DNA of 64,000 nt, taken from contig NZ_QOCB01000097.1 in the NCBI RefSeq assembly GCF_003318165.1, positions 1-64,000 of the forward strand. The letters are read 5' to 3'. Origin of the DNA: Psychromonas sp. B3M02 (GTDB taxonomy: Bacteria > Pseudomonadota > Gammaproteobacteria > Enterobacterales > Psychromonadaceae). The position numbers were made by a program, and so were the translations under genes. Shown piece after piece: positions 1-64,000 of the stretch. Below the pieces are notes generated by a model. It ran no database searches and was not told the origin of the DNA. It was given only the letters and a program-made list of their open reading frames with translations. Within the stretch, counting starts at the first letter, position 1; every line of letters starts with the position of its first letter.

Positions 1-2
1 AC

Positions 3-168
3 TTATACCAATCATAGTAAGTAACTGATCTATTTTACTTGTTAAAACAACTTATTTTTTCGTTGTAAGTTTCGTATAGGGAACAACCATTTACATCAAC
101 TTACGCCTCAAACTAAGCCATTTTTCCGGCGCAAAATTTAGATCAGTTATTTAATACAATTGGTATAA
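3..168. repeat. MITE-like inverted-repeat element, copy A
   Basis: The ends are perfect 10-bp inverted repeats, TTATACCAAT at 3-12 and ATTGGTATAA at 159-168, and the match continues imperfectly inward to about 30 bp (AACTGATC near 23-30 against GATCAGTT at 141-148). The reverse complement aligns end to end with a second, diverged copy at 21737-21904. There is no coding potential. It lies just beyond the efpL terminator. The form suggests a non-autonomous miniature transposable element or a family of dispersed intergenic repeats; no transposase is present in the window. The left end is close to the window edge, so a target duplication cannot be judged. Confidence 0.75.
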
Positions 169-206
169 TTTATAGTTAACAATAAAGTGATGCGCAGCCA
201 TTTAGC

Positions 207-245
207 CAAAAATAAAGCCGATAATTTATATCGGCTTTATTGTTT
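207..245 (-). terminator. Terminator of the tusE-efpL transcript
   Basis: Inverted repeat AATAAAGCCGATA / TATCGGCTTTATT (211-223 and 229-241) with a short AT loop. Read on the minus strand the stem ends in a T-rich run. It lies about 20 bases past the efpL stop. Confidence 0.8.
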
Positions 246-265
246 TTAGCTGTTACGGGTATAGA

Positions 266-832
266 TTAAGCTCGACCCATGAATTTCTTTTCAGTGGTGT
301 TCACTCGGATTTTATCACCCGTTGAAATGTGCTCAGGAACTTGTACTGTTAAACCTGTTGTTAAAATTGCAGGTTTAGTACGCGCCGTTGCAGAACCACC
401 TTTGATTGATGGGTCAGTTTCAGTGATGACTAAATCAACACTTGTTGGTAATTCAACACCCACTGGTGCGCCATCAACGATAACAACTTGTAAACCTTGT
501 GTGTTTTCATCAATGAATAACACTTCATCAGCGATGCTTTCTTTGTTTAAGTTGTATGGCGTGTAGTCTTCATTATCCATGAATACATACTCTTCACCGT
601 CGATGTAAGAAAACATCACATTACGACGGATTAAGTCAGCTAAAGAAAGCATGTCGCTGTCTTTGAATGTTTCATCAGTTTTTGCACCTGTTACCACATC
701 GTACATACGCATGCGGTATAAACTACCTCCAGCACGGCCTTGTGGAACAGAGCGTTCGATATCTTTAATGATGTAAACGCTGTTGTTAAATTCAATCGCT
801 GTATTTTTCTTGATATCACTTGCCTTAGGCAT
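266..832 (-). CDS. efpL: Elongation factor P-like protein EfpL (YeiP)
   Basis: A 188-residue three-domain EF-P paralogue. It should bind between the P and E sites of ribosomes stalled at proline and other difficult motifs and help peptide-bond formation. The KOW-like domain I carries a loop with VPQGR, placing Arg33 at the tip where classical EF-P has its modified Lys34. This Arg and the terminal FMGRA match E. coli YeiP/EfpL rather than EF-P. The usual length is about 190 residues. The ATG is preceded by AAAGGAAAG. It starts 23 bases after tusE ends, so the two are probably cotranscribed and stop at the hairpin at 207-245. No EF-P modification genes (epmA, epmB) are in the window, as expected for an unmodified Arg type. 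Confidence 0.93.
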
Positions 833-855
833 CTTATCTTTCCTTTATTAAGTAC

Positions 856-1182
856 TTATATACATCTAGCTGGTTTTGGTAAACCGGCTATTTTGGTGGC
901 TTGCTTTGCAGGGCCATCGGGGAATAATTTATAGAGATAACGACTGCTTATCTTATCTTTACCGTATTTATTTTGCATCGCTTTGACTAAGGCTCTAATC
1001 GCCGGAGAGGTGTTAAACTCCTCATAAAACTCGCGAACAAAGTGAACCACTTGCCAGTGTTCATCTGTCATTGTAATTGTTTCTATCGTTGCAATTGATT
1101 CCGCTAAAGCAAGATCCCATTGTGTGGAATCTAGTAAGTAGCCTTGCGCATCAGTTGCAATGTCTTGACCATTAAAAAGCAA
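856..1182 (-). CDS. tusE: Sulfurtransferase TusE (DsrC family)
   Basis: The 108-residue product is the last sulfur carrier of the Tus relay, passing persulfide sulfur from TusBCD to MnmA for 2-thiolation of tRNA wobble uridine. The invariant DsrC-family C-terminus GLPKPARCI, with its penultimate catalytic Cys, is intact, and the [20 protein letters not shown] region is nearly identical to E. coli TusE. The start chosen is TTG at 1182, because GAGGAAG sits five bases upstream and the protein then begins MLFNGQDI, matching the known family start. A longer frame from a TTG at 1221 has no such site. It lies between yccS (93 bases upstream) and efpL (23 bases downstream) on the same strand. Confidence 0.93.
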
Positions 1183-1275
1183 GTTGTCTTCCTCTTGTCG
1201 GTGGGCGCTTGATTGCTGCAAAATTCTATAATAAAAGTTGTAAGTTGCCTATCCTAAAAGCACAGTTAAGCCTGT

Positions 1276-3471
1276 CTACTGTGCAATGAGTCGCTTTTTC
1301 TCACTAGTATCTTCAATCTTCTTTAATAATAACTGTATATCCATGGCGGAAAAGGCGATCAGTTTAAGTTGCTCAACGATCAATTTTGCTTCATCGGACA
1401 TATTTTCTTTATGCTGTTCGAAGGTATCAATTTCAATCGCATGTTCCGTTTGCGCTCTTAATTCCGGGCGGTAGGTATACAAAATTTGTTGAGAGGTCGC
1501 TTCAAACAAAGCTGATAATACGGCTAGCTCTGTTTCTGATTCAATTTTATGACGGTGCGATGATAAAGCCGCGATATAGCAACACAACGCATCACATCGG
1601 TTAACTAGTCCATAAACCTCTTTTTTTAAGTGTTGCTTTGAATTAGGTTCAAACAACATACTTTGCCAAGCATTTGTTAAGGCAGAGTCAGATTGAAAAG
1701 CCGCAAAACGTGTTTGTCGGAAAATGATACTTTCACTTCGCCCAAACTGATATTGCTGCGCCACTTGTTTAAAGTAGCGGCTAGTTTTTAACAGGTGATT
1801 ATTAACTAAGCCTGGGAAACGTTTAAATTGCCAATCGGGATAGATCACACTGACAGCCGCAAAACTTAGGGCACAACCAATTAAGGTTTCATAAATTCGA
1901 GCATATAAGAAAGCCACGCCAGAAGGGGCTAATAGATTAGTTAAAATCATCACCATGATAGTGATAAAGATAACCGCTAGCCCATAGTTGGTTTTTACAT
2001 AGGTAATAAATAAAAAAGCAGCTAAGACCATTAATACACTTTGTGAAACGATGCCTTGTAAAAAATAAAAGATAGGGAAGCTGAGCAATATGCCTAATAA
2101 AGTACCAAAACTTCTTAACATCAGTCGTTTTCGGGTTTCACTAAAACTGGGCTGGCAAACAAATAATACCGTTGGTAGGATCCAATATCCGTTATTAAGA
2201 TTAAATTTTGCTTGAATCGCAAAGGCGATCACTAAGGACACACTAATTCGCACCGCATGTTTATAAACCGGTGTTTTTTGTTGGTATGCTTTGTATAACA
2301 CGTGCCAAAATGAATGGGGTATTGGTTGTTCAGTGTCTACAATAATCGGGTTTTGTTGCGATTTAATCTTGGTTAACGAGACTAATAGTGCATCAATTCC
2401 GTTTAAATTGTCATAGATAGCTTGCAATGCTTGCATCGCTTCTTGGTTATTATCAAATAATTGCAATTTTTGCTTTAATAATAAAAGCTGATCTGACAAG
2501 GCTTGTACTGTCCATTTCAAACGCTTGCTATGCAGATAAGGTTTCTTATCTTTGATGCAGCTGCCGACTTGGTGGCAATCGCTGCTTAGTTGCAATAACA
2601 ACTGATGAAACCCTTCTAAAATCTGACTACGACCGAAGGTATGTTCTAGTTGACTATATAGGTATTGACTAGCACTAATCCGTTCATGTATTTGTTCTGC
2701 AACAAGATAATATTGATTGAGTCGTGCTAACTCTTGTTGGCGTCTATTTGCTTGATATTGGCCTTTAACCATGTCTTTAGAAGCAGCCAAGCGGGCTACA
2801 ATACTAATATTTAACACGGCAAGTTTTTGTCTTGTATCAGTAATAGCTTGTCGTGAATTCCCTTTTTGTGTATCAAACAACTCAGACTTTTGTAGTTGGT
2901 AGCGACTTAGTGCATAAAATAACTGAGCCAATTGTTCACGTAGTGTTCGGTTAGGGCTTAAATGTGACCAAGCGATAGCGAATAAACCATACCACAATGC
3001 ACCCAGCGCTAATAAAAGGGGAGACTCAAACCAAGCAGCTTCTGGTTGATGGCCAATCAAGGTATAGATGGCAATCAAAATTGCACCGAATCCAATACGG
3101 CTATAGTGCATGCCTAAACTGGCTAACATCATAAAAGCAAAGGTCGATGTCCCTAAACCCACGGCAAATAATAGAGGGTAAGGTAAGAGTAATTCAACAC
3201 TAGAGGAAGCAATAAAGAAGCAAGCTATCACGGTTGCGATAAATTTTTGTCTGTCTTTAGTGTTTTCATCGACTTCTACAATAGCGGATGCGAGCACGCC
3301 TAAACATAAAGACAGTGATATCGCTAAGCTTGATTGTTTAAAAAAACCAAATTGTAGGTCGAAAATAGCAGGTACAAATACGCAAGCCATTGCTATTACA
3401 ATTCTAAAGCCAGAATGTGTATTGGAATCGGTAATTAGGCGCCTGAGCATTAATGTAAAAGAGTGTTGCAT
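1276..3471 (-). CDS. yccS: YccS/YhfK-family inner-membrane protein
   Basis: A 731-residue membrane protein of the YccS/YhfK (FUSC-like) family. There is an N-terminal group of about six hydrophobic helices (roughly residues 20-170), a long soluble middle segment rich in Gln and Leu (about 180-380), a second hydrophobic group (about 400-540, including NGYWILPTVLFVCQPSF, characteristic of the family) and a cytoplasmic tail. Length matches YccS (about 720). Function in E. coli is not established; related proteins are aromatic-acid efflux pumps, so export is a guess. In E. coli yccS also lies near tusE, which supports the name. The ATG at 3471 opens into a 307-base gap shared with folD. Confidence 0.85.
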   Translation of the reverse strand: MQHSFTLMLRRLITDSNTHSGFRIVIAMACVFVPAIFDLQFGFFKQSSLAISLSLCLGVLASAIVEVDENTKDRQKFIATVIACFFIASSSVELLLPYPLLFAVGLGTSTFAFMMLASLGMHYSRIGFGAILIAIYTLIGHQPEAAWFESPLLLALGALWYGLFAIAWSHLSPNRTLREQLAQLFYALSRYQLQKSELFDTQKGNSRQAITDTRQKLAVLNISIVARLAASKDMVKGQYQANRRQQELARLNQYYLVAEQIHERISASQYLYSQLEHTFGRSQILEGFHQLLLQLSSDCHQVGSCIKDKKPYLHSKRLKWTVQALSDQLLLLKQKLQLFDNNQEAMQALQAIYDNLNGIDALLVSLTKIKSQQNPIIVDTEQPIPHSFWHVLYKAYQQKTPVYKHAVRISVSLVIAFAIQAKFNLNNGYWILPTVLFVCQPSFSETRKRLMLRSFGTLLGILLSFPIFYFLQGIVSQSVLMVLAAFLFITYVKTNYGLAVIFITIMVMILTNLLAPSGVAFLYARIYETLIGCALSFAAVSVIYPDWQFKRFPGLVNNHLLKTSRYFKQVAQQYQFGRSESIIFRQTRFAAFQSDSALTNAWQSMLFEPNSKQHLKKEVYGLVNRCDALCCYIAALSSHRHKIESETELAVLSALFEATSQQILYTYRPELRAQTEHAIEIDTFEQHKENMSDEAKLIVEQLKLIAFSAMDIQLLLKKIEDTSEKKRLIAQ

Positions 3472-3778
3472 GCGAGACTTCTCATGGGAGTAGTAAAGAA
3501 AATAATGACATAGTTAGTTTATACTAATCAGAAAAATTAACAGAGTTAAATTTAACCGTTTAAGGGGGATATATCACTGCTTATCACCGCCATTTCAGGC
3601 GGCGTATTATAGACATTAACTGATTGTGAATGGAATACTAAAAGCACAATCAATCATAAACCTAATTTAGGCTAAAAGAGCACGTTTTAAGTTGTTAAAT
3701 TTTACATCTTTGATGTGACTTCTTAATTGAGTTTTGCGACAATAGCGACAATTTCTCAACTACAAAGAGTATTGCTTG
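3472..3778. promoter_or_regulatory. Divergent yccS/folD intergenic region
   Basis: A 307-base gap that must hold promoters for both divergent genes. A small GC-rich hairpin CCGCC-atttca-GGCGG is followed directly by GTATTATAG near 3604-3613, resembling a plus-strand -10 box, but no convincing -35 pairs with it. No PurR-type box or tRNA was seen. The remainder is AT-rich without recognisable sites. Confidence 0.4.
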
Positions 3779-4633
3779 ATGTCTGCACAAATCATTGATG
3801 GTAAAGCGATTGCGGCTAAGGTTACTGATAAAGTGACTGAGGGTGTGAAAGCACGTATAGCAAAGGGCCTTCGCGCTCCAGGTTTAGCTGTTGTCTTAGT
3901 GGGAGGCGATCCTGCTTCGCAAATATATGTTCAAAGTAAACGTCGTACTTGTGAAAAAGTAGGCTTCACCTCTAAAGCGTTTGACCTAGCAGATACCACT
4001 ACACAAGATGAATTACTGGCTTTGATTGACCAACTTAATGCAGATGACAGCATTGACGGTATTTTAGTGCAATTTCCATTGCCTAAGTCATTGGATGAAA
4101 CGCTGGTTATCGAGCAGATTCAACCAAGTAAAGATGTGGATGGTTTCCATCCTTATAATGTAGGGCGTTTAGCTCAGCGTATTCCTAAGTTACGCTCTTG
4201 TACACCTCGTGGCATGATCACTATGTTGGAATCTATTGATGTTGACCTTCATGGTAAACATGCAGTGGTGGTAGGTGCATCCAATATTGTTGGTCGTCCA
4301 ATGACGTTAGAATTATTGCTCGCGGGCTGTACAACCACAACGTGTCATCGTTTTACAACTGATTTAGAAGATCATGTTCGTCAAGCTGACATTTTAGTGG
4401 TGGCGCGTGGTAAAGCTAACTTTATTCCTGGCGAGTGGGTAAAAGAAGGCGCAATCGTACTTGATGTGGGTATTAACCGTTTAGACAATGGTAAAATTAC
4501 TGGTGATGTTGATTTTGAAACAGCTAAAGAGAGAGCTGCGTATATTTCACCTGTTCCAGGTGGTGTTGGCCCAATGACAGTAGCAACCTTGATTGAAAAT
4601 ACACTGTTTGCCTGTAATGAATTTCATTCTTAA
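3779..4633 (+). CDS. folD: Bifunctional methylene-THF dehydrogenase / methenyl-THF cyclohydrolase FolD
   Basis: A 284-residue NADP-dependent enzyme that interconverts 5,10-methylene-, methenyl- and 10-formyl-tetrahydrofolate in one-carbon metabolism. Visible family features are the catalytic [14 protein letters not shown] segment (Tyr and Lys), the PLPKSLDE loop, [11 protein letters not shown], the dinucleotide-binding [10 protein letters not shown], and the C-terminal [18 protein letters not shown]. Length equals the E. coli enzyme (288). A TTG codon directly precedes the ATG; the ATG at 3779 is preferred because AAAGAG lies nine bases upstream and the family starts with MSAQIIDGK. It converges with trxB and shares its terminator. 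Confidence 0.97.
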
Positions 4634-4668
4634 GATTTAATGGTTTAATTAAATTTTGATTTGCCAAT

Positions 4669-4696
4669 AAAAAAGACTGCCTAGGCAGTCTTTTTT
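4669..4696. terminator. Bidirectional folD/trxB terminator
   Basis: A perfect palindrome: A-run, GACTGCC / GGCAGTC, T-run. It gives a GC stem flanked by A on one side and T on the other, so it works for folD on the plus strand and trxB on the minus strand. Confidence 0.92.
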
Positions 4697-4721
4697 GTAT
4701 CAACACTACAATAGTAGATTA

Positions 4722-5759
<1,038 letters not shown>

Positions 5760-5785
5760 CTAAACTGTTGAGGGACAAACTGCAG

Positions 5786-5823
5786 TAAAAAAAACGGATA
5801 TTCCATAGGAATATCCGTTTTTA
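5786..5823 (-). terminator. rne terminator
   Basis: Long stem AAAACGGATATTCC / GGAATATCCGTTTT around an ATA loop at 5791-5822. Read on the minus strand it ends in a run of T. It lies 35 bases past the rne stop. Confidence 0.9.
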
Positions 5824-5857
5824 CTAATAGTTATTATCTACTGATTATAACGATTTA

Positions 5858-8794
5858 TTATAACGATGTTTTTACCATGTCACTGCTTGAACGGTTACTC
5901 GCAAATGAGCTTCCCGCTTGTTGTGATGCTTTTACAATCGCTTGGCGTTCAGTTGCAGCAACGATCTTGATCTCTTTAGATAAATCTAAAGGCTCAGAAA
6001 TCGTTTTAACCATTGCTGACGTTGATAGTCCTTTAGCGATGCTCACTGTACCTGTTTTAGCTGTGCTTATTACTGATGCTTCAACTGGCGTTTCTGTCAC
6101 TTCTGCTTTTGCTGTTTCAACTGCTTCAGGCGCTGCTTCAAGCTTCACTTCTGGTGTCACAATCACAGGCTCTAGCTCTTCTTCTACAACCACAGTCTCA
6201 ACAGGTTTAGCTGACTCTTCAACTATTTCAGACGCAACTGGTGCAGCCGCTACCGCTTTTTCTTTCAGTGGTAAAATTTTCTCAGCAGGGCTCACTGGAG
6301 AAGATTCAACACTTTTTTGTAGCTTTTCAGCTTCTTGTTGCGGTGCTTCAGCCGGCGCAATGTTATCAACGGTTTCTGCTACTGGCGCTGCTGATTGCAC
6401 TTTTGGTGCTTCAACTTGCTCTGTTTCAGCCTCAGGGTAACGAGAAGTAATTGCTTCTTTAGCTGGATCGTTTTGTTGATCGCGTTTGTTACGTTGACCA
6501 TTGTTACGCAGGTAACGTGAACGACGTTGTGGGATCTCAACAGGAGTATAAGCTTCTTCAGTATTTGCTGTGGTTTCTTCAGCTTTTACTTCATTTGCTT
6601 TCTGCTCACTCACTGGTGCCTGTTGCTTTTTAGCTTCTTTGTTTGCTTCAGGCGATTTTTTAGGCTTGTTTTTAGCTTTTGGCTTTTTCGGCTCAGCTGC
6701 TTTAACAGGCGCATCGTTATTAACGTTAGGTTTTTCAGGTGTTGTGTTTGTTTCAGCCGCATTTTCTGGCTGTTGTACACGTACCTTCTTACGCATATTA
6801 CGACGTTTACGGCGTGCTACGATGACTTCTTGGTTATTGCCTTTCTGATTGTTATCTTGAGATGCTTTATCTTCGTTATCGTATTTTTTAGCTTGTGCTG
6901 TTGGTTTGCGATCAGCTGATTTACGGTTGTTACGACGTTCATTCGATTGCTCACCCGATTTGTCATTGCGGTTATTGCGTTGACGGTTACGGTTTTGATT
7001 ACTCTTGTTATTACGAGTATTTCGAGTTGTCTCTTTCTTTGGTTGTGGCTGTGGCTCAGGCTCTTTCTCAACTTCAACCTTTGGCTCACCACTAAAGAAT
7101 TTAACAATTGATTGGATCAAGTTAGCAACAAAAGAAGGCTTTTGCTCCACTGGTTTAGCGGCTACTTTTTCTTGAGTTTGTGCTTTTGGCGCAGCCTCTT
7201 TCTTAGGTGCACTAAAGCCATTTAGTAACGGCTCTTCAAGCTCTTCATGCTCTTTTTGCGCACTGTTTGGAATATAAACTGTATGTTGCTTTTCAAGTGC
7301 ATCATAGTTGATATCTTCTTTACCATCTTTACGTGTACGCTTCACTTCAAAGTGCGGCGTTAGTAGGTTGGCATCAGGTACAATGTAAACTTCACAACCA
7401 TGACGGTTTTCAATTTTAGCCACTGCTTTACGTTTTTCATTAAGCAGGTAAGCAGCAACTGCTACCGGTACACGTGCTTGAATTTGTGCAGTGTTTTCTT
7501 TTAAGCCTTCTTCTTCAATTAAACGAAGAATTGCTAAAGATAATGAATCATTATCACGAATAGTACCTTGGCCGTGACAGCGCGGACATACTCGAGAAGC
7601 TGATTCACCTAAAGAAGGGCGAATACGCTGACGAGACATCTCCATTAAACCAAAGCGAGATATGCGGCCTAGTTGGATGCGTGCTCTATCTTGACGTACT
7701 GATTCACGCATTCTGTTTTCAACTTCACGTTGATGGCGAGCAGGGGTCATATCGATGAAATCGATCACCACTAAACCACCTAAATCACGTAAACGTAATT
7801 GGCGTGCAATCTCTTCTGCGGCTTCTAAATTAGTATTAAAGGCAGTTTCTTCGATATCACCACCGCGCGTTGCACGTGCAGAGTTAATGTCGATAGACGT
7901 TAATGCTTCAGTTGGATCGATAACAATTGAACCACCTGATGGTAAGCGCACTTCACGTTGGAAAGCAGATTCAATTTGGCTTTCAACTTGGTAGTGAGTA
8001 AATAGTGGGATTTCACCTTGGTACAGTTTAAGACGGTTAACATAGTCTGGGCGTACCATTTCGATATGACTTTTTGCTAATTCAAATGTTTTAGCGTGGT
8101 CGATAACGATTTCACCGATATCGCGACGTAAGTAGTCACGAATTGAACGTACAATAACATTACTTTCACGGTGGATTAAGAAAGGAGCGGCTTTAGTTTG
8201 TGATGCTTGATCAATGGCTTGCCAATGATTAACCAGTACATTTAAATCCCATTCTAATTCTTCTGCTGATTTACCAACACCGGCAGTACGTACGATTAAC
8301 CCCATGCCTTTAGGCAGAGTTAAGTTCGATAAAGCGGCTTTTAGTTCAGTGCGGTCATCTCCTTCGATACGACGTGAAATGCCGCCAGCACGTGGGTTGT
8401 TTGGCATTAATACTAGGTAGCTACCAGCCAAACTAATGAATGTGGTTAGGGCTGCGCCTTTGTTACCACGTTCTTCTTTTTCAATTTGAATAATTACTTC
8501 TTGGCCTTCTTTAATTACATCCTTAATGTTAGGGCGGCCTTTGAATGAGTATCCTTCTGGGAAGTAGTTTCGAGCAATCTCTTTAAGCGGTAAAAAACCG
8601 TGACGTTCTGCGCCATAGTCAACAAATGCAGCTTCTAAACTTGCTTCTACACGTGTGATTTTACCCTTATAAATATTTGCTTTCTTTTGTTCGTGACCAG
8701 GACTTTCAATATCAAGATCATACAGCTTTTGCCCATCAACTAGGGCTACACGTAACTCTTCTGCTTGAGTTGCGTTGATTAACATTCTTTTCAT
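5858..8794 (-). CDS. rne: Ribonuclease E
   Basis: A 978-residue endoribonuclease that initiates mRNA decay and processes rRNA and tRNA precursors; scaffold of the RNA degradosome. The catalytic half (1-510) has the S1 domain (about 38-120), 5'-sensor residues Arg169-Thr170, metal-binding Asp302 and Asp345 ([12 protein letters not shown]) and the zinc-link CPRC (Cys403, Cys406), all within one residue of E. coli numbering. Residues 553-570 ([16 protein letters not shown]) look like the amphipathic membrane-targeting helix. The rest is low-complexity scaffold: an Arg/Asn-rich RNA-binding part (about 590-720) and Ala/Glu/Pro-rich tail. The helicase, enolase and PNPase sites cannot be assigned by eye. 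Divergent from rluC as in E. coli. Confidence 0.97.
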
Positions 8795-9127
8795 TTGTGA
8801 ACTCTTGTAGTATTTTTTCGTTATTTTCTATATGTACTAACTGTTTTTTTGCATGCTTGACCTCATGTCTGGTTATACAATCTCTCGACTGGAAGTATTC
8901 AGAGGTGCGTTAAAAAGCGGATACAAAAAAAGCGTTAAATCAAAAATAATTCAACACATCAGCGTTACATTCTAATCATTTGATTTGCTTTCATAATAGC
9001 CATGCCTACTAGCAATTTTATAGAGAAGGAATTGCGAGGCATTAACTCTGTTATTGTCGCATTTATATCTACTTACAAGCAACAAAGTTTTTGCATATTA
9101 TGCGATCAGGCATGATAAACTTAACGA
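8795..9127. promoter_or_regulatory. rne leader / rluC promoter region
   Basis: A 333-base gap between divergent rne and rluC, an arrangement conserved in enterobacteria, where the long rne 5' UTR mediates autoregulation by RNase E. On the minus strand TAACGC occurs three times between about 8905 and 8970, two of the copies close to T-runs, but no simple rho-independent hairpin forms. I cannot assign the E. coli hp2/hp3 elements by eye. The rluC end holds the promoter listed separately. Confidence 0.5.
9073..9101 (+). promoter_or_regulatory. Predicted sigma-70 promoter of rluC
   Basis: TTACAA (9073-9078), a 17-base spacer, and TATTAT (9096-9101). Transcription would start near 9108, giving a leader of about 20 bases before the rluC ATG. 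Sequence inference only. Confidence 0.45.
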
Positions 9128-10066
9128 ATGGAACAGATAAATCACTCAGTACGCATTATTGACATCGCTCAAGAAAATGCACAACAACGAATCGACAACT
9201 TTCTTCGCTTACATTTGAAGGGCGTGCCTAAAAGCATGATCTATCGAATTGTGCGTAAGGGAGAAGTTCGTGTTAATAAAAAACGCATTAAACCCGATTA
9301 CAAATTGCAGGTTGGCGACACCGTGCGCATCCCACCTGTAAAAGTTGATCCGGAAAATGCATTACCTTCACCTAAACTCAACAGCATTAAAAATTTAGAG
9401 TCCGCTATTGTCTATGAAGATGACGCTTTAATTATTTTAAACAAACCTTCTGGTTTAGCAGTACACGGCGGTAGTGGTCTAAATTTTGGAGCGATTGAAG
9501 GCTTGCGTGCCTTACGTCCAGATTCACGCTTCTTAGAATTAGCTCACCGTTTAGATAAAGCAACATCTGGCTGTCTATTAATTGCAAAAAAACGCAGTAT
9601 GTTACGTGCACTGCACGAGCAGTTACGTCAGAAAACCATGAAAAAACAGTATTTCGCGTTAGTTAAAGGTCAATGGGACAAAAAAGACCGATTAGTACGT
9701 GAACCTTTATTAAAGAATGCCCAAGATTCTGTGGTTAAAGTTAGCCCATTGGGTAAACCCTCGGAAACACATTTTAAAATTGTGCAACGTTATGAAGGCG
9801 CTACCTTAGTGGAAGCGAGTCCAGTTACTGGACGAACTCACCAAATTCGTGTGCACAGTGCCTGTAAAGGCCATAATATCGCCTGTGATGAACGTTACGG
9901 TGACAGTACTTTTGATAGTAAAATGACTGCATTAGGATTAAATCGACTTTTCCTGCATGCTGCTCATATTACCTTTTACCATCCGGTATTAGAGAAAAAA
10001 ATGACTGTTAGTGCGCCACTTTGTCCTCGTTTAGAGACTTTATTAACCAAGTTACAGCGCAGTTAA
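9128..10066 (+). CDS. rluC: 23S rRNA pseudouridine(955/2504/2580) synthase RluC
   Basis: A 312-residue RluA-family enzyme that isomerises three uridines of 23S rRNA to pseudouridine. An S4 RNA-binding domain spans about residues 19-75 (RIDNFL, RKGEVRVNKKR). The catalytic motif HRLDKATSGCLL has the nucleophile Asp143, one residue from E. coli Asp144, and GRTHQIRVH is the downstream conserved block. Expected length is about 319. It is divergent from rne, as in E. coli, and one base separates its stop from the next gene, so it leads a three-gene operon with the HAD phosphatase and ybiB. Confidence 0.95.
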   Translation: MEQINHSVRIIDIAQENAQQRIDNFLRLHLKGVPKSMIYRIVRKGEVRVNKKRIKPDYKLQVGDTVRIPPVKVDPENALPSPKLNSIKNLESAIVYEDDALIILNKPSGLAVHGGSGLNFGAIEGLRALRPDSRFLELAHRLDKATSGCLLIAKKRSMLRALHEQLRQKTMKKQYFALVKGQWDKKDRLVREPLLKNAQDSVVKVSPLGKPSETHFKIVQRYEGATLVEASPVTGRTHQIRVHSACKGHNIACDERYGDSTFDSKMTALGLNRLFLHAAHITFYHPVLEKKMTVSAPLCPRLETLLTKLQRS

Positions 10067-10067
10067 T

Positions 10068-10712
10068 ATGAAATACCAGTTAATTATTTTTGATTGGGAT
10101 GGCACTTTAATGGACTCCCTAGATAAAATTGTGTTGTGTATGCAACAGGCTACCAAACAAATCGATATTGCCGTACCAAGTGAAGCCGCAATCAAAGATA
10201 TTATCGGTTTAAGCCTGTTAACAGCTACGCAACAGTTATTTCCTGATTTACCCTTCATTAAACAGCAGCAATTAGTGGACGCCTATCGCGACCGCTATCA
10301 TGCGAATCAGCATATTGAAACGCCTTTCTACGATGGCATTGCAGATATGCTGGTTAACATACAGCAACGCGGTTATCAATTAGCCGTTGCAACCGGTAAG
10401 GGAAGAGTAGGATTGGATCGTATGATTGCTAAAACCAATACTGCGCATCTATTTAGTGGCACTGTTTGTGCTGATGAAGCACACTCCAAACCAGACCCAT
10501 TAATGATTAAAATGTTATTAGACAAATTAGCGATCCCTGCTGAACAAGCTTTGATGATTGGTGATTCTATCTATGATCTAGAGATGGCTGCTAATGCGGG
10601 CATCGATAGTTTGGGTGTAAGTTATGGTGTGCATAATTCAACACAGTTGATGCAAGCTAAACCTAAAGCCATTTTGGATTGCCTTGCCACTGAGTTGGAT
10701 AGTTATATTTAA
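10068..10712 (+). CDS. HAD-IA family hydrolase (Gph-like phosphatase)
   Basis: A 214-residue haloacid-dehalogenase-type phosphatase. Motif I DWDGTLMDS (nucleophile and acid/base Asp), motif II ATGK, motif III Lys in SKPDP and motif IV GDSIYDLEMA are all present, with an alpha-helical cap between motif I and II, as in phosphoglycolate phosphatase Gph. The substrate cannot be deduced. Genes of this subfamily commonly follow rluC in Vibrio- and Shewanella-like genomes. The start ATG lies two bases after the rluC stop, suggesting translational coupling. Confidence 0.85.
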   Translation: MKYQLIIFDWDGTLMDSLDKIVLCMQQATKQIDIAVPSEAAIKDIIGLSLLTATQQLFPDLPFIKQQQLVDAYRDRYHANQHIETPFYDGIADMLVNIQQRGYQLAVATGKGRVGLDRMIAKTNTAHLFSGTVCADEAHSKPDPLMIKMLLDKLAIPAEQALMIGDSIYDLEMAANAGIDSLGVSYGVHNSTQLMQAKPKAILDCLATELDSYI

Positions 10713-10733
10713 GTCATTTATGAAGGATTTATT

Positions 10734-11741
10734 GTGAAAGAGTCAGCTTTGAAAGATAAAGTGTTGTTTAGTGAATATATAAAATTAACGGGGCGTGGTG
10801 AAAAAGGGCGTCGTCCTCTAACCATGGCAGAAGCAAAACAAGCATTAAGTGATTATTTAAACGGTGATGCCACGATTTTGCAATTGGCTGTGTTACTTAT
10901 GCTGCAACGTGTACGTTGTGAAACACCAGAAGAAGCGGCAGGTTATATTGAAGCTTTACGTGGAAAAGTATCTGAGCAATGGCAAACGTTACCCGCTGAT
11001 CTGGATTGGCCTTGCTTTGCAGGTAAAAAAAGACAGCCACCTTGGTTATTACTGGCGGCAAAAGTATTAGCTGCGAATGGTATTAAGATATTTTTACATG
11101 GTCATATGACCGTTGATTTGATCAAGTACCAAGTGGAATCTGCTTGTCCATTATTAGGTATTGAAGTAGCGGATAGTCCAGAGCAGGCTAAACTAGCCTT
11201 AGAACAAAATGCACTAGTGTATGTACCGTTATCGGCATATTGCCCAGAACTAATCGAGTTATTAGCTCTGCGTGAACAAGTTGGTTTACGTACGCCTTTG
11301 AATACCGTAGCACGCAGCGTTAACCCAACGAATGCGCCTTATAGTATTCACGGTGTTTTCCATAAAAGTTACGAGAAAATACACGCTGAAGCGGCATTGT
11401 TAAACAATGAACATAGTATTATCGCTTTCAAAGGTGAGGGTGGTGAGAGTGAAGTGAATCCGCGTGTCTCTACCTTAGCTTGTGGAGTGACACAAGTAGA
11501 TGGACAAACACGTTATATCGAACAGGATTGGCCTACTTATCTCGAAGACTTCTCCGGAGCACATACTGAAGTATCTGCTGAATACTTATTAAAAGTATGG
11601 AATAAAGAGATTGAAGATGCCTATGGTGATGCTGCCGTGATCACCACCATGGCCATGGTACTGAAACAGATGCAACCTGAATGCTCGCAGGATGAAGCAT
11701 TACAAAAAGCCAAACAGTTATGGGAAACCAGAGCTATTTAG
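10734..11741 (+). CDS. ybiB: TrpD2-family protein YbiB
   Basis: A 335-residue member of the nucleoside phosphorylase/phosphoribosyltransferase fold, similar in form to anthranilate phosphoribosyltransferase but with altered loops (CFAGKKRQPPWLLLAAK, FKGEGGESEVNP). E. coli YbiB (TrpD2) binds nucleic acid and is linked to the SOS response; its enzymatic activity is not known. The start is GTG at 10734 with GAAGGA upstream. It closes the rluC operon and is followed by a strong terminator. In E. coli ybiB lies with dinG; here dinG is more than 30 kb away in a different operon. Confidence 0.88.
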   Translation: MKESALKDKVLFSEYIKLTGRGEKGRRPLTMAEAKQALSDYLNGDATILQLAVLLMLQRVRCETPEEAAGYIEALRGKVSEQWQTLPADLDWPCFAGKKRQPPWLLLAAKVLAANGIKIFLHGHMTVDLIKYQVESACPLLGIEVADSPEQAKLALEQNALVYVPLSAYCPELIELLALREQVGLRTPLNTVARSVNPTNAPYSIHGVFHKSYEKIHAEAALLNNEHSIIAFKGEGGESEVNPRVSTLACGVTQVDGQTRYIEQDWPTYLEDFSGAHTEVSAEYLLKVWNKEIEDAYGDAAVITTMAMVLKQMQPECSQDEALQKAKQLWETRAI

Positions 11742-11761
11742 GGTGGATTTAAATTTACACT

Positions 11762-11790
11762 AAAAAGGAAGCTAAATAGCTTCCTTTTTT
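11762..11790. terminator. Bidirectional ybiB/csiV terminator
   Basis: AAAAAGGAAGCTA / TAGCTTCCTTTTTT hairpin with A and T runs on opposite sides, between convergent ybiB (plus) and csiV (minus). Confidence 0.92.
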
Positions 11791-11839
11791 GATTGCGGCT
11801 TATCGCTTAAATAATTAAGCTGAAAGTGCGTGATCTGTT

Positions 11840-12712
11840 TTATTTAATTTTTCTAATTTGAATGATCATGCCAAATAGTGGATGGTCAAAATAGTGTATC
11901 TCTTCACTACGCAAACGGGTTGATTGATCAAATAAAGTTTCAGTAATGGCTTTTTCTGTACGCACATTTCGCTGAACAGGCTCTTGATTAACGATTTGCA
12001 CTACACCGTCTTGCTCCACTGCTTTAGTTTCTGATCCGCGCACTGATAATGGCGATGAGACTGATTTCTCAGTTTCAGTACGCACAATCAATTGGCTATC
12101 AATATGCAGGTAACGCTCTACATAGATTAGTAGATTCCCATCAATTTCATACAAATCTTGTAAGATCTCTTTCTTCTGTAACGCTGCTAATACATCCATT
12201 GATTGATCTGGTTGTGTTGATGTATTGCTTGAATTAGAAGATAAACCCGCTTGCTCCATGGCTAATGCATAGTTTTTACCTGCAAATAGATGAATAGGTA
12301 ATGCATTTTGTTTATTTTGTATTGGCATACGCCATGCTGTATGGAGTAGTGGTGTGAAAAGTTGGTGGTTGTTTAATCTTTTTAATTGCTCATTAAGCAT
12401 CAAGCCATTTAAGCGTTGTAATCTATGTCCACCTTTCACCATTTGTGCATCGGTTAAACGCACAGGATTTTGTTGGTGTAAACAAGGCTGCCCATCTAAA
12501 CAGCTGGTCGCTGGTGCGGCTTTGATCACTTCTAGACGTTGGCGCTGTTTTAAATAAACATTATTTTGATCTAGTTGTTCACTATTATCTTGTACATCAA
12601 CATTGCGTTTAAAGACTAATATCTCCACGTCAAACCAGCGGTCACCTGCTGCTTGGGCATTCAAGGAACAAGTTGCTGCAAAAAATAATGGTAAAATATA
12701 ACGTAAATTCAA
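11840..12712 (-). CDS. csiV: CsiV-like periplasmic peptidoglycan-binding protein
   Basis: A 290-residue secreted protein. Residues 1-21 form a signal peptide ending NAQAA; the mature part opens with the family hallmark WFDVEILVFKRN, and ends HYFDHPLFGMIIQIRKIK, both typical of CsiV (PF10972). In Vibrio cholerae CsiV is needed for LpoA-dependent activation of penicillin-binding protein PBP1A. A Cys pair around 70-77 (TSCLDGQPCL) may form a disulfide. It lies 23 bases downstream of mfd on the same strand, and the lolCDE genes are close by. lpoA itself is not in the window. Confidence 0.85.
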   Translation of the reverse strand: MNLRYILPLFFAATCSLNAQAAGDRWFDVEILVFKRNVDVQDNSEQLDQNNVYLKQRQRLEVIKAAPATSCLDGQPCLHQQNPVRLTDAQMVKGGHRLQRLNGLMLNEQLKRLNNHQLFTPLLHTAWRMPIQNKQNALPIHLFAGKNYALAMEQAGLSSNSSNTSTQPDQSMDVLAALQKKEILQDLYEIDGNLLIYVERYLHIDSQLIVRTETEKSVSSPLSVRGSETKAVEQDGVVQIVNQEPVQRNVRTEKAITETLFDQSTRLRSEEIHYFDHPLFGMIIQIRKIK

Positions 12713-12735
12713 AAGGCTATCCTTTTTATTTGATT

Positions 12736-15700
12736 TTATTTAATAAGATTTAATTTAAAACTATCAAGTAGCTGTTTCAACCAGTTTAGACGTTCTGCAC
12801 TATTTTCCAATGCGATACTGAATTTCAATTTACTTGGCCCGTCAAGTTTAAAGGTATTTGTTTGTGTTTGCAGTAATGAAACGAGAAACATGGGATCAAC
12901 CTTTGTATGTTCAGTGAAGGTTACTGCGCCACCCAATGCATGGGCTTCAATGCGAGCAATACCTAGTTTTGAACATCTTTGTTTTATTGCGGTGACAGCC
13001 ACTAAGTTTTTAGTTGAGTCAGGTAATAAACCAAAGCGATCAATTAGTTCTACTTGTATCTCATTAAGTTCATTATTATTTTTACTATTTGCAATACGCT
13101 TGTACAAAGATAAACGCATATTCACATCTGGAATATAATCATCAGGTATCAGTGCCGGAATTCTTAATTCAACTTCTGCTTGCGTTGATAATAGGTGCTC
13201 TAGACTAGGCTCTTGACCATTGCGTAATGCATCAACCGCCTGATTTAACATATCCATATACAAGTTAAAGCCGATACTGGTAATTTGACCTGATTGCTCA
13301 TCACCCAATAACTCCCCGGCGCCACGTATTTCTAAATCGTGAGTTGCCAGTGTAAAACCTGCCCCTAAGGTGTCTAATGAGCCAATAGCTTGCAGGCGCT
13401 TTTTAGCATCTTTAGTCATTAGTTTAGGTGTTGGTGTTAATAAATATGCATAAGCCTGATGATGCGAGCGACCCACACGACCACGTAATTGGTGTAATTG
13501 CGCTAACCCTAAGTGATCAGCACGATTGATGATAATGGTATTGGCAGTAGGAATATCAATACCGGTCTCAATGATGGTGGTACAGACTAGGACATTTTGA
13601 CGCTGATGATAAAAATCAGACATAACACGTTCAAGCTGTTGTTCATTCATTTGCCCATGGGCAATGGCAACTCTGGCTTGTGGTAATAATGTTTGTAAAT
13701 CTGCCGCTGCTTTTTCGATAGTTTCAACGTTATTATGTAAAAAGTAGACTTGACCACCACGCATGATTTCACGTGTGATTGCATCACTGATAGTTTGATC
13801 GGTACGTTGCTCTACAAATGTTTTTACCGCTAAACGTTTAGCTGGTGGCGATGCGATGATAGACAAATCACGCATGCCATTCATGGACATATTTAATGTT
13901 CGCGGAATAGGCGTTGCAGTCAGGGTTAATATATCGATTTGTGCACGCAGACGTTTAATTTTTTCTTTTTGACGTACACCAAAACGATGCTCTTCATCAA
14001 TAATTAATAAACCTAAATCGGCGAAATTAATACCATCACTTAATAGCTTATGAGTACCAATTAGAATATCTACTTTTCCATCGGCGGCATCTTGTAAAAT
14101 AAGCTTCTGCTCTTTGGCGGTTTTAAAGCGAGATAACACTTCAATTCTTACTGGCCAATTAGCAAAGCGATCACGGAAGTTTTCAAAATGTTGCTGTGCA
14201 AGAAGTGTGGTTGGTACTAGTAACGCAACTTGACGTGCATTATCAGTTGCCATAAAGGCAGCACGCATTGCCACTTCTGTTTTACCAAAGCCCACATCAC
14301 CACAAACTAGTCTATCCATAGGTTGTGATGAACACATATCTGAAATTACAGCGTTAATAGACAGCGCTTGGTCATGGGTTTCTTGGTAGGGGAAGTCATT
14401 ACTGAATAAGGCATAATGCTCTTTGTTTAGCTTATATCTAAAGCCTTTTTTAGCGGCGCGTTGAGCATAAATTTCCAGTAATTCGGCAGCGACATCTCGT
14501 ACTTTTTCAGCGGCACGTTTTTTCGCTTTGGCCCAGGTATCGTTACCTAGTTTGCTGATAGGTGCCGTTTCCACATCACTGCCACTGTAACGGCTGATTA
14601 AATGTAATGAGGTCACGGGCACATATAATTTGTCACCACGAAGATATTCTAAGGTAACAAACTCATTAATACTGCCTGATACTTCAATGGTTTGTAACCC
14701 TAAATAACGTGCAACACCATGGTCGATATGAACCACAGGTTGGCCTACTTTTAATTCAGCTAGGTTACGGACAATATGCTCAGAGTTTTCCTCTCCGTTA
14801 TTATCTTTATTTTGATGTCGTCTTTGGGTTATTTTATTGCCCAATAACTCAGTTTCAGTGATAAAAGCAAAAGCTGAGTCGATGATCATAAAACTATGTT
14901 CAACACGACTGACGGTAATATGTACTTTTTGTTTTTTGGGTTGACACTCACTTAAGTGATTAACTGATTTTATCGATAATTTAAGTGGGCTCAGCAGTTC
15001 TAGTAGAGCTTCCTTACGGCCTGCTGACTCAGCACTTAACAAGATGGTGCCATCGAAACTGTCAATAAAATCACTGATATTTGCTAGTGGATTTTTATCT
15101 TTATGGTTAATTCTAATATCAGGCAAGGTGGTCAGTGGTAAATTACTTTTACCTGCCTTAGGCGCGGCAAAAGAGGTATCTTGCAACTGGTATTTAGGAA
15201 ACTCATTAATACGCTTAAAGCATTGCTCTTGACGCAGATATAACTCAATCGGCTGCAATAATGGACGTAATAAATCAACACCACGTTCATCAAAACGATG
15301 GGTAATGGTTTTCCAGAAATCATCGATAGCGGTATTGATATCGCCGACAATGCACAAACGGCTTTGCTGAGGAAAATAATCAAATAGGGTCGCTGTCTCA
15401 TTAAAAAATAGCGGTAGATAATATTCGATACCAGCGGGTAAATTAGTTTGTGAAATTTGCTGATAGATAGAATCGTTGCTGGTACAAATTTTTGCTGGAA
15501 ATTTATCTTGATATGCTTGTTTAAAGTTTTCTATCGCCTGTTTATCTGTTGCAAATTCATGAGCAGGTAACATTTTTATCTGTTGAATGGTTGGCAGAGA
15601 GCGTTGTGTTTCTGTATCGAAAGGGCGAATAGAGTCTACTTCGTCATCAAAAAAGTCGATGCGGTATGGGGTATCGCTGGCCATTGGGTAAATATCTAAT

Positions 15701-16215
15701 AACGAACCTCGTGCACAAAACTCGCCATGTTCTTGTACTTGGTCAACGGCGTAATAACCCGCCTCCTGTAACTGCTCTCGTAGTAGTTGCAAGTCTAATT
15801 GTTGGCCAGTTTTCACCACTAAAGTATTTTGTTTTAAATAACTAGGCGGCGCTAATCTCAATAGCAGGGTAGTCACAGGCACAATCAAAATGCCTTCTTT
15901 CATTGAAGGTAATTGATATAAGGTTTCAATACGCGTTGAGATAATATCTTGATGTGGAGAAAAATGGTCGTAGGGTAAGGTTTCCCAATCAGGAAATAGG
16001 TTTACTTCGAACTTGTTTTCAGCAAAAAATAATAACTCCTGATGCAACTTAATGGCACTGGGTGTGTCATTAACGATGACAATTAACGGCGACTTTTGTG
16101 GGTTGTTTTGTGCGCATTGGCTAATCACTAAACTTTGGCTACTACCGACTAAGTTAGCAAGTTGCTGAGTATCGGTGGTGGATTTTAATGTTTGTATGTC
16201 GAGTAAATTGTTCAT
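12736..16215 (-). CDS. mfd: Transcription-repair coupling factor Mfd
   Basis: A 1159-residue SF2 translocase that removes RNA polymerase stalled at DNA lesions and recruits UvrA. The N-terminal UvrB-like region, a CarD/RID domain (LAELKVGQPVVHIDHGVARY), the helicase motor with Walker A GDVGFGKTEVAMRA, the DEEHRFGV motif II, LTATPIPRTL motif III and QLRGRVGRS motif VI, and the C-terminal TRCF domain can all be read in order. Length matches E. coli (1148). It is upstream of csiV in a probable two-gene operon. No LexA box is visible before it. Confidence 0.97.
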   Translation of the reverse strand: MNNLLDIQTLKSTTDTQQLANLVGSSQSLVISQCAQNNPQKSPLIVIVNDTPSAIKLHQELLFFAENKFEVNLFPDWETLPYDHFSPHQDIISTRIETLYQLPSMKEGILIVPVTTLLLRLAPPSYLKQNTLVVKTGQQLDLQLLREQLQEAGYYAVDQVQEHGEFCARGSLLDIYPMASDTPYRIDFFDDEVDSIRPFDTETQRSLPTIQQIKMLPAHEFATDKQAIENFKQAYQDKFPAKICTSNDSIYQQISQTNLPAGIEYYLPLFFNETATLFDYFPQQSRLCIVGDINTAIDDFWKTITHRFDERGVDLLRPLLQPIELYLRQEQCFKRINEFPKYQLQDTSFAAPKAGKSNLPLTTLPDIRINHKDKNPLANISDFIDSFDGTILLSAESAGRKEALLELLSPLKLSIKSVNHLSECQPKKQKVHITVSRVEHSFMIIDSAFAFITETELLGNKITQRRHQNKDNNGEENSEHIVRNLAELKVGQPVVHIDHGVARYLGLQTIEVSGSINEFVTLEYLRGDKLYVPVTSLHLISRYSGSDVETAPISKLGNDTWAKAKKRAAEKVRDVAAELLEIYAQRAAKKGFRYKLNKEHYALFSNDFPYQETHDQALSINAVISDMCSSQPMDRLVCGDVGFGKTEVAMRAAFMATDNARQVALLVPTTLLAQQHFENFRDRFANWPVRIEVLSRFKTAKEQKLILQDAADGKVDILIGTHKLLSDGINFADLGLLIIDEEHRFGVRQKEKIKRLRAQIDILTLTATPIPRTLNMSMNGMRDLSIIASPPAKRLAVKTFVEQRTDQTISDAITREIMRGGQVYFLHNNVETIEKAAADLQTLLPQARVAIAHGQMNEQQLERVMSDFYHQRQNVLVCTTIIETGIDIPTANTIIINRADHLGLAQLHQLRGRVGRSHHQAYAYLLTPTPKLMTKDAKKRLQAIGSLDTLGAGFTLATHDLEIRGAGELLGDEQSGQITSIGFNLYMDMLNQAVDALRNGQEPSLEHLLSTQAEVELRIPALIPDDYIPDVNMRLSLYKRIANSKNNNELNEIQVELIDRFGLLPDSTKNLVAVTAIKQRCSKLGIARIEAHALGGAVTFTEHTKVDPMFLVSLLQTQTNTFKLDGPSKLKFSIALENSAERLNWLKQLLDSFKLNLIK

Positions 16216-16306
16216 GTTTTGACTTATTTTATCTGTTTAGTTGCTTAGTAAAGTGTGTGCGAAAATTGCACTATAGAGTCAGGGTATCAGTTTAACCTAG
16301 TACAGG

Positions 16307-16864
16307 TTATTGCTTTGATTCACGTAATTTAGCTCTATCTTTTAGCTGTTGAGATTGTATATGTAAACTCGCTCGAATCAATAACTCTCGATCTTGGTCT
16401 CGAATAAGCGTGTAAGTTAATGTACACTGCTCGGCGTTTAATTCGCTGACCGTAGCATAACAATAAATGGCAGATGATTCTTCAGGTAAAAATATTTTTA
16501 ACCTAACAATATCTTCTTCTTTCAATGTGTTATTGTTTTTTATGATTAAGTTTCCAGCACTAAACTTTATACTTTGATGACGTGATTTTTCTTCATCTTG
16601 CTGGGTTAATACATAGCTCAATAGAGTATTTATTTTTTGATTTTGAGCTTGTAAGTATTGCCATAATGCTTTGCTGGTTTCGTTATTTAACTTTAACGGA
16701 GCGAGAATGTTTGCGTCGGCTTGTGCTAAATCACTGGCCATACGAAATGGACCTGGGATCTCTTGCTCAAAGGCCAGTTGATTGGCAGGAAGCTGCGTTT
16801 TATCAATTGACTTTAAGTTGATTGAAAGTGTGTGTTCTACTAAAAAGTATTCATTATTATTCAT
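16307..16864 (-). CDS. Atypical PilZ-like domain protein
   Basis: A 185-residue soluble protein tentatively assigned to the PilZ superfamily. The central KFSAGNLIIKNN resembles the PilZ [DN]xSxxG segment, followed by alternating beta-strand sequence (VRLKIFLPEESSAIYCYATV), but the upstream RxxxR motif needed for cyclic-di-GMP binding is not evident, so binding is doubtful. Vibrio species carry a PilZ gene at the same place between mfd and lolC, which supports the assignment. The frame opens at a GTG (16903), but the ATG at 16864 giving MNNNEYF is preferred, though its ribosome site is weak. It is transcribed separately from lolCDE, which faces the other way. Confidence 0.6.
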   Translation of the reverse strand: MNNNEYFLVEHTLSINLKSIDKTQLPANQLAFEQEIPGPFRMASDLAQADANILAPLKLNNETSKALWQYLQAQNQKINTLLSYVLTQQDEEKSRHQSIKFSAGNLIIKNNNTLKEEDIVRLKIFLPEESSAIYCYATVSELNAEQCTLTYTLIRDQDRELLIRASLHIQSQQLKDRAKLRESKQ

Positions 16865-17068
16865 ATCTACAAACCAAGCAGTGATTAAGTGGTGGCGAAA
16901 CACCTTATATTAGGAGTTTTGTCTGTCTTAGCGAATAAAGATACATTAGAATGACCGGCATTAAAATGTAATCAATAAGTTAAGGCTACATTTAGTGAGA
17001 TTAACGGTGCTTTTAGTGCACCTTGTTCTTATCCAATCTGTCTTAGATAATTATTATAAAAGGTAACT

Positions 17069-18295
17069 ATGTTTTATCCTTTAAGTGTTTTCATTGGTTT
17101 ACGTTATACCAAGTCCAAGCGTAATAACCAATTTGTGTCCTTTGTTTCTTTATTCTCCACTGGTGGCATTATTCTCGGTGTGCTGGCGTTGATCACAGTG
17201 CTTTCTGTGATGAATGGCTTCGAAGCGGAATTAAAAGATCGTATCTTAGGCTCAATTCCTCAAGCAAAATTAACCAACCAAGATAACACCATTACGAATT
17301 GGCAACAGCGTATAGATCAACTTCCCGTTGATCCTTTAATCATTGATGTTGAACCTATGATCAATGCTGAAGCCATTTTACAAAGTAAGACCGGATTGCA
17401 AGGCGTTAAAATTGAGGGGGTTTACCCCGATAAGTACGCCAGTGACACAGTTAAAAGTAATATTGTCGTGGGCAGTTTAGATAAACTGGTAGCGAGTGAA
17501 TATAACATTATTATTGGTGACCAATTGGCGCGTATGTTAGGGGTGACCATTGGTGATAAAGTGAGAATTACCTCAACCCGTGGTGTGCGTTATACACCTT
17601 TAGGTCAGGTGCCTAGCCAGCGAAATTTTACCGTGGCTGGAATGTTTGATGTGGGCTCTGATGTAGATAAATACTTAGTCTTGATGCGTGCTGAAGATGC
17701 CGCTCGTTTAATTCGTATTCAAACCGATCAGGTAACAGACTTACGCTTCTATTTCACAGAACCTTTTGCAGTAGAGACTTGGACGCCGCCTACTTTAGCA
17801 GAAGATGAGATGATCATTGATTGGCGCAGTACACACGGTGAGTTATTTGCAGCAGTAAAAATGGAAAAGAATATGATCTGGTTGCTGCTTTGTTTAATTA
17901 TTGCGGTGGCTGCATTTAATATTCTATCTTCTTCTGTGATGGTGGTGACCGATAAAAGTGCTGAAGTAGCGATATTAAAAACCCTAGGCATCAACGCCAA
18001 TACCATTAATTTAATCTTTATTATTCAAGGTGCATTTAGTGGCATTGTTGGGGCATTAATTGGCACTGGATTAGGCTTGTTATTAAGTACGTATATTAAT
18101 GAAATCATGTCTTTTTTAGGGTTGCATCTATTAGCCAATGCGTCTGGCGGTACACGTCTGCTGCCCGTTGTACATGAGCCTGTCCAAATAGTATCCATCA
18201 TGTTGGGTGCAATGTTTTTAAGTTTATTAGCAACTTTATACCCAGCTTACAGAGCCGGTAAAGTTAGCCCAGTTGAGGCATTAAGATATGAGTAA
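17069..18295 (+). CDS. lolC: Lipoprotein-releasing ABC permease LolC
   Basis: A 408-residue permease of the LolCDE complex, which extracts outer-membrane lipoproteins from the inner membrane and hands them to LolA. One N-terminal membrane segment (about 25-45, with SVMNGFE just after), a large periplasmic domain, and three C-terminal membrane segments (about 270-390) give the MacB/FtsX topology, ending in [17 protein letters not shown], the coupling-helix signature. Calling it LolC rather than LolE rests on gene order. AAAGG precedes the ATG. Its end overlaps lolD by eight bases. Confidence 0.93.
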
Positions 18296-18971
18296 TTCAA
18301 TAGTAGTTTGTCAGGATTTAAGCAAAGTATACCAAGAAGGGCGTTTAGCTACGTCAGTGTTGCAAGGTATTAACTTGGCCGTTGAGCCAGGTGAGTTATT
18401 AGCAATTGTTGGGACATCAGGGTCAGGTAAAAGTACTTTATTACATTTATTAGGTGCTCTGGATGCACCTTCAACGGGTGAAGTTATTTTTAATGGTAAA
18501 AACATTCATAAGTTATCAGCAAAACAGCAAGCAAAATGGCGTAATCAAGAGTTAGGTTTTGTTTATCAGTTTCATCATTTGTTATCTGAATTTACAGCGT
18601 TAGAGAATGTTGCCATGCCGTTGTTGATTGCTGGTGAGCCGATTAAAGTTGCACAACAAAAAGCCTTAGAGCTATTAACCCGTGTCGGTTTAAGTGAGCG
18701 TGTTGCTCATCGTCCTTCAGAGCTTTCTGGTGGCGAAAGACAACGTGTTGCTATTGCAAGAGCATTGATTAACAAACCGTCTTTGGTGTTAGCCGATGAA
18801 CCAACCGGTAACTTAGATGCAAAAAGTGCTGAGTCTGTCTATCAATTGTTAAAAGAGTTAAATGCCGAGTTGGGCACCGCTTTTATTGTGGTCACGCATG
18901 ATCAACAGTTGGCTAATAAGTTAGATCGACAGTTGTATATGAGTAACGGCATCTTACAGGATACGCAATAA
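18288..18971 (+). CDS. lolD: Lipoprotein-releasing ABC ATPase LolD
   Basis: A 227-residue ATPase driving the Lol exporter. Walker [13 protein letters not shown]-loop [10 protein letters not shown], signature ELSGGERQR, Walker [13 protein letters not shown] and the switch His in VVTHD are intact. [21 protein letters not shown] is characteristic of LolD. It overlaps lolC at its start and lolE by one base at its end (TAATG), so all three are translationally coupled. Confidence 0.97.
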
Positions 18972-20212
18972 TGTTTAGACCTTTATCGTTATTTGTTGGT
19001 TTACGTTATAGCAAAGCCAAGCATAAAAACAAATTTGTGTCGTTTATCTCAATGGCCTCTATTTTTGGCATTATTTTAGGGGTCGCAGTATTAATTGTTG
19101 GCCTTTCTACCATGAATGGTTTTGAAAAAGCCCTAAGAGATCAACTACTGTCGGTCATTCCTCATGCGGAACTAGAGGTAGTAGAGGGCGATTTCAAAAA
19201 TGAGAAAGCAATTTTATCCCAAGTCAGAGAACATCCTGGTATAGCAGGCGCGAGCCCTTATATTGTGATGAATGCTTTGTTGCAAAATAATATACATATG
19301 AAAGCACTGCAAATGCGTGCAATAGATCCTGACACTGAAACGCAAGTAACAGCCGTTGAGAAGTATATTAAGCAGGGAGGCTGGGAGCTATTATCCACTG
19401 CGGATAATAGTATTATCTTGGGTGAGCCCGTGGCTAAACAGCTTAATCTCGCTGTGGGTGATACGGTGACTTTATTATTACCTCAACCTAGCTCTGTTAA
19501 ATTAAAGGCCCCACGCAAATTTGCATTTACACTCACTGGGACTTTTAAAATGGGTGGTCAAGTTGATACCACCTTAGGCTTTATTCATATCAATAAAGCC
19601 AAACAGATTTTGAATGTACAGCATGCAACGGGCATCGCTTTTAAAGTGGATGATGTATTACAAGCACAAACTTTAGTACGTGAAGTGGCTTATAACATTC
19701 CTGTTTATATGTATGTGAAAAGCTGGATCACTAGTCAAGGTTACTTATATCAAGATATTCAGATGGTTAAGTCATTAATGTATGTGATTTTATTATTAGT
19801 GGTTGCGGTTGCTTGCTTTAATATCGTATCAACTTTAGTGATGGCAGTGAATGAGAAGCGAGGTGATATTGCTATCTTAAAAACCATGGGCGCTAATAAA
19901 TGGTCATTACGTGCTATTTTCATGGTGCAAGGTGCGTTCAATGGTTTGATGGGCAGTTTATTTGGTGGGTTATTAGGGATTTACCTATCGTTAAATTTAA
20001 GCAGTATTTTTGCTGCGATTGAAAGTTTAATTGGCCGTAAGTTCTTATCGGGTGATATCTATTTTATCGATTACTTACCTTCACAAATCGATTATCAACA
20101 GGTAATGGTGATCACTGTCGTCGCTTTTGTAATGAGTGTAGTGGCGACGGTTTATCCAGCTTGGACTGCGAGTAATATTGAGCCAGCTAAAGAGTTAGGT
20201 TATAGCCATTAA
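18971..20212 (+). CDS. lolE: Lipoprotein-releasing ABC permease LolE
   Basis: A 413-residue second permease of LolCDE, homologous to LolC: one N-terminal helix followed by STMNGFEKALRD, a periplasmic substrate-binding domain, and three C-terminal helices ending PAWTASNIEPAKELGY. Two distinct permease genes (C and E) are kept, unlike bacteria that use a single LolF. The last gene of the operon; a hairpin at 20237-20257 follows. Confidence 0.93.
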   Translation: MFRPLSLFVGLRYSKAKHKNKFVSFISMASIFGIILGVAVLIVGLSTMNGFEKALRDQLLSVIPHAELEVVEGDFKNEKAILSQVREHPGIAGASPYIVMNALLQNNIHMKALQMRAIDPDTETQVTAVEKYIKQGGWELLSTADNSIILGEPVAKQLNLAVGDTVTLLLPQPSSVKLKAPRKFAFTLTGTFKMGGQVDTTLGFIHINKAKQILNVQHATGIAFKVDDVLQAQTLVREVAYNIPVYMYVKSWITSQGYLYQDIQMVKSLMYVILLLVVAVACFNIVSTLVMAVNEKRGDIAILKTMGANKWSLRAIFMVQGAFNGLMGSLFGGLLGIYLSLNLSSIFAAIESLIGRKFLSGDIYFIDYLPSQIDYQQVMVITVVAFVMSVVATVYPAWTASNIEPAKELGYSH

Positions 20213-20236
20213 ACTCACTCGCTTAATACGAGATAA

Positions 20237-20257
20237 GGTGCGTTAATCTAACGCACC
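20237..20257. terminator. Possible hairpin between lolE and the GDSL gene
   Basis: A perfect nine-base stem GGTGCGTTA / TAACGCACC with a three-base loop, overlapping the stop codon of the convergent GDSL gene. No proper T-run follows on either strand, so termination is uncertain. Confidence 0.45.
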
Positions 20258-20845
20258 GTACTCTGTTAGTAAGTCATACACTCCCTGTGCAATGAGTCGG
20301 TATCCTTGTGCATTTGGATGTACAGTATCGCTGTGTAAAGCAGGTTTCTTTAATACATCCCGCATAATGTCATTGCCAAGTGGAATCTGATATTCTTTAG
20401 CTAATGTCTGGTACTGCTCAATATCAGGTAAAAAGATACTCGCTTCTGGTACTGATAATAACACCACTTCAATGCCTCTATCCTGTGCCATCTCTATCAT
20501 CTGTGCTAGATTGTCCTGCATCTTATCTAAATTTCTATTTTGTAAAATATCGTTACCACCATGGCAAAGGATCAATAATTGCGGTTGGTATTGGTCTAAT
20601 AGTTTAGGTAAACGTTTAAGCCCTTGTTGACTGGTTTCTCCATTCACACCTGCATTGATAACTTGCTTATCTAATAACAAACCTAATTGTACTGGGTAAC
20701 TTTGCTGTTTTTCAGCGCCACGCCCAGAGGTTAAGCTATCACCAAAAGCTAGGATAGGTTGTTGCTGGTTAAGGGGAGTTAACGTGACGGAATCGCTACA
20801 GGCCGTTAGTAGGGTAATAAACAATAAACAAAGGTATATTTTCAT
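20243..20845 (-). CDS. tesA: GDSL/SGNH esterase, TesA-like, predicted lipoprotein
   Basis: A 200-residue SGNH hydrolase related to E. coli TesA (arylesterase, thioesterase I, lysophospholipase L1). Block I FGDSLTSGRG holds the catalytic Ser, an Asn-containing NAGVNGETS block II, GGNDIL block III, and DTVHPN block V the Asp-His pair. The start used is the ATG at 20845, giving MKIYLCLLFITLLTACSD: a signal peptide with a clean lipobox (LTAC). E. coli TesA has instead an ordinary cleaved signal, so here the enzyme is probably lipid-anchored. It converges with the lol operon. Confidence 0.87.
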   Translation of the reverse strand: MKIYLCLLFITLLTACSDSVTLTPLNQQQPILAFGDSLTSGRGAEKQQSYPVQLGLLLDKQVINAGVNGETSQQGLKRLPKLLDQYQPQLLILCHGGNDILQNRNLDKMQDNLAQMIEMAQDRGIEVVLLSVPEASIFLPDIEQYQTLAKEYQIPLGNDIMRDVLKKPALHSDTVHPNAQGYRLIAQGVYDLLTEYGALD

Positions 20846-20895
20846 GGGTTTGGCTCGGCAATAGCAAGGGGTCAATGATGAATATAAATTGTAGG

Positions 20896-20923
20896 CAAAA
20901 AAAAGCGCACTAAAAAGTGCGCT
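20896..20923 (-). terminator. yccA terminator
   Basis: Stem AGCGCACT / AGTGCGCT; on the minus strand it is followed by a run of eight T. It lies 20 bases past the yccA stop. Confidence 0.9.
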
Positions 20924-20942
20924 ATCATCATTCTTAGTTTTA

Positions 20943-21599
20943 TTAATCGTCTAAAATACCTAGGATGCTCAATAGGTGAACAAAGATATTAAAGATGTTT
21001 AAGTATAATGAAACCGTTGCACGAATGTAGTTTGTTTCACCGCCATTGATAATACGGCTTGTATCAACCAGTATTAATCCTGACATGATCATAACCACAA
21101 CACTGCTGATCACTAATTGCATTAATGGAATTTGTAGGAAGATGTTAGCAATCATTGCCACCACGACAGCAATCATACCAGCCATTAAGAAGCCGCCCAT
21201 GAATGAGAAGTCTTTACGTGTAGTTAGTACATATGCAGATAAAGCAAAGAAGATAATCGCTGTTGTACCTAATGCTTGCATGATAAGTGCAGGACCGTTA
21301 GCCATTGCCAGGTAGTGATTTAACATATTACCCAGTGACGCACCCATCACACCAGTAAACATAAATACCCAGAAAAGACCTTTACTTGAGTCAGCCGTTT
21401 TTGAAACAACAAACAACAAACCGAAGCCAACTAGCATTAATACTAATGACATCATTGGACCAATGCCTGCCATTGTTGCAATAGTTGCAGTTACTGCACT
21501 AAACGCAAGTGTCATGCCTAACAACATATAAGTATTTTTTAATACTTTATTGATTGAAACTCCAGCACTACCAGTATGAGTGTTAATTGAAGAATTCAT
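20943..21599 (-). CDS. yccA: Bax inhibitor-1 family membrane protein YccA
   Basis: A 218-residue protein with seven hydrophobic segments from about residue 24 to 215 and the BI-1 family ending (YLNIFNIFVHLLSILGILDD). E. coli YccA is a substrate and modulator of the membrane protease FtsH and can protect SecY from degradation when translocons jam. GGAG lies six bases before the ATG. Monocistronic, with its own terminator. In E. coli yccA neighbours tusE; here they are about 20 kb apart. Confidence 0.92.
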   Translation of the reverse strand: MNSSINTHTGSAGVSINKVLKNTYMLLGMTLAFSAVTATIATMAGIGPMMSLVLMLVGFGLLFVVSKTADSSKGLFWVFMFTGVMGASLGNMLNHYLAMANGPALIMQALGTTAIIFFALSAYVLTTRKDFSFMGGFLMAGMIAVVVAMIANIFLQIPLMQLVISSVVVMIMSGLILVDTSRIINGGETNYIRATVSLYLNIFNIFVHLLSILGILDD

Positions 21600-21736
21600 A
21601 ATTTACTCCAGTTGATTAAATAATAATTAATAAACATCATAACACTTGGATTTAGCATGTGTAGTATTTTCGTATCAATTTAGTTAACAGAGTGTGAGCA
21701 AGGTAATAGTAATTATAAAAAATATAGTGTTTGTGG

Positions 21737-21904
21737 TAATAACAATGATATTAAGTAAGTGATCACAATTTTGCGCAGGAAAAATGACTTAGTTCAAGGC
21801 GTAATTTAAGTTAAACAATTGTTCTATTTACGAAAATTACAGCGAAGTAATAAGTTATTTTAACAAATAAAAATTGTTCAGTTACTTAGTGTGGTTGGTA
21901 TTAA
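21737..21904. repeat. MITE-like inverted-repeat element, copy B
   Basis: Aligns along its full length with the reverse complement of 3-168: shared blocks include TTTTGCGC-GGAAAAATG, the AGTT-(A/G)AGGCGTAA region, the AAGTTATTTTAACAA region and CAGTTACTTA near the end, with scattered substitutions. Terminal inverted repeats are decayed (TAATAACAAT against TTGGTATTAA), so this copy looks older than copy A. It lies between yccA and tpiA and does not disrupt a gene. Confidence 0.72.
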
Positions 21905-22052
21905 GGTCCTATTGATTAAATATTTAACTAAGGCTGCAATTATTTTAACAGGTAATTCAGAACAGTTAATTGATGGGGTTGCTACAGGGGTCAGTTATGG
22001 TGAAGAGGGTAGTAAACCAATGACAATACTAGAAATATTGTTGAGGAGTCAT
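21905..22052. other. Unassigned intergenic stretch before the tpiA terminator
   Basis: With the repeat and the yccA upstream sequence, this belongs to a 500-base gap between yccA and tpiA. Apart from the repeat and the tpiA terminator I see only AT-rich sequence. An open frame of 61 codons at 21891-22076 starts inside the repeat and ends inside the terminator, so it is not called as a gene. The yccA promoter should lie at about 21620-21730 on the minus strand. Confidence 0.5.
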
Positions 22053-22074
22053 AAAAAAGGCACCGAAGTGCCTT
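22053..22074 (-). terminator. tpiA terminator
   Basis: GGCAC stem closed by a TTCG tetraloop (C-TTCG-G) followed by six T on the minus strand. It lies about 25 bases past the tpiA stop. Confidence 0.93.
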
Positions 22075-22099
22075 GATAGTATTAGTATTTAGAAAGGGC

Positions 22100-22852
22100 T
22101 TATTTAGCGCCTTCGATGATACCAACAAATTCTTCAATGATTAGTGCAGCACCACCAACTAAACCACCGTCGATATCAGCTTGAGCGAATAGCTCTTTTG
22201 CACTGTTTGCTTTAACACTACCGCCGTAAAGGATTTGTACTTTCTCCGCTACTACTTCGCTTTGTGCATTTAACCATGAACGGATATGTGCATGAACTTC
22301 TTGTGCTTGCTCAGAAGTTGCAACTTTACCTGTACCGATAGCCCATACTGGCTCATATGCGATTACTGAGTTTTCAATTGCAGCAATACCAGCAACGTCG
22401 ATTACTGCTTTTAGTTGTGCTTCAACAACAGCAAAAGTTTTATCAGTTTCACGCTCTTCTAGTGTCTCACCGATACAAAGAACAGGTACTAGACCATTTT
22501 CTTGAATAGCAACAAATTTAGCTGCAACAACTGCATCTGTTTCGTTGTGGTATTGACGACGCTCAGAGTGACCAACTAAGCTGTATTTAGCACCAAACTC
22601 TTTAACCATTACTGGTGAAGTTTCACCTGTGAATGCGCCAGAAACGTTTGTGCTTACATCTTGACCACCAAATTCAATGCTGTTGTTTGCTGTTAAGTTA
22701 GCAACTTGCTCAATGAAGATAGCCGGTGGGCATACTGCAACTTCAACATTGCTCGCTGCATCAGCTGCGCCTTCAATGCCTTTGATTAATGTTGCAACTG
22801 ACTCTTTAGTACCGTTCAGTTTCCAGTTACCCATTACAAGAGGTGTTCTCAT
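22100..22852 (-). CDS. tpiA: Triosephosphate isomerase
   Basis: A 250-residue (beta/alpha)8 enzyme interconverting dihydroxyacetone phosphate and glyceraldehyde-3-phosphate in glycolysis. NWKLNG holds the catalytic Lys, VGHSERR the electrophilic His, AYEPVWAIGTGK the catalytic Glu and phosphate loop, and YGGSVKANS, GGLVGGAAL the remaining phosphate-binding loops. Full length compared with E. coli (255). GGAG precedes the ATG. Single-gene unit with its own terminator. Confidence 0.98.
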   Translation of the reverse strand: MRTPLVMGNWKLNGTKESVATLIKGIEGAADAASNVEVAVCPPAIFIEQVANLTANNSIEFGGQDVSTNVSGAFTGETSPVMVKEFGAKYSLVGHSERRQYHNETDAVVAAKFVAIQENGLVPVLCIGETLEERETDKTFAVVEAQLKAVIDVAGIAAIENSVIAYEPVWAIGTGKVATSEQAQEVHAHIRSWLNAQSEVVAEKVQILYGGSVKANSAKELFAQADIDGGLVGGAALIIEEFVGIIEGAK

Positions 22853-23024
22853 GTTTAACTCCGTTAGTTTATTAAAATTGTATGCTTTTCAGACATTTTG
22901 GTAATTAAAAATCACTTCACTTACCATTTTGTGATCTATCCCAGTAAATTATCTGTTATCAACTGTAAATACAAGTAAGGCTTGACTGAAACTCCCATTT
23001 TTATTGTGTTCAATCAATAAAGTC

Positions 23025-23954
23025 TTAGTTTACTTGGGTAAATTGCACTGCGGGTTGCTGTTGATAGAACTCATTGTCTGTATTTTCTTCACTGTGAGTC
23101 GGATTAGAGAAGGACTCTTTATCAAAGGCAATATCGCCACCATCAATCACGCCAGATTGATTATTAATCGACTTAAAGTCAAATAGCGCAGTGTCTGCTA
23201 AATGCGATGGCACCACATTCTGCATTGCGGTAAACATGGTTTCTAAGCGGCCTGGAAATTTTTGATCCCACTCACTGAGCATCTCTTCAGTTAATTTTCG
23301 TTGTAAATTTGGTTGAGAACCACATAGATTACAAGGAATAATTGGGAACCTCTGTAATGTTGCAAAGGCTTCAATATCTTTCTCTTTACAATAAGCCAGA
23401 GGGCGGATCACAAGATGTTCTCCATTGTCCGAGACTAATTTTGCTGGCATTGATTTCATTTTTCCTGCAAAAAATAGGTTAAGCATCATAGTAGCGAGCA
23501 TATCGTCACGGTGATGCCCTAAAGCAATTTTTGTTGCACCAATTTCTTTTGCGGTATTATATAGGATGCCTCGGCGTAAACGAGAACATAGGCTACAGGT
23601 AGTTTTGCCTGGCTCTAACTTTTCTGTGACTATGCTATAAGTATCTTGCTCGACAATTTTGTAATCAACACCTAATTTAGATAGGTATTCAGGTAGGATG
23701 TGTTCAGGGAAGCCCGGTTGCTTTTGGTCTAAGTTAACGGCGATGATATCAAAGTTAATTGGCGCAACGGCCTTAAGCTGACTCAGCATCTCTAAAAGTG
23801 TGTAACTATCCTTTCCGCCCGATACACAAACCATGACCTTATCGCCATCTTCAATCATGTTGTAATCTGCGATCGCTTGACCCGTTTGTCTACGCAACAC
23901 TTTGTTTAATTTTTTGAGTTTAAATTGTTCTTTTTCTGAAAGTTGCTGCGTCAT
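23025..23954 (-). CDS. ttcA: tRNA 2-thiocytidine(32) synthetase TtcA
   Basis: A 309-residue ATP-dependent thiolase that makes 2-thiocytidine at tRNA position 32, using a [4Fe-4S] cluster. The PP-loop [11 protein letters not shown] and both CxxC pairs ([19 protein letters not shown]) are present. The C-terminal 50 residues (after [10 protein letters not shown]) are polar and variable, as usual in this family. It is 70 bases downstream of the GGDEF-EAL gene stop region but on the same strand and probably has its own promoter. Confidence 0.96.
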
Positions 23955-24057
23955 TGTAAGCCTTGTTTAGGGAGAGTTAAAAGCACGCGCATTGTATAAA
24001 AAGAGAAGTGTAGATGTAAAGGGCTGAACTGACTATTCGCCCTTTGTGTTTTAGCCT

Positions 24058-25896
24058 TTATAGTGGGGTAGGGCGAGCAATTAAGAAACCTTGTATGCCA
24101 TCAATATACATATGCTCTAGGATATGTTTTTGCTCAAGTCGTTCAATCCCTTCGGCGACTACTTGACATTCCATGCGATGAGCAACATCTATGATCATGC
24201 GAATAAATTGCTGGTTAGTGCTGTCATGTTCGATATCCACAATTAAACTAGAGTCAATCTTAATGTAGTCAGGTTTTAACTCTTTAAACAGACGGAATGA
24301 ACAGATACCTTTACCGAATCGACAGATGGCAGATCGACTGCCCGCACGTTTTAACATGTCAAAAAAGCGTTTGCTGGCGGTAAGGTGGTTATCTAGCGGC
24401 TTTTCATGCACTTCAAATACTAATGAACCGGCAATATCAGACTCTTTTAAGAGCAAACGTTCTAACCAAATAAGAAAGGCGCTGTTTTGGATACAGGCAT
24501 AACTGACGTTAATGCCCCAATGCGTATTAAAATCACTTTTTTGTCGGTAATTGGCAATAGTGCGTTCAATAATTAATTGCTCAAGTTTCACAATCATATC
24601 GATGCGTTGTGCCATTGAGAAAATAGTACTGGCTGGAATGATGTTATCGTTTTCGCCTAAAAAGCGGGTATAAATCTCTTGATACCCTTTCATATTACGA
24701 TGAATAGCTTGCACCGGCTGCTGTAAAAAAGTAAATGAGCGTTTCTCAATCACTTCGTTGATCACGGCTCGCCAATGTTGCTCTCCTAATTGGAACTCAC
24801 TGTGCTCTTCAAGCGCCCATGCATTGGGTCCAGCTATTTGTGCTTTGGCCAGGGCAATATCAGCTCTTGCTAACACATGCTCTGGTAACTGTTTAGCTGA
24901 AACTCGCGTCATACCATTAAAAGCTACACTTTCAAGGTTATGGGTGGCCTGGTATTGGTCAAATTTAAATTTTAATTCATCACTGAATTTGTGTGCATCA
25001 GTAGTGGTCATGTTATGTGCAATAACGGCAAAGTCTGACCCACTAATACGGAAAACCTGTGTGTTGGCATAATTTAATGCAACTTGCTTAATAATTTTGG
25101 CAACATTAAGTAAGTAGTGATCACCTTGTTGAAAACCGCGACTGGCATTAACCGTTGATAATTCGAAAATTCTAATCACAGATAAGATGGCATGATCTTG
25201 GTTGTTGTCACTGGATAATAGCTCAGTTAGTTCAGAGCGAAAAGCATGACGATTATTTAACTCAGTGAGACTGTCTCGATTGGCCTGATTGCTTAACTTG
25301 TTTATTCTCATCTCTTTATCAGAAACATCAGACTTTAAGTTCCTGATTTTTTGCTTAATTGCCTTAGCCGCTATGGTAAAGATAGATTTTACATCACTGT
25401 CATCTAGTGTTTCTTCAATCAATAACTGTTCATTTTTTCTAAACAAGGTTAAATAAAGTAGGTTGCAGAACAGGGTAGTGATCACTAAAGCCGCTACAAT
25501 TAACAAGATGATATGTTGATATAGCGTAGAGTATTCCAAATTTTTGACTGAGTATTCAATAACTTGGTTTGTAGAAATAGAGTGTTGTGTCGAGGGAGAG
25601 ATAGGTAATATTTTACGGAATAATTGCGCTTCTTTTTGCTCTATGTAGGTCAGTGGTGCCGATAAACGGTCATTGGTTACCTTAATATAACTAAAGTTAT
25701 TGATTTCGATTTTATGTTTTAAATCTGCTTCAGAGGTGATGTCATTTAACACTGCAAGTCGCTTATCTAGACCGTATTGCTGCTGTTGTTTGGAGAGGAT
25801 TGGGTTAAATAAAGCTTTAATAACAAACACTAATGCAATAATGATCAATATAATAAGAAAATTAGATACCCAAAAATTCCGTCCAAGGTTGTTCAT
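24058..25896 (-). CDS. Membrane-anchored degenerate GGDEF-EAL protein (LapD/CsrD-like)
   Basis: A 612-residue protein with helices at about 11-30 and 127-150 enclosing a periplasmic sensor of some 95 residues, a coiled linker (155-205), a GGDEF domain (about 208-362) and an EAL domain (about 375-610). The GGDEF signature is SGSDF (285-289), so cyclase activity is unlikely. The EAL motif is EIYTR (407-411); the double-Asp metal motif (usually DDFG) is replaced by CRFG (525-528), although YIKID and AEGIE remain. The protein is therefore probably a cyclic-di-GMP receptor or regulatory partner, like LapD, or an RNA-decay adaptor, like CsrD, rather than an enzyme. No lapG or lapA gene is near. Which of the two it resembles more needs alignment. 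Confidence 0.8.
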   Translation of the reverse strand: MNNLGRNFWVSNFLIILIIIALVFVIKALFNPILSKQQQQYGLDKRLAVLNDITSEADLKHKIEINNFSYIKVTNDRLSAPLTYIEQKEAQLFRKILPISPSTQHSISTNQVIEYSVKNLEYSTLYQHIILLIVAALVITTLFCNLLYLTLFRKNEQLLIEETLDDSDVKSIFTIAAKAIKQKIRNLKSDVSDKEMRINKLSNQANRDSLTELNNRHAFRSELTELLSSDNNQDHAILSVIRIFELSTVNASRGFQQGDHYLLNVAKIIKQVALNYANTQVFRISGSDFAVIAHNMTTTDAHKFSDELKFKFDQYQATHNLESVAFNGMTRVSAKQLPEHVLARADIALAKAQIAGPNAWALEEHSEFQLGEQHWRAVINEVIEKRSFTFLQQPVQAIHRNMKGYQEIYTRFLGENDNIIPASTIFSMAQRIDMIVKLEQLIIERTIANYRQKSDFNTHWGINVSYACIQNSAFLIWLERLLLKESDIAGSLVFEVHEKPLDNHLTASKRFFDMLKRAGSRSAICRFGKGICSFRLFKELKPDYIKIDSSLIVDIEHDSTNQQFIRMIIDVAHRMECQVVAEGIERLEQKHILEHMYIDGIQGFLIARPTPL

Positions 25897-26157
25897 CTTT
25901 CAACTCCTTTGGTCTTACCTATTGAAATACTCATTTTCTTTACGATTAAGTATAGGCTTAAAATGACTATTTGCTGCATATACTTGATTCGAATAAGAGA
26001 ATGGATGAACAGCATCACATTCCAACAATGATATGATTAATAATTAATTTTTTAATTATATAGCAATTTTAAATCATTATTTAGTTTTTTGTTGATTAAT
26101 TGTTACATCAATTGGGTTATTTGAACCTTGGTCGTTTTAACACCTAAAGAGACTGAA
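25897..26157. other. Intergenic stretch beyond the GGDEF-EAL gene
   Basis: Part of a 377-base gap between the GGDEF-EAL gene start and the sapF stop. It should contain the promoter of the former (minus strand). Very AT-rich; near 26090-26120 there are TTGTTGATTAATTGTTACAT-like sequences that could serve as a plus-strand promoter for the small unit at 26158-26240, but no clear -10/-35 pair stands out. Confidence 0.4.
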
Positions 26158-26229
26158 ATGACTATGGTAGATGCTATTAAAGGGGGGAAGGGGGTCATTG
26201 CGAGTATAGACACGGCAGTAACAGGGTAA
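26158..26229 (+). CDS. Possible small protein (23 residues)
   Basis: ATG at 26158 preceded by AAAGAGAC, reading MTMVDAIKGGKGVIASIDTA and three further residues to a TAA at 26227. A hairpin with a T-run on the same strand overlaps its end. Its Gly-rich centre comes from an unusual G-run (GGGGGGAAGGGGG) in otherwise AT-rich DNA. I recognise no family. It could equally be a small RNA. It lies between two minus-strand genes, which do not explain a plus-strand terminator. Confidence 0.3.
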   Translation: MTMVDAIKGGKGVIASIDTAVTG

Positions 26230-26240
26230 CTGCCTTTTAA
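26213..26240 (+). terminator. Plus-strand hairpin with T-run
   Basis: GGCAGT (26214-26219) and ACTGCC (26229-26234) with an imperfectly extended stem, then TTTT. Its polarity is plus, opposite to the flanking genes, so it probably ends a small plus-strand transcript. Confidence 0.55.
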
Positions 26241-26273
26241 TTGTTTAAAGAATGCAACTGTTCAGATTTGTGA

Positions 26274-27053
26274 TTATTTACGGTAATCAGGTTGGTGAGT
26301 TAAGAGTAAATATTTAGTTTGTTCATGTTGTGGGCGTTCACAGACCTCTTCAGCAGGCCCTTTTTCGACAATTTTGCCTTGATGTAACACCATAATTTGG
26401 TCACTCATATGCTTTACAAGGTGCATATTATGAGCAACAAATATGTAACTAAGGCCTTTTGCTTGTTGAATTTTTAATAATAGATTAACAATTTTAAAGC
26501 GAAGAGAAATATCCAAAGTGGTTAAGATTTCATCCACTAAAATAATATCTGGATTTAGGATCATCGCCCGAGCGATAGCCACCTGATGCTTCTGCATACC
26601 CGATAACATTTCGGGGTAAAAAGCTAAGTAATCGGGTAATAGACCCACTAATTTTAATGTATCTAAAATACGTTGATAACGTTGTTTAGCATCTAGGTTA
26701 GTATTTAACTCAATAGGCGCGTTAAGTATTTTTCCCACTGTCATCTTAGGGTTCAGTGAACTGCTTGGATCTTGGAATATCATACGCACTGCTACGCAGC
26801 GTTTATGGGAACTTAATGTACAAATAGATTCGCCATTGATATAGATATCACCAGAGCTTGCCTTGAGTACACCTGCAATGGTTCGTACTAATGCACTTTT
26901 TCCTGATCCACTTTCGCCAACCACGGCTAACGTTTCACCTTTTTCTAAAGTAAAACTCACTGGTCCAAAGGCTACTTTTTCGCGACTACTAAAAAGACCA
27001 TAGGGTTGCTTAAAGCTTTTACATAGATCGGTTACTTTCAATAATGACGACAT
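26274..27053 (-). CDS. sapF: SapF, ABC transporter ATPase
   Basis: A 259-residue ATPase of the SapABCDF importer-like system, implicated in antimicrobial-peptide resistance, K+ uptake through Trk, and, in E. coli, putrescine export by SapBCDF. Walker A GESGSGKSALV, Q-loop MIFQDPSSSLNP, Walker B IILVDE. The signature is LSGMQ rather than LSGGQ, and Walker B is followed by ILTTLD. The last gene of the operon, two bases after sapD. Confidence 0.93.
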   Translation of the reverse strand: MSSLLKVTDLCKSFKQPYGLFSSREKVAFGPVSFTLEKGETLAVVGESGSGKSALVRTIAGVLKASSGDIYINGESICTLSSHKRCVAVRMIFQDPSSSLNPKMTVGKILNAPIELNTNLDAKQRYQRILDTLKLVGLLPDYLAFYPEMLSGMQKHQVAIARAMILNPDIILVDEILTTLDISLRFKIVNLLLKIQQAKGLSYIFVAHNMHLVKHMSDQIMVLHQGKIVEKGPAEEVCERPQHEQTKYLLLTHQPDYRK

Positions 27054-27055
27054 AA

Positions 27056-28066
27056 CTAACTCAATTTACTAGGGTAATGGCAACGGTAACTATGACCTTT
27101 TTTTATGGTTAAGGTTGGATTCTTAACGCATATCTTTTGAGCCTTAGGACACCTTGGACCGAGTCGACAACCGATGGGTAATTGGTTTGATGAGGGAATA
27201 TTACCCGGTAAGGTATAAAGCTGTGCTTTATGCTCATGAAACTCTTCATTATTAATCATGGTTTTAAGCATCGCTTGTGTATAAGGGTGCATTGCTGAGC
27301 CCATAATCTGTTTATAGGAGCCTGACTCTACACTCTGCCCGCAATAGACTAGGGTCATGTAATCAGAAATACTGCTGGTATTGGCAAAGTTGTTACTCAA
27401 AATTAATAGCGTTGTGTTGTTCAGTTGATTAAGTTTATATAACAAACGATATATTTGCGATTGTGTCACAGCCTCCATGGCTGTTGTCGGTTCATCGGCA
27501 ATGATCAATCGTGGATTATTGGCAATCGCCATCGCTATCATCACCTTTTGGCAAACACCCTCAGACAATTGATGTGGAAAACTTTTTAATACCGCGACAT
27601 CATTCTGTATACCTACTTTATGCAATAGCTCTTTTATTTGTAAGCGCCTTGAAGGCACACTGACCCGCTTAATTTTACTGAGAATTGGTCTAAAACGTTG
27701 TTGCCAAGTTTTTTTAGGCAATACCGATTCTATCTGTTTACGTATCCGTTGACTTGGGTCTAAGTAAGAACTTGGCTCTTGAAAGATCACTGATATTTCA
27801 GTGCCTAGTATATTCCGTCGCTCTTTGACAGAAAGCTTAGTGAGATCGGTTTTATCCAGGAACATACGGTCAGCAGTAACGGTCCAGTTACTGCTGTGCA
27901 AACCTAAAATTGCTTTCGCTATTAAGGTTTTTCCTGAACCTGATTCACCGATTAAGCCATGAATCGAGCCATCAACAATATTCAATGTTGCTTTATCAAT
28001 CACACGAATCTTGCCTTGAGCGGTTTCGATATCAATACTGAGGTTTCTAATATCTAATAAAGCCAT
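27056..28066 (-). CDS. sapD: SapD, ABC transporter ATPase
   Basis: A 336-residue Opp/Dpp-type ATPase. Walker A GESGSGKTLIAKAI, the unusual signature QLSEGVCQKVMIAMA, shared with E. coli SapD (LTEGECQKVMIA), and Walker B LIIADEPTTAME. A C-terminal oligopeptide-transporter extension has a Cys-rich CRLGPRCPKAQKIC segment. The start at 28066 is fixed by the strong GGGGGAAG just upstream and by the TAATG overlap with the sapC stop; the frame extends further up inside sapC but has no site there. Confidence 0.94.
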   Translation of the reverse strand: MALLDIRNLSIDIETAQGKIRVIDKATLNIVDGSIHGLIGESGSGKTLIAKAILGLHSSNWTVTADRMFLDKTDLTKLSVKERRNILGTEISVIFQEPSSYLDPSQRIRKQIESVLPKKTWQQRFRPILSKIKRVSVPSRRLQIKELLHKVGIQNDVAVLKSFPHQLSEGVCQKVMIAMAIANNPRLIIADEPTTAMEAVTQSQIYRLLYKLNQLNNTTLLILSNNFANTSSISDYMTLVYCGQSVESGSYKQIMGSAMHPYTQAMLKTMINNEEFHEHKAQLYTLPGNIPSSNQLPIGCRLGPRCPKAQKICVKNPTLTIKKGHSYRCHYPSKLS

Positions 28067-28956
28067 TATTCTTCCCCCTCGATCACTGCGTGACGTAAAC
28101 CTTCTGCAAAGACATTGACGATAATGATGATAATAAAGATAGCCAGACCAGGAAAAGCCACTAACCAAGGTGATAAATAAATTAACTCCATGCTATTGGC
28201 GATTAAGGCTCCTAGTTCTGTTTGCGGTAATTGCGCCCCAAAGCCTAAAAACCCTAAAGTTGCGATCTCTATAATCGCCATAGTAAATAGACGGTTTAAG
28301 ATAGTGATAGTAGGCTCAAGAATGTTAGGTAAAATACCATATCTAAATAATCGCGTTTTTGCAGCCCCATCTAGTTGTAAAGCAATAATATATTGTTTAT
28401 TTAACTCTTGTTCTATGGCTAAAAAGCTGGCTCTAATAAACTGTGGTAATAAAGACAGTGCAATGGCGATCAAACAGTTGATATAACTCGGGCCAAAAAA
28501 AGTAATTAATATCAGCGCAGATAGTAATGACGGGATAGCTAATAGGGCATCCAATAGATGATGTAAAATACTGGCTTTTACCCCTTTTGTTAAGGCCGCA
28601 CCCGCACCAATCGTCATACCAATAAGAGAAACGAAAAAGGTAATGATTAACGCGCCGCCTAAAGTATATTGTACACCATGAAACAAGCGAGATAGGGTAT
28701 CGCGACCTAGTTCATCAGTGCCCAACACATGGTCAATCGTGCCACCTTCAACCCAATAAGGTGGTAACAACATCTGTTCAGGATCTTGTAATAATGGTGG
28801 GTGAGGTACTATCCAGGATGCAAATAGTGAGATAAAAATTAAAATGACAATGGCCCACATAGCCAATACTGCAATGCTTTTGCTCTTAAAAATAGACCAA
28901 ATATAACGCAGTGGCGATTGAATTTTATCTTCATTAAAGCCGTTATTAATTAGCAT
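28066..28956 (-). CDS. sapC: SapC, ABC transporter permease
   Basis: A 296-residue inner-membrane permease of the DppC type. A cytoplasmic N-terminus is followed by helix one (about 32-52), a periplasmic loop with LGTDELGRDTLSRLFHG (a typical DppC-class motif), and five more helices. The EAA-type loop is FLAIEQELNKQYIIALQLDGAA. It overlaps sapB by 11 bases and sapD by one. Confidence 0.93.
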   Translation of the reverse strand: MLINNGFNEDKIQSPLRYIWSIFKSKSIAVLAMWAIVILIFISLFASWIVPHPPLLQDPEQMLLPPYWVEGGTIDHVLGTDELGRDTLSRLFHGVQYTLGGALIITFFVSLIGMTIGAGAALTKGVKASILHHLLDALLAIPSLLSALILITFFGPSYINCLIAIALSLLPQFIRASFLAIEQELNKQYIIALQLDGAAKTRLFRYGILPNILEPTITILNRLFTMAIIEIATLGFLGFGAQLPQTELGALIANSMELIYLSPWLVAFPGLAIFIIIIIVNVFAEGLRHAVIEGEE

Positions 28957-29920
28957 ATAACGAACCTCTTCTAATCGGGCTAATAATCACCATCATGATT
29001 TCAATAGCAATACTAAATATTAAAATAAACCCAGTGATAATTAACATGCCAGCAGGTAACGCGTGATAATCTCCTGATTTTAAGGAGTTGTAGAGCCAGG
29101 TGCCTATACCGTTTAAATTAAATACAATCTCAATGGTCATGGCAAAAGAGAGTATGGTGCTGAGTTGTAATCGTAGCTGCGGAATAATTGGCGGCAGGGC
29201 GTTATTTAAAGCATGTACAAATACAATTTTGGTACGAGAGAAACCTTTAGCATAAGCGGTTTGAATGTAATTACTGCGCATCACCATGGTCATTGAGTGC
29301 CGTGTTAAACGGACAATTTCAGCAATTAGAAAGAAGGACAATACCGCCGCAGGTAATATTAAGTGTGCAACGCGGTCAAAAAATGCAAACAGGCCATATT
29401 GCGGGGTAACAAATAAGGTATCTATTAATAAAAACCCAGTGACTACTGGTACGTCGTAAACTAAACTCATATTACCATCCACGGGTAATATATCCCCCCA
29501 TACACTTGGTAATAATCCGGCCATCACACCGACCCAAAATACCGGCAAGGCTAATCCTATAATAGCGATAGTCATGATCGCGTAATCTAATTTAGTATTA
29601 CGGAATAATCCTGCTAATAAACCCAATGGAATGGCGATGATCGATGAGAACAATAGTGCAACAAAACACAGTTCTAAAGTTGAAGCAAAGAAGGTTAAAC
29701 CTCGTTGTAATAATGGTTGATGGTTTAATGCAGAGTGACCAATATTTGCACTTAATAGATCCCATAAATAAGCAAAATATTGAAGAATATAATCTTGCGC
29801 GATAGGTGCTTTCGTTTGGTGATGTATTAAAATGGTACGATCAATGGCAAAGGCGAGTATCGTTAAAATAAACGCCGTGATGACTAATAGATTTAAACGT
29901 CTTATTAAGAATGACAGCAT
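28946..29920 (-). CDS. sapB: SapB, ABC transporter permease
   Basis: A 324-residue permease of the DppB type: helix at about 9-28, a periplasmic segment, then five helices. The EAA-loop reads NYIQTAYAKGFSRTKIVFVHALNNA, matching the family. It begins one base after the sapA stop, so it is cotranscribed. Confidence 0.93.
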   Translation of the reverse strand: MLSFLIRRLNLLVITAFILTILAFAIDRTILIHHQTKAPIAQDYILQYFAYLWDLLSANIGHSALNHQPLLQRGLTFFASTLELCFVALLFSSIIAIPLGLLAGLFRNTKLDYAIMTIAIIGLALPVFWVGVMAGLLPSVWGDILPVDGNMSLVYDVPVVTGFLLIDTLFVTPQYGLFAFFDRVAHLILPAAVLSFFLIAEIVRLTRHSMTMVMRSNYIQTAYAKGFSRTKIVFVHALNNALPPIIPQLRLQLSTILSFAMTIEIVFNLNGIGTWLYNSLKSGDYHALPAGMLIITGFILIFSIAIEIMMVIISPIRRGSLYAN

Positions 29921-29921
29921 A

Positions 29922-31526
29922 TTAATTCAGATCTTGTTTAATGGCATTTTGAAAGTTAATACCGGTTAATGGATTAACTTCTACGTTTAAAATTGTTTTA
30001 GCAATTGCATCTAATCTTAAAACATGTGCGATGGGCAGATAAGGTCTTTGCTCTTGGATTTGGTCTTGTATTTGGTAATAATTTCTAATGCGTTGAGCAA
30101 AGTTACTCTCAGTTAATGATTTATCCAGTAACGCTTGTGTTTTTGCATCACACCAGTAACTAGTATTACCTGTTTCTGGGGTTGAGTGACAGCTCAATAG
30201 TGGTCTAAAAATACTGTCAGGGTCTTTTATATGGACATTAATCCCAGTTAGGTACATATCATAATCACCCCTGTTGAGATGCTCCTGTAAACCATTATCG
30301 TTCACGCTGACAATCTTACTTTGCACACCAATGGCTAATAAATTAGCTTGAATTAATTCCGCTGTTTTATGGAAGTTTGGGTTAAATACATTAGCGCCAT
30401 CGGGCAATACTATCTGTAGCGTTTGAGAAAAATCATATTGTGCAGTGATTAACTCTTTTTTAGCTTGTTCTGGATTAAATAGTGTCTCATTAAAGCGTGG
30501 TTTTAATGCCCATGACTGCTTACTTAATAGCGTGTCGGTTTGTGTTGCGCTCTGAAAATAGACGGCTTGTAAAATAGTTTCTGTATCGATTGCTTTAGCT
30601 AATGCGCGTCGGATTTGAGGCGCTGCGACTTTTTCAGCTTTAGTATTAAATGCAAGTAAGGAAATATTAGCTGTTGATTTGCTATTTAAGCTAATATTTT
30701 TATTTTGGCTAATGGTCTCTAATTGACTCGCAGCAGGGTAAGAGATGGCATCACATTCACCTGATAAGAGCTTTGCATAACGTTTAGTTGCACTGGGATT
30801 AGTGAAGAAGATAAGGTCGTCTATATTACCCAATGAGTGCCAATACTGCTGGTTTTTTTGATAACGAATGGTGCCATTACTATCATAACTTTTAAAAGAG
30901 AATGGCCCTGTGCCGATAGGTTTAAAGTCGATCTGTTCTGGTTGACCTTGTGTCATTAGTTGCTCTGCATATTCCGCCGAATGTATGACGGCATAGTGCG
31001 CAGCTAGATTAGCAAGTAATGTCACATCTGGTTTTGATAAAACAAACTCAACGGTGTGATCATCAATTTTGTTAATAGAAGATAATAATTCAGTGAAAGG
31101 GTGGTTATAGAAATAATTCACCGTTTTGTTGTTGATAATATGGTAAGGGTGCTGATGATCAAACATACGATTAAAGCTAAACAGTACATCGTCAGCATTA
31201 AAATAACGGCTAGGGGTAAAATAATCGGTTTGATGAAAGCTCACATTCTCACGCAAAGTAAAACGATAGCGCAATTTATCTTCACTTTGTTGCCAGCTGG
31301 TGGCTAAATCGGGAATAAACTCATTGGTATTAGGATCTATTTTTACCAAACGACTAAACAATTGATGTGTAGTGGCATCTAAACTGGCTATGTCGTCACT
31401 TATTTGCGGATTGAATGATGTCGGTTGACTATCAGTACAATAGATAAGCGTATTTTGTGTTAATGTTTTGTTTTGGTAACAACCACTTAGGGTAGCAATC
31501 AAAGACAATAAGCAAATTAAACGCAT
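29922..31526 (-). CDS. sapA: SapA, ABC transporter substrate-binding lipoprotein
   Basis: A 534-residue family-5 solute-binding protein. Conserved SapA blocks are visible: TSWQQSEDKLRYRFTLRENV, FNADDVLFSFNRMFD, PIGTGPFSFKSY, SGECDAISYPAASQL and DPDSIFRPLLSC. The N-terminus MRLICLLSLIATLSGCYQNK is a lipoprotein signal with lipobox LSGC, so it is probably membrane-tethered; E. coli SapA has an ordinary cleaved signal. First gene of sapABCDF, 124 bases after the MATE gene on the same strand, where a promoter may lie. Confidence 0.93.
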   Translation of the reverse strand: MRLICLLSLIATLSGCYQNKTLTQNTLIYCTDSQPTSFNPQISDDIASLDATTHQLFSRLVKIDPNTNEFIPDLATSWQQSEDKLRYRFTLRENVSFHQTDYFTPSRYFNADDVLFSFNRMFDHQHPYHIINNKTVNYFYNHPFTELLSSINKIDDHTVEFVLSKPDVTLLANLAAHYAVIHSAEYAEQLMTQGQPEQIDFKPIGTGPFSFKSYDSNGTIRYQKNQQYWHSLGNIDDLIFFTNPSATKRYAKLLSGECDAISYPAASQLETISQNKNISLNSKSTANISLLAFNTKAEKVAAPQIRRALAKAIDTETILQAVYFQSATQTDTLLSKQSWALKPRFNETLFNPEQAKKELITAQYDFSQTLQIVLPDGANVFNPNFHKTAELIQANLLAIGVQSKIVSVNDNGLQEHLNRGDYDMYLTGINVHIKDPDSIFRPLLSCHSTPETGNTSYWCDAKTQALLDKSLTESNFAQRIRNYYQIQDQIQEQRPYLPIAHVLRLDAIAKTILNVEVNPLTGINFQNAIKQDLN

Positions 31527-31650
31527 AGCATTATTTTATTCCATTATGATAATTATAGTGCTCATCGGTATAGGATAAACAATATCAGGGTAACTTAATA
31601 TTTAATAAGTTAATTCAATTATTTACTAAAATCAATCTCACTGATATCAG

Positions 31651-32979
31651 CTAATTATAATCTAACTTACGTTGAATTTGATAGCACAATATAACTGCTA
31701 TCAAAGCAAAGCTAACGCTGCCTAGTGCTTGCCCAACAAGTATGCCATGTGCGCCGTAATAATAAGCACCGATACTTACAAAAGGGATAGTGCCTAGTGT
31801 CATTTTTCCAATATTAAGTAAGGTGGCTAGTTTTGGGTGCCCAACATTATTCAAAAAGGACATGGCAACCAGGTTCATCGCCACAAAAATAAAACTAATG
31901 CAGATATATTGGCAGAAAAAACGCAATAAACTAGCTGTTTCCCCTTTAGCATTAAACAACATCACTACCCACTCTTGAGCAAAGGAAAGTAGTAAAGCCA
32001 CTACTAAAACATAACGAATAATAAAGTTTAAGGCGTGGTTTAGGGTTGATTTAACGCGAGCAAATTGTTGTGCTCCCATATTTTGACTGATGATAGGTCC
32101 AATCGCACCTGGCATAGCAAACAGGATCATGAATATCACAGGGATTAAACGACTGATCACTGCCCATGCTGCAACAATATCTGTGCCTAATTTTGCAATC
32201 TCATAAGTCACATAGAGATGGGTAAGTGGTGTGGCTAACTGGGTAATACAGACAGGAATCGCGACCTTAGTGATATCAGGCATGGCATGTTTAATTCGCT
32301 GGATATCTATTTGAGGAATAAAGTTTGCTTTAGTGAACAGATAATAGATAGCTAACCCAACCATAGTAGCGCGTGCAAGTAACGACGCAAATGCTGCGCC
32401 TTTAATATCTAAATCAAAATAAAATATAAAAAGTGGATCTAATAATAGATTCACTACACCAGCTGAAAGGGTACAGAGCATAGCGACTTTTGCCTTACCT
32501 AAAGCGCGTAAAGTGGCAATAGCTTGCATACCCAATGCAACGATAGGGAAGGTGATAATAGTAATAGTAAGGTAGTCATAAGCGGCCTCTAAAACTAGGC
32601 CTTCGGCACCGATCATTTGTAGTAACATTTTAGCGTTACAAAACACTAAGAGACTTAACAGCAGACTGATAATAATAGTGATCAAATAACTGGCCATTGC
32701 GCTATGTTGAGCGGATTGATATTGTTTTTGGCCAATTTGCCGCGCAACAACTGCAGAGTTAGCAATCATCATGGCAATGGTAAAAGAGGTGGTAAAAAAT
32801 AAAATAGCAGCTGCGTAAGCAATGGCCGAAAGTAAATGCGGCTGTTTTAATAAACTGATGAAGTAGATATCGATTAAATCCACAATAAAAAAGACACTTA
32901 ACCCAACTACGTTGGTCAGTGCCATTTTTATAATGTGATGGGAGACATCACCTTGTGTAAATTTAGCGGTTAAGGGCAT
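31651..32979 (-). CDS. MATE-family multidrug efflux transporter
   Basis: A 442-residue protein with 12 hydrophobic segments in two homologous halves, typical of MATE (Na+ or H+ antiport of cationic drugs). The first half has VDLIDIYFISLL in helix one and SAVVARQIGQKQYQSAQHS after helix two; the second has MPGAIGPIISQNMGAQQFARVK. The substrate is unknown. It starts two bases after the yfhL ferredoxin stop, apparently in the trhP-yfhL operon, with sapA following. Confidence 0.9.
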   Translation of the reverse strand: MPLTAKFTQGDVSHHIIKMALTNVVGLSVFFIVDLIDIYFISLLKQPHLLSAIAYAAAILFFTTSFTIAMMIANSAVVARQIGQKQYQSAQHSAMASYLITIIISLLLSLLVFCNAKMLLQMIGAEGLVLEAAYDYLTITIITFPIVALGMQAIATLRALGKAKVAMLCTLSAGVVNLLLDPLFIFYFDLDIKGAAFASLLARATMVGLAIYYLFTKANFIPQIDIQRIKHAMPDITKVAIPVCITQLATPLTHLYVTYEIAKLGTDIVAAWAVISRLIPVIFMILFAMPGAIGPIISQNMGAQQFARVKSTLNHALNFIIRYVLVVALLLSFAQEWVVMLFNAKGETASLLRFFCQYICISFIFVAMNLVAMSFLNNVGHPKLATLLNIGKMTLGTIPFVSIGAYYYGAHGILVGQALGSVSFALIAVILCYQIQRKLDYN

Positions 32980-32981
32980 GC

Positions 32982-33230
32982 TTAACTAACATGTAAATTT
33001 GCAAATTTATCAAGTAATTGCTCTTGTGTCTCAATATGCTGTGGGTCAGTAATAATGCAATTTATTGGGCAAACTGCAACACAGGTTGCTTTTTCGTAAA
33101 AGCCCACGCATTCGGTACACAAATCGGGATTGATTTCGTATATCTCTGCGCCAAATGTGATCGCTTCGTTAGGACATTCGGGATCACACATATCGCAGTT
33201 GATACACGTTTCTTCGATTAATAATGCCAT
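32982..33230 (-). CDS. yfhL: YfhL-family 4Fe-4S dicluster ferredoxin
   Basis: An 82-residue ferredoxin with two [4Fe-4S] motifs, CINCDMCDPECP and CTECVGFYEKATCVAVCP; the insert in the second motif is characteristic of the YfhL/Alvin group. The start is the ATG at 33230, giving MALLIEETC, which matches the family; the frame extends ten codons upstream into trhP. One base separates it from the trhP stop. In E. coli YfhL is linked to the tRNA hydroxylase TrhP, so cotranscription here supports a shared role as its electron donor or cluster partner. Confidence 0.93.
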   Translation of the reverse strand: MALLIEETCINCDMCDPECPNEAITFGAEIYEINPDLCTECVGFYEKATCVAVCPINCIITDPQHIETQEQLLDKFANLHVS

Positions 33231-33231
33231 A

Positions 33232-34575
33232 TTATTTACTGTGCGGCTGACGGGTATCATTACCCTGAGTTAAGTTACGCATTAATAAACCATGGTTTAA
33301 ATCTATCTCTTTAGGAATCGGCATAAATAACGTGTGACCAGAGCCTGGTGCAACATCTACTAGTTCGCCTTTACGGTTTTGCAATGCTTCAAGCTTAAAG
33401 TTGATATTACCCTGCGGTGTCATTAATTCTAACTTATCACCCACTAAGAATTTGTTTTTAACGTTCACTTCAGCCAAACCATTATTATCACGACCGATTA
33501 TCTCACCAACAAATTGTTGAGTCTCACTCATAGAATAACCAAAATCGTAATTTTGATATTTATCATGTGTGTGTCGGCTTAAAAAACCTTCAGTGTATCC
33601 ACGGTGTGCTAAATTTTCTAAGGATGACATTAATAAAGGGTCAAAAGGTTTACCAGCAATCGCATCATCCATGGCTTTACGATAAATTTGTGCGGTACGT
33701 GCGCAGTAATAAAAACTTTTGGTACGGCCTTCAATTTTCAAAGAGTGTACGCCCATCTTTAATAAGCGCTCAACATGTTGAATTGCACGCAAATCTTTAG
33801 AGTTCATAATGTAAGTACCATGCTCATCTTCATAAGCAGGCATATATTCACCGGGGCGGCCTTGATCCTGTAGAAGGAACATTTGATCCGTAGGTTGACC
33901 TTCTCCTAAAGTGGGTTCAACAGGTTGAATCGCGACTACATCGCCGGTTTCATTTTGTGTTGCTTCATGGGCATCGTATTTCCAGCGACAAGAGTTAGTA
34001 CAAGTTCCTTGGTTCGGATCTCGTTTATTGATGTAGCCTGATAATAGGCAGCGGCCTGAATAGGCCATACATAACGCGCCATGTACAAATACTTCTATTT
34101 CTATTTCTGGACAGTGAAAACGGATATCTTCAATTTCATCCAGTGAAAGCTCACGAGATAGGATCACACGTTCAATCCCTTGTTTATACCAGAATTTAAC
34201 CGTCGCCCAATTTACTGCGTTAGCCTGCACACTTAAATGGATTGGCATATCAGGGAATACTTCACGTACCATCATGATTAAACCTGGATCAGACATGATC
34301 AATGCATCTGGTTTTAAATCAACCACAGGTTTCATATCGCGAATAAAGGTTTTTAATTTAGAGTTATGTGGTTGTATATTACATACAACGTATAATTTTT
34401 TACCTTGAGCATGTGCTTCGTTAATACCAATTTGTAATTTTTCAAGATTAAATTCATTATTACGAACACGTAAAGAGTAACGGGGTTGACCGGCGTAAAC
34501 TGCATCTGCACCATATGCAAAAGCGTAACGCATGTTTTTTAAAGAGCCTGCTGGCGATAATAGTTCAGGTTTCAT
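33232..34575 (-). CDS. trhP: tRNA 5-hydroxyuridine hydroxylation protein TrhP (YegQ), U32 family
   Basis: A 447-residue U32-type protein. Despite the old label peptidase, YegQ/TrhP acts with prephenate in oxygen-independent hydroxylation of U34 in tRNAs. MKPELLSPAGSLKNMRYAFAYGADAVY opens the TIM-barrel; the cluster-binding Cys lie in FVHGALCMAYSGRCLLS and GTCTNSCRW, and KIEGRTKSFYY is the second family block. The ATG at 34575 has GAGGGA before it and gives the known start; an upstream ATG at 34599 would add eight residues. It leads the trhP-yfhL-MATE operon, divergent from proQ. Confidence 0.95.
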   Translation of the reverse strand: MKPELLSPAGSLKNMRYAFAYGADAVYAGQPRYSLRVRNNEFNLEKLQIGINEAHAQGKKLYVVCNIQPHNSKLKTFIRDMKPVVDLKPDALIMSDPGLIMMVREVFPDMPIHLSVQANAVNWATVKFWYKQGIERVILSRELSLDEIEDIRFHCPEIEIEVFVHGALCMAYSGRCLLSGYINKRDPNQGTCTNSCRWKYDAHEATQNETGDVVAIQPVEPTLGEGQPTDQMFLLQDQGRPGEYMPAYEDEHGTYIMNSKDLRAIQHVERLLKMGVHSLKIEGRTKSFYYCARTAQIYRKAMDDAIAGKPFDPLLMSSLENLAHRGYTEGFLSRHTHDKYQNYDFGYSMSETQQFVGEIIGRDNNGLAEVNVKNKFLVGDKLELMTPQGNINFKLEALQNRKGELVDVAPGSGHTLFMPIPKEIDLNHGLLMRNLTQGNDTRQPHSK

Positions 34576-34841
34576 CGGTCCCTCTAGGTTAAAAATCAAA
34601 CAAAATAACTTATAAATAATGTGGAGATTCTACTTGTTTTTACAAAAAAGGGGTAGAAGAAGTGGATAAACATTAACTATTCATAATAAATATCATTAAA
34701 TTAGCTGGAATAAGCGGCTAGAGCGATAATTCGTTTCACATTTAATAAACGCATCATTATACTACTGAATAATTTTCTTAATGATAATCAGAGATTTACT
34801 CTGGCTATCTTTCAACATCGTTTTTAAATATTAGGTTTTAC

Positions 34842-35471
34842 ATGGAAAACACAGAAAAGTTTACAAATAACAAACAAATCATTGCCTTCTTAACAGAACA
34901 GTTTCCAGCTTGCTTTATTGCTGCATCTGAGTCTGCAAAACCATTAAAAATTGGTGTGTTTCAAGAATTAGCGGCTCGTTTAGAAGATGAACCTCGTGTA
35001 AGCAAAACACAATTACGTGGTGCATTACGTCAATACACAATGAGCTGGCGCTACCTACACTGCGTTAAAGCAGGTGCTAAGCGTGTTGATTTAGACGGTG
35101 TTGAAGGTGATGAAGTATCACAAGAACATGCTGACCATGCTCAACAGTCACTAAAAGAAAGTAAAGAAAAAGCATTCGCAAATAAAAAGAAAAACGATGC
35201 GGCTAAAACGCCAAATCGTGCAGCTAAAAAAGTGGCTATTCCAAACCGTAAAAAAGAAGCACCAAAAAAAGCCGCTAAAAAACCTGAGATTGATTTAAGC
35301 CAATACAAAGAAGCTAATCACAATGAACTAAAAGTGTCTCAGCCAGTCAAAGTCTTGCTAGGTAAGTCTCCCGTCTCTGCTACAGTAGTAGAAATCTTAA
35401 AAGAAGAAGTTCAAGTGCAACTAGATTCAGGAATGGTTGTGAAAGTGAAAGCTAAGCATTTAATCGTATAA
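34842..35471 (+). CDS. proQ: RNA chaperone ProQ
   Basis: A 209-residue global RNA-binding protein for sRNAs and mRNA 3' ends. An N-terminal FinO/ProQ domain (about 10-120; ETs with [29 protein letters not shown]) is followed by a Lys/Ala-rich linker (about 120-155) and a Tudor-like C-terminal domain (about 160-209, ending [10 protein letters not shown]). Twelve bases separate it from prc, so they form an operon, as in E. coli. Confidence 0.96.
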
Positions 35472-35483
35472 AAGGTCTTTTTA

Positions 35484-37478
35484 ATGAAAAAACTCTTTCG
35501 TCATGTATTAATTTTATCCCAGTTATGTTTTGTTGGGATCACCTTTGCCGCCTCTGATAGTACAACACTAGACGAGATTCCACAGCTTCATCAAGAATCT
35601 CAACATGCAAAAGTGGCGAAAAGAGTGAGTGACTTATTCAGTCGCTCTCATTACAAATATATTCCTCTTAATGATGAATTATCAAAAAAAGTCTTTGACC
35701 GTTACATTGAGCAATTAGATTTTAATAAACAAATCTTTATGCAAAGTGATATCGATGAGATGAAAGCTTACCAATACAGCTTCGATGATAATTTGAAGTT
35801 TGGTCAGTTAGATTCTATCTACGCAATTTACCAGTTAAACCTAACTCGTCGATTCGAACGTTTTACCTACGCACTTTCTTTATTGGATAAAGAGATCACT
35901 TTTGATACAGAGCAATCTTATCAATATGATCGTACTGATGCAGATTGGCCAAAAGATAAAAATGAATTAGATGCGTTATGGCAAGCTCGTGTTAAGTCTG
36001 ATGCATTAACATTAAAACTATCTGGTAAAGAGTGGCCTGAAATTAAAACGTTATTAACTAAACGTTATAACTACTCATTAAAATACCTAACGCAAACTGA
36101 AAGCGAAGATGTATTCCAAACTTTCATGAATGCATATGCTTACACTATTGAGCCACACACAAGTTACTTATCACCACGTAATGCAGAACGTTTCAAAATG
36201 GAAATGAACCTGTCATTAGAAGGGATTGGCGCAGTGCTTCAGCTTGAAGATGATTACACTATCGTGCGTAGCCTTGTACCAGGCGGTCCGGCTGAAAAAT
36301 CTAAACTATTAGCAAAAGACGATAAAATTATTGGTGTTGGCCAAGAAGGTGAGAAAATCGTAGATGTTGTTGGCTGGCGTTTAGATGACATAGTCGAGTT
36401 GATCAAAGGACCAAAAGGCACCACGGTTCAACTACAAATTTTATCGGGCAAAACAGGTGACGTAAATAAAGTTATCAAGATTGTTCGTGAAGAGATTCAC
36501 CTTGAAGACAGAGAAGCAAAATCTTCTGTTGAAGTGATTGACGGTAAAAATATCGGTGTGATCACTATTCCAAGTTTTTACATCAACTTAAGTAAAGATG
36601 TTGAACGTGAATTATCATCGTTAGCGAAGAAAGATGTTAAAGGCATCGTGATTGACCTTCGTAATAACGGTGGTGGTGCGTTAAGTGAAGCAACTTTATT
36701 AACAGGTCTATTTATTAAAACCGGGCCTGTTGTACAAGTGAGGGATAGCCGTCAAGAGATTTCCGTACAATTTGATGATGATGAAGATGTGTCCTACGAC
36801 GGACCACTTACTATTTTAATTAATCGTAATAGTGCCTCTGCTTCTGAGATCTTTGCTGCGGCGTTACAAGATTACGGTCGCGCAATTATTATTGGTGAGC
36901 AAAGCTACGGGAAAGGGACGGTCCAGCAACATCGTCGTATCGCTCGCTACTATGATACTGACCAAGATGCAGTTGGTTCAGTGCAATACACTATCGCGAA
37001 ATTCTACCGAATCAACGGTGGCAGCACACAAAACAAAGGTGTAGTGCCTGATATTGCATTCCCAACAGCTATCGATCCTAAAGATACAGGTGAAAGTTTA
37101 GCGAAAAATGCTTTACCTTGGGACAATATTAAATCGGCTAAATACAGTAAAGTAGGTGATCTACAAAAAGCGATAGATACATTAGAACAAGAACATCAAC
37201 AACGTATTAAAAAAGAAGTAGAGTTCACTTATTTAGCTGAAGATATTAAAGAGTATCAACTTGAAAAAGATGATAAGAGTGTTTCTTTAATGGAAAAAGA
37301 GCGTGTTGCTGAACGTGAAAAGAATAAAGCTAAAAACCTTATTCGCACTAATGAGCGCCTAAAACGTGCAGGTCTTAAAACGGTTAAATCATTAGATGAT
37401 GTACCCGATGATTTTGAACCTTTGGACGCATTTTTGATTGAAGCAGGGCATATCACTTTGGATTATGCCAACCTGTAA
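35484..37478 (+). CDS. prc: Tail-specific periplasmic protease Prc (Tsp)
   Basis: A 664-residue S41 protease that degrades periplasmic substrates with nonpolar C-termini and, with NlpI, controls the peptidoglycan hydrolase MepS. A signal peptide ends near residue 23. A PDZ domain covers about 240-320 (LEGIGAVLQLEDDYTIVRSLVPGGPA region). The Ser-Lys dyad is Ser452 in NSASASEIF and Lys477 in QSYGKGTV, the same numbers as in the E. coli precursor. A charged helical C-terminal domain follows. Ends at a strong terminator. Confidence 0.97.
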   Translation: MKKLFRHVLILSQLCFVGITFAASDSTTLDEIPQLHQESQHAKVAKRVSDLFSRSHYKYIPLNDELSKKVFDRYIEQLDFNKQIFMQSDIDEMKAYQYSFDDNLKFGQLDSIYAIYQLNLTRRFERFTYALSLLDKEITFDTEQSYQYDRTDADWPKDKNELDALWQARVKSDALTLKLSGKEWPEIKTLLTKRYNYSLKYLTQTESEDVFQTFMNAYAYTIEPHTSYLSPRNAERFKMEMNLSLEGIGAVLQLEDDYTIVRSLVPGGPAEKSKLLAKDDKIIGVGQEGEKIVDVVGWRLDDIVELIKGPKGTTVQLQILSGKTGDVNKVIKIVREEIHLEDREAKSSVEVIDGKNIGVITIPSFYINLSKDVERELSSLAKKDVKGIVIDLRNNGGGALSEATLLTGLFIKTGPVVQVRDSRQEISVQFDDDEDVSYDGPLTILINRNSASASEIFAAALQDYGRAIIIGEQSYGKGTVQQHRRIARYYDTDQDAVGSVQYTIAKFYRINGGSTQNKGVVPDIAFPTAIDPKDTGESLAKNALPWDNIKSAKYSKVGDLQKAIDTLEQEHQQRIKKEVEFTYLAEDIKEYQLEKDDKSVSLMEKERVAEREKNKAKNLIRTNERLKRAGLKTVKSLDDVPDDFEPLDAFLIEAGHITLDYANL

Positions 37479-37499
37479 TGTCGGTTTAAAAATAATTTT

Positions 37500-37528
37500 A
37501 AAAGCCGACTGTTTAGTCGGCTTTTTTA
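37500..37528 (+). terminator. proQ-prc terminator
   Basis: Stem AAAGCCGACT / AGTCGGCTTT followed by a T-run, 22 bases after the prc stop and before fadD. Confidence 0.93.
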
Positions 37529-37546
37529 TGTCTGTAGGAATGACTC

Positions 37547-39205
37547 ATGTATAAGCCTTGGCTTAATAAATATCCCCCCGGCGTCAGTGCTGAAATTAAT
37601 GAAAGCACATTAATCAACCTGGTTGATATGGTCGAAGACACCTTTGAACGCTATCTAGAGCATACAGCGTTTATCAATATGGGGCATGAATTAACTTTTT
37701 CTGAATTAGAGGAAAAATCTCGTCATATAGCTAGCTACTTACAGCATGTAACTAGCTTAAAAAAAGGTGACCGTGTCGCTGTGATGATGCCTAACTTATT
37801 ACAATATCCGATTACTTTACTCGGTATATTAAGGGCGGGGTTAATCGTTGTTACTGTCAATCCTTTATCCACTCCTTTTGAATTAAAGCATCAGTTAAAT
37901 GACTCCGGTGCAAAGGCTATTTTTATTGCTGAGAACTTTGCTCATACCCTACAAAGTATTATTCAAGAAACGAATATTGAACACGTTGTACTGACTAAAA
38001 TTGGTGATGGATTGCCATCATTGAAACGAAAAGTCGTTAACTTTACGGTGGCTTATATTAAACGTATGGTGCCTAAGTTTACACTAAGTAACACCTGTGA
38101 TTATCATGCTGCATTAAAAATAGGTGAGAAAGGCCAATATACTCGTCCTATGATTAGCATTAATGATACCGCTTTTATTTTATATACAGGTGGAACAACG
38201 GGGAGGCCCAAAGGTGTTGCTATGAGCCATCGTAATATGGCAAGTAGTCTTGCTCAAGTTGAAGAGACATTTGGCGCTTGCTTATCTCAAGGAACAGAGT
38301 TATTAGTAACAGCATTGCCTATGTATCATGCATTTGCCTTAAATGTTAATTGTTTCTTTTTTCTAAAGAGAGGAGATTCCAACCTCTTAATTGAGAACCC
38401 AAGAGATATCGATGCTTTTATTGATACCTTATGTAAGTATCAGTTTACTTCAATTACTGGTGTAAACACTTTATTCAATGCATTACTCCACCACTCTAAA
38501 ATCGTGAATGTAGACTTTTCCCATCTTAAATTTACAATTGCTGGAGGAATGCCAACACAGCATAAAATAGCTGAAGATTGGAAAAATATCACAGGTAATA
38601 CCATTATCGAAGGTTATGGACTAACTGAAACAACTGCTATCGTTAGTGTAAACCCTTATAATTTATCTAAACATACGGGGGCAGTAGGCCTACCAATGCC
38701 TAGTACTGATGTGCGCCTGGTGAATGAATTTAATCATATAGTTGAACAACAGAACTGCGTAGGTGAAGTGCAAGTCAAAGGCCCGCAAGTCATGAGTGAA
38801 TATTGGAATAATGCTACCGAAACTGCCGCTGCTTTTGATCAAGGTTGGTTTAAAACGGGTGATATTGGATTGTTCGATAATGAGGGGCTATTGCGTATCG
38901 TTGACCGTAAAAAGGACATGATTTTAGTGTCTGGTTTTAATGTCTATCCTAATGAGATTGAAGAAGCTGTACTGAAATTAGAGGGGGTTTTTGAAGCTGC
39001 AGTGGTTGGCGAAAAAGATAAAGATGGCAATGAAGCGGTTACCTTATTTGTTGTTATTAATAATCTACAATTGTCCATTGATGAGATAAAGACGCATTGT
39101 CGTGATTATTTAACGGGTTATAAACAGCCTAAAACTATAAAAATAGTGGATGACTTACCTAAAAATAATGTAGGTAAAGTATTAAGGCGTCTATTAAAAG
39201 AGTGA
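37547..39205 (+). CDS. fadD: Long-chain fatty acid-CoA ligase (FadD-like)
   Basis: A 552-residue ANL-superfamily enzyme that activates fatty acids via acyl-adenylate to acyl-CoA. The P-loop YTGGTTGRPKGVAMSH, the A5 motif GYGLTETTAIVSVNP, the hinge GLLRIVDRKKDMILVSGFNVYP and the C-terminal catalytic Lys in NNVGKVLRR are present. Length and the N-terminal WLNKYPPGV match FadD (561 residues). No rho-independent terminator follows: only a weak AGCTCA/TGAGCT hairpin at 39211-39228 lies between it and convergent lpxH. No FadR site was identified. Confidence 0.93.
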   Translation: MYKPWLNKYPPGVSAEINESTLINLVDMVEDTFERYLEHTAFINMGHELTFSELEEKSRHIASYLQHVTSLKKGDRVAVMMPNLLQYPITLLGILRAGLIVVTVNPLSTPFELKHQLNDSGAKAIFIAENFAHTLQSIIQETNIEHVVLTKIGDGLPSLKRKVVNFTVAYIKRMVPKFTLSNTCDYHAALKIGEKGQYTRPMISINDTAFILYTGGTTGRPKGVAMSHRNMASSLAQVEETFGACLSQGTELLVTALPMYHAFALNVNCFFFLKRGDSNLLIENPRDIDAFIDTLCKYQFTSITGVNTLFNALLHHSKIVNVDFSHLKFTIAGGMPTQHKIAEDWKNITGNTIIEGYGLTETTAIVSVNPYNLSKHTGAVGLPMPSTDVRLVNEFNHIVEQQNCVGEVQVKGPQVMSEYWNNATETAAAFDQGWFKTGDIGLFDNEGLLRIVDRKKDMILVSGFNVYPNEIEEAVLKLEGVFEAAVVGEKDKDGNEAVTLFVVINNLQLSIDEIKTHCRDYLTGYKQPKTIKIVDDLPKNNVGKVLRRLLKE

Positions 39206-39285
39206 CGATGAGCTCAATTAACTGAGCTATTAACATCGCTTATTCAATATAATTTCTGTAACAAACTTATTTTAATCGAAGAAAT

Positions 39286-40026
39286 TTATTGATGGTAATA
39301 ATCAATAGGTAATACAACCAATTCAGTGCCCTCGGGGTTAGCCTCTACAAAGCTTAGATTTGTATACCAATCTCCAACATCAAAGCGATTACCTGATTGA
39401 CCATTGACTTCAAGTTGATGGTTAAAGGCTTGATGTGTATGCCCATGAATTAATTGCTGAACACCATGGTATTCCATTAAACGAATTACTTCCTGTTCAG
39501 TCACACCCATCATATTATTATTTTTATATTGCTTTTTTGATTGACTTGCAGTGCGAATTTTCCAACCAATACGTTTACGTAAACTCAATGGTAAGCAGTT
39601 AAAAATAAACTGTAAGAAAGGGTTATGGATCACCTTACGCAGACGCTGATAATTCTTATCAAAAAGACATAAAGTATCACCGTGCATGATTAAGGTTTTG
39701 GTACCATACAAATCAATTTCAGTATGCTCTGGTAATAGTGTCATTGATGCTTGTTTGGCATAACGCTTACCAAGCATAAAATCTCGATTACCGTGAATAT
39801 AGTAAATTTTGCAATTATTCTTTTTAGCAAAGCTAGTGAGCTTTTGCGCAACTTCATCCATTAATGGTGTATGTTCATCGTCTCCAATCCAAACTTCAAA
39901 CATATCCCCTAAAATATAGAGGGTTTCAGCATTGGTTGCTTCTTTATCAAGAAAACCAAATAGGGCGTCTGTAATGTGTCGATGATCTTCGCTTAAATGC
40001 AAGTCAGCAATGAATAAAGTGCGCAT
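39286..40026 (-). CDS. lpxH: UDP-2,3-diacylglucosamine pyrophosphatase LpxH
   Basis: A 246-residue Mn-dependent calcineurin-like phosphoesterase that makes lipid X in lipid A synthesis. Metal-binding motifs in order: DLHLSED, LGDMFEVWIGDD, GNRDFMLG, HGDTLC and HGHTHQ. Full length compared with E. coli (240). Six bases downstream of ppiB on the same strand; the lpxH-ppiB-cysS neighbourhood is conserved in enterobacteria. Confidence 0.96.
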   Translation of the reverse strand: MRTLFIADLHLSEDHRHITDALFGFLDKEATNAETLYILGDMFEVWIGDDEHTPLMDEVAQKLTSFAKKNNCKIYYIHGNRDFMLGKRYAKQASMTLLPEHTEIDLYGTKTLIMHGDTLCLFDKNYQRLRKVIHNPFLQFIFNCLPLSLRKRIGWKIRTASQSKKQYKNNNMMGVTEQEVIRLMEYHGVQQLIHGHTHQAFNHQLEVNGQSGNRFDVGDWYTNLSFVEANPEGTELVVLPIDYYHQ

Positions 40027-40032
40027 AATAAT

Positions 40033-40527
40033 CTAAGCTACTGTAACTTTAGTGATAACAACATCTTCAAGTGGTACATCTTGGTGTACAAAGTGAGAAT
40101 TACCTGTTGCTACCCCTTTGATTTTGTCTACCACGTCTTCACCAGCGACGACGTTAGCAAATACACAGTAACCCCAACCGTCAGTCGTTTCTGATTTAAA
40201 GTCTAGGAATTTATTATCGCCTACATTAATGAAGAATTGAGCTGATGCTGAATGCGGTTCCATAGTACGAGCCATTGCCACTGAGTACTTTACATTTGAT
40301 AGACCGTTGTTTGCTTCATTTTTAATTGGCTTTTGGCTATCTTTTTCTTCCATGTTTGGTGCAAAACCACCACCTTGGATCATAAATCCGTCGATCACAC
40401 GGTGAAAGATTGTGTTATCGTAAAAACCACTTTTTGCGTAATTTAGGAAGTTAGCCACTGTATTTGGTGCCTTTTCTTCATTCATTTCTAAAGTGATATC
40501 GCCGAAGTTTGTGTGTAAAGTAATCAT
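40033..40527 (-). CDS. ppiB: Cytoplasmic peptidyl-prolyl isomerase PpiB (cyclophilin B)
   Basis: A 164-residue cyclophilin that catalyses cis-trans isomerisation of prolyl bonds. [15 protein letters not shown] contains the catalytic Arg region, [13 protein letters not shown] the central motif, and [19 protein letters not shown] the C-terminal signature. No signal peptide, so cytoplasmic. Divergent from cysS across 255 bases. Confidence 0.97.
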
Positions 40528-40782
40528 TGTTAAATCCTATCTATAAAAAGAGCTTCATCATACCTTAAACGTCTTTAAATTAAAAAGACAGGCAACTTGA
40601 GAAACCTAAAAACACTATTTAAATTAGCTGTTTTTTAGCTAATATTTTAATGACTTAGTGCTTAAGCTAATTTATTGACAACAGAAATTCATTAATTACT
40701 TCAATCAACTCAGAGAAAGCGTGAATTTGTCCTTTTGGCAGGTTAGAATAACCTTTTTTACAGTAATCGCATTGGATGGAAA

Positions 40783-42180
40783 ATGTTAAAAATCTATAAC
40801 ACCCTAACTCGAACCAAAGAAGAATTTAAACCCCTTGTTGCTGGCAAAGTGGGTATGTATGTATGTGGTGTTACAATTTACGATTATTGTCATATTGGTC
40901 ATGGTCGTACTTTTGTTGCCTTTGACACTGTCGCACGTTACCTTCGCTTTAGTGGTTATGATTTAAGCTTTATACGTAATATTACCGATGTTGATGATAA
41001 AATTATAAAACGTGCAACTGAAAACGGCGAAACTTGTGATCAGTTAACAGCACGCTTTACCGATGCAATGCATGCGGATTTTGATGCATTAAATATGATT
41101 CGCCCTGATATCGAACCACGTGTTACGGACCACATGCCAGACGTGATTGAAATGGTTGAAAAGCTGATTGTAAAAGGGCATGCCTATGTAGCAGATTCGG
41201 GGGATGTCTTATTTTCAGTGTCCTCATTTCCAGAGTATGGACAGTTGAGCGGACAGAACTTAGAGATGCTGCAAGCAGGCTCTCGTGTTGAAGTAGAAGA
41301 TAGTAAGCATGATCCGTTGGACTTTGTTCTGTGGAAAATGGCAAAAGAAGGGGAGCCTTCATGGGCATCTCCATGGGGCGAAGGACGTCCAGGATGGCAT
41401 ATTGAATGTTCCGCAATGAATCGAAAACATTTAGGTGAAGTCTTTGACATTCATGGAGGCGGCTCAGATCTGAGCTTCCCTCATCATGAGAATGAAATAG
41501 CGCAATCTTGTTGTGCTCACCATGGTCAATACGTTAATACTTGGATGCATTCAGGTATGGTACAAGTTGATAAAGTGAAAATGTCTAAGTCCTTAAATAA
41601 CTTCTTTACTATTAAAGATGTATTAGAGGTATACGACAGTGAGACAGTACGTTATTTCCTGATTTCAGGTCATTACCGCAGTCAATTGAATTATTCTGAA
41701 GATAATTTAAAACAAGCAAGATCAAGTTTAGAGCGTTTATATACTGCAATTCGTGATATTGAATTAGTTGATTTGAATGAATTTGAGCAACAAACGAAAG
41801 ATAGCAAATACTATCAAGCATTCGTTAAAGCGATGGATGATGACTTTAATACACCTGAAGCGCTAGCGGTATTATTCGATTTAACAAAAGAAGTAAATCG
41901 CACCAAAAACAACGATATACAACAGGCTGCTTTTTTAGCAAGTTTGTTAGTTAATTTCGCTAATGTATTAGGTTTATTAGCACAAACACCTGAGCAATTC
42001 TTGCAAGGAAATACAGGTGAAAGTGATGAAACTGCAGAAATTGAAGCACTTATTTTACAGCGTAATACAGCACGAACAAATAAAGACTGGTCAAGTGCTG
42101 ATGATGCACGTGATAAATTAGCCGCGTTAAATGTTGTGTTAGAAGACGGTGCAAACGGGACAACTTGGCGTAAAGTGTAG
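40783..42180 (+). CDS. cysS: Cysteinyl-tRNA synthetase
   Basis: A 465-residue class I aminoacyl-tRNA synthetase. [15 protein letters not shown] carries the HIGH motif and the first zinc Cys, WHIECSAM and [19 protein letters not shown] the remaining zinc ligands, and KMSKSLNNF the KMSKS loop. Same length as E. coli (461). AATGGAAA-type weak ribosome site before the ATG. No T-box, as expected for this group. Confidence 0.98.
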
Positions 42181-42212
42181 TCAAGTAAGAAAGTAGCTAT
42201 CAGTTAGTTAAT

Positions 42213-42239
42213 AAAGGAGAACTTAGGTTCTCCTTTTTT
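42213..42239 (+). terminator. cysS terminator
   Basis: AAAGGAGAAC / GTTCTCCTTTTTT hairpin with a four-base loop and T-run, 32 bases past the cysS stop. Confidence 0.93.
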
Positions 42240-42292
42240 GTGCTCGATTATTTATTAACAGACGGACGATGGTGAATTCATAGGTAGAGATA

Positions 42293-42475
42293 TTACTTAG
42301 ATATCGATTGAGGGCGTTTCTTTTTAAAGTCTGTTAAGACTATCTCTAACGCGGCTATGGTGGTTTCCAATTCAACATCGGTGTCTTCCAACAGTTGGAT
42401 AAGATCCACTGCTAATTTAATCTCGATAGGGGCGTCAGCCAAAGGGGGAGTAGTTTGGGTAACTTCTTTAGTCAT
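42293..42475 (-). CDS. rsmS: RsmS/YbaM-like small protein (DUF2496)
   Basis: A 60-residue acidic protein. Its core, IEIKLAVDLIQLLED, followed by ALEIVLTDFKKK, aligns with E. coli YbaM (VKLAVDLIVLLEE... ALDIVKRDYEKK). In E. coli ybaM also directly follows priC, which supports the call. YbaM has been named RsmS after a pleiotropic regulator in Pectobacterium; its molecular role is unclear. The ATG overlaps the priC stop by eight bases. Last gene of the dinG operon. Confidence 0.88.
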   Translation of the reverse strand: MTKEVTQTTPPLADAPIEIKLAVDLIQLLEDTDVELETTIAALEIVLTDFKKKRPQSISK

Positions 42476-43031
42476 TATCTAAGGCATCCATTTTAAATTC
42501 TAAGGATTGAGTAAACTCATTACATTTTTGGTAACGTTCTTTTAACACACCAGCACGACTTCTATGAATCTCTTTATGTGCTAGCGGTGCGGCTTCGTAT
42601 AAAGTATTTTCTTCATCAATCATGGTCAAGAGTCTTTTTTCATACTGGTATTGACGTTGTAACTGTTGGTACACTTTTTCCTGTTGTGTTGAATAGCGTT
42701 TATATAACCCTTCTGCTTTACCTGCGTCCAATTGATTAACAATATTAAGTAAGGCCGAAAATTGATTAACAAACTGCTCACACTCATAATTGATGATAGT
42801 GTCACCCATATTATGACTGATCACATAGCGTAAATGGGCAAGGGTGTTATTTAATTGTTCACTATAACCGCTTAAGGTTAAACTACTTTGTTGGAATAGG
42901 TGTACTTCAAAGCGAAACGATTTATTTTCCGTCAGTGTTATTTTACTATCCCATGCTTGGCAGCGTAAATGTAAAGCTTTGACTTGTTCCTCAAGCGCGG
43001 TTAAATGTTTTAAATCGACGGACTGAACCAT
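42468..43031 (-). CDS. priC: Primosomal replication protein PriC
   Basis: A 187-residue, helical, charged protein. PriC restarts stalled replication forks by loading DnaB onto SSB-coated DNA without PriA. Family features: FEVHLFQ near residue 43 (E. coli FDRHLFQ), a central Gln-rich helix (QQEKVYQQLQRQYQYEKRLL, E. coli HQDFERRLREM) and a closing HKEIHRSRAGVL block. It overlaps the end of the TSUP gene by 22 bases and the start of rsmS by eight. Confidence 0.88.
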   Translation of the reverse strand: MVQSVDLKHLTALEEQVKALHLRCQAWDSKITLTENKSFRFEVHLFQQSSLTLSGYSEQLNNTLAHLRYVISHNMGDTIINYECEQFVNQFSALLNIVNQLDAGKAEGLYKRYSTQQEKVYQQLQRQYQYEKRLLTMIDEENTLYEAAPLAHKEIHRSRAGVLKERYQKCNEFTQSLEFKMDALDND

Positions 43032-43798
43032 GCATTGTATCCTAGGTTAACTGCCATGATTAAGACAATAATTATAAATAATGGACGAATAAATTTAGCA
43101 CCAAAGTAGATAGCTGAATGTGCACCAATAAAGGCGCCAAGCATCAAACACGCGCCCATGGTTAAGCCGATAAACCAATTAACCTGGCCAAAGTAGATAA
43201 AGGTCAGTAATGAGACAAAGTTACTGGTAAAGTTCATCGCCTTTGCTATGCCGCTAGAAAGCAGAATGTTTAAACGGTATAGGTGCATATTTGAGATCAC
43301 CCAAAAAGCACCGGTTCCTGGCCCAGAAACTCCGTCATAAAAACCTAAAATAAAACCTTGAATACGCTGAGTTAACCTGTGTTTGGTGGTTTTCTCAGGT
43401 AATGTTGCGTTATCAATCTCTTTGACGCGGCTTAACAAAGTATAAATTGCGGCGATTAAAATCACCACAGGTAAAAACTTATTAAGAAAGCTAGTAGAGA
43501 TGTAATTAACCACAATGGTGCCACTTAATGCTCCGATTAAGGTACTGTAAAAACAGTGCTTCCAAAAGACGGGATCAAATAGCTTTTTACGAAAATAGGT
43601 AAAAGCAGCGGTACCTGAAGCAAAGCTGGCAGACAGCTTATTAGTGCCTAAGGTGAGGTGAGGGGGCAGACCAACACTCAATAGCGTTGGCACGGTTAAC
43701 ATGCCGCCGCCGCCGACAACGGCGTCGATAAATCCAGCCAGTAATCCAACAAAGGCGAGTAACATCCAACTGTGTGGGTCTAAAACAAACTCTGTCAT
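43010..43798 (-). CDS. TSUP (TauE/SafE) family membrane transporter
   Basis: A 262-residue membrane protein with about eight hydrophobic segments in two repeats; GFIDAVVGGGGMLTVPTLL and the second-half GFYDGVSGPGTGAFWVI are the TSUP repeat motifs, and this layout is close to E. coli YfcA. The family exports or imports small sulfur compounds or organic anions; the substrate is unknown here. Its ATG directly abuts the dinG stop (TAGATG) and its end overlaps priC, an unusual place for a transporter inside a replication-restart operon. Confidence 0.9.
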   Translation of the reverse strand: MTEFVLDPHSWMLLAFVGLLAGFIDAVVGGGGMLTVPTLLSVGLPPHLTLGTNKLSASFASGTAAFTYFRKKLFDPVFWKHCFYSTLIGALSGTIVVNYISTSFLNKFLPVVILIAAIYTLLSRVKEIDNATLPEKTTKHRLTQRIQGFILGFYDGVSGPGTGAFWVISNMHLYRLNILLSSGIAKAMNFTSNFVSLLTFIYFGQVNWFIGLTMGACLMLGAFIGAHSAIYFGAKFIRPLFIIIVLIMAVNLGYNAWFSPSI

Positions 43799-45856
43799 CT
43801 ATTTCTCTATCTTTAAAGCAAAGGGAGGAAGGGAATCGATCAGACTTTTACCATAACGCTTAGTGATCACACGTTTATCTAATAAAGTAATTTTACCTGT
43901 ATCAGTTTCTTTTCGAATTAAACGACCACAGGATTGAATCAATTTTTTACTCGCCTCTGGAATAGTAATTTGCATAAATGGATTACCACCTTTAGAGGTT
44001 ATCCATTCTGCATGAGCTTCTTCTACTGGAGAGTCAGGTACAGCAAAAGGGAGTTTAGTAATAATAAGGTTAGTGAGGTAATGCCCGGGTAGATCTAAAC
44101 CTTCAGCTAAACTACCTGTACCAAATAAAATACTGGTTAAACCTTGATCGCAATTCTGTTTATGCATTGCAATCATCTTAGTTCGTGACGTTTCACCTTG
44201 TACCAATAAAGATTTAGGAAATTTGCGACGTAGTTTATCGGCCACTAAATTCATCTGCCAATAGGAGGCAAACAACACTAAGTTACCCTCTTTTTGTTCA
44301 ATACGCTGAGTAATATTCTCAATTAACTCATTATCAAAACCTGATTCCGTTGGATCTTTTGCCATCGCTGCAACATGTAATTCAATATTCGGATAATCAA
44401 AGGGGGATTTTAAACGTAAATACTGCGTGCCATCATTTTGGGTTAAACCTGCTTGGCGCATAAAATAATCAAAACTATTCAAGGAAGTTAGTGTTGCTGA
44501 ACACAAGATCACCCCTGCAGCCTGCGACCACAACATATATTCCAATAAACCACCGACTTCTAAAGGATTTGCACACAAAGTATAAGCTTCATTTTCATTG
44601 TTTATCCAAGCCGCTATTGGTGCTTGGTGTGAGCTGCGCTCTTTTAATAGCATTTTCCACAGGTCAGAAAGTGCCTCTAAGCGCTGTATATAAAAGCCTG
44701 TCTCTACTAATAACGGCTCTGCATCACTGAGTTTAATATTGTCATCCTTTAACTCTTCAGAGGTGATGTTAGATAGTTTATTAACAGCGCTTAAACATTT
44801 TTTAGTCTCTTCTTTTAAACTAATGAGAGAGTTAACAATGCCTTGTGGCACCTCCCCCATGCTAAAGCGGTATTGATTGGATTTATTGTAATTGGGTGGA
44901 TTATTTCTAAAGTAGAGCTCAATATCATTTAAATCTTTGACCATCTCATTGGCACTTTCCAGCATGTTAATACCTGGTGTGATGGTCGTTTGGCGATGTA
45001 CCACACGATTTACATGAGTACTAACTTGTTTAATCTTTTTAAGCCACTCTTGACTGGTTTTTATATTCACATTGGCGCTAGAGAAGTCACGTGCAATTTT
45101 TGGCAAGTGATGTGCTTCATCTAATACATAAAAGGAGGCATCTGGCTCAGGTAATATGACACCGCCACCTAACTCTAAATCAGCTAATAGCAAAGCATGA
45201 TTGACCACAATCACATCTGCTTTATTGATATTGTCTCGGGCACGGTGAAAAGGGCATTGACGGTGATTCGACAAGGCTTTTTTACAACTATGTTTATCGG
45301 AGACAATCTGCTGCCAAACACGTCGTGGAATAGGTTTAGGCCAACTATCTTGATCGCCATCCCATTTACCATCTAAATAAGCATTTTTAAGTCGATCTAA
45401 TAACTCGCGATCACCCACTTGTGGTTTTTCAGTGAATAATTGTGTTTGTTCTGGATTATCAGTCTGTTGGTTAAGTAATTTATGCTCACAACAATAACGC
45501 TGCCGACCTTTGGCAAGCGTAAAAGTAAATTTATAGTCGCTATGACGGAGAAAGAAGGGCAGATCTTTAGTGATTAATTGCTCTTGTAGTGTCACTGTTG
45601 CCGTTGAGATAATCAGTTTTTTATTAGCGCGCAATGCCACTGGTAACCCCGCTAAAATATAAGCGAGAGACTTACCAATGCCTGTACCTGCTTCAGCCAC
45701 CAAAATACGACGAGATTTATCATAATTGCCTGCTAATACTTTTGCTATTTCTGCCACTAAATAGTTTTGTGCTTTACGCGCTTTAAATTGCGGCAAAGCT
45801 TGGGTGATGAGTTCGTAATTATTACGAATTTCTTTTTTTAGTGAGTCTGAAAGCAT
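43799..45856 (-). CDS. dinG: ATP-dependent DNA helicase DinG
   Basis: A 685-residue XPD-like 5'-3' helicase with an iron-sulfur cluster, acting on R-loops, D-loops and G-quadruplexes. Walker A EAGTGIGKSLAY; four candidate cluster Cys in RQRYCCEHK, SDKHSCKKA and HRQCPFH; motif II VLDEAHHL; motif VI QSCGRLIRKETDTG. Length compares with E. coli DinG (716). In E. coli dinG is LexA-regulated, but I see no LexA box in the 60 bases upstream. First gene of dinG-TSUP-priC-rsmS, all overlapping or abutting. Confidence 0.94.
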   Translation of the reverse strand: MLSDSLKKEIRNNYELITQALPQFKARKAQNYLVAEIAKVLAGNYDKSRRILVAEAGTGIGKSLAYILAGLPVALRANKKLIISTATVTLQEQLITKDLPFFLRHSDYKFTFTLAKGRQRYCCEHKLLNQQTDNPEQTQLFTEKPQVGDRELLDRLKNAYLDGKWDGDQDSWPKPIPRRVWQQIVSDKHSCKKALSNHRQCPFHRARDNINKADVIVVNHALLLADLELGGGVILPEPDASFYVLDEAHHLPKIARDFSSANVNIKTSQEWLKKIKQVSTHVNRVVHRQTTITPGINMLESANEMVKDLNDIELYFRNNPPNYNKSNQYRFSMGEVPQGIVNSLISLKEETKKCLSAVNKLSNITSEELKDDNIKLSDAEPLLVETGFYIQRLEALSDLWKMLLKERSSHQAPIAAWINNENEAYTLCANPLEVGGLLEYMLWSQAAGVILCSATLTSLNSFDYFMRQAGLTQNDGTQYLRLKSPFDYPNIELHVAAMAKDPTESGFDNELIENITQRIEQKEGNLVLFASYWQMNLVADKLRRKFPKSLLVQGETSRTKMIAMHKQNCDQGLTSILFGTGSLAEGLDLPGHYLTNLIITKLPFAVPDSPVEEAHAEWITSKGGNPFMQITIPEASKKLIQSCGRLIRKETDTGKITLLDKRVITKRYGKSLIDSLPPFALKIEK

Positions 45857-45912
45857 AGCTATTATTATTGTATCTCATGTTGTGGTTCAGAAAGTGGGGT
45901 GGCATTAAACGC

Positions 45913-45951
45913 AAAAAACCTTTACTTGGTAGTGTACCAAAATAAAGGTTT
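45913..45951 (-). terminator. Terminator of the NarQ/NarP-like operon
   Basis: On the minus strand AAACCTTTA-TTTTGGTA / TACCAA-G-TAAAGGTTTTTT: a long stem with a three-base loop and a T6 run, about 100 bases past the response-regulator stop and just before dinG. Confidence 0.88.
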
Positions 45952-45961
45952 ACTATCTGCG

Positions 45962-45992
45962 ACAATATCGCTATATGATATGACGATATTGT
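45962..45992. repeat. Inverted repeat ACAATATCG / CGATATTGT
   Basis: Nine-base perfect arms separated by 13 AT-rich bases. It sits between the response-regulator stop and the terminator above. It could be a 3' UTR stem or an operator; nothing in the sequence decides. Confidence 0.45.
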
Positions 45993-46049
45993 TTGATATT
46001 GAAGGAGTTGTAACGGTTAATTAGTTACTTAAAACAACTTAAAAGCCAG

Positions 46050-46685
46050 CTATTTAGGCTGTTCTAAAAACAATACCGCTGCTTCAACACGGGATTTAAT
46101 TTCAAGCTTTTTCAACAAGCTTTTAACGTGCACTTTTACAGTACCTTCAGAGATATTAAGGTTATCTGAAATCTCTTTATTACTTAAGCCTTTTGAAATT
46201 TCACCCATAATTTGATTTTCACGACGCGTTAATGTCGAGATCTTCTCTCTGATGTTATTTTCTTGGTCTAAGCAATCTAAGTATTCCGTTAACTCTTCGC
46301 TTACTACTAATTTACCCTGTTGGATACGGTGTAAATTTTCTAATAAAATCTCTGGGTCAGTATCTTTTAAAAGATAACCATCTGCACCTTGGTTAATTAA
46401 TGAAATAACATCCTGTTTAGCATCGGATACCGTTAAAATAACGATTTTGCTGCTAATGCCGTCATTGCGAAGTGCTTTTAGAGTTTCTAAGCCAGACACG
46501 GCTTTCATGTTTAAATCTAGCAGTACCATATCTGGGTGTTGCTTTTTAACCATGCTCACAGCTTCAATGCCGTTGGTTGCTTCATCTATTACCACAAAAT
46601 TGGGGTCAATACTGAGTAGTTGTGTAACGCCTTTACGCATTAGCGGGTGGTCATCAACAACAATAACGGTAGATACATTGTTCAT
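46050..46685 (-). CDS. narP: NarL/NarP-family response regulator
   Basis: A 211-residue regulator. The receiver domain (about 5-120) has the acidic pair Asp11-Asp12, phospho-acceptor Asp57 in VLLDLNM and Lys in YLLKDTD; the LuxR-type HTH is LTRRENQIMGEISKGLSNKEISDNLNISEGTVKVHVKSLLKKL. Closest in recall to NarP. It probably controls anaerobic respiration genes in response to the adjacent kinase. The ATG at 46685 has AAGGA upstream; the frame extends 12 codons earlier without a site. It follows the kinase gene by 105 bases. Confidence 0.85.
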   Translation of the reverse strand: MNNVSTVIVVDDHPLMRKGVTQLLSIDPNFVVIDEATNGIEAVSMVKKQHPDMVLLDLNMKAVSGLETLKALRNDGISSKIVILTVSDAKQDVISLINQGADGYLLKDTDPEILLENLHRIQQGKLVVSEELTEYLDCLDQENNIREKISTLTRRENQIMGEISKGLSNKEISDNLNISEGTVKVHVKSLLKKLEIKSRVEAAVLFLEQPK

Positions 46686-46790
46686 TTGCGATTCCTTTAT
46701 CGAGTCATAGTTAAAATACAATAATCGAAAACAATATAATGTAAATTAAAAATAGTTAAAAAAATGAAATATAAGTGATTTTTGTGAAAA

Positions 46791-48479
46791 TTAGATTTCA
46801 AATATGAGTTTAATTTCAGTGCCTAGCGGTAAATTTTTAATCTCAAGCTTAGCATTTAGCTCAGCTGCACGCTGATTCATAATTTCAATGCCGTAGTGAT
46901 TATCTTTGCCAGGCTTTTCTTTAATGCCAATGCCATCATCGATAATACTTATGATAACTTTTTGATCTATAATGACACAGTTTACAATAATATTGCTACA
47001 GTTTGCATGTTTCATTGCATTAACCATAGCTTCACGAATAATTTGCAATAGATGTATATGCTGATTTGCATGAGTTTGAAAGTTTGATTCAAAGTCACCT
47101 AATTGAATTTTAGCCGTGGTTTGTTTCTGTAGTTGCGAAATCATCACTAATACTGCTTCTTTAAAGTCCGATTCACTGATGTTTAACCGAAAGGTTGAGA
47201 GCAGTGAGCGCAGTTGCACATAGGCATCACCGACCGCTTCTTTAATATTACTGACAGATTCTTTAACGTCATTTTTTTCACTATCAGCATCAATTTGTCT
47301 ATTTAACACGGCACATTGAATTTTCAAGAATGATAATGCTTGTGCAATAGAGTCATGTAATTCACGAGCAATCACACCACGCTCGTCCATTAGCAATAAT
47401 TTCTGCTCTTGTAAGCTGTACTCTTCTTGATATAAAGCACGTGCGAGCAAGCTGCTAAAGCTCACTATGATAGAAGTGTTCTCAGACATAGGTGTGGCTT
47501 GAATATAATTTAAATATCCAAAAGGTTCCCCGTTAATCATGATCGGGATACGTTTATTACTTCTACTATCTCTTGTCGCACAGCCATAATCACTGTCTAT
47601 TTCCACGCCATTAACCAACTCTAAACATAACTTACTTAAATTAGTTTGTGTCGCGAGGGCATTTAAGGCTTCGATAATGATCGGGTGAGTTAACTTCACT
47701 GTACTTAGGGTTTGTGAAATCGTAAATAAGAATTGGATACTTTCATTGGCTGTTTCTAATTCGGTTTTTTTATCGAATACTTTCTTTTGCATGGCAGTAA
47801 TTAATGATTCCAACTCTTCTGACATGCTTTTTAAACCTGTTGATAAAAAACCAACTTCGTTATTACTCTCAATAAAATCCACATTAAAGTGGTGATTAGA
47901 GATAGAGTAAACGTTTTCTTCGAGCCTATTAAGTGGTCTAACAATACAGTGTCGGCAGTAAAACAGCAGAAATAGAGCACTCAGTGCAACAAAGGTAAAC
48001 ATTATAATCTGTGAAACAAAGATAACTGAAGACTCTTTATCAATTAATGTGCGATATTGGTTAATGGTATATTCAATACTGCTGACCAGTTGCTTGAGTT
48101 TTAAGGTTAGTGCTTGGTCGGATAATTGATCGAGTTGTTGTTGAATCGCTATTAACTCAAACCTTAATTCTATATTCGCCTCATGTATCTGATTAACATC
48201 AAAAAATTTATTTTGTAATAGTTGATTAGCCACTAATGGAGAATATTCGGTAGCGGTAAGTTGAATCTGTTGTCGATCAAGTTGATTGGGATTAATAAAA
48301 CTATCAGCTTCATGTCGAAGTGCTGTTAAACTTTTGATAGCATCATGATTACTACTTTGGCTTTGCGTCGTTGTCATAAAAATGAAAACGTGTGTACCTG
48401 ATAGTATTAAAATCAGTAAAGCGATTGTCGAAATCACTTTTGTTATAGAAAGTGAGTGTAATAGTAGATTAATCTTCAT
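46791..48479 (-). CDS. narQ: NarX/NarQ-like sensor histidine kinase
   Basis: A 562-residue kinase with helices at about 13-35 and 152-175, a periplasmic four-helix-type sensor between them, a HAMP domain (176-230), a GAF-like region (about 245-350) and a HisKA_3/HATPase core with His375 in ARELHDSIAQALSFLKIQ, almost identical to NarX (ARELHDSIAQSLSCMKMQ). The ATP-binding part has REAMVNAMKHA and DDGIGI. The region matching the nitrate-binding P-box (about 44-62, HDAIKSLTALRHEADSF) departs from the usual SLRMQSYR-type core, so nitrate sensing is not assured. Divergent from the moaA cluster. Confidence 0.85.
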   Translation of the reverse strand: MKINLLLHSLSITKVISTIALLILILSGTHVFIFMTTTQSQSSNHDAIKSLTALRHEADSFINPNQLDRQQIQLTATEYSPLVANQLLQNKFFDVNQIHEANIELRFELIAIQQQLDQLSDQALTLKLKQLVSSIEYTINQYRTLIDKESSVIFVSQIIMFTFVALSALFLLFYCRHCIVRPLNRLEENVYSISNHHFNVDFIESNNEVGFLSTGLKSMSEELESLITAMQKKVFDKKTELETANESIQFLFTISQTLSTVKLTHPIIIEALNALATQTNLSKLCLELVNGVEIDSDYGCATRDSRSNKRIPIMINGEPFGYLNYIQATPMSENTSIIVSFSSLLARALYQEEYSLQEQKLLLMDERGVIARELHDSIAQALSFLKIQCAVLNRQIDADSEKNDVKESVSNIKEAVGDAYVQLRSLLSTFRLNISESDFKEAVLVMISQLQKQTTAKIQLGDFESNFQTHANQHIHLLQIIREAMVNAMKHANCSNIIVNCVIIDQKVIISIIDDGIGIKEKPGKDNHYGIEIMNQRAAELNAKLEIKNLPLGTEIKLIFEI

Positions 48480-48604
48480 AGATAGTTAAGAATAAAAGGT
48501 TACCAGTTGATTGAAAGACCCGAGTAGGGAATGGATGTCATTTATATATAATTTAGCTCCGAGCTTTTATCACTAAGTTTAACATGTTTTTTGTGAAATA
48601 TGTG

Positions 48605-48682
48605 ATACTAGCCGCTTAACTAAGTGTTTGGTTAAGAAGGGTAAACTTAGAAATGGGTTTGCCTCCCGTGTTTGGAAAGGAA
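48605..48682 (+). ncRNA. Moco-type riboswitch upstream of moaA (compact form)
   Basis: The 3' part GCCTCCCGTGTTTGGAAAGG at 48661-48680 matches the conserved core of the E. coli moaA Moco RNA (GCCTCCCGTATCTGGAAAGG). It is preceded by GGTAAAC-ttagaaatgg-GTTTGCC (the conserved hairpin with a GAAATG loop) and by a CTTAAC/GTTAAG hairpin, with CTAGCC at the 5' side able to pair with TTTGG. The whole is about 75 bases, some 50 shorter than the E. coli RNA, and one arm seems to be missing. GGAAAGG also provides the moaA ribosome-binding site, so ligand binding could control translation. Confidence 0.82.
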
Positions 48683-48688
48683 CTGACC

Positions 48689-49666
48689 ATGCAATTAGTC
48701 GATAAATATTATCGAAAGTTTGAATACTTGCGTCTATCGATCACCGATGAGTGTAACTTCAAATGTAATTATTGTTTACCCGATGGTTACCAACGGACCC
48801 ATCAAAAACAATTTTTATCACAAAGTGAAATACAAAACCTAATCAATGCTTTTGCAGAATTAGGTACCAGTAAAGTAAGGATCACAGGCGGTGAGCCGAG
48901 CTTGCGCAGAGATTTCTCTGGTATTATTGAGCAAATCGCCGAGACACCTGGTATTAAAAAAGTGGTGACAACCACTAATGGTTTTAATCTGAGTAAACAT
49001 GCCGTGGATTGGTATCAAGCTGGATTAAGTGCCATTAATGTCAGTGTTGATAGCTTAGATGCCAATACCTTCAATATTATTACCGGTAAGAATATCTTCC
49101 ATAAAGTGATGGAAGGGGTCGACGCGTGCGTAAACGCCGGATTTGATCAAGTCAAAGTCAATAGTGTGTTGATGAAAGGCTTGAATGATAATGACCTTAA
49201 TACCTTCCTTAATTGGATCAAAACCCAACCAATACAACTGCGTTTTATTGAGTTAATGCAAACCGATGATAATAATGATTTTTTTAATCGTTATCACCTG
49301 TCTGGTGAGACCATTAAACAAACCTTATTAGCGCAGCAATGGCAACAGAAACCCCGTGTGATTAATGATGGCCCAGCTGAAGTGTTTTCTCACCCTGATT
49401 ATACAGGTGAGATAGGGTTAATTATGCCCTACAGTAAAGATTTCTGTGATAATTGTAATCGTCTACGTGTTTCTGCGGTGGGACGTTTACATCTTTGTCT
49501 ATTTGGTGAAGAAGGTGTTGATTTAAGACACCTATTACAAGATAGTAAAGATAAAGCAGAACTTAAAAGCACCATCTTAGCCGCTTTAAAAGAGAAAAAA
49601 TCTTCACATTTTCTGGATTTAGGGTTAACCGGTGGGACACCTCATTTAGCCTCTATTGGCGGTTAA
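48689..49666 (+). CDS. moaA: GTP 3',8-cyclase MoaA
   Basis: A 325-residue radical-SAM enzyme that converts GTP to 3',8-cyclo-GTP, the first step of molybdopterin synthesis. The SAM-cluster motif CNFKCNYC, TGGEPSLRRD, and the C-terminal cluster Cys in DFCDNCNRLR plus LHLCLFGE are present, and the terminal Gly-Gly is kept (SIGG). The ATG at 48689, right after GGAAAGGAACTGACC, is the start; a longer frame from 48653 runs through the riboswitch and is an artefact. First gene of a nine-gene Mo cluster. Confidence 0.97.
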   Translation: MQLVDKYYRKFEYLRLSITDECNFKCNYCLPDGYQRTHQKQFLSQSEIQNLINAFAELGTSKVRITGGEPSLRRDFSGIIEQIAETPGIKKVVTTTNGFNLSKHAVDWYQAGLSAINVSVDSLDANTFNIITGKNIFHKVMEGVDACVNAGFDQVKVNSVLMKGLNDNDLNTFLNWIKTQPIQLRFIELMQTDDNNDFFNRYHLSGETIKQTLLAQQWQQKPRVINDGPAEVFSHPDYTGEIGLIMPYSKDFCDNCNRLRVSAVGRLHLCLFGEEGVDLRHLLQDSKDKAELKSTILAALKEKKSSHFLDLGLTGGTPHLASIGG

Positions 49667-49766
49667 ATAGCTGTATGTTTGCAGTCCAAAGAAAACGTCA
49701 CACTTTTCCTTGGGCTAGTTGGTTGCTATTCACTGATGGTGAGTAGTCGCGGATATTGAGAAAGTC

Positions 49767-50390
49767 ATGAGCGAGAAGTTAAAAATAGCTGGTATTGTAT
49801 TAGCCGGTGGTGAGTCATCAAGGATGGGACAGGATAAAGCGATGCTTTCTCTTGATCAACATACACTCTTGGTACATGCCTTTACGCTATTAAAACAGGC
49901 TGGAATAGAACAATGTTTTGTGAGCGGCGATTACCCTAATTTCCCCTGTATTGTAGATCAATATGCAGGGTTAGGGCCATTGGCAGGTATCGCTGCTTGT
50001 GTGGAGCAATTATCGGCTGATTATGATGCCTTGTTTATTATTCCCGTAGATATGCCACTGCTAGCGGAGCAGGATTGTACTGAGCTAATTGATCGTTACT
50101 TGGACAGGTTATCTCATCAACCCCAAGCTGCTGGTCTATATTATAAAGAGGCTATTTTTCCGCTTATTTTGACCTTAAATAGGGCGCTAAAAACCTATTT
50201 GACCAACATAATGCAAACTCCACATAAAAAATACCGTTCTTTATATCGCTTGTTTGAAACCCTTGGTATTGAAGGGGTATCTGCAAATGAGACTGATAAA
50301 GTGCGCTTTGAAAACACCAATACACCAGAACAATGGCAAGATTGTTTAACCACTTATTCAAGATTAAGCCAGGCTAAGCCAACAAAATAG
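49767..50390 (+). CDS. mobA: Molybdenum cofactor guanylyltransferase MobA
   Basis: A 207-residue enzyme that attaches GMP to Mo-molybdopterin to make the MGD form used by DMSO-reductase-family enzymes. VLAGGESSRMGQDKAM is the nucleotide-binding signature and VDMPLL the metal-binding region. It lies between moaA and moaB, 100 bases after moaA. Its presence implies that bis-MGD enzymes such as nitrate or TMAO reductases are encoded elsewhere. Confidence 0.94.
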   Translation: MSEKLKIAGIVLAGGESSRMGQDKAMLSLDQHTLLVHAFTLLKQAGIEQCFVSGDYPNFPCIVDQYAGLGPLAGIAACVEQLSADYDALFIIPVDMPLLAEQDCTELIDRYLDRLSHQPQAAGLYYKEAIFPLILTLNRALKTYLTNIMQTPHKKYRSLYRLFETLGIEGVSANETDKVRFENTNTPEQWQDCLTTYSRLSQAKPTK

Positions 50391-50414
50391 AACAATAGAT
50401 ATTATTTTAATTAC

Positions 50415-50462
50415 GTAGACCATTAAGTAGAACATTACATAGACTATTAAGTAGACGACAAG
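50415..50462. repeat. 12-bp tandem repeat before moaB
   Basis: Four imperfect copies of GTAGACNATTAA: 50415, 50427, 50439 and 50451 (the last one partial), ending at the AAGGA of moaB. Non-coding. It lies within the 79-base mobA-moaB gap. Confidence 0.75.
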
Positions 50463-50469
50463 GAACATC

Positions 50470-50988
50470 ATGAGCCATCTATCAACTAACGCATTTACTG
50501 CCGCTAATATTGCTGTTTTAACCGTATCAGATACACGTGACGAATCGACAGATACTTCAGGTGGATATTTAGTGGAATCATTACAAGCAGCCGGGCACCA
50601 ACTGGCCGATAAAAAAATCGTCATTGATGACCCTTATAAAATTCGTGCTGTGGTTTCTCAATGGATTGCAGACCCAACAATAGAAGTTATTTTAACGACA
50701 GGTGGAACTGGCTTTACTGCCCGTGATACTACGCCAGAAGCAGTGTCGGTGTTATTCGACAAACAGGTTGAAGGTTTCGGTGAAGTATTCCGTGCTGTTT
50801 CTTATCAAGAGATTGGATCATCAACGATTCAAAGTCGTGCTCTGGCTGGTTTTGCTAATAATACGGTCATTTTCTGTATGCCTGGTTCAACGGGGGCTTG
50901 TAAAACAGCTTGGACAAATATTATTGCAGAACAGATCAATTCTCAGCATAAACCTTGTAACTTTATGCCACATGTAGGAGCGAAATAA
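50470..50988 (+). CDS. moaB: Molybdopterin biosynthesis protein MoaB
   Basis: A 172-residue MPT-binding-fold protein of the MogA/MoaB type, which adenylylates molybdopterin. [34 protein letters not shown] and [12 protein letters not shown] are the conserved blocks. AAGGAACATC precedes the ATG. Its stop overlaps the moaC start by one base (TAATG), showing coupling. Confidence 0.95.
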
Positions 50989-51479
50989 TGTCTAGCGGTT
51001 TTACCCATATTAACCAAGACGGTAAAGCAAATATGGTGGATGTGACAGATAAAGAAGGTACAGTCCGTCAAGCCATTGCTGAAGCTTATATCGAGATGTC
51101 AGAAGAAACGCTATCCTTGATTATTAATGGCCAACACCATAAAGGTGACGTATTCGCTACTGCCCGTATTGCGGGCATTATGGCGGCGAAAAAAACGTCA
51201 GATTTGATCCCGTTATGTCACCCGTTAGCCTTAACTAAAGTAGAAGTAAATATTACCGCTGAGCCAGAATCAAATCGAGTGAGAATTGAAAGCTTATGTA
51301 AACTATCAGGTAAAACGGGTGTTGAGATGGAAGCGTTAACCGCGGCATCGGTTGCAGCCTTAACTATTTACGACATGTGTAAAGCCATTCAAAAAGATAT
51401 GGTTATCTCTGCGGTGAAGTTACTTGAAAAAACCGGTGGTAAATCCGGGCATTTCTCTTCACAACAACATGGTCAATAG
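50988..51479 (+). CDS. moaC: Cyclic pyranopterin monophosphate synthase MoaC
   Basis: A 163-residue enzyme converting cyclo-GTP to cyclic pyranopterin monophosphate. [36 protein letters not shown] (catalytic Lys and His) and [23 protein letters not shown] are intact. Coupled to moaB; 11 bases before moaD. Confidence 0.97.
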
Positions 51480-51490
51480 GGGGAGGTAAA

Positions 51491-51739
51491 ATGATTACGG
51501 TTTTATTCTTTGCCAAACTCAGTGAGCAATTAGGTGAAAGAAGCTTACAGGTTGAAGCATCACAAGCTGCAGATACCGACCAACTTTTTCAATACTTGAC
51601 GCAATACAAAGCAGAATGGTCTTCGATTTTAAACTCACAACCTTGTTTAAAAGCGGTTAATCAAGCCATGGTTAACACTAATGTCACTTTAAAATCGGGT
51701 GATGAAGTGGCGTACTTTCCACCGGTAACGGGTGGTTAA
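51491..51739 (+). CDS. moaD: Molybdopterin synthase small subunit MoaD
   Basis: An 82-residue ubiquitin-fold sulfur carrier, with the C-terminal Gly-Gly (FPPVTGG) that is adenylylated by MoeB and thiocarboxylated. GGGGGAGG upstream is an unusually strong ribosome-binding site. Directly abuts moaE. Confidence 0.95.
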   Translation: MITVLFFAKLSEQLGERSLQVEASQAADTDQLFQYLTQYKAEWSSILNSQPCLKAVNQAMVNTNVTLKSGDEVAYFPPVTGG

Positions 51740-52189
51740 ATGATTAGTGTACAACAGCAAGATTTCAATCAACAGGTTGAACATGAACGTTTACGTTGTC
51801 AGTCTTCAATTGGTGCGATCGTTACGTTTACTGGTTTAGTGAGAGACATTAACGATGGCCAAGCAGTGAGTGATTTATCTCTTGAGCACTATCCTGGCAT
51901 GACTGAGAAGTGCTTAGTCGACATTGTAGAAAAAGCGAAAGCACGTTGGCATATTATTGCTAGCACAGTGATCCATCGTGTCGGACAGTTAAGCGTTACA
52001 GACCAAATTGTATTTGTTGGGATAGCCAGCCAACATCGTGGCGATGCCTTTGCTGCCTGTGAATTTATTATGGATTATTTAAAAACGGAAGCACCATTTT
52101 GGAAAAAAGAGACCATGGAAAACGGTCAGACAAAATGGGTTGATGCTAGGGAAAGCGATCAAAAAACATTGTCTAAATGGGCTGAATAA
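51740..52189 (+). CDS. moaE: Molybdopterin synthase large subunit MoaE
   Basis: A 149-residue subunit that, with MoaD, inserts two sulfurs into cPMP to form molybdopterin. GAIVTFTGLVRD, LEHYPGMTEKCL, HRVGQL, ASQHRGDAFAACEFIMDYLK and the active-site APFWKKE are present. The ATG follows the moaD stop with no gap. Confidence 0.97.
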   Translation: MISVQQQDFNQQVEHERLRCQSSIGAIVTFTGLVRDINDGQAVSDLSLEHYPGMTEKCLVDIVEKAKARWHIIASTVIHRVGQLSVTDQIVFVGIASQHRGDAFAACEFIMDYLKTEAPFWKKETMENGQTKWVDARESDQKTLSKWAE

Positions 52190-52272
52190 TTGGGCTTTGT
52201 TTGTAATTAATTTTTGTTTTTTTCTATTCATACTCGTCCTAGAGATTGGGTATAAATTAAGGTTTTTCCATT

Positions 52273-52995
52273 ATGCTTAGGTTGTTAGTTTCTGTTATTT
52301 TTGTTGGTTTAAGTTGTTTTAGTGTTGCTAGTCAAGCGACGATCAATGTTGCTGTTGCCAGTAACTTCAAAGTATCAGCACAGGATATCGCTGATCAGTT
52401 TAGTCATGAATACAACATTGACGTCAATATATCTAGTGCATCAACAGGAACCTTGTACCAACAAATATTACATGGTGCACCCTTTGATCTGTTTTTATCT
52501 GCGGATCAAAAGCATGTTGATCTTTTGCTACAGGCTAACAAAGTCGGTGACAATCAACCTTTTGTTTATGCACAAGGGCGATTAGGTTTTTGGATGCCTT
52601 CCGCTGAGACAAATCCGAGTATCGAAGATTTTATAGCTTATACAGGTCGTTTAGCGATTGCTAACCCTAAATTTGCACCTTACGGAGTGGCTGCGCAGCA
52701 AGCGTTAACTTCCGTAGGTAAATGGGAAGATCTACAATACATTCAAGGCAGTAATATTAGCCAAACTTACCAGTTTGTTGAGTCTAATAATGTCAAAGCA
52801 GGCTTGGTGGCTTATGCAGCGTTAGTGCAAAAAAAACAACAACATTATCTTTTGATCCCTACTAAATGGCATCAACCAATTATTCAGGCAGGTGTGGTAT
52901 TAGGCACTGCACAAGCAGAGCAAGCAAACTTGTTTCGTGACTATTTACAGTCGAAGCCGATTCAACAGTTAATTCATTCACAGGGTTATAACTAG
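52273..52995 (+). CDS. modA: Molybdate-binding periplasmic protein ModA
   Basis: A 240-residue solute-binding protein for high-affinity molybdate import. The signal peptide ends after SVASQA, and mature residues INVAVASNFK open the first binding loop; SASTGTLYQQILHGAPFDLFLSAD and the NPKFAPYGVAAQQAL segment are typical of ModA. 83 bases separate it from moaE; no ModE box was recognised, so it may be read through from the moa genes. Overlaps modB by one base. Confidence 0.95.
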   Translation: MLRLLVSVIFVGLSCFSVASQATINVAVASNFKVSAQDIADQFSHEYNIDVNISSASTGTLYQQILHGAPFDLFLSADQKHVDLLLQANKVGDNQPFVYAQGRLGFWMPSAETNPSIEDFIAYTGRLAIANPKFAPYGVAAQQALTSVGKWEDLQYIQGSNISQTYQFVESNNVKAGLVAYAALVQKKQQHYLLIPTKWHQPIIQAGVVLGTAQAEQANLFRDYLQSKPIQQLIHSQGYN

Positions 52996-53681
52996 TGTTC
53001 AGTGAGGGTGATCTACAAGCTATTTGGCTAACCTTAAAACTAGCGAGTGTTACAACTATATTGTTAATGTTGTTTGCACCACCGCTAGCCTGGTGGTTAG
53101 CAAGAAGCCAAGCTAAGATCCGTCCTTTAGTCGAATCCTTAGTCGCATTGCCTTTAATTTTACCGCCAACTGTATTAGGTTTTTATCTATTAATAGCCTT
53201 TTCTCCCAATCATTTTTTAGGGCGTTGGTGGTTAAGCTTCAATGAGCACTCATTAGCTTTCTCATTTTCCGGGCTAGTGATTGCCTCTGTCGTTTACTCT
53301 TTGCCTTTTGTGGTGCAACCTTTGCAGAGTGCCTTTGTACATTTAGATAAACGTTATTTAGAGGTAAGTGCCACTTTAGGTTATGGAAAGTATGAACGGT
53401 TATACAAAATAATCTTTCCCATGCTATTACCCAGTTTTATTATTGCTGGAGCATTAGGCTTTGCACATACCATTGGTGAATTTGGTGTGGTCCTCATGAT
53501 TGGTGGGAATATTCCAGGCGAAACACAGGTGTTATCAATTCAATTGTTCGACCATGTTGAGTCCCTACAGTACAGTGAAGCACATCAATTATCTTTTATG
53601 TTGCTAGCCTTTTCTGTTTCATGGTTGGTGTTGATCTATGGCTTTTTACAAAAACGTCAACAGAGGATATTAAATGCTTAA
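52995..53681 (+). CDS. modB: Molybdate ABC permease ModB
   Basis: A 228-residue permease with five hydrophobic segments. The EAA loop reads LEVSATLGYGKYERLYKIIFPMLLPS, and HTIGEFGVVLMIGGNIPGETQ is a ModB hallmark. It begins at GTG inside the modA stop (TAGTG) and overlaps modC by eight bases, so translation is coupled throughout. Confidence 0.95.
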   Translation: MFSEGDLQAIWLTLKLASVTTILLMLFAPPLAWWLARSQAKIRPLVESLVALPLILPPTVLGFYLLIAFSPNHFLGRWWLSFNEHSLAFSFSGLVIASVVYSLPFVVQPLQSAFVHLDKRYLEVSATLGYGKYERLYKIIFPMLLPSFIIAGALGFAHTIGEFGVVLMIGGNIPGETQVLSIQLFDHVESLQYSEAHQLSFMLLAFSVSWLVLIYGFLQKRQQRILNA

Positions 53682-54747
53682 GTTTGATATTCAAAAGTCA
53701 TTTACCCACAAGCAAACAGGGCAAACCAGCGAGCTGCATTTTAAGGCTCAGGTTAACTTGTCTGGTGTTTGCGCTATCTTCGGTGATTCGGGGGCAGGAA
53801 AAACTACCTTATTACGTTGTTTAGTTGGCTTAGAGCCTTGTACTGGTGCCATTCAATTTTCTAACAAAACTTGGCTATCTACTGACTCAAAACAGTTATT
53901 GCCAACGGAAAAACGCCGTATTGGTGTGGTATTTCAAGAACCAAGATTATTTCCGCATCTAAATGTGCAACAAAACCTTCAGTTGGCGGTGAATAAAGCG
54001 GGTCATACTGGTTTTTCCATTGAGCAATTAGCTGATAAATTAGGTTTTAGTGAATTACTCTCGCATCAAACAACACAATTATCGGGTGGACAAAAACAGC
54101 GAGTGGCCATTGCCCGTGCTTTATTAACGGATCCTCAGTTATTAGTCATGGATGAGCCGCTTTCATCATTAGATCAAGGTAGTAAGCAGTTGTTATTACC
54201 CTTTATTAAAGCGATCAGCCAACAGATCCCTATTTTGTATATTACCCATTCTGAACAAGAGCTGTTTTATTTAAGTCGTCATATGTTGTTGGTTAACGAT
54301 GGCAAAATAGAAGCCAGTGGCGAACCACAACAACTGTTTTTAAACAGTGATTTATCATTGATTAAATTTGCACATCAAGGCTTGATTTTGAATGTGTCAG
54401 TAAAAGGTTATGATCAGAGTGAAGGATTAATCAAGGGGTGTTTAGAGCTACAAACGCTTTATGTTTCCGCAGAATCACAACCCGATAGCGAGCAGATCCA
54501 AGTCAAAATAAACAGTCGAGATGTGATTGTTGCATTACAACCTATTGTCGGGAGCTCCTTACTTAACTGTTTATCGGTAACGGTGGAAGAGGTACACATG
54601 GATGCGCAAAAAGCGGTGATTTTGACGTTACAGCTAGGTGAGCAATATATGTATGCATACATCACGTTACGCTCTTTTAACAAATTACAGTTAGCGGTAG
54701 GCAGTCACGTGTATGCTCATGTTAAAACCATGAGCATTGTTAATTAA
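53674..54747 (+). CDS. modC: Molybdate ABC ATPase ModC
   Basis: A 357-residue ATPase with a C-terminal MOP/TOBE domain. Walker A GDSGAGKTTLLRCLVG, Q-loop VFQEPRLFPH, signature [16 protein letters not shown], Walker B LLVMDEPLSSLD and switch His in YITHS. The MOP domain (about 290-355) binds molybdate and can inhibit transport. Ends six bases from the convergent ubiV stop, with no terminator between. Confidence 0.95.
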   Translation: MLKFDIQKSFTHKQTGQTSELHFKAQVNLSGVCAIFGDSGAGKTTLLRCLVGLEPCTGAIQFSNKTWLSTDSKQLLPTEKRRIGVVFQEPRLFPHLNVQQNLQLAVNKAGHTGFSIEQLADKLGFSELLSHQTTQLSGGQKQRVAIARALLTDPQLLVMDEPLSSLDQGSKQLLLPFIKAISQQIPILYITHSEQELFYLSRHMLLVNDGKIEASGEPQQLFLNSDLSLIKFAHQGLILNVSVKGYDQSEGLIKGCLELQTLYVSAESQPDSEQIQVKINSRDVIVALQPIVGSSLLNCLSVTVEEVHMDAQKAVILTLQLGEQYMYAYITLRSFNKLQLAVGSHVYAHVKTMSIVN

Positions 54748-54753
54748 TATCCA

Positions 54754-55638
54754 TCAGCTCTGCGCTAGGCCGGCAATATTATGCCAATAACCGTTACATT
54801 GTAGGCTGTCCAGCCGCCAGTATTGTTGTTGGTTTGGTAATTGATTTATCTGTTTTTTGAACGCTGAGACTGTCGCTAAACTACTCGTTGAGTCGGGGCT
54901 GATCCTTATAATATCGACTAACCCTTGCATACTATGCAGCTCATTAATTAAGTTGTAACAGTAACCAGAAAGGGTTTGGATACCATTCAGTATAAAAACC
55001 TGTTGATCTTCTTGAGTGCTAGCGATGCGACCTTGAGGGTAATTGATGCAGGTTAAACCACAATCATCCTTGGCTTTATTTTCAGAGCGAGCGGTAAAAC
55101 AACGTGCTGAATAAGCTAAGGGTAAGTGGCCATGAGCAAATAGCTCCACCTCAAATTGATCTCGAAACTGCATTTTATGGGTATCTTCAACAATGTTAGA
55201 TAACCAATCCCTCGATAACTCAACGGGCATCACCCAGCGTTGCATGCCTTGATTAACTAATATCTTTAACGTATTTGCGTTATAGCAGTTGATAGCGGGG
55301 CCGCATACAAAGGGCAACTTTTTCTCTGTTAATAGTTGGATTGCACCAAAATCGTTAGCTTCGATACTGACTTCGCCATTTTCACATAATTTTCTGATCA
55401 CACTGAGTTCAGAAGGGGCTTCTAATAAAGCCATGGTTGATAACACGATCTCTTTATTATGCTTATTCAGTGATTTAGCTAATTCAATCCAGTCTCTGGT
55501 TTTTAATTCTCGTCGCTTACTGCAGACGGTTTCACCCAAGTAAATGATATCAGCGTCACTATTTATAGCTTGTTGGTAAAAATCTATCGTTTGCTGTTTT
55601 GGCCAATAATATAAGATGGGGCCTAATGATAATTTCAT
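54754..55638 (-). CDS. ubiV: O2-independent ubiquinone hydroxylase subunit UbiV (U32 family)
   Basis: A 294-residue U32-type [4Fe-4S] protein which with UbiU hydroxylates the ubiquinone ring without oxygen. It opens MKLSLGPILYYWPK and has YLGETVCSKRRELK; cluster Cys are that Cys plus those in ARCFTAR and DDCGLTCINYPQGR. It is nearly collinear with E. coli UbiV (YhbV). The ATG at 55638 is set by AAGGACAT just upstream; an ATG 15 bases further up has no site. It follows ubiU with 15 bases between. Confidence 0.95.
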   Translation of the reverse strand: MKLSLGPILYYWPKQQTIDFYQQAINSDADIIYLGETVCSKRRELKTRDWIELAKSLNKHNKEIVLSTMALLEAPSELSVIRKLCENGEVSIEANDFGAIQLLTEKKLPFVCGPAINCYNANTLKILVNQGMQRWVMPVELSRDWLSNIVEDTHKMQFRDQFEVELFAHGHLPLAYSARCFTARSENKAKDDCGLTCINYPQGRIASTQEDQQVFILNGIQTLSGYCYNLINELHSMQGLVDIIRISPDSTSSLATVSAFKKQINQLPNQQQYWRLDSLQCNGYWHNIAGLAQS

Positions 55639-55653
55639 ATATGTCCTTAACAC

Positions 55654-56649
55654 TTATTGCCAGTTTCGGTGATAGGCACCTAGCGTGGTTTGATTGCCTT
55701 CGGAGAGGTTAGCTAATTGTTGATTCCATTGTGCTTTAACTTGATAGTGAGCAGGGTGTTGAGTGTAACAATCAATAGCTGCTCGCCAGACGCTGGTGAT
55801 TTGCTCTACGTAAGCGGGGCTTCGTTGTCGTCCTTCAATTTTTACTGAGCTAATACCCATCTCAATTAAATCCGGTAAAAGCGACAGGGTATTTAAACTG
55901 GTTGGCTCTTCTAAGGCATGGTAAAGATGGTTATCAACACTAAATCTGCCTTTACATAAAGTAGGGTAACCGGCTTTTTCATCGTCTTGGTATCGGTCGA
56001 TTAAGATATTATTTAAACGAGAGGTCAAACCTTGCGCTGTTTCTTGCCAGCGAACAAACTTAGCGGGTGAACAAGCACCAACGGTATTCGGTGATTCGCC
56101 AGTGAAATAAGAGGATAAATAACATCGGCCTTCAGCCATAATACATAAACTACCAAAGGCAAATACTTCCAGTGACATATCACTGTTACGCGTTAGTTGT
56201 TTCACTTGATGTAGTGATAAAACACGCGGCAATACCACGCGTTTAATATTAAAGTTACGCTGATAAAAATCGATGGCAGCCGTATTGGTCGCGGATGCTT
56301 GCACTGATAAATGCAGCGCTAAATCTGGGTACTTTTGCGTGGCATAATCTAAGGTCGAGATATCTGCAATAATCGCTGCATTGGCGCCTAAGTCAACACA
56401 TTGGTCAACGGCATTAAACCAACGTTTCTCTTGGCCAGGGTGAGCGAAAGTATTGATAGCAACATGTAAGTGTTTATTGTGATCAGCGACGTACTGTGCG
56501 CCTTTGCTGAGCTTAGAGGCGTTAAAATTAAGGCCTGCAAAATGACGGGCATTAGTTTGATCTTTTAAGCCGATATAAACTGCATCGGCACCGCAGTCGA
56601 TAGCTGTCTTTAGCGCAGGTAAACTGCCTGCGGGGCATAATAATTCCAT
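55654..56649 (-). CDS. ubiU: O2-independent ubiquinone hydroxylase subunit UbiU (U32 family)
   Basis: A 331-residue U32 protein. MELLCPAGSLPALKTAIDCG and the four cluster Cys (in SLCIMAEGRCYLSSY, GACSPAKFVRW and PTLCKGR) match E. coli UbiU (YhbU), as does the closing TTLGAYHRNWQ. With UbiV it forms a heterodimer using prephenate as hydroxyl donor in anaerobic ubiquinone synthesis. First gene of ubiUV, divergent from ubiT. Confidence 0.96.
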   Translation of the reverse strand: MELLCPAGSLPALKTAIDCGADAVYIGLKDQTNARHFAGLNFNASKLSKGAQYVADHNKHLHVAINTFAHPGQEKRWFNAVDQCVDLGANAAIIADISTLDYATQKYPDLALHLSVQASATNTAAIDFYQRNFNIKRVVLPRVLSLHQVKQLTRNSDMSLEVFAFGSLCIMAEGRCYLSSYFTGESPNTVGACSPAKFVRWQETAQGLTSRLNNILIDRYQDDEKAGYPTLCKGRFSVDNHLYHALEEPTSLNTLSLLPDLIEMGISSVKIEGRQRSPAYVEQITSVWRAAIDCYTQHPAHYQVKAQWNQQLANLSEGNQTTLGAYHRNWQ

Positions 56650-56776
56650 CGCTTACTCCCATTTTTAAATGGCTTATTGTAGCCAGTAAGTGAATGTTTT
56701 TATTGATGTAGGGCATATATTAGTGGGTTAATAGTGATAATCTATATAATAAAGTCATCAGATAAACCATGATTAA

Positions 56777-56790
56777 TTGATGTACAGCAA
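56777..56790. promoter_or_regulatory. FNR-like site between ubiUV and ubiT
   Basis: TTGAT-GTAC-AGCAA, nine of ten matches to the FNR palindrome TTGAT-N4-ATCAA, located 128 bases from ubiU and 58 from ubiT. In E. coli ubiUV is FNR-activated, so the position makes sense. No other FNR-like site this good was seen in the window's anaerobic cluster. Confidence 0.55.
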
Positions 56791-56847
56791 GTTGTTTTTA
56801 GCGGAACAGATTAAAGTAATCATTCTCCTTCTCACTGACTAAGAGTA

Positions 56848-57378
56848 ATGATCATGTTGGCCTTATTTAAAAAAGAGATACACCATCAACTTGTTATAAA
56901 TGCACCCAGAGCGTTATCGTTTCCTTCTCGCTTGATACCTTTTTATGTGCAACAAAAAGGGCTAAGTTTAATATTAAATCAGTTATTTTCTGAAGAAATT
57001 AAAGAAGGGGAACTCGCTTTTTTAAAGGGTAAGTGGCTAACCATTAGCATCGATGATTTATCGGTACGTTGGCAAGTCAGTTTTACTGACCAACTAATTA
57101 TAAAACCAGATGATGGGATATCAGATGTAAGTTTTACTGCTAATGTTAATGACCTGATCCTAATTGCAGGGCGCAAAGAAGATCCTGATACTCTGTTTTT
57201 TCAACGTCGTTTAAACATTGAGGGAGACACTGAACTGGGATTAGAAGTTAAAAACCTGTTAGACAATATTGATTTTGATAATTTATCACCTTTTATGCAA
57301 AGATTAATTGCACAATTTTCTGAGTTTGTGCAACAGGGAGTTAAGTCACCTAATCGTTTTATACCAGCGGTAGAATAA
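56848..57378 (+). CDS. ubiT: Anaerobic ubiquinone accessory factor UbiT (SCP2 domain)
   Basis: A 176-residue SCP2-domain protein (YhbT) thought to bind ubiquinone intermediates. GKWLTISIDDLSVRW, DVSFTANVNDLILIAGRKEDPDTLFFQRRLNIEGDTELGLEVKN-type sequence is nearly the same as in E. coli. It completes the UbiT-U-V set, in the same divergent order as E. coli. Two ATGs lie close (56848 and 56854), and the second may also be used. Confidence 0.94.
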   Translation: MIMLALFKKEIHHQLVINAPRALSFPSRLIPFYVQQKGLSLILNQLFSEEIKEGELAFLKGKWLTISIDDLSVRWQVSFTDQLIIKPDDGISDVSFTANVNDLILIAGRKEDPDTLFFQRRLNIEGDTELGLEVKNLLDNIDFDNLSPFMQRLIAQFSEFVQQGVKSPNRFIPAVE

Positions 57379-57453
57379 ACAATTATATTATGGGTATCTT
57401 TTACACGCTAAGGTCTATAGGCTTAACATTTTATATTCAATCCTAGTGGACAG

Positions 57454-57774
57454 ATGCCAAACGATAACTCAATCCCAACTACTGAATCGATATCAGTGAC
57501 CAATATAGATAAAAGTGAATTAACTTGTGCTAAATGTAATGCTGCTTGCTGTCAGTTAGAGGTGATGTTGATTACCGAGACAGGTGTACCTGAGCAATAT
57601 ATCGATCGTGATCAATGGGGTGGTGAAACAATGAAAAAATTAGATGATGGTTGGTGTATTTGTGTCGATCGTGAAACCAAGTTATGTACCATTTATGAAA
57701 ACAGACCTTGGGTGTGTAGAATTTTTGAAATGGGATCTTACGAGTGCAGTGATGAGTTTATTCCAGCAAACTAA
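57454..57774 (+). CDS. YkgJ-family cysteine cluster protein
   Basis: A 106-residue protein. The Cys cluster CAKCNAACCQLE, then WCICVDRETKLCTIYENRPWVCRIFEMGSYEC-type spacing, fits the YkgJ/UPF0153 family (PF03692), which probably binds zinc or an iron-sulfur cluster. Function unknown. The N-terminal 20 residues are Ser/Thr-rich and variable. Followed by a good terminator. Confidence 0.85.
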   Translation: MPNDNSIPTTESISVTNIDKSELTCAKCNAACCQLEVMLITETGVPEQYIDRDQWGGETMKKLDDGWCICVDRETKLCTIYENRPWVCRIFEMGSYECSDEFIPAN

Positions 57775-57810
57775 GATCATTTTGCTAGTCAGTTAGGACA
57801 ATGGGAAGGA

Positions 57811-57839
57811 GGCAGGTTAATCAACCTGCCTGCTTTTTT
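57811..57839 (+). terminator. Terminator after the YkgJ-like gene
   Basis: GGCAGGTT / AACCTGCC with four-base loop, then TGC and six T. Also lies just beyond the convergent epd stop. Confidence 0.9.
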
Positions 57840-57840
57840 A

Positions 57841-58860
57841 TTATTGAGCCGCTAGTTGTTTAAAGTACAAACAAGTATCAATTAAACGATTTGCAAAACC
57901 CCATTCATTATCACACCACACTAGCAATTTGACTAAGTGGCCATCACTAACACGTGTTTGTGTTCCATCAATAATGCAAGAGCGTGGGTCATGGTTAAAG
58001 TCTACCGAGACTAAAGGCGCTTCTGTGTAACCTAGAATACCCGATAATGATGTGGTTGAGATCTTCTTTAAACATTGGTTGATATCATCAATGGATACTT
58101 TTATATCTACGGTAATACTTAAATCCATGGCAGTCACATTAATAGTTGGTACCCGTACCGCAATCGCTTCAAATTTATCGGCAAACTTAGGTAAAATTCT
58201 TTCTATTCCCGCCGCTAATTTAGTATCAACAGGAATGATTGATTGACTGGCTGCACGTGTTCTGCGCAGGTCGTGATGATAAGAATCAATCACAGGTTGG
58301 TCATTCATGGCAGAGTGAATCGTTGTGATTGTGCCACACTTAATATCAAAAGCAGCATCTAAACTGGCAATCACAGGGACGATACAGTTAGTAGTACAAG
58401 ATGCTCCTGAAATGTAAGTTTCTTGCCCAGTTAATGATTGATGGTTAACCCCATATACCACAGTCGCATCTACATCGTGGTCAGCAGGGTGTGAGAAGAT
58501 CACCTTCTTCGCACCTGCATTTAAGTGTGCTTGTGCATCGGCTTTCGATCCATAAATACCTGTACAGTCAATAACCATATCAATATCTAATGCTTGCCAT
58601 GGTAGGTCACTGATGTTTTCGAAAGCGAGTAATTTAATTGGGTGATCAGCAATTGTTAATTGTTGCTCTATTTGTGTCACAGTAAAAGGAAAACGCCCAT
58701 GCGTTGAATCATATTGTGTTAAATGGCAGATAGCTTCGGCAGCGGCGAGTTCATTAATAGCGACAATCTCTATTTGAGATTGATGGCCGCCTTCAAATAA
58801 AGCACGTACCACACTGCGGCCAATGCGACCATAACCATTAATTGCAATTCGAAGAGACAT
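57841..58860 (-). CDS. epd: D-erythrose-4-phosphate dehydrogenase (Epd)
   Basis: A 339-residue GAPDH-like enzyme oxidising erythrose-4-phosphate in de novo pyridoxal phosphate synthesis. [14 protein letters not shown] binds [12 protein letters not shown] contains the catalytic Cys; the long [21 protein letters not shown] and GTQTRVS segments are specific to Epd rather than glycolytic GAPDH. Same length as E. coli Epd (339). The usual downstream neighbours pgk and fba are absent here. Confidence 0.93.
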
Positions 58861-58914
58861 GTAAGATTCCAGGTTGAAAGTGAATAGTACTTCTTCATGA
58901 GCAAGTTAAGTATT

Positions 58915-59034
58915 ATGTGGCGATTAACTAATAAGGAAAACGCGAGCTTGATGAAGAGAAGTGCTAAAAAAGGATATTGTAAAACAAAAGCAGGCAAAAC
59001 AAAGAAAAAATTGATCGATATTGTTGATTTTTAA
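58915..59034 (+). CDS. Possible small basic protein (39 residues)
   Basis: Frame MWRLTNKENASLMKRSAKKG followed by a Lys-rich stretch and ending LIDIVDF, from ATG 58915 to TAA 59032. The predicted ribosome site (TTAAG) is weak; an internal ATG at 58951 is preceded by AAGGAAAAC at somewhat long distance. Lys codons are favoured in AT-rich DNA, so chance is a serious alternative. It lies in a 373-base gap between epd (minus) and the BCCT gene (plus). Confidence 0.25.
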   Translation: MWRLTNKENASLMKRSAKKGYCKTKAGKTKKKLIDIVDF

Positions 59035-59233
59035 GTAGTGAGTATAAGAAAGCCAGTTTGAAGGTTCAGTGCTTTTTGGGTTGATAATTCGACAGATTGT
59101 TAGCTTTTTAAGCTTATAGCCAGTGTTTAAAGGTTAAATTTATTTAAATCACTGAAATGTCATCTTGGTTTTGTTAATATGGTCACGGTTTTAAAGGTAA
59201 ACAAACAGAGTGAAATGCTCTAAATGAGGAAAA
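59035..59233. promoter_or_regulatory. Leader region of the BCCT transporter gene
   Basis: AT-rich, presumably containing the promoter. A small AGAG-tgaaatg-CTCT hairpin lies just before the GAGGAAAA ribosome-binding site. No known operator recognised. Confidence 0.35.
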
Positions 59234-60814
59234 ATGAGTTTAAATAAGGATAAGTACAGTATAGATAATACAGACTATACAGTAGGTCAAGATAACGTAC
59301 AAAAGTGGGGATTTGATGTTCATAATCCTGTTTTTGGATTTAGTGCAGGTTTTATTGCGCTGTTTTTAGTGACAATTATGCTGGTGGATCCAGAAGTCTC
59401 TAAAGCAACATTAGATGGCTTGAAATGGCAAATCATCGGTGCATTTGATGGGCTATTTATGTGGTCTGCCAATTTGTTTGTTATTTTTTGCTTGGTACTA
59501 ATCGTTTCACCCTTTGGTAAAATCCGTTTAGGTGGTGCTGGCGCAAAAAGTGATTATTCGACACTATCATGGTTATCAATGCTATTTGCTGCAGGTATGG
59601 GTATTGGTTTAATGTTCTGGGGTGTTGCTGAACCAGTGGCTTACTTCACTGGTTGGTATGAAACGCCGTTGAATGTTGATCCTAATACGCCGGAAGCTGC
59701 GAAATTAGCACTAGGTGCGACTATGTTCCATTGGGGTCTTCACCCTTGGGCAATTTATGGTGTTGTTGCACTATCATTAGCTTTCTTTGCTTACAATAAA
59801 GGCTTACCGCTTTCAATGCGTTCTATTTTTTACCCTATATTAGGCGATCGCACTTGGGGTTTACCAGGACACATTGTTGATATTCTAGCGGTAATTGCAA
59901 CACTATTTGGTTTAGCAACATCCTTAGGGTTAGGCGCACAACAAGCAGCGAGTGGTTTCCATCACGTGTTTGGTATTGATGATGGGTTAACGACACAAAT
60001 ATCGATCATTGTTGGTGTGACTATTTTAGCCATTATATCTGTAGTTCGTGGTATTGACGGTGGTGTTAAGTTAATTAGTAACGTTAACATGCTATTAGCC
60101 ATTGTATTAGTGGTGTTTGTTGCATTAGTAACTATGGCTGTTTCAATGGGTACTATCCCAACAACTGTAATGGGTTACGTTGAAAATATTATTCCATTAA
60201 GTAATCCTCACGGTCGTGAAGATGAAGCTTGGATGCATGGCTGGACAGTGTTCTACTGGGCTTGGTGGATTTCATGGTCACCATTCGTAGGTATGTTCAT
60301 TGCACGTGTTTCACGTGGCCGTACTGTTCGTGAATTTTTAACAGCAGTATTAATCATTCCAACATTAGTAACTATCCTGTGGATGTCTGTATTTGGTGGT
60401 GTTGCCATCGATCAAATTATCAATAATGTAGGTGAGTTAGGTACTAATGGGTTAACGGATGTATCGCTTGCGATGTTCCAAATGTTTGACCAATTACCAT
60501 TGGGTAATATTTTATCGTTAATTGCTGTTGTATTAGTATTGGTATTCTTTATTACCTCTTCTGATTCAGGTTCATTAGTTATTGATAGTATTACAGCGGG
60601 CGGTAAAGTCGATGCACCTGTGCCACAACGTATCTTCTGGGCTTCAGTAGAAGGCGCGATTGCAATTGCACTGTTATGGGTTGGTGGAACGTCATCGATT
60701 CAAGCGCTACAAGCGGGTGCAATATCAACAGCATTACCGTTTACAATTATTCTATTAATCATGTGTGTAAGCTTGATTATGGGAATGAGAACAGAGCCTA
60801 AATTAAGCAAGTAG
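59234..60814 (+). CDS. BCCT-family betaine/carnitine/choline transporter
   Basis: A 526-residue transporter with 12 hydrophobic segments. The BCCT signature GMGIGLMFWGVAEP, WGLHPWAIY in helix 4, and the substrate-binding FYWAWWISWSPFVGMFIARVSRGRTVREF (Trp-rich box) are all present, with FFITSSDSGS near helix 10. Probably takes up glycine betaine or another compatible solute by Na+ or H+ symport, fitting a marine lifestyle; the exact substrate is not determinable. GAGG precedes the ATG. Single-gene unit with its own terminator. Confidence 0.92.
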   Translation: MSLNKDKYSIDNTDYTVGQDNVQKWGFDVHNPVFGFSAGFIALFLVTIMLVDPEVSKATLDGLKWQIIGAFDGLFMWSANLFVIFCLVLIVSPFGKIRLGGAGAKSDYSTLSWLSMLFAAGMGIGLMFWGVAEPVAYFTGWYETPLNVDPNTPEAAKLALGATMFHWGLHPWAIYGVVALSLAFFAYNKGLPLSMRSIFYPILGDRTWGLPGHIVDILAVIATLFGLATSLGLGAQQAASGFHHVFGIDDGLTTQISIIVGVTILAIISVVRGIDGGVKLISNVNMLLAIVLVVFVALVTMAVSMGTIPTTVMGYVENIIPLSNPHGREDEAWMHGWTVFYWAWWISWSPFVGMFIARVSRGRTVREFLTAVLIIPTLVTILWMSVFGGVAIDQIINNVGELGTNGLTDVSLAMFQMFDQLPLGNILSLIAVVLVLVFFITSSDSGSLVIDSITAGGKVDAPVPQRIFWASVEGAIAIALLWVGGTSSIQALQAGAISTALPFTIILLIMCVSLIMGMRTEPKLSK

Positions 60815-60848
60815 TAATGCGTTAATTAAACTATATTAAAGTGATTTA

Positions 60849-60883
60849 AAAACCGATTAATCTATGATTAATCGGTTTTTTTA
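60849..60883. terminator. Bidirectional terminator (BCCT gene / exonuclease gene)
   Basis: AAACCGATTAAT / ATTAATCGGTTT with five-base loop; T7 on the plus side and T5 on the minus side, between convergent genes. Confidence 0.9.
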
Positions 60884-60923
60884 TATCTATTAAATATGCA
60901 AATAGGAAATCAGTGCTATGAAT

Positions 60924-61640
60924 CTATAACCACAAATCTTTGATGGGTGTTTCAGGATCGTAATGATACAAGACTTGAGCTTGCAGTAATTCTGCAGTGG
61001 CGATGGCATCGGTTAACGCATCATGGGGTTGGTAACTGGGTAAGTTATAACGTAAACGGCTGTTTCCTAAGCGAATAGAACCAGGTTTTTTGCGCTTTAA
61101 CCAGTTTAAAAAACCTTCACATTGTTTACTTTGTATAGCGGCTTCGATTTGCATGGTATCTATAACGGGGAAAATTACCCCTTCATCGATTAATGCTCTT
61201 AAGTTTAAATCTAAAAAAGCTCGTTCAATATTACGATAATGAACCACAACCACTTTCCCTGCTATTTGCTCGAGAAAAGGACCTAATACTCGCAGCAAGT
61301 CTGGCGCTCCCTTTAAATCTGAGTGAGTGATACCATGAATAATAATCGACTCTTCTTCTAACTTATCTTGTGGAGTGATATACCATTTTTTAGCTTTACT
61401 ACATAACACTCGGTTTAAATTGAAGGGTACTAAACCAATGCTGATAATACTATTTTGCTTTGGATCTAAACCTGTCGTTTCAAAATCTAAAGCTACAAAC
61501 TCTATATCTTTTAGTGGTGTATCATCGTTATAAGTACCGACCTGATAGAATTCAGCTAAACGCTTATCTTTGCAATGTCGAGCCTGCAATTGTAAATACG
61601 CATTCCAATTTAAAATCTCTTTATTTATAAAATTATGCAT
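60924..61640 (-). CDS. DnaQ-like 3'-5' exonuclease
   Basis: A 238-residue DEDDh exonuclease. ExoI ALDFETTGLD, ExoII region VVVHYRNIERAFLD, and ExoIII HDALTDAIATAELLQ are intact. An extra N-terminal stretch of about 40 residues is helical. It is not the replicative epsilon subunit: no C-terminal alpha-binding part is present and it pairs with the DUF294 gene, a recurrent partnership in proteobacteria. Eight bases separate the two genes. Confidence 0.88.
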   Translation of the reverse strand: MHNFINKEILNWNAYLQLQARHCKDKRLAEFYQVGTYNDDTPLKDIEFVALDFETTGLDPKQNSIISIGLVPFNLNRVLCSKAKKWYITPQDKLEEESIIIHGITHSDLKGAPDLLRVLGPFLEQIAGKVVVVHYRNIERAFLDLNLRALIDEGVIFPVIDTMQIEAAIQSKQCEGFLNWLKRKKPGSIRLGNSRLRYNLPSYQPHDALTDAIATAELLQAQVLYHYDPETPIKDLWL

Positions 61641-61648
61641 ATATAGCC

Positions 61649-63517
61649 CTAAAAAGTATTAGCCGTATAACGGAACTTTAAAAAGTTTTGTGCATTACTT
61701 AAGACTAAGAAAGCATCTTTCAAATAGCGTCGTTCAAGGTCAGACATATTTTCTGGCTCAATATTATTATCGGGCTCAATGTCTGATTCCACATCTAATG
61801 CTTGGTGGCGTAACCGTACGATGGATATTAACTCCATGGCATGATGTAAATCAGCGCCTTTAGATTTTGGTAAAATACCCGCTTCAATAATGTCATCTAA
61901 ACGTTGGAATGAGTTTTGAGATTGTGAACCAATAGCCAAAGCATGAACTCGTATTAAATCAGCCAATGGTGCAGTACCACGACGTTTAAGGTTGATAGAG
62001 TTGTTATGACGACCATCATTTTCCATTACAAAATCTTTAAAGAACCCTAATGGTGGTTTACGGTTTAATGCATTGCGAGCCAAACAAGCTAAGAAGCGCT
62101 TATTGTTTTTAGTGCGGCTAAGGATAAAGCGGTTCAGTTGTTCTGCCCACTTTGTACGGCCATACACGCCATTTAAATCAAAGAAGATATTACAGTTTAA
62201 TAAGGCTTTTGGGTTTGGATCGTCTATCCACTCACCAAAGCAAGCCTCCCATTGCATTTGGGTTTTACGATATTCTGGATTAGTAGCCATAATATCGCCA
62301 GTACAATAAGTGTAACCACACGCATCTAAACCATCACACACAAAGTGCGACAGTTCTTCAAAATATTTACCATGAATTTCAGGATCATAGTTGTTATCTA
62401 ATATGAGTCCGTTATCTTGGTCTGTAACCAATAGTTGCTCGTCTCGGGCCATCGAACCTAAAGCTAAAAAACAGTAGGGAATAGGTGGTGGGCCGAACTT
62501 TTCTTCAGCTAATTCTAATAAACGCTGTTTAAAACTACGCCCAATTTCAGACATCGCTCTGCCAACCATGTGCGAGTTAGCATCTTCATTAACCATGCGA
62601 ATGAAACAATCTTTTAATTGATTAGATAATTGCGCTAAATCTTCGGGGCTTTGTTGCTGGAAAATACTGCTTACAAATAACAGACTGTTTTGCGATTCAT
62701 ACCTAACGATATCAGATACTTCGATTAGACCAATTGGACGCTCTTTCTTCAAAATAGGTAAATGGTGGACATTATTTCGTAGCATCAGCAACATAGCTTC
62801 AGAAATATAAGCGTTATGATCTAAAGAGATAAGATCCGTAGACATCACATCTGAAACAGGGTTGTCGACGCTTAAACCTGAAGCGACAACTTTTGCACAA
62901 AGATCGTGTTCGGTAATTAATCCCACGAAATGTTTTTCTTGCTCATTTTTAAGGTCATTAATTAACGCTGCGGATTGACCTTCTTCAGCCATAATTTGAG
63001 CAACACGTTGAATACTTGTATCACTTGCTAAGATTAATGGTTCACGAGTTAGCAGCGTGGTTACTTTAGAAGTGGTTAAATCAGATCCTTCACTTTTATT
63101 GGTCACAGCTTGTTTTAAGCGTGCGCTATCTTCTGATTCAACATAATCTGCAAAGTATTCAAAACGCTCACAGAGATCATAAAAAATATGACCTGGAATA
63201 CAATAGAGTAGAGTGTCTTTAGTTGCTTTTGCAGGGAAGCGTACTTTGTTATTGGTTAATAATCCCATTTGACCAAATAAACCACCTTGGTCTAATCGAT
63301 TATATAGGTTGCCGTTTCGTCGATATAATTCAACAACACCACTGCGTAGCATATATAATTCATTGATTTCATCTTTAAACTCAACGATATTGGTATTCGC
63401 TCGTTGGTAAGATATTTCTATGCTTTTAACAACCTCTATCAGTGCATCTTCAGGAAGCTCATCAAAAGGGGGGTATTGGCTAATAAAGTCTTGAATTTCT
63501 AATAACTCAACTTCCAT
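61649..63517 (-). CDS. cNMP-binding/CBS/DUF294 nucleotidyltransferase-like protein
   Basis: A 622-residue multi-domain protein: cyclic-nucleotide-binding-like domain (about 18-140, with SGVVELYRRNGNLYNRL and PAKATKDTLLY), paired CBS domains (about 155-280, ending HHLPILKKERPIGLIEVSDI), DUF294 putative nucleotidyltransferase (about 295-440; LGSMARDEQLLVTDQDNG has the GS...DxD pattern seen in GlnD-type enzymes) and DUF294 C-terminal domain (about 470-610). It probably responds to adenine nucleotides, but target and reaction are unknown. Upstream partner of the DnaQ-like exonuclease gene in a two-gene operon. Confidence 0.87.
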   Translation of the reverse strand: MEVELLEIQDFISQYPPFDELPEDALIEVVKSIEISYQRANTNIVEFKDEINELYMLRSGVVELYRRNGNLYNRLDQGGLFGQMGLLTNNKVRFPAKATKDTLLYCIPGHIFYDLCERFEYFADYVESEDSARLKQAVTNKSEGSDLTTSKVTTLLTREPLILASDTSIQRVAQIMAEEGQSAALINDLKNEQEKHFVGLITEHDLCAKVVASGLSVDNPVSDVMSTDLISLDHNAYISEAMLLMLRNNVHHLPILKKERPIGLIEVSDIVRYESQNSLLFVSSIFQQQSPEDLAQLSNQLKDCFIRMVNEDANSHMVGRAMSEIGRSFKQRLLELAEEKFGPPPIPYCFLALGSMARDEQLLVTDQDNGLILDNNYDPEIHGKYFEELSHFVCDGLDACGYTYCTGDIMATNPEYRKTQMQWEACFGEWIDDPNPKALLNCNIFFDLNGVYGRTKWAEQLNRFILSRTKNNKRFLACLARNALNRKPPLGFFKDFVMENDGRHNNSINLKRRGTAPLADLIRVHALAIGSQSQNSFQRLDDIIEAGILPKSKGADLHHAMELISIVRLRHQALDVESDIEPDNNIEPENMSDLERRYLKDAFLVLSNAQNFLKFRYTANTF

Positions 63518-63810
63518 GGTGCACTCGATATTGTAGGGAATAGATTAATGCCGATATTACACAAGTTTATTTGAGTATGTTAGTAGTGAAGGGAGAAAAT
63601 AATATGATCAATAATTGCGGTAAATAGTTAAAAGTAGATAATTATATTAGTTTGTGACCATTTATAAATGTGCAATGAAGAAAGCAGTGTTGAGAATGTT
63701 ATATTTATGATAAAAATAAATGTTTTCAACAGAGAATTAATGCCGTCTGTTTCAGACTAATGCGTTGCCTGAGTAGTTTACGCTGATGATTTATTAAAGG
63801 ATTAATTGTA
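63518..63810. promoter_or_regulatory. Divergent region between the DUF294 and LysR genes
   Basis: 293 AT-rich bases; should hold both promoters and, if the LysR protein is autoregulatory, a T-N11-A site. I see none I can defend. Confidence 0.35.
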
Positions 63811-64000
63811 ATGGGTATGTCAACGAGATTGGATCTCTTTTTAGATGTAGTACAGCATGGTTCGTTTGCAAAAGCGGCAGGGATAAGAAATATTGACCGT
63901 TCTGCGTTATCCAAGCAGATAAAAATATTAGAAAATGATTTAGGTGTGCGATTACTAAACCGCTCAACACGCGCATTATCTTTAACCGATGCCGGTAAAG
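63811..64000 (+). CDS. LysR-family transcriptional regulator, 5' part only
   Basis: The frame starts at ATG 63811 (AAAGG ten bases upstream) and runs off the window after 63 codons. Residues form a LysR winged-helix domain: LFLDVVQHGSFAKAAG, then RSALSKQIKILENDLGVRLL and NRSTRALSLTDAGK. The target is unknown. An alternative start at ATG 63817 is possible. Confidence 0.9.
   Translation, partial: MGMSTRLDLFLDVVQHGSFAKAAGIRNIDRSALSKQIKILENDLGVRLLNRSTRALSLTDAGK

Follow-up and report, generated by a model that had tools for sequence, protein, structure and literature searches.

What is the short intergenic repeat that occurs twice in the window (the whole stretch of 64,000 nucleotides of Psychromonas sp. 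B3M02 analysed here), and what moved it there? We take it, with a probability of roughly 0.88, to be a 160-bp type II MITE whose outer 26-30 bp correspond to the ends of an IS630-family IS of about 1.1 kb, whose interior is an unrelated hairpin, and which would be moved by the IS630 transposase. Direct support comes from the family itself, its ends, its target duplication, its empty sites, the ends and footprint that it has in common with the IS, and its recent burst.

Two copies of a 160-bp element in the window

Contig C80, whose first base is also that of the window, belongs to a draft genome of 3.86 Mb in 156 contigs. An earlier note, made from the sequence alone, had described two copies of an inverted-repeat element here in opposite orientations, and a family model matched exactly these two places, copy A (E 8e-32, match spanning 5-166) and copy B (E 2e-26), the next place having an E value of 0.045. 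The end-to-end alignment of A and B claimed in that note is real, with 132 identical positions in 168 columns and a score of 227, compared to a maximum of 118.5 among 1000 dinucleotide shuffles. The tips of copy A are TACCAAT (6-12) and ATTGGTA (159-165), and its terminal inverted repeat of 30 bp at 87% identity, as expected of a MITE, tops the list of inverted repeats within 400 bp in the window. The ends of A were correctly described as intact and those of B as decayed, B having a single change in each 7-bp tip. The ORF list holds no frame of at least 100 aa over the 160 bp of copy A, in agreement with a short, transposase-free MITE. The length of 166-168 bp given previously describes a real repeat and has to be corrected for the element proper, which is 160 bp (161 bp in B), the outer three bases being duplicated target. 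The features are as follows.

3-5, no strand: TTA beside copy A, towards the contig edge and not reliable (contig start; C152, C101 and C35 open with the same bases)
6-165, plus strand: copy A without its target bases, 160 bp from TACCAAT to ATTGGTA, read with the T-arm first (limits set from the flanks of 101 interior copies; model match E 8e-32)
6-31, plus strand: left terminal inverted repeat of A, about 26 bp, common to the IS630 element (inverted-repeat list, arm alignment, arm model)
140-165, minus strand: right terminal inverted repeat of A (inverted-repeat list, arm alignment, arm model)
166-168, no strand: TAA, target duplicate on the right of A (target-duplication statistics)
21737-21739, no strand: TAA flank of copy B, one base off the opposite TTA, a decayed duplication (sequence reading)
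21740-21900, minus strand: copy B, older diverged family member, 161 bp (similarity search, alignment, model match)
21901-21903, no strand: TTA flank of copy B (sequence reading)

The left flank of copy A consists of the first 5 bases of the contig, which also open three other contigs, and is not trustworthy. The 3' end of ORF 266-832 (minus strand) lies about 100 bp from copy A, with a terminator-like repeat between them. Copy B has a gene 3' end at 22100 and a gene 5' end at 21599 as neighbours; the claim that both copies sit beside gene 3' ends is thus correct for A and for one side of B, and fails on its other side. Elsewhere in the window, a molybdenum/tungsten cofactor riboswitch (48545-48698, plus strand, 85.9 bits) was the sole match at the Rfam gathering threshold.

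A family with a recent burst in the genome and members across the order

Copies were sought end to end with the pattern ATACCAAT-N136..166-ATTGGTAT, using the reversed pattern as control. The own genome gave 69 matches per strand, including a copy on contig C79 that was matched twice and one match spanning a run of N, compared to 0 for the control, so that the genome-wide family suspected in the earlier note does exist. Among 49 copies with distinct flanks, 34 were the commonest sequence and 47 were at least 99% identical to it; the remaining two were 86% and 83% identical. With copy B as query, most other copies were 80-87% alike, and B groups with the older copies. Because a near-identical set occurs alongside copies of 80-87% identity, we read the family in this genome as an old layer, which includes B, and a very recent burst, in line with the successive bursts that had been suggested.

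Many contigs begin or stop inside the element, and the copies at contig ends help to account for the 156 pieces of the assembly. Since flanks less than about 100 bp from contig ends recur with different partners, all work on flanks was restricted to copies well inside contigs. A larger composite element, suggested by contig-end flanks common to several copies, was rejected; these short tails were treated as assembly artefacts and excluded. One 4.7-kb contig (G000:C33, L131) carries an IS10-like transposase, a frame resembling chloramphenicol acetyltransferase and, as judged by eye, a ColE1-like origin. We take this contig to resemble a transposon-delivery vector, and the sequenced strain or library was therefore probably manipulated or contaminated.

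Relatives also carry the element. Copy A as query found matches in 28 of 60 genomes, and the pattern search gave at least one match in 42 of 99 genomes, some of them by chance (later removed by score). A covariance model was built from 35 copies and applied to 197 genomes of the order, with the best 14 candidates at most scored per genome. At E 1e-8, it recognised the family in 54 of the 197 genomes and 12 of 79 genera, including all 13 genomes of the own genus; by our reading of the listing, the matched genomes span eight families. A scan of named records yielded 89 stretches under the titles Vibrio (one merely 'Vibrionales'), Aliivibrio, Shewanella and Aliagarivorans. A variant of 175-176 bp occurs in Aliivibrio and Vibrio (L289, L290, L310, L329, L346, L350, L356), and the extra stretch of the L289 variant sits near the loop. 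The open literature, which leaves ISfinder and most subscription papers outside, yielded no published description of this MITE family; it was covered for the element's ends, for MITEs of Colwellia, Shewanella, Pseudoalteromonas, Vibrio and Aliivibrio, and for IS630 elements using TNA.

The element duplicates a 3-bp TNA target

Among 101 interior copies, the 3-mers flanking TACCAAT...ATTGGTA were identical in 76 (TTA 40, TAA 35, TCA 1). The middle base of the flanking 3-mer agreed in 89 of the 101, compared to an expected 43% (p ~4e-21, related copies not being independent). No match was removed by score for this count; in a separate flank count, 11 pattern matches were removed by score and 91 kept. 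Identical flanking 3-mers were also found in 61 of 73 copies from the named Vibrio/Shewanella-type records; there, the search pattern prescribes the inner base of both 3-mers, which the pattern used for the 101 copies leaves free. The target duplication of the MITE is a 3-bp TNA, mostly TAA or TTA. An orientation-fixed TAA tag, considered from the first copies of the own genome (G000), was abandoned in view of the TTA copies.

For eight loci of the own genome, the joined flanks were sought in 12 relatives. In one of these (G018), three of the eight loci were clean empty sites with a single TTA or TAA retained; in the other five, the flanks align with no element between them, at a junction too diverged for exact placement. 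Target duplications and empty sites thus bear out the description of the repeat as MITE-like. In 6 of 42 copies (L008, L067, L076, L088, L109, L123), the element borders directly on an ORF, of which the TAA of the duplication is apparently the stop codon; compared to a guessed rate, these 6 of 42 gave no significant sign of stop-codon targeting.

IS630 elements with the same ends and footprint

MITEs alone served to build a model of the two arms, covering their outer 44 bases. All 58 MITE arms have ATACCAAT in common, as preset by the search pattern. In Aliivibrio, the arm model matched a TIR-like end adjoining an IS630-like transposase that is broken. Complete IS630 elements were then reached through similar plasmid DNA, in Photobacterium toruni and in Vibrio sp. 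HDW18. With their transposase as query, matches at E 1e-5 appeared in 32 of 99 genomes. Complete ISs are 1091-1112 bp long, start with TACCAAT and finish with ATTGGTA; they occur in the own genus, on plasmids, and in a second family resembling Vibrionaceae (G043, G085). Both flanks were present for 15 ISs, and the 3-mers are identical in 11 of these (TAA 6, TTA 3, TCA 1 and TGA 1 in transposase orientation) and differ in four; one further IS lies at a contig edge (L388). The IS loci L382, L411-L413, L415 and L416 have no exact TACCAAT pair, and the IS lineage of G019 starts with TACCATT.

The MITE-arm model matched both ends of all eight complete ISs that were compared with it (E 2e-7 to 8e-3), so that the MITE has its ends in common with an autonomous IS. 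The match covers about the outer 28-43 bases of the IS ends; the interiors of IS and MITE differ, and the element is therefore classed as a type II MITE. Of the two IS ends, the one upstream of the transposase is similar to the G-arm of the MITE (..TGATCTAA) and the downstream one to the T-arm (..AACTGRTCA). Both transposase frames score above the cut-off of 100 of NCBIfam NF033545 (101.6 and 153.1 bits), and DDE_3 is matched as well, which places the transposase in the IS630 family. Taken together, an IS630-type transposon probably moves the MITE.

The transposase genes, e.g. L377 at 1371-2406, consist of two overlapping frames joining at a run of seven A. This overlap resembles programmed frameshifting, and the frames are probably joined by a frameshift in the A run. 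At another locus (L414, G019:C1:1031400-1033300), an IS630 copy sits in the middle of a MITE, forming a 1274-bp composite with matching TAA flanks. In the own genome, the IS survives as a shortened, decayed copy whose two ends can still be recognised (G000:C113, about 724-1594), and the transposase search of 99 genomes found no intact IS of this kind there.

At least two MITE matches occurred in 18 of 20 genomes bearing the IS (E 1e-20 or better), compared to 15 of 79 without it, a correlation that is confounded by genus; outside the own genus, the figures were 3 of 4 and 9 of 71 (p 0.012). A close IS was not found in the MITE-rich genomes G022, G056, G076, G095 and G098. Very short ends-only versions of about 45-90 bp lie between TTA and TTA; those below are given with one target base counted on each side (about 47-92 bp).

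L344, 2230-2276
L364, 2055-2133
L366, 6119-6199
L328, 2866-2957
L361, 4917-5008

From their structure, the ends of the MITE alone may be sufficient for movement.

A model for mobilisation in trans

We propose that the IS630 transposase, encoded in two frames, would bind TACCAATCnnAnTAAnTAAnTGATC within the 26-bp ends, acting both on its own IS and, in trans, on the 160-bp MITE. It would excise the MITE and then insert it at TNA, mostly TAA or TTA, with duplication of the 3 bp. Amplification would run until the transposase is lost, and the decayed IS in the own genome fits this expectation; the burst seen here would have been driven by an IS copy that is now decayed, lost or unassembled. To our knowledge, no mobiliser has been identified for most bacterial hairpin MITEs. 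Here, a likely autonomous relative with the same ends and an atypical 3-bp footprint is in hand, which makes transposition in trans directly testable.

The interior hairpin

RNAalifold on 35 copies gave 31 pairs, with 93% of cells paired compared to 78.5% in shuffles, shuffle counts, here and below, not being probabilities. The outer pairs are weak evidence because the two ends of an IS are likewise similar. Pairing reached 91% in the inner 16 pairs, compared to 68.5% in shuffles, and 143 of their cells were changed on both sides, compared to 46 when shuffled and at most 32 when the pairs were slid. On 42 further copies and one shared row, the same pairs were 87% paired versus 77%. This second set (Vibrio/Shewanella/Aliagarivorans) had 74 cells changed on both sides, compared to 24 shuffled and at most 20 slid, and is only partly independent since Aliagarivorans is probably in both sets. 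The pair at columns 48-126 of A3 was broken in 25 of 43. We read the inner arms as a hairpin maintained by compensatory changes, so that the alternative of a 'dispersed structured repeat', which the earlier note had set beside the MITE, survives in part. The RNA fold had a z score of -6.5 in copy A and -3.3 in copy B. In 80 distinct copies, A-C mismatches read on the top strand outnumbered G-U (91 versus 42 cells, 16 versus 4 pairs), hinting at a bottom-strand RNA tolerating G-U.

It is conceivable, though less likely than not, that the interior, rather than being filler, is a conserved module under selection as RNA (probably of the bottom strand) or as folded single-stranded DNA, spread through eight families by the IS630 subgroup with its unusual 3-bp TNA target. 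This subgroup would then disperse a structure with a function of its own, such as a mobile terminator or 3'-end module. It is rather unlikely that the element is a structured RNA or single-stranded DNA kept at its sites by selection, as a regulator of the 3'-end or terminator-like kind, its hairpin protecting or processing the upstream mRNA and its spread being secondary. Covariation of the inner helix, the fold scores and the excess of A-C mismatches would all suit such a regulator. However, relatives have the orthologous sites without copies, no Rfam family matches the MITE, and the paired changes could equally stem from template switching that corrects an imperfect palindrome. Its orientation to neighbouring genes is likewise not clearly biased: of the gene 3' ends facing an element, 27 were antisense and 22 in the same sense. 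Of the 42 copies with long flanks, 25 lie between tandem genes, 12 between convergent and 5 between divergent genes, and several copies, judged by eye from the printed flanks, follow terminator-like sequences by a few tens of bases. The hairpin may aid transposition, act in transcripts, or both.

Comparison with known systems

The closest known repeats are the ERIC elements (enterobacterial repetitive intergenic consensus; also IRU or RU-1, MITEEc1, MITEPlu5), which are likewise intergenic, full-length imperfect palindromes of high copy number with TACC...GGTA tips and IS630-type relatives. Membership in ERIC is nevertheless very unlikely. The tips TATACC...GGTATA are the same, and ERIC of Photorhabdus is similarly linked to IS630 elements, with duplications of TA, according to PMC6267812. 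However, ERIC is 127 bp long, compared to 160 bp, and its flanks carry a 2-bp TA footprint rather than the 3-bp TNA found here. The interiors are unrelated, aligning at chance level (386 of 1000 shuffles reach the score), and at 22 ERIC loci the family model gave no match where ERIC lies. A single ERIC copy also recurs, flanks unchanged, in two genomes that belong to different families (L267 in G084, L268 in G003), which is read as a recent transfer or as contamination of one assembly.

PIF/Harbinger and IS5-type elements have 3-bp TWA/TNA targets. An origin of the MITE from them, suggested by the identical 3-bp TWA target duplication, is highly improbable: no PF13359 or PF01609 partner with the same ends was found. 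PF13359 is absent from the own genome and above cut-off in one of 11 genomes, PF01609 in the own genome is confined to one cloning-vector-like contig, and there is an IS630 element whose ends and footprint are identical. Equally far-fetched is a hairpin moved by a REP-associated (RAYT) or IS200/IS605-type single-strand transposase, which would suit a palindromic, intergenic repeat in many copies but leaves no target duplication; here, the 3-bp duplication is genuine, with the middle base matching on both sides, and both TAA and TTA are found in one element orientation.

YPAL (RU-2) of Yersinia is similar in being about 167 bp long, palindromic and intergenic. According to PMC2229807 and PMC2759123, it lacks 5'-TA termini, has duplications of 3-26 bp and is not A+T-rich, so that termini (compared by eye with the table in PMC2759123), footprint, base composition and sequence all differ from those of the MITE, which does not fit the Yersinia consensus. 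RUP of pneumococcus is a precedent for assigning a MITE to an IS630 element via common ends; as described in PMC2229807, it is set apart by its 107 bp, its TA target and its host phylum.

The ends of the MITE are those of one subgroup of the IS630 family, within the Tc1/mariner superfamily. PMC10969869 is a general review, and PMC10214660 holds nothing relevant on TNA. Studied members of the family, such as ISY100 and IS630, target TA and duplicate these 2 bp, as reported in PMC2170065. In contrast, the subgroup described here, with 3-bp TNA duplications in 11 of 15 IS copies, seems to depart from the TA rule.
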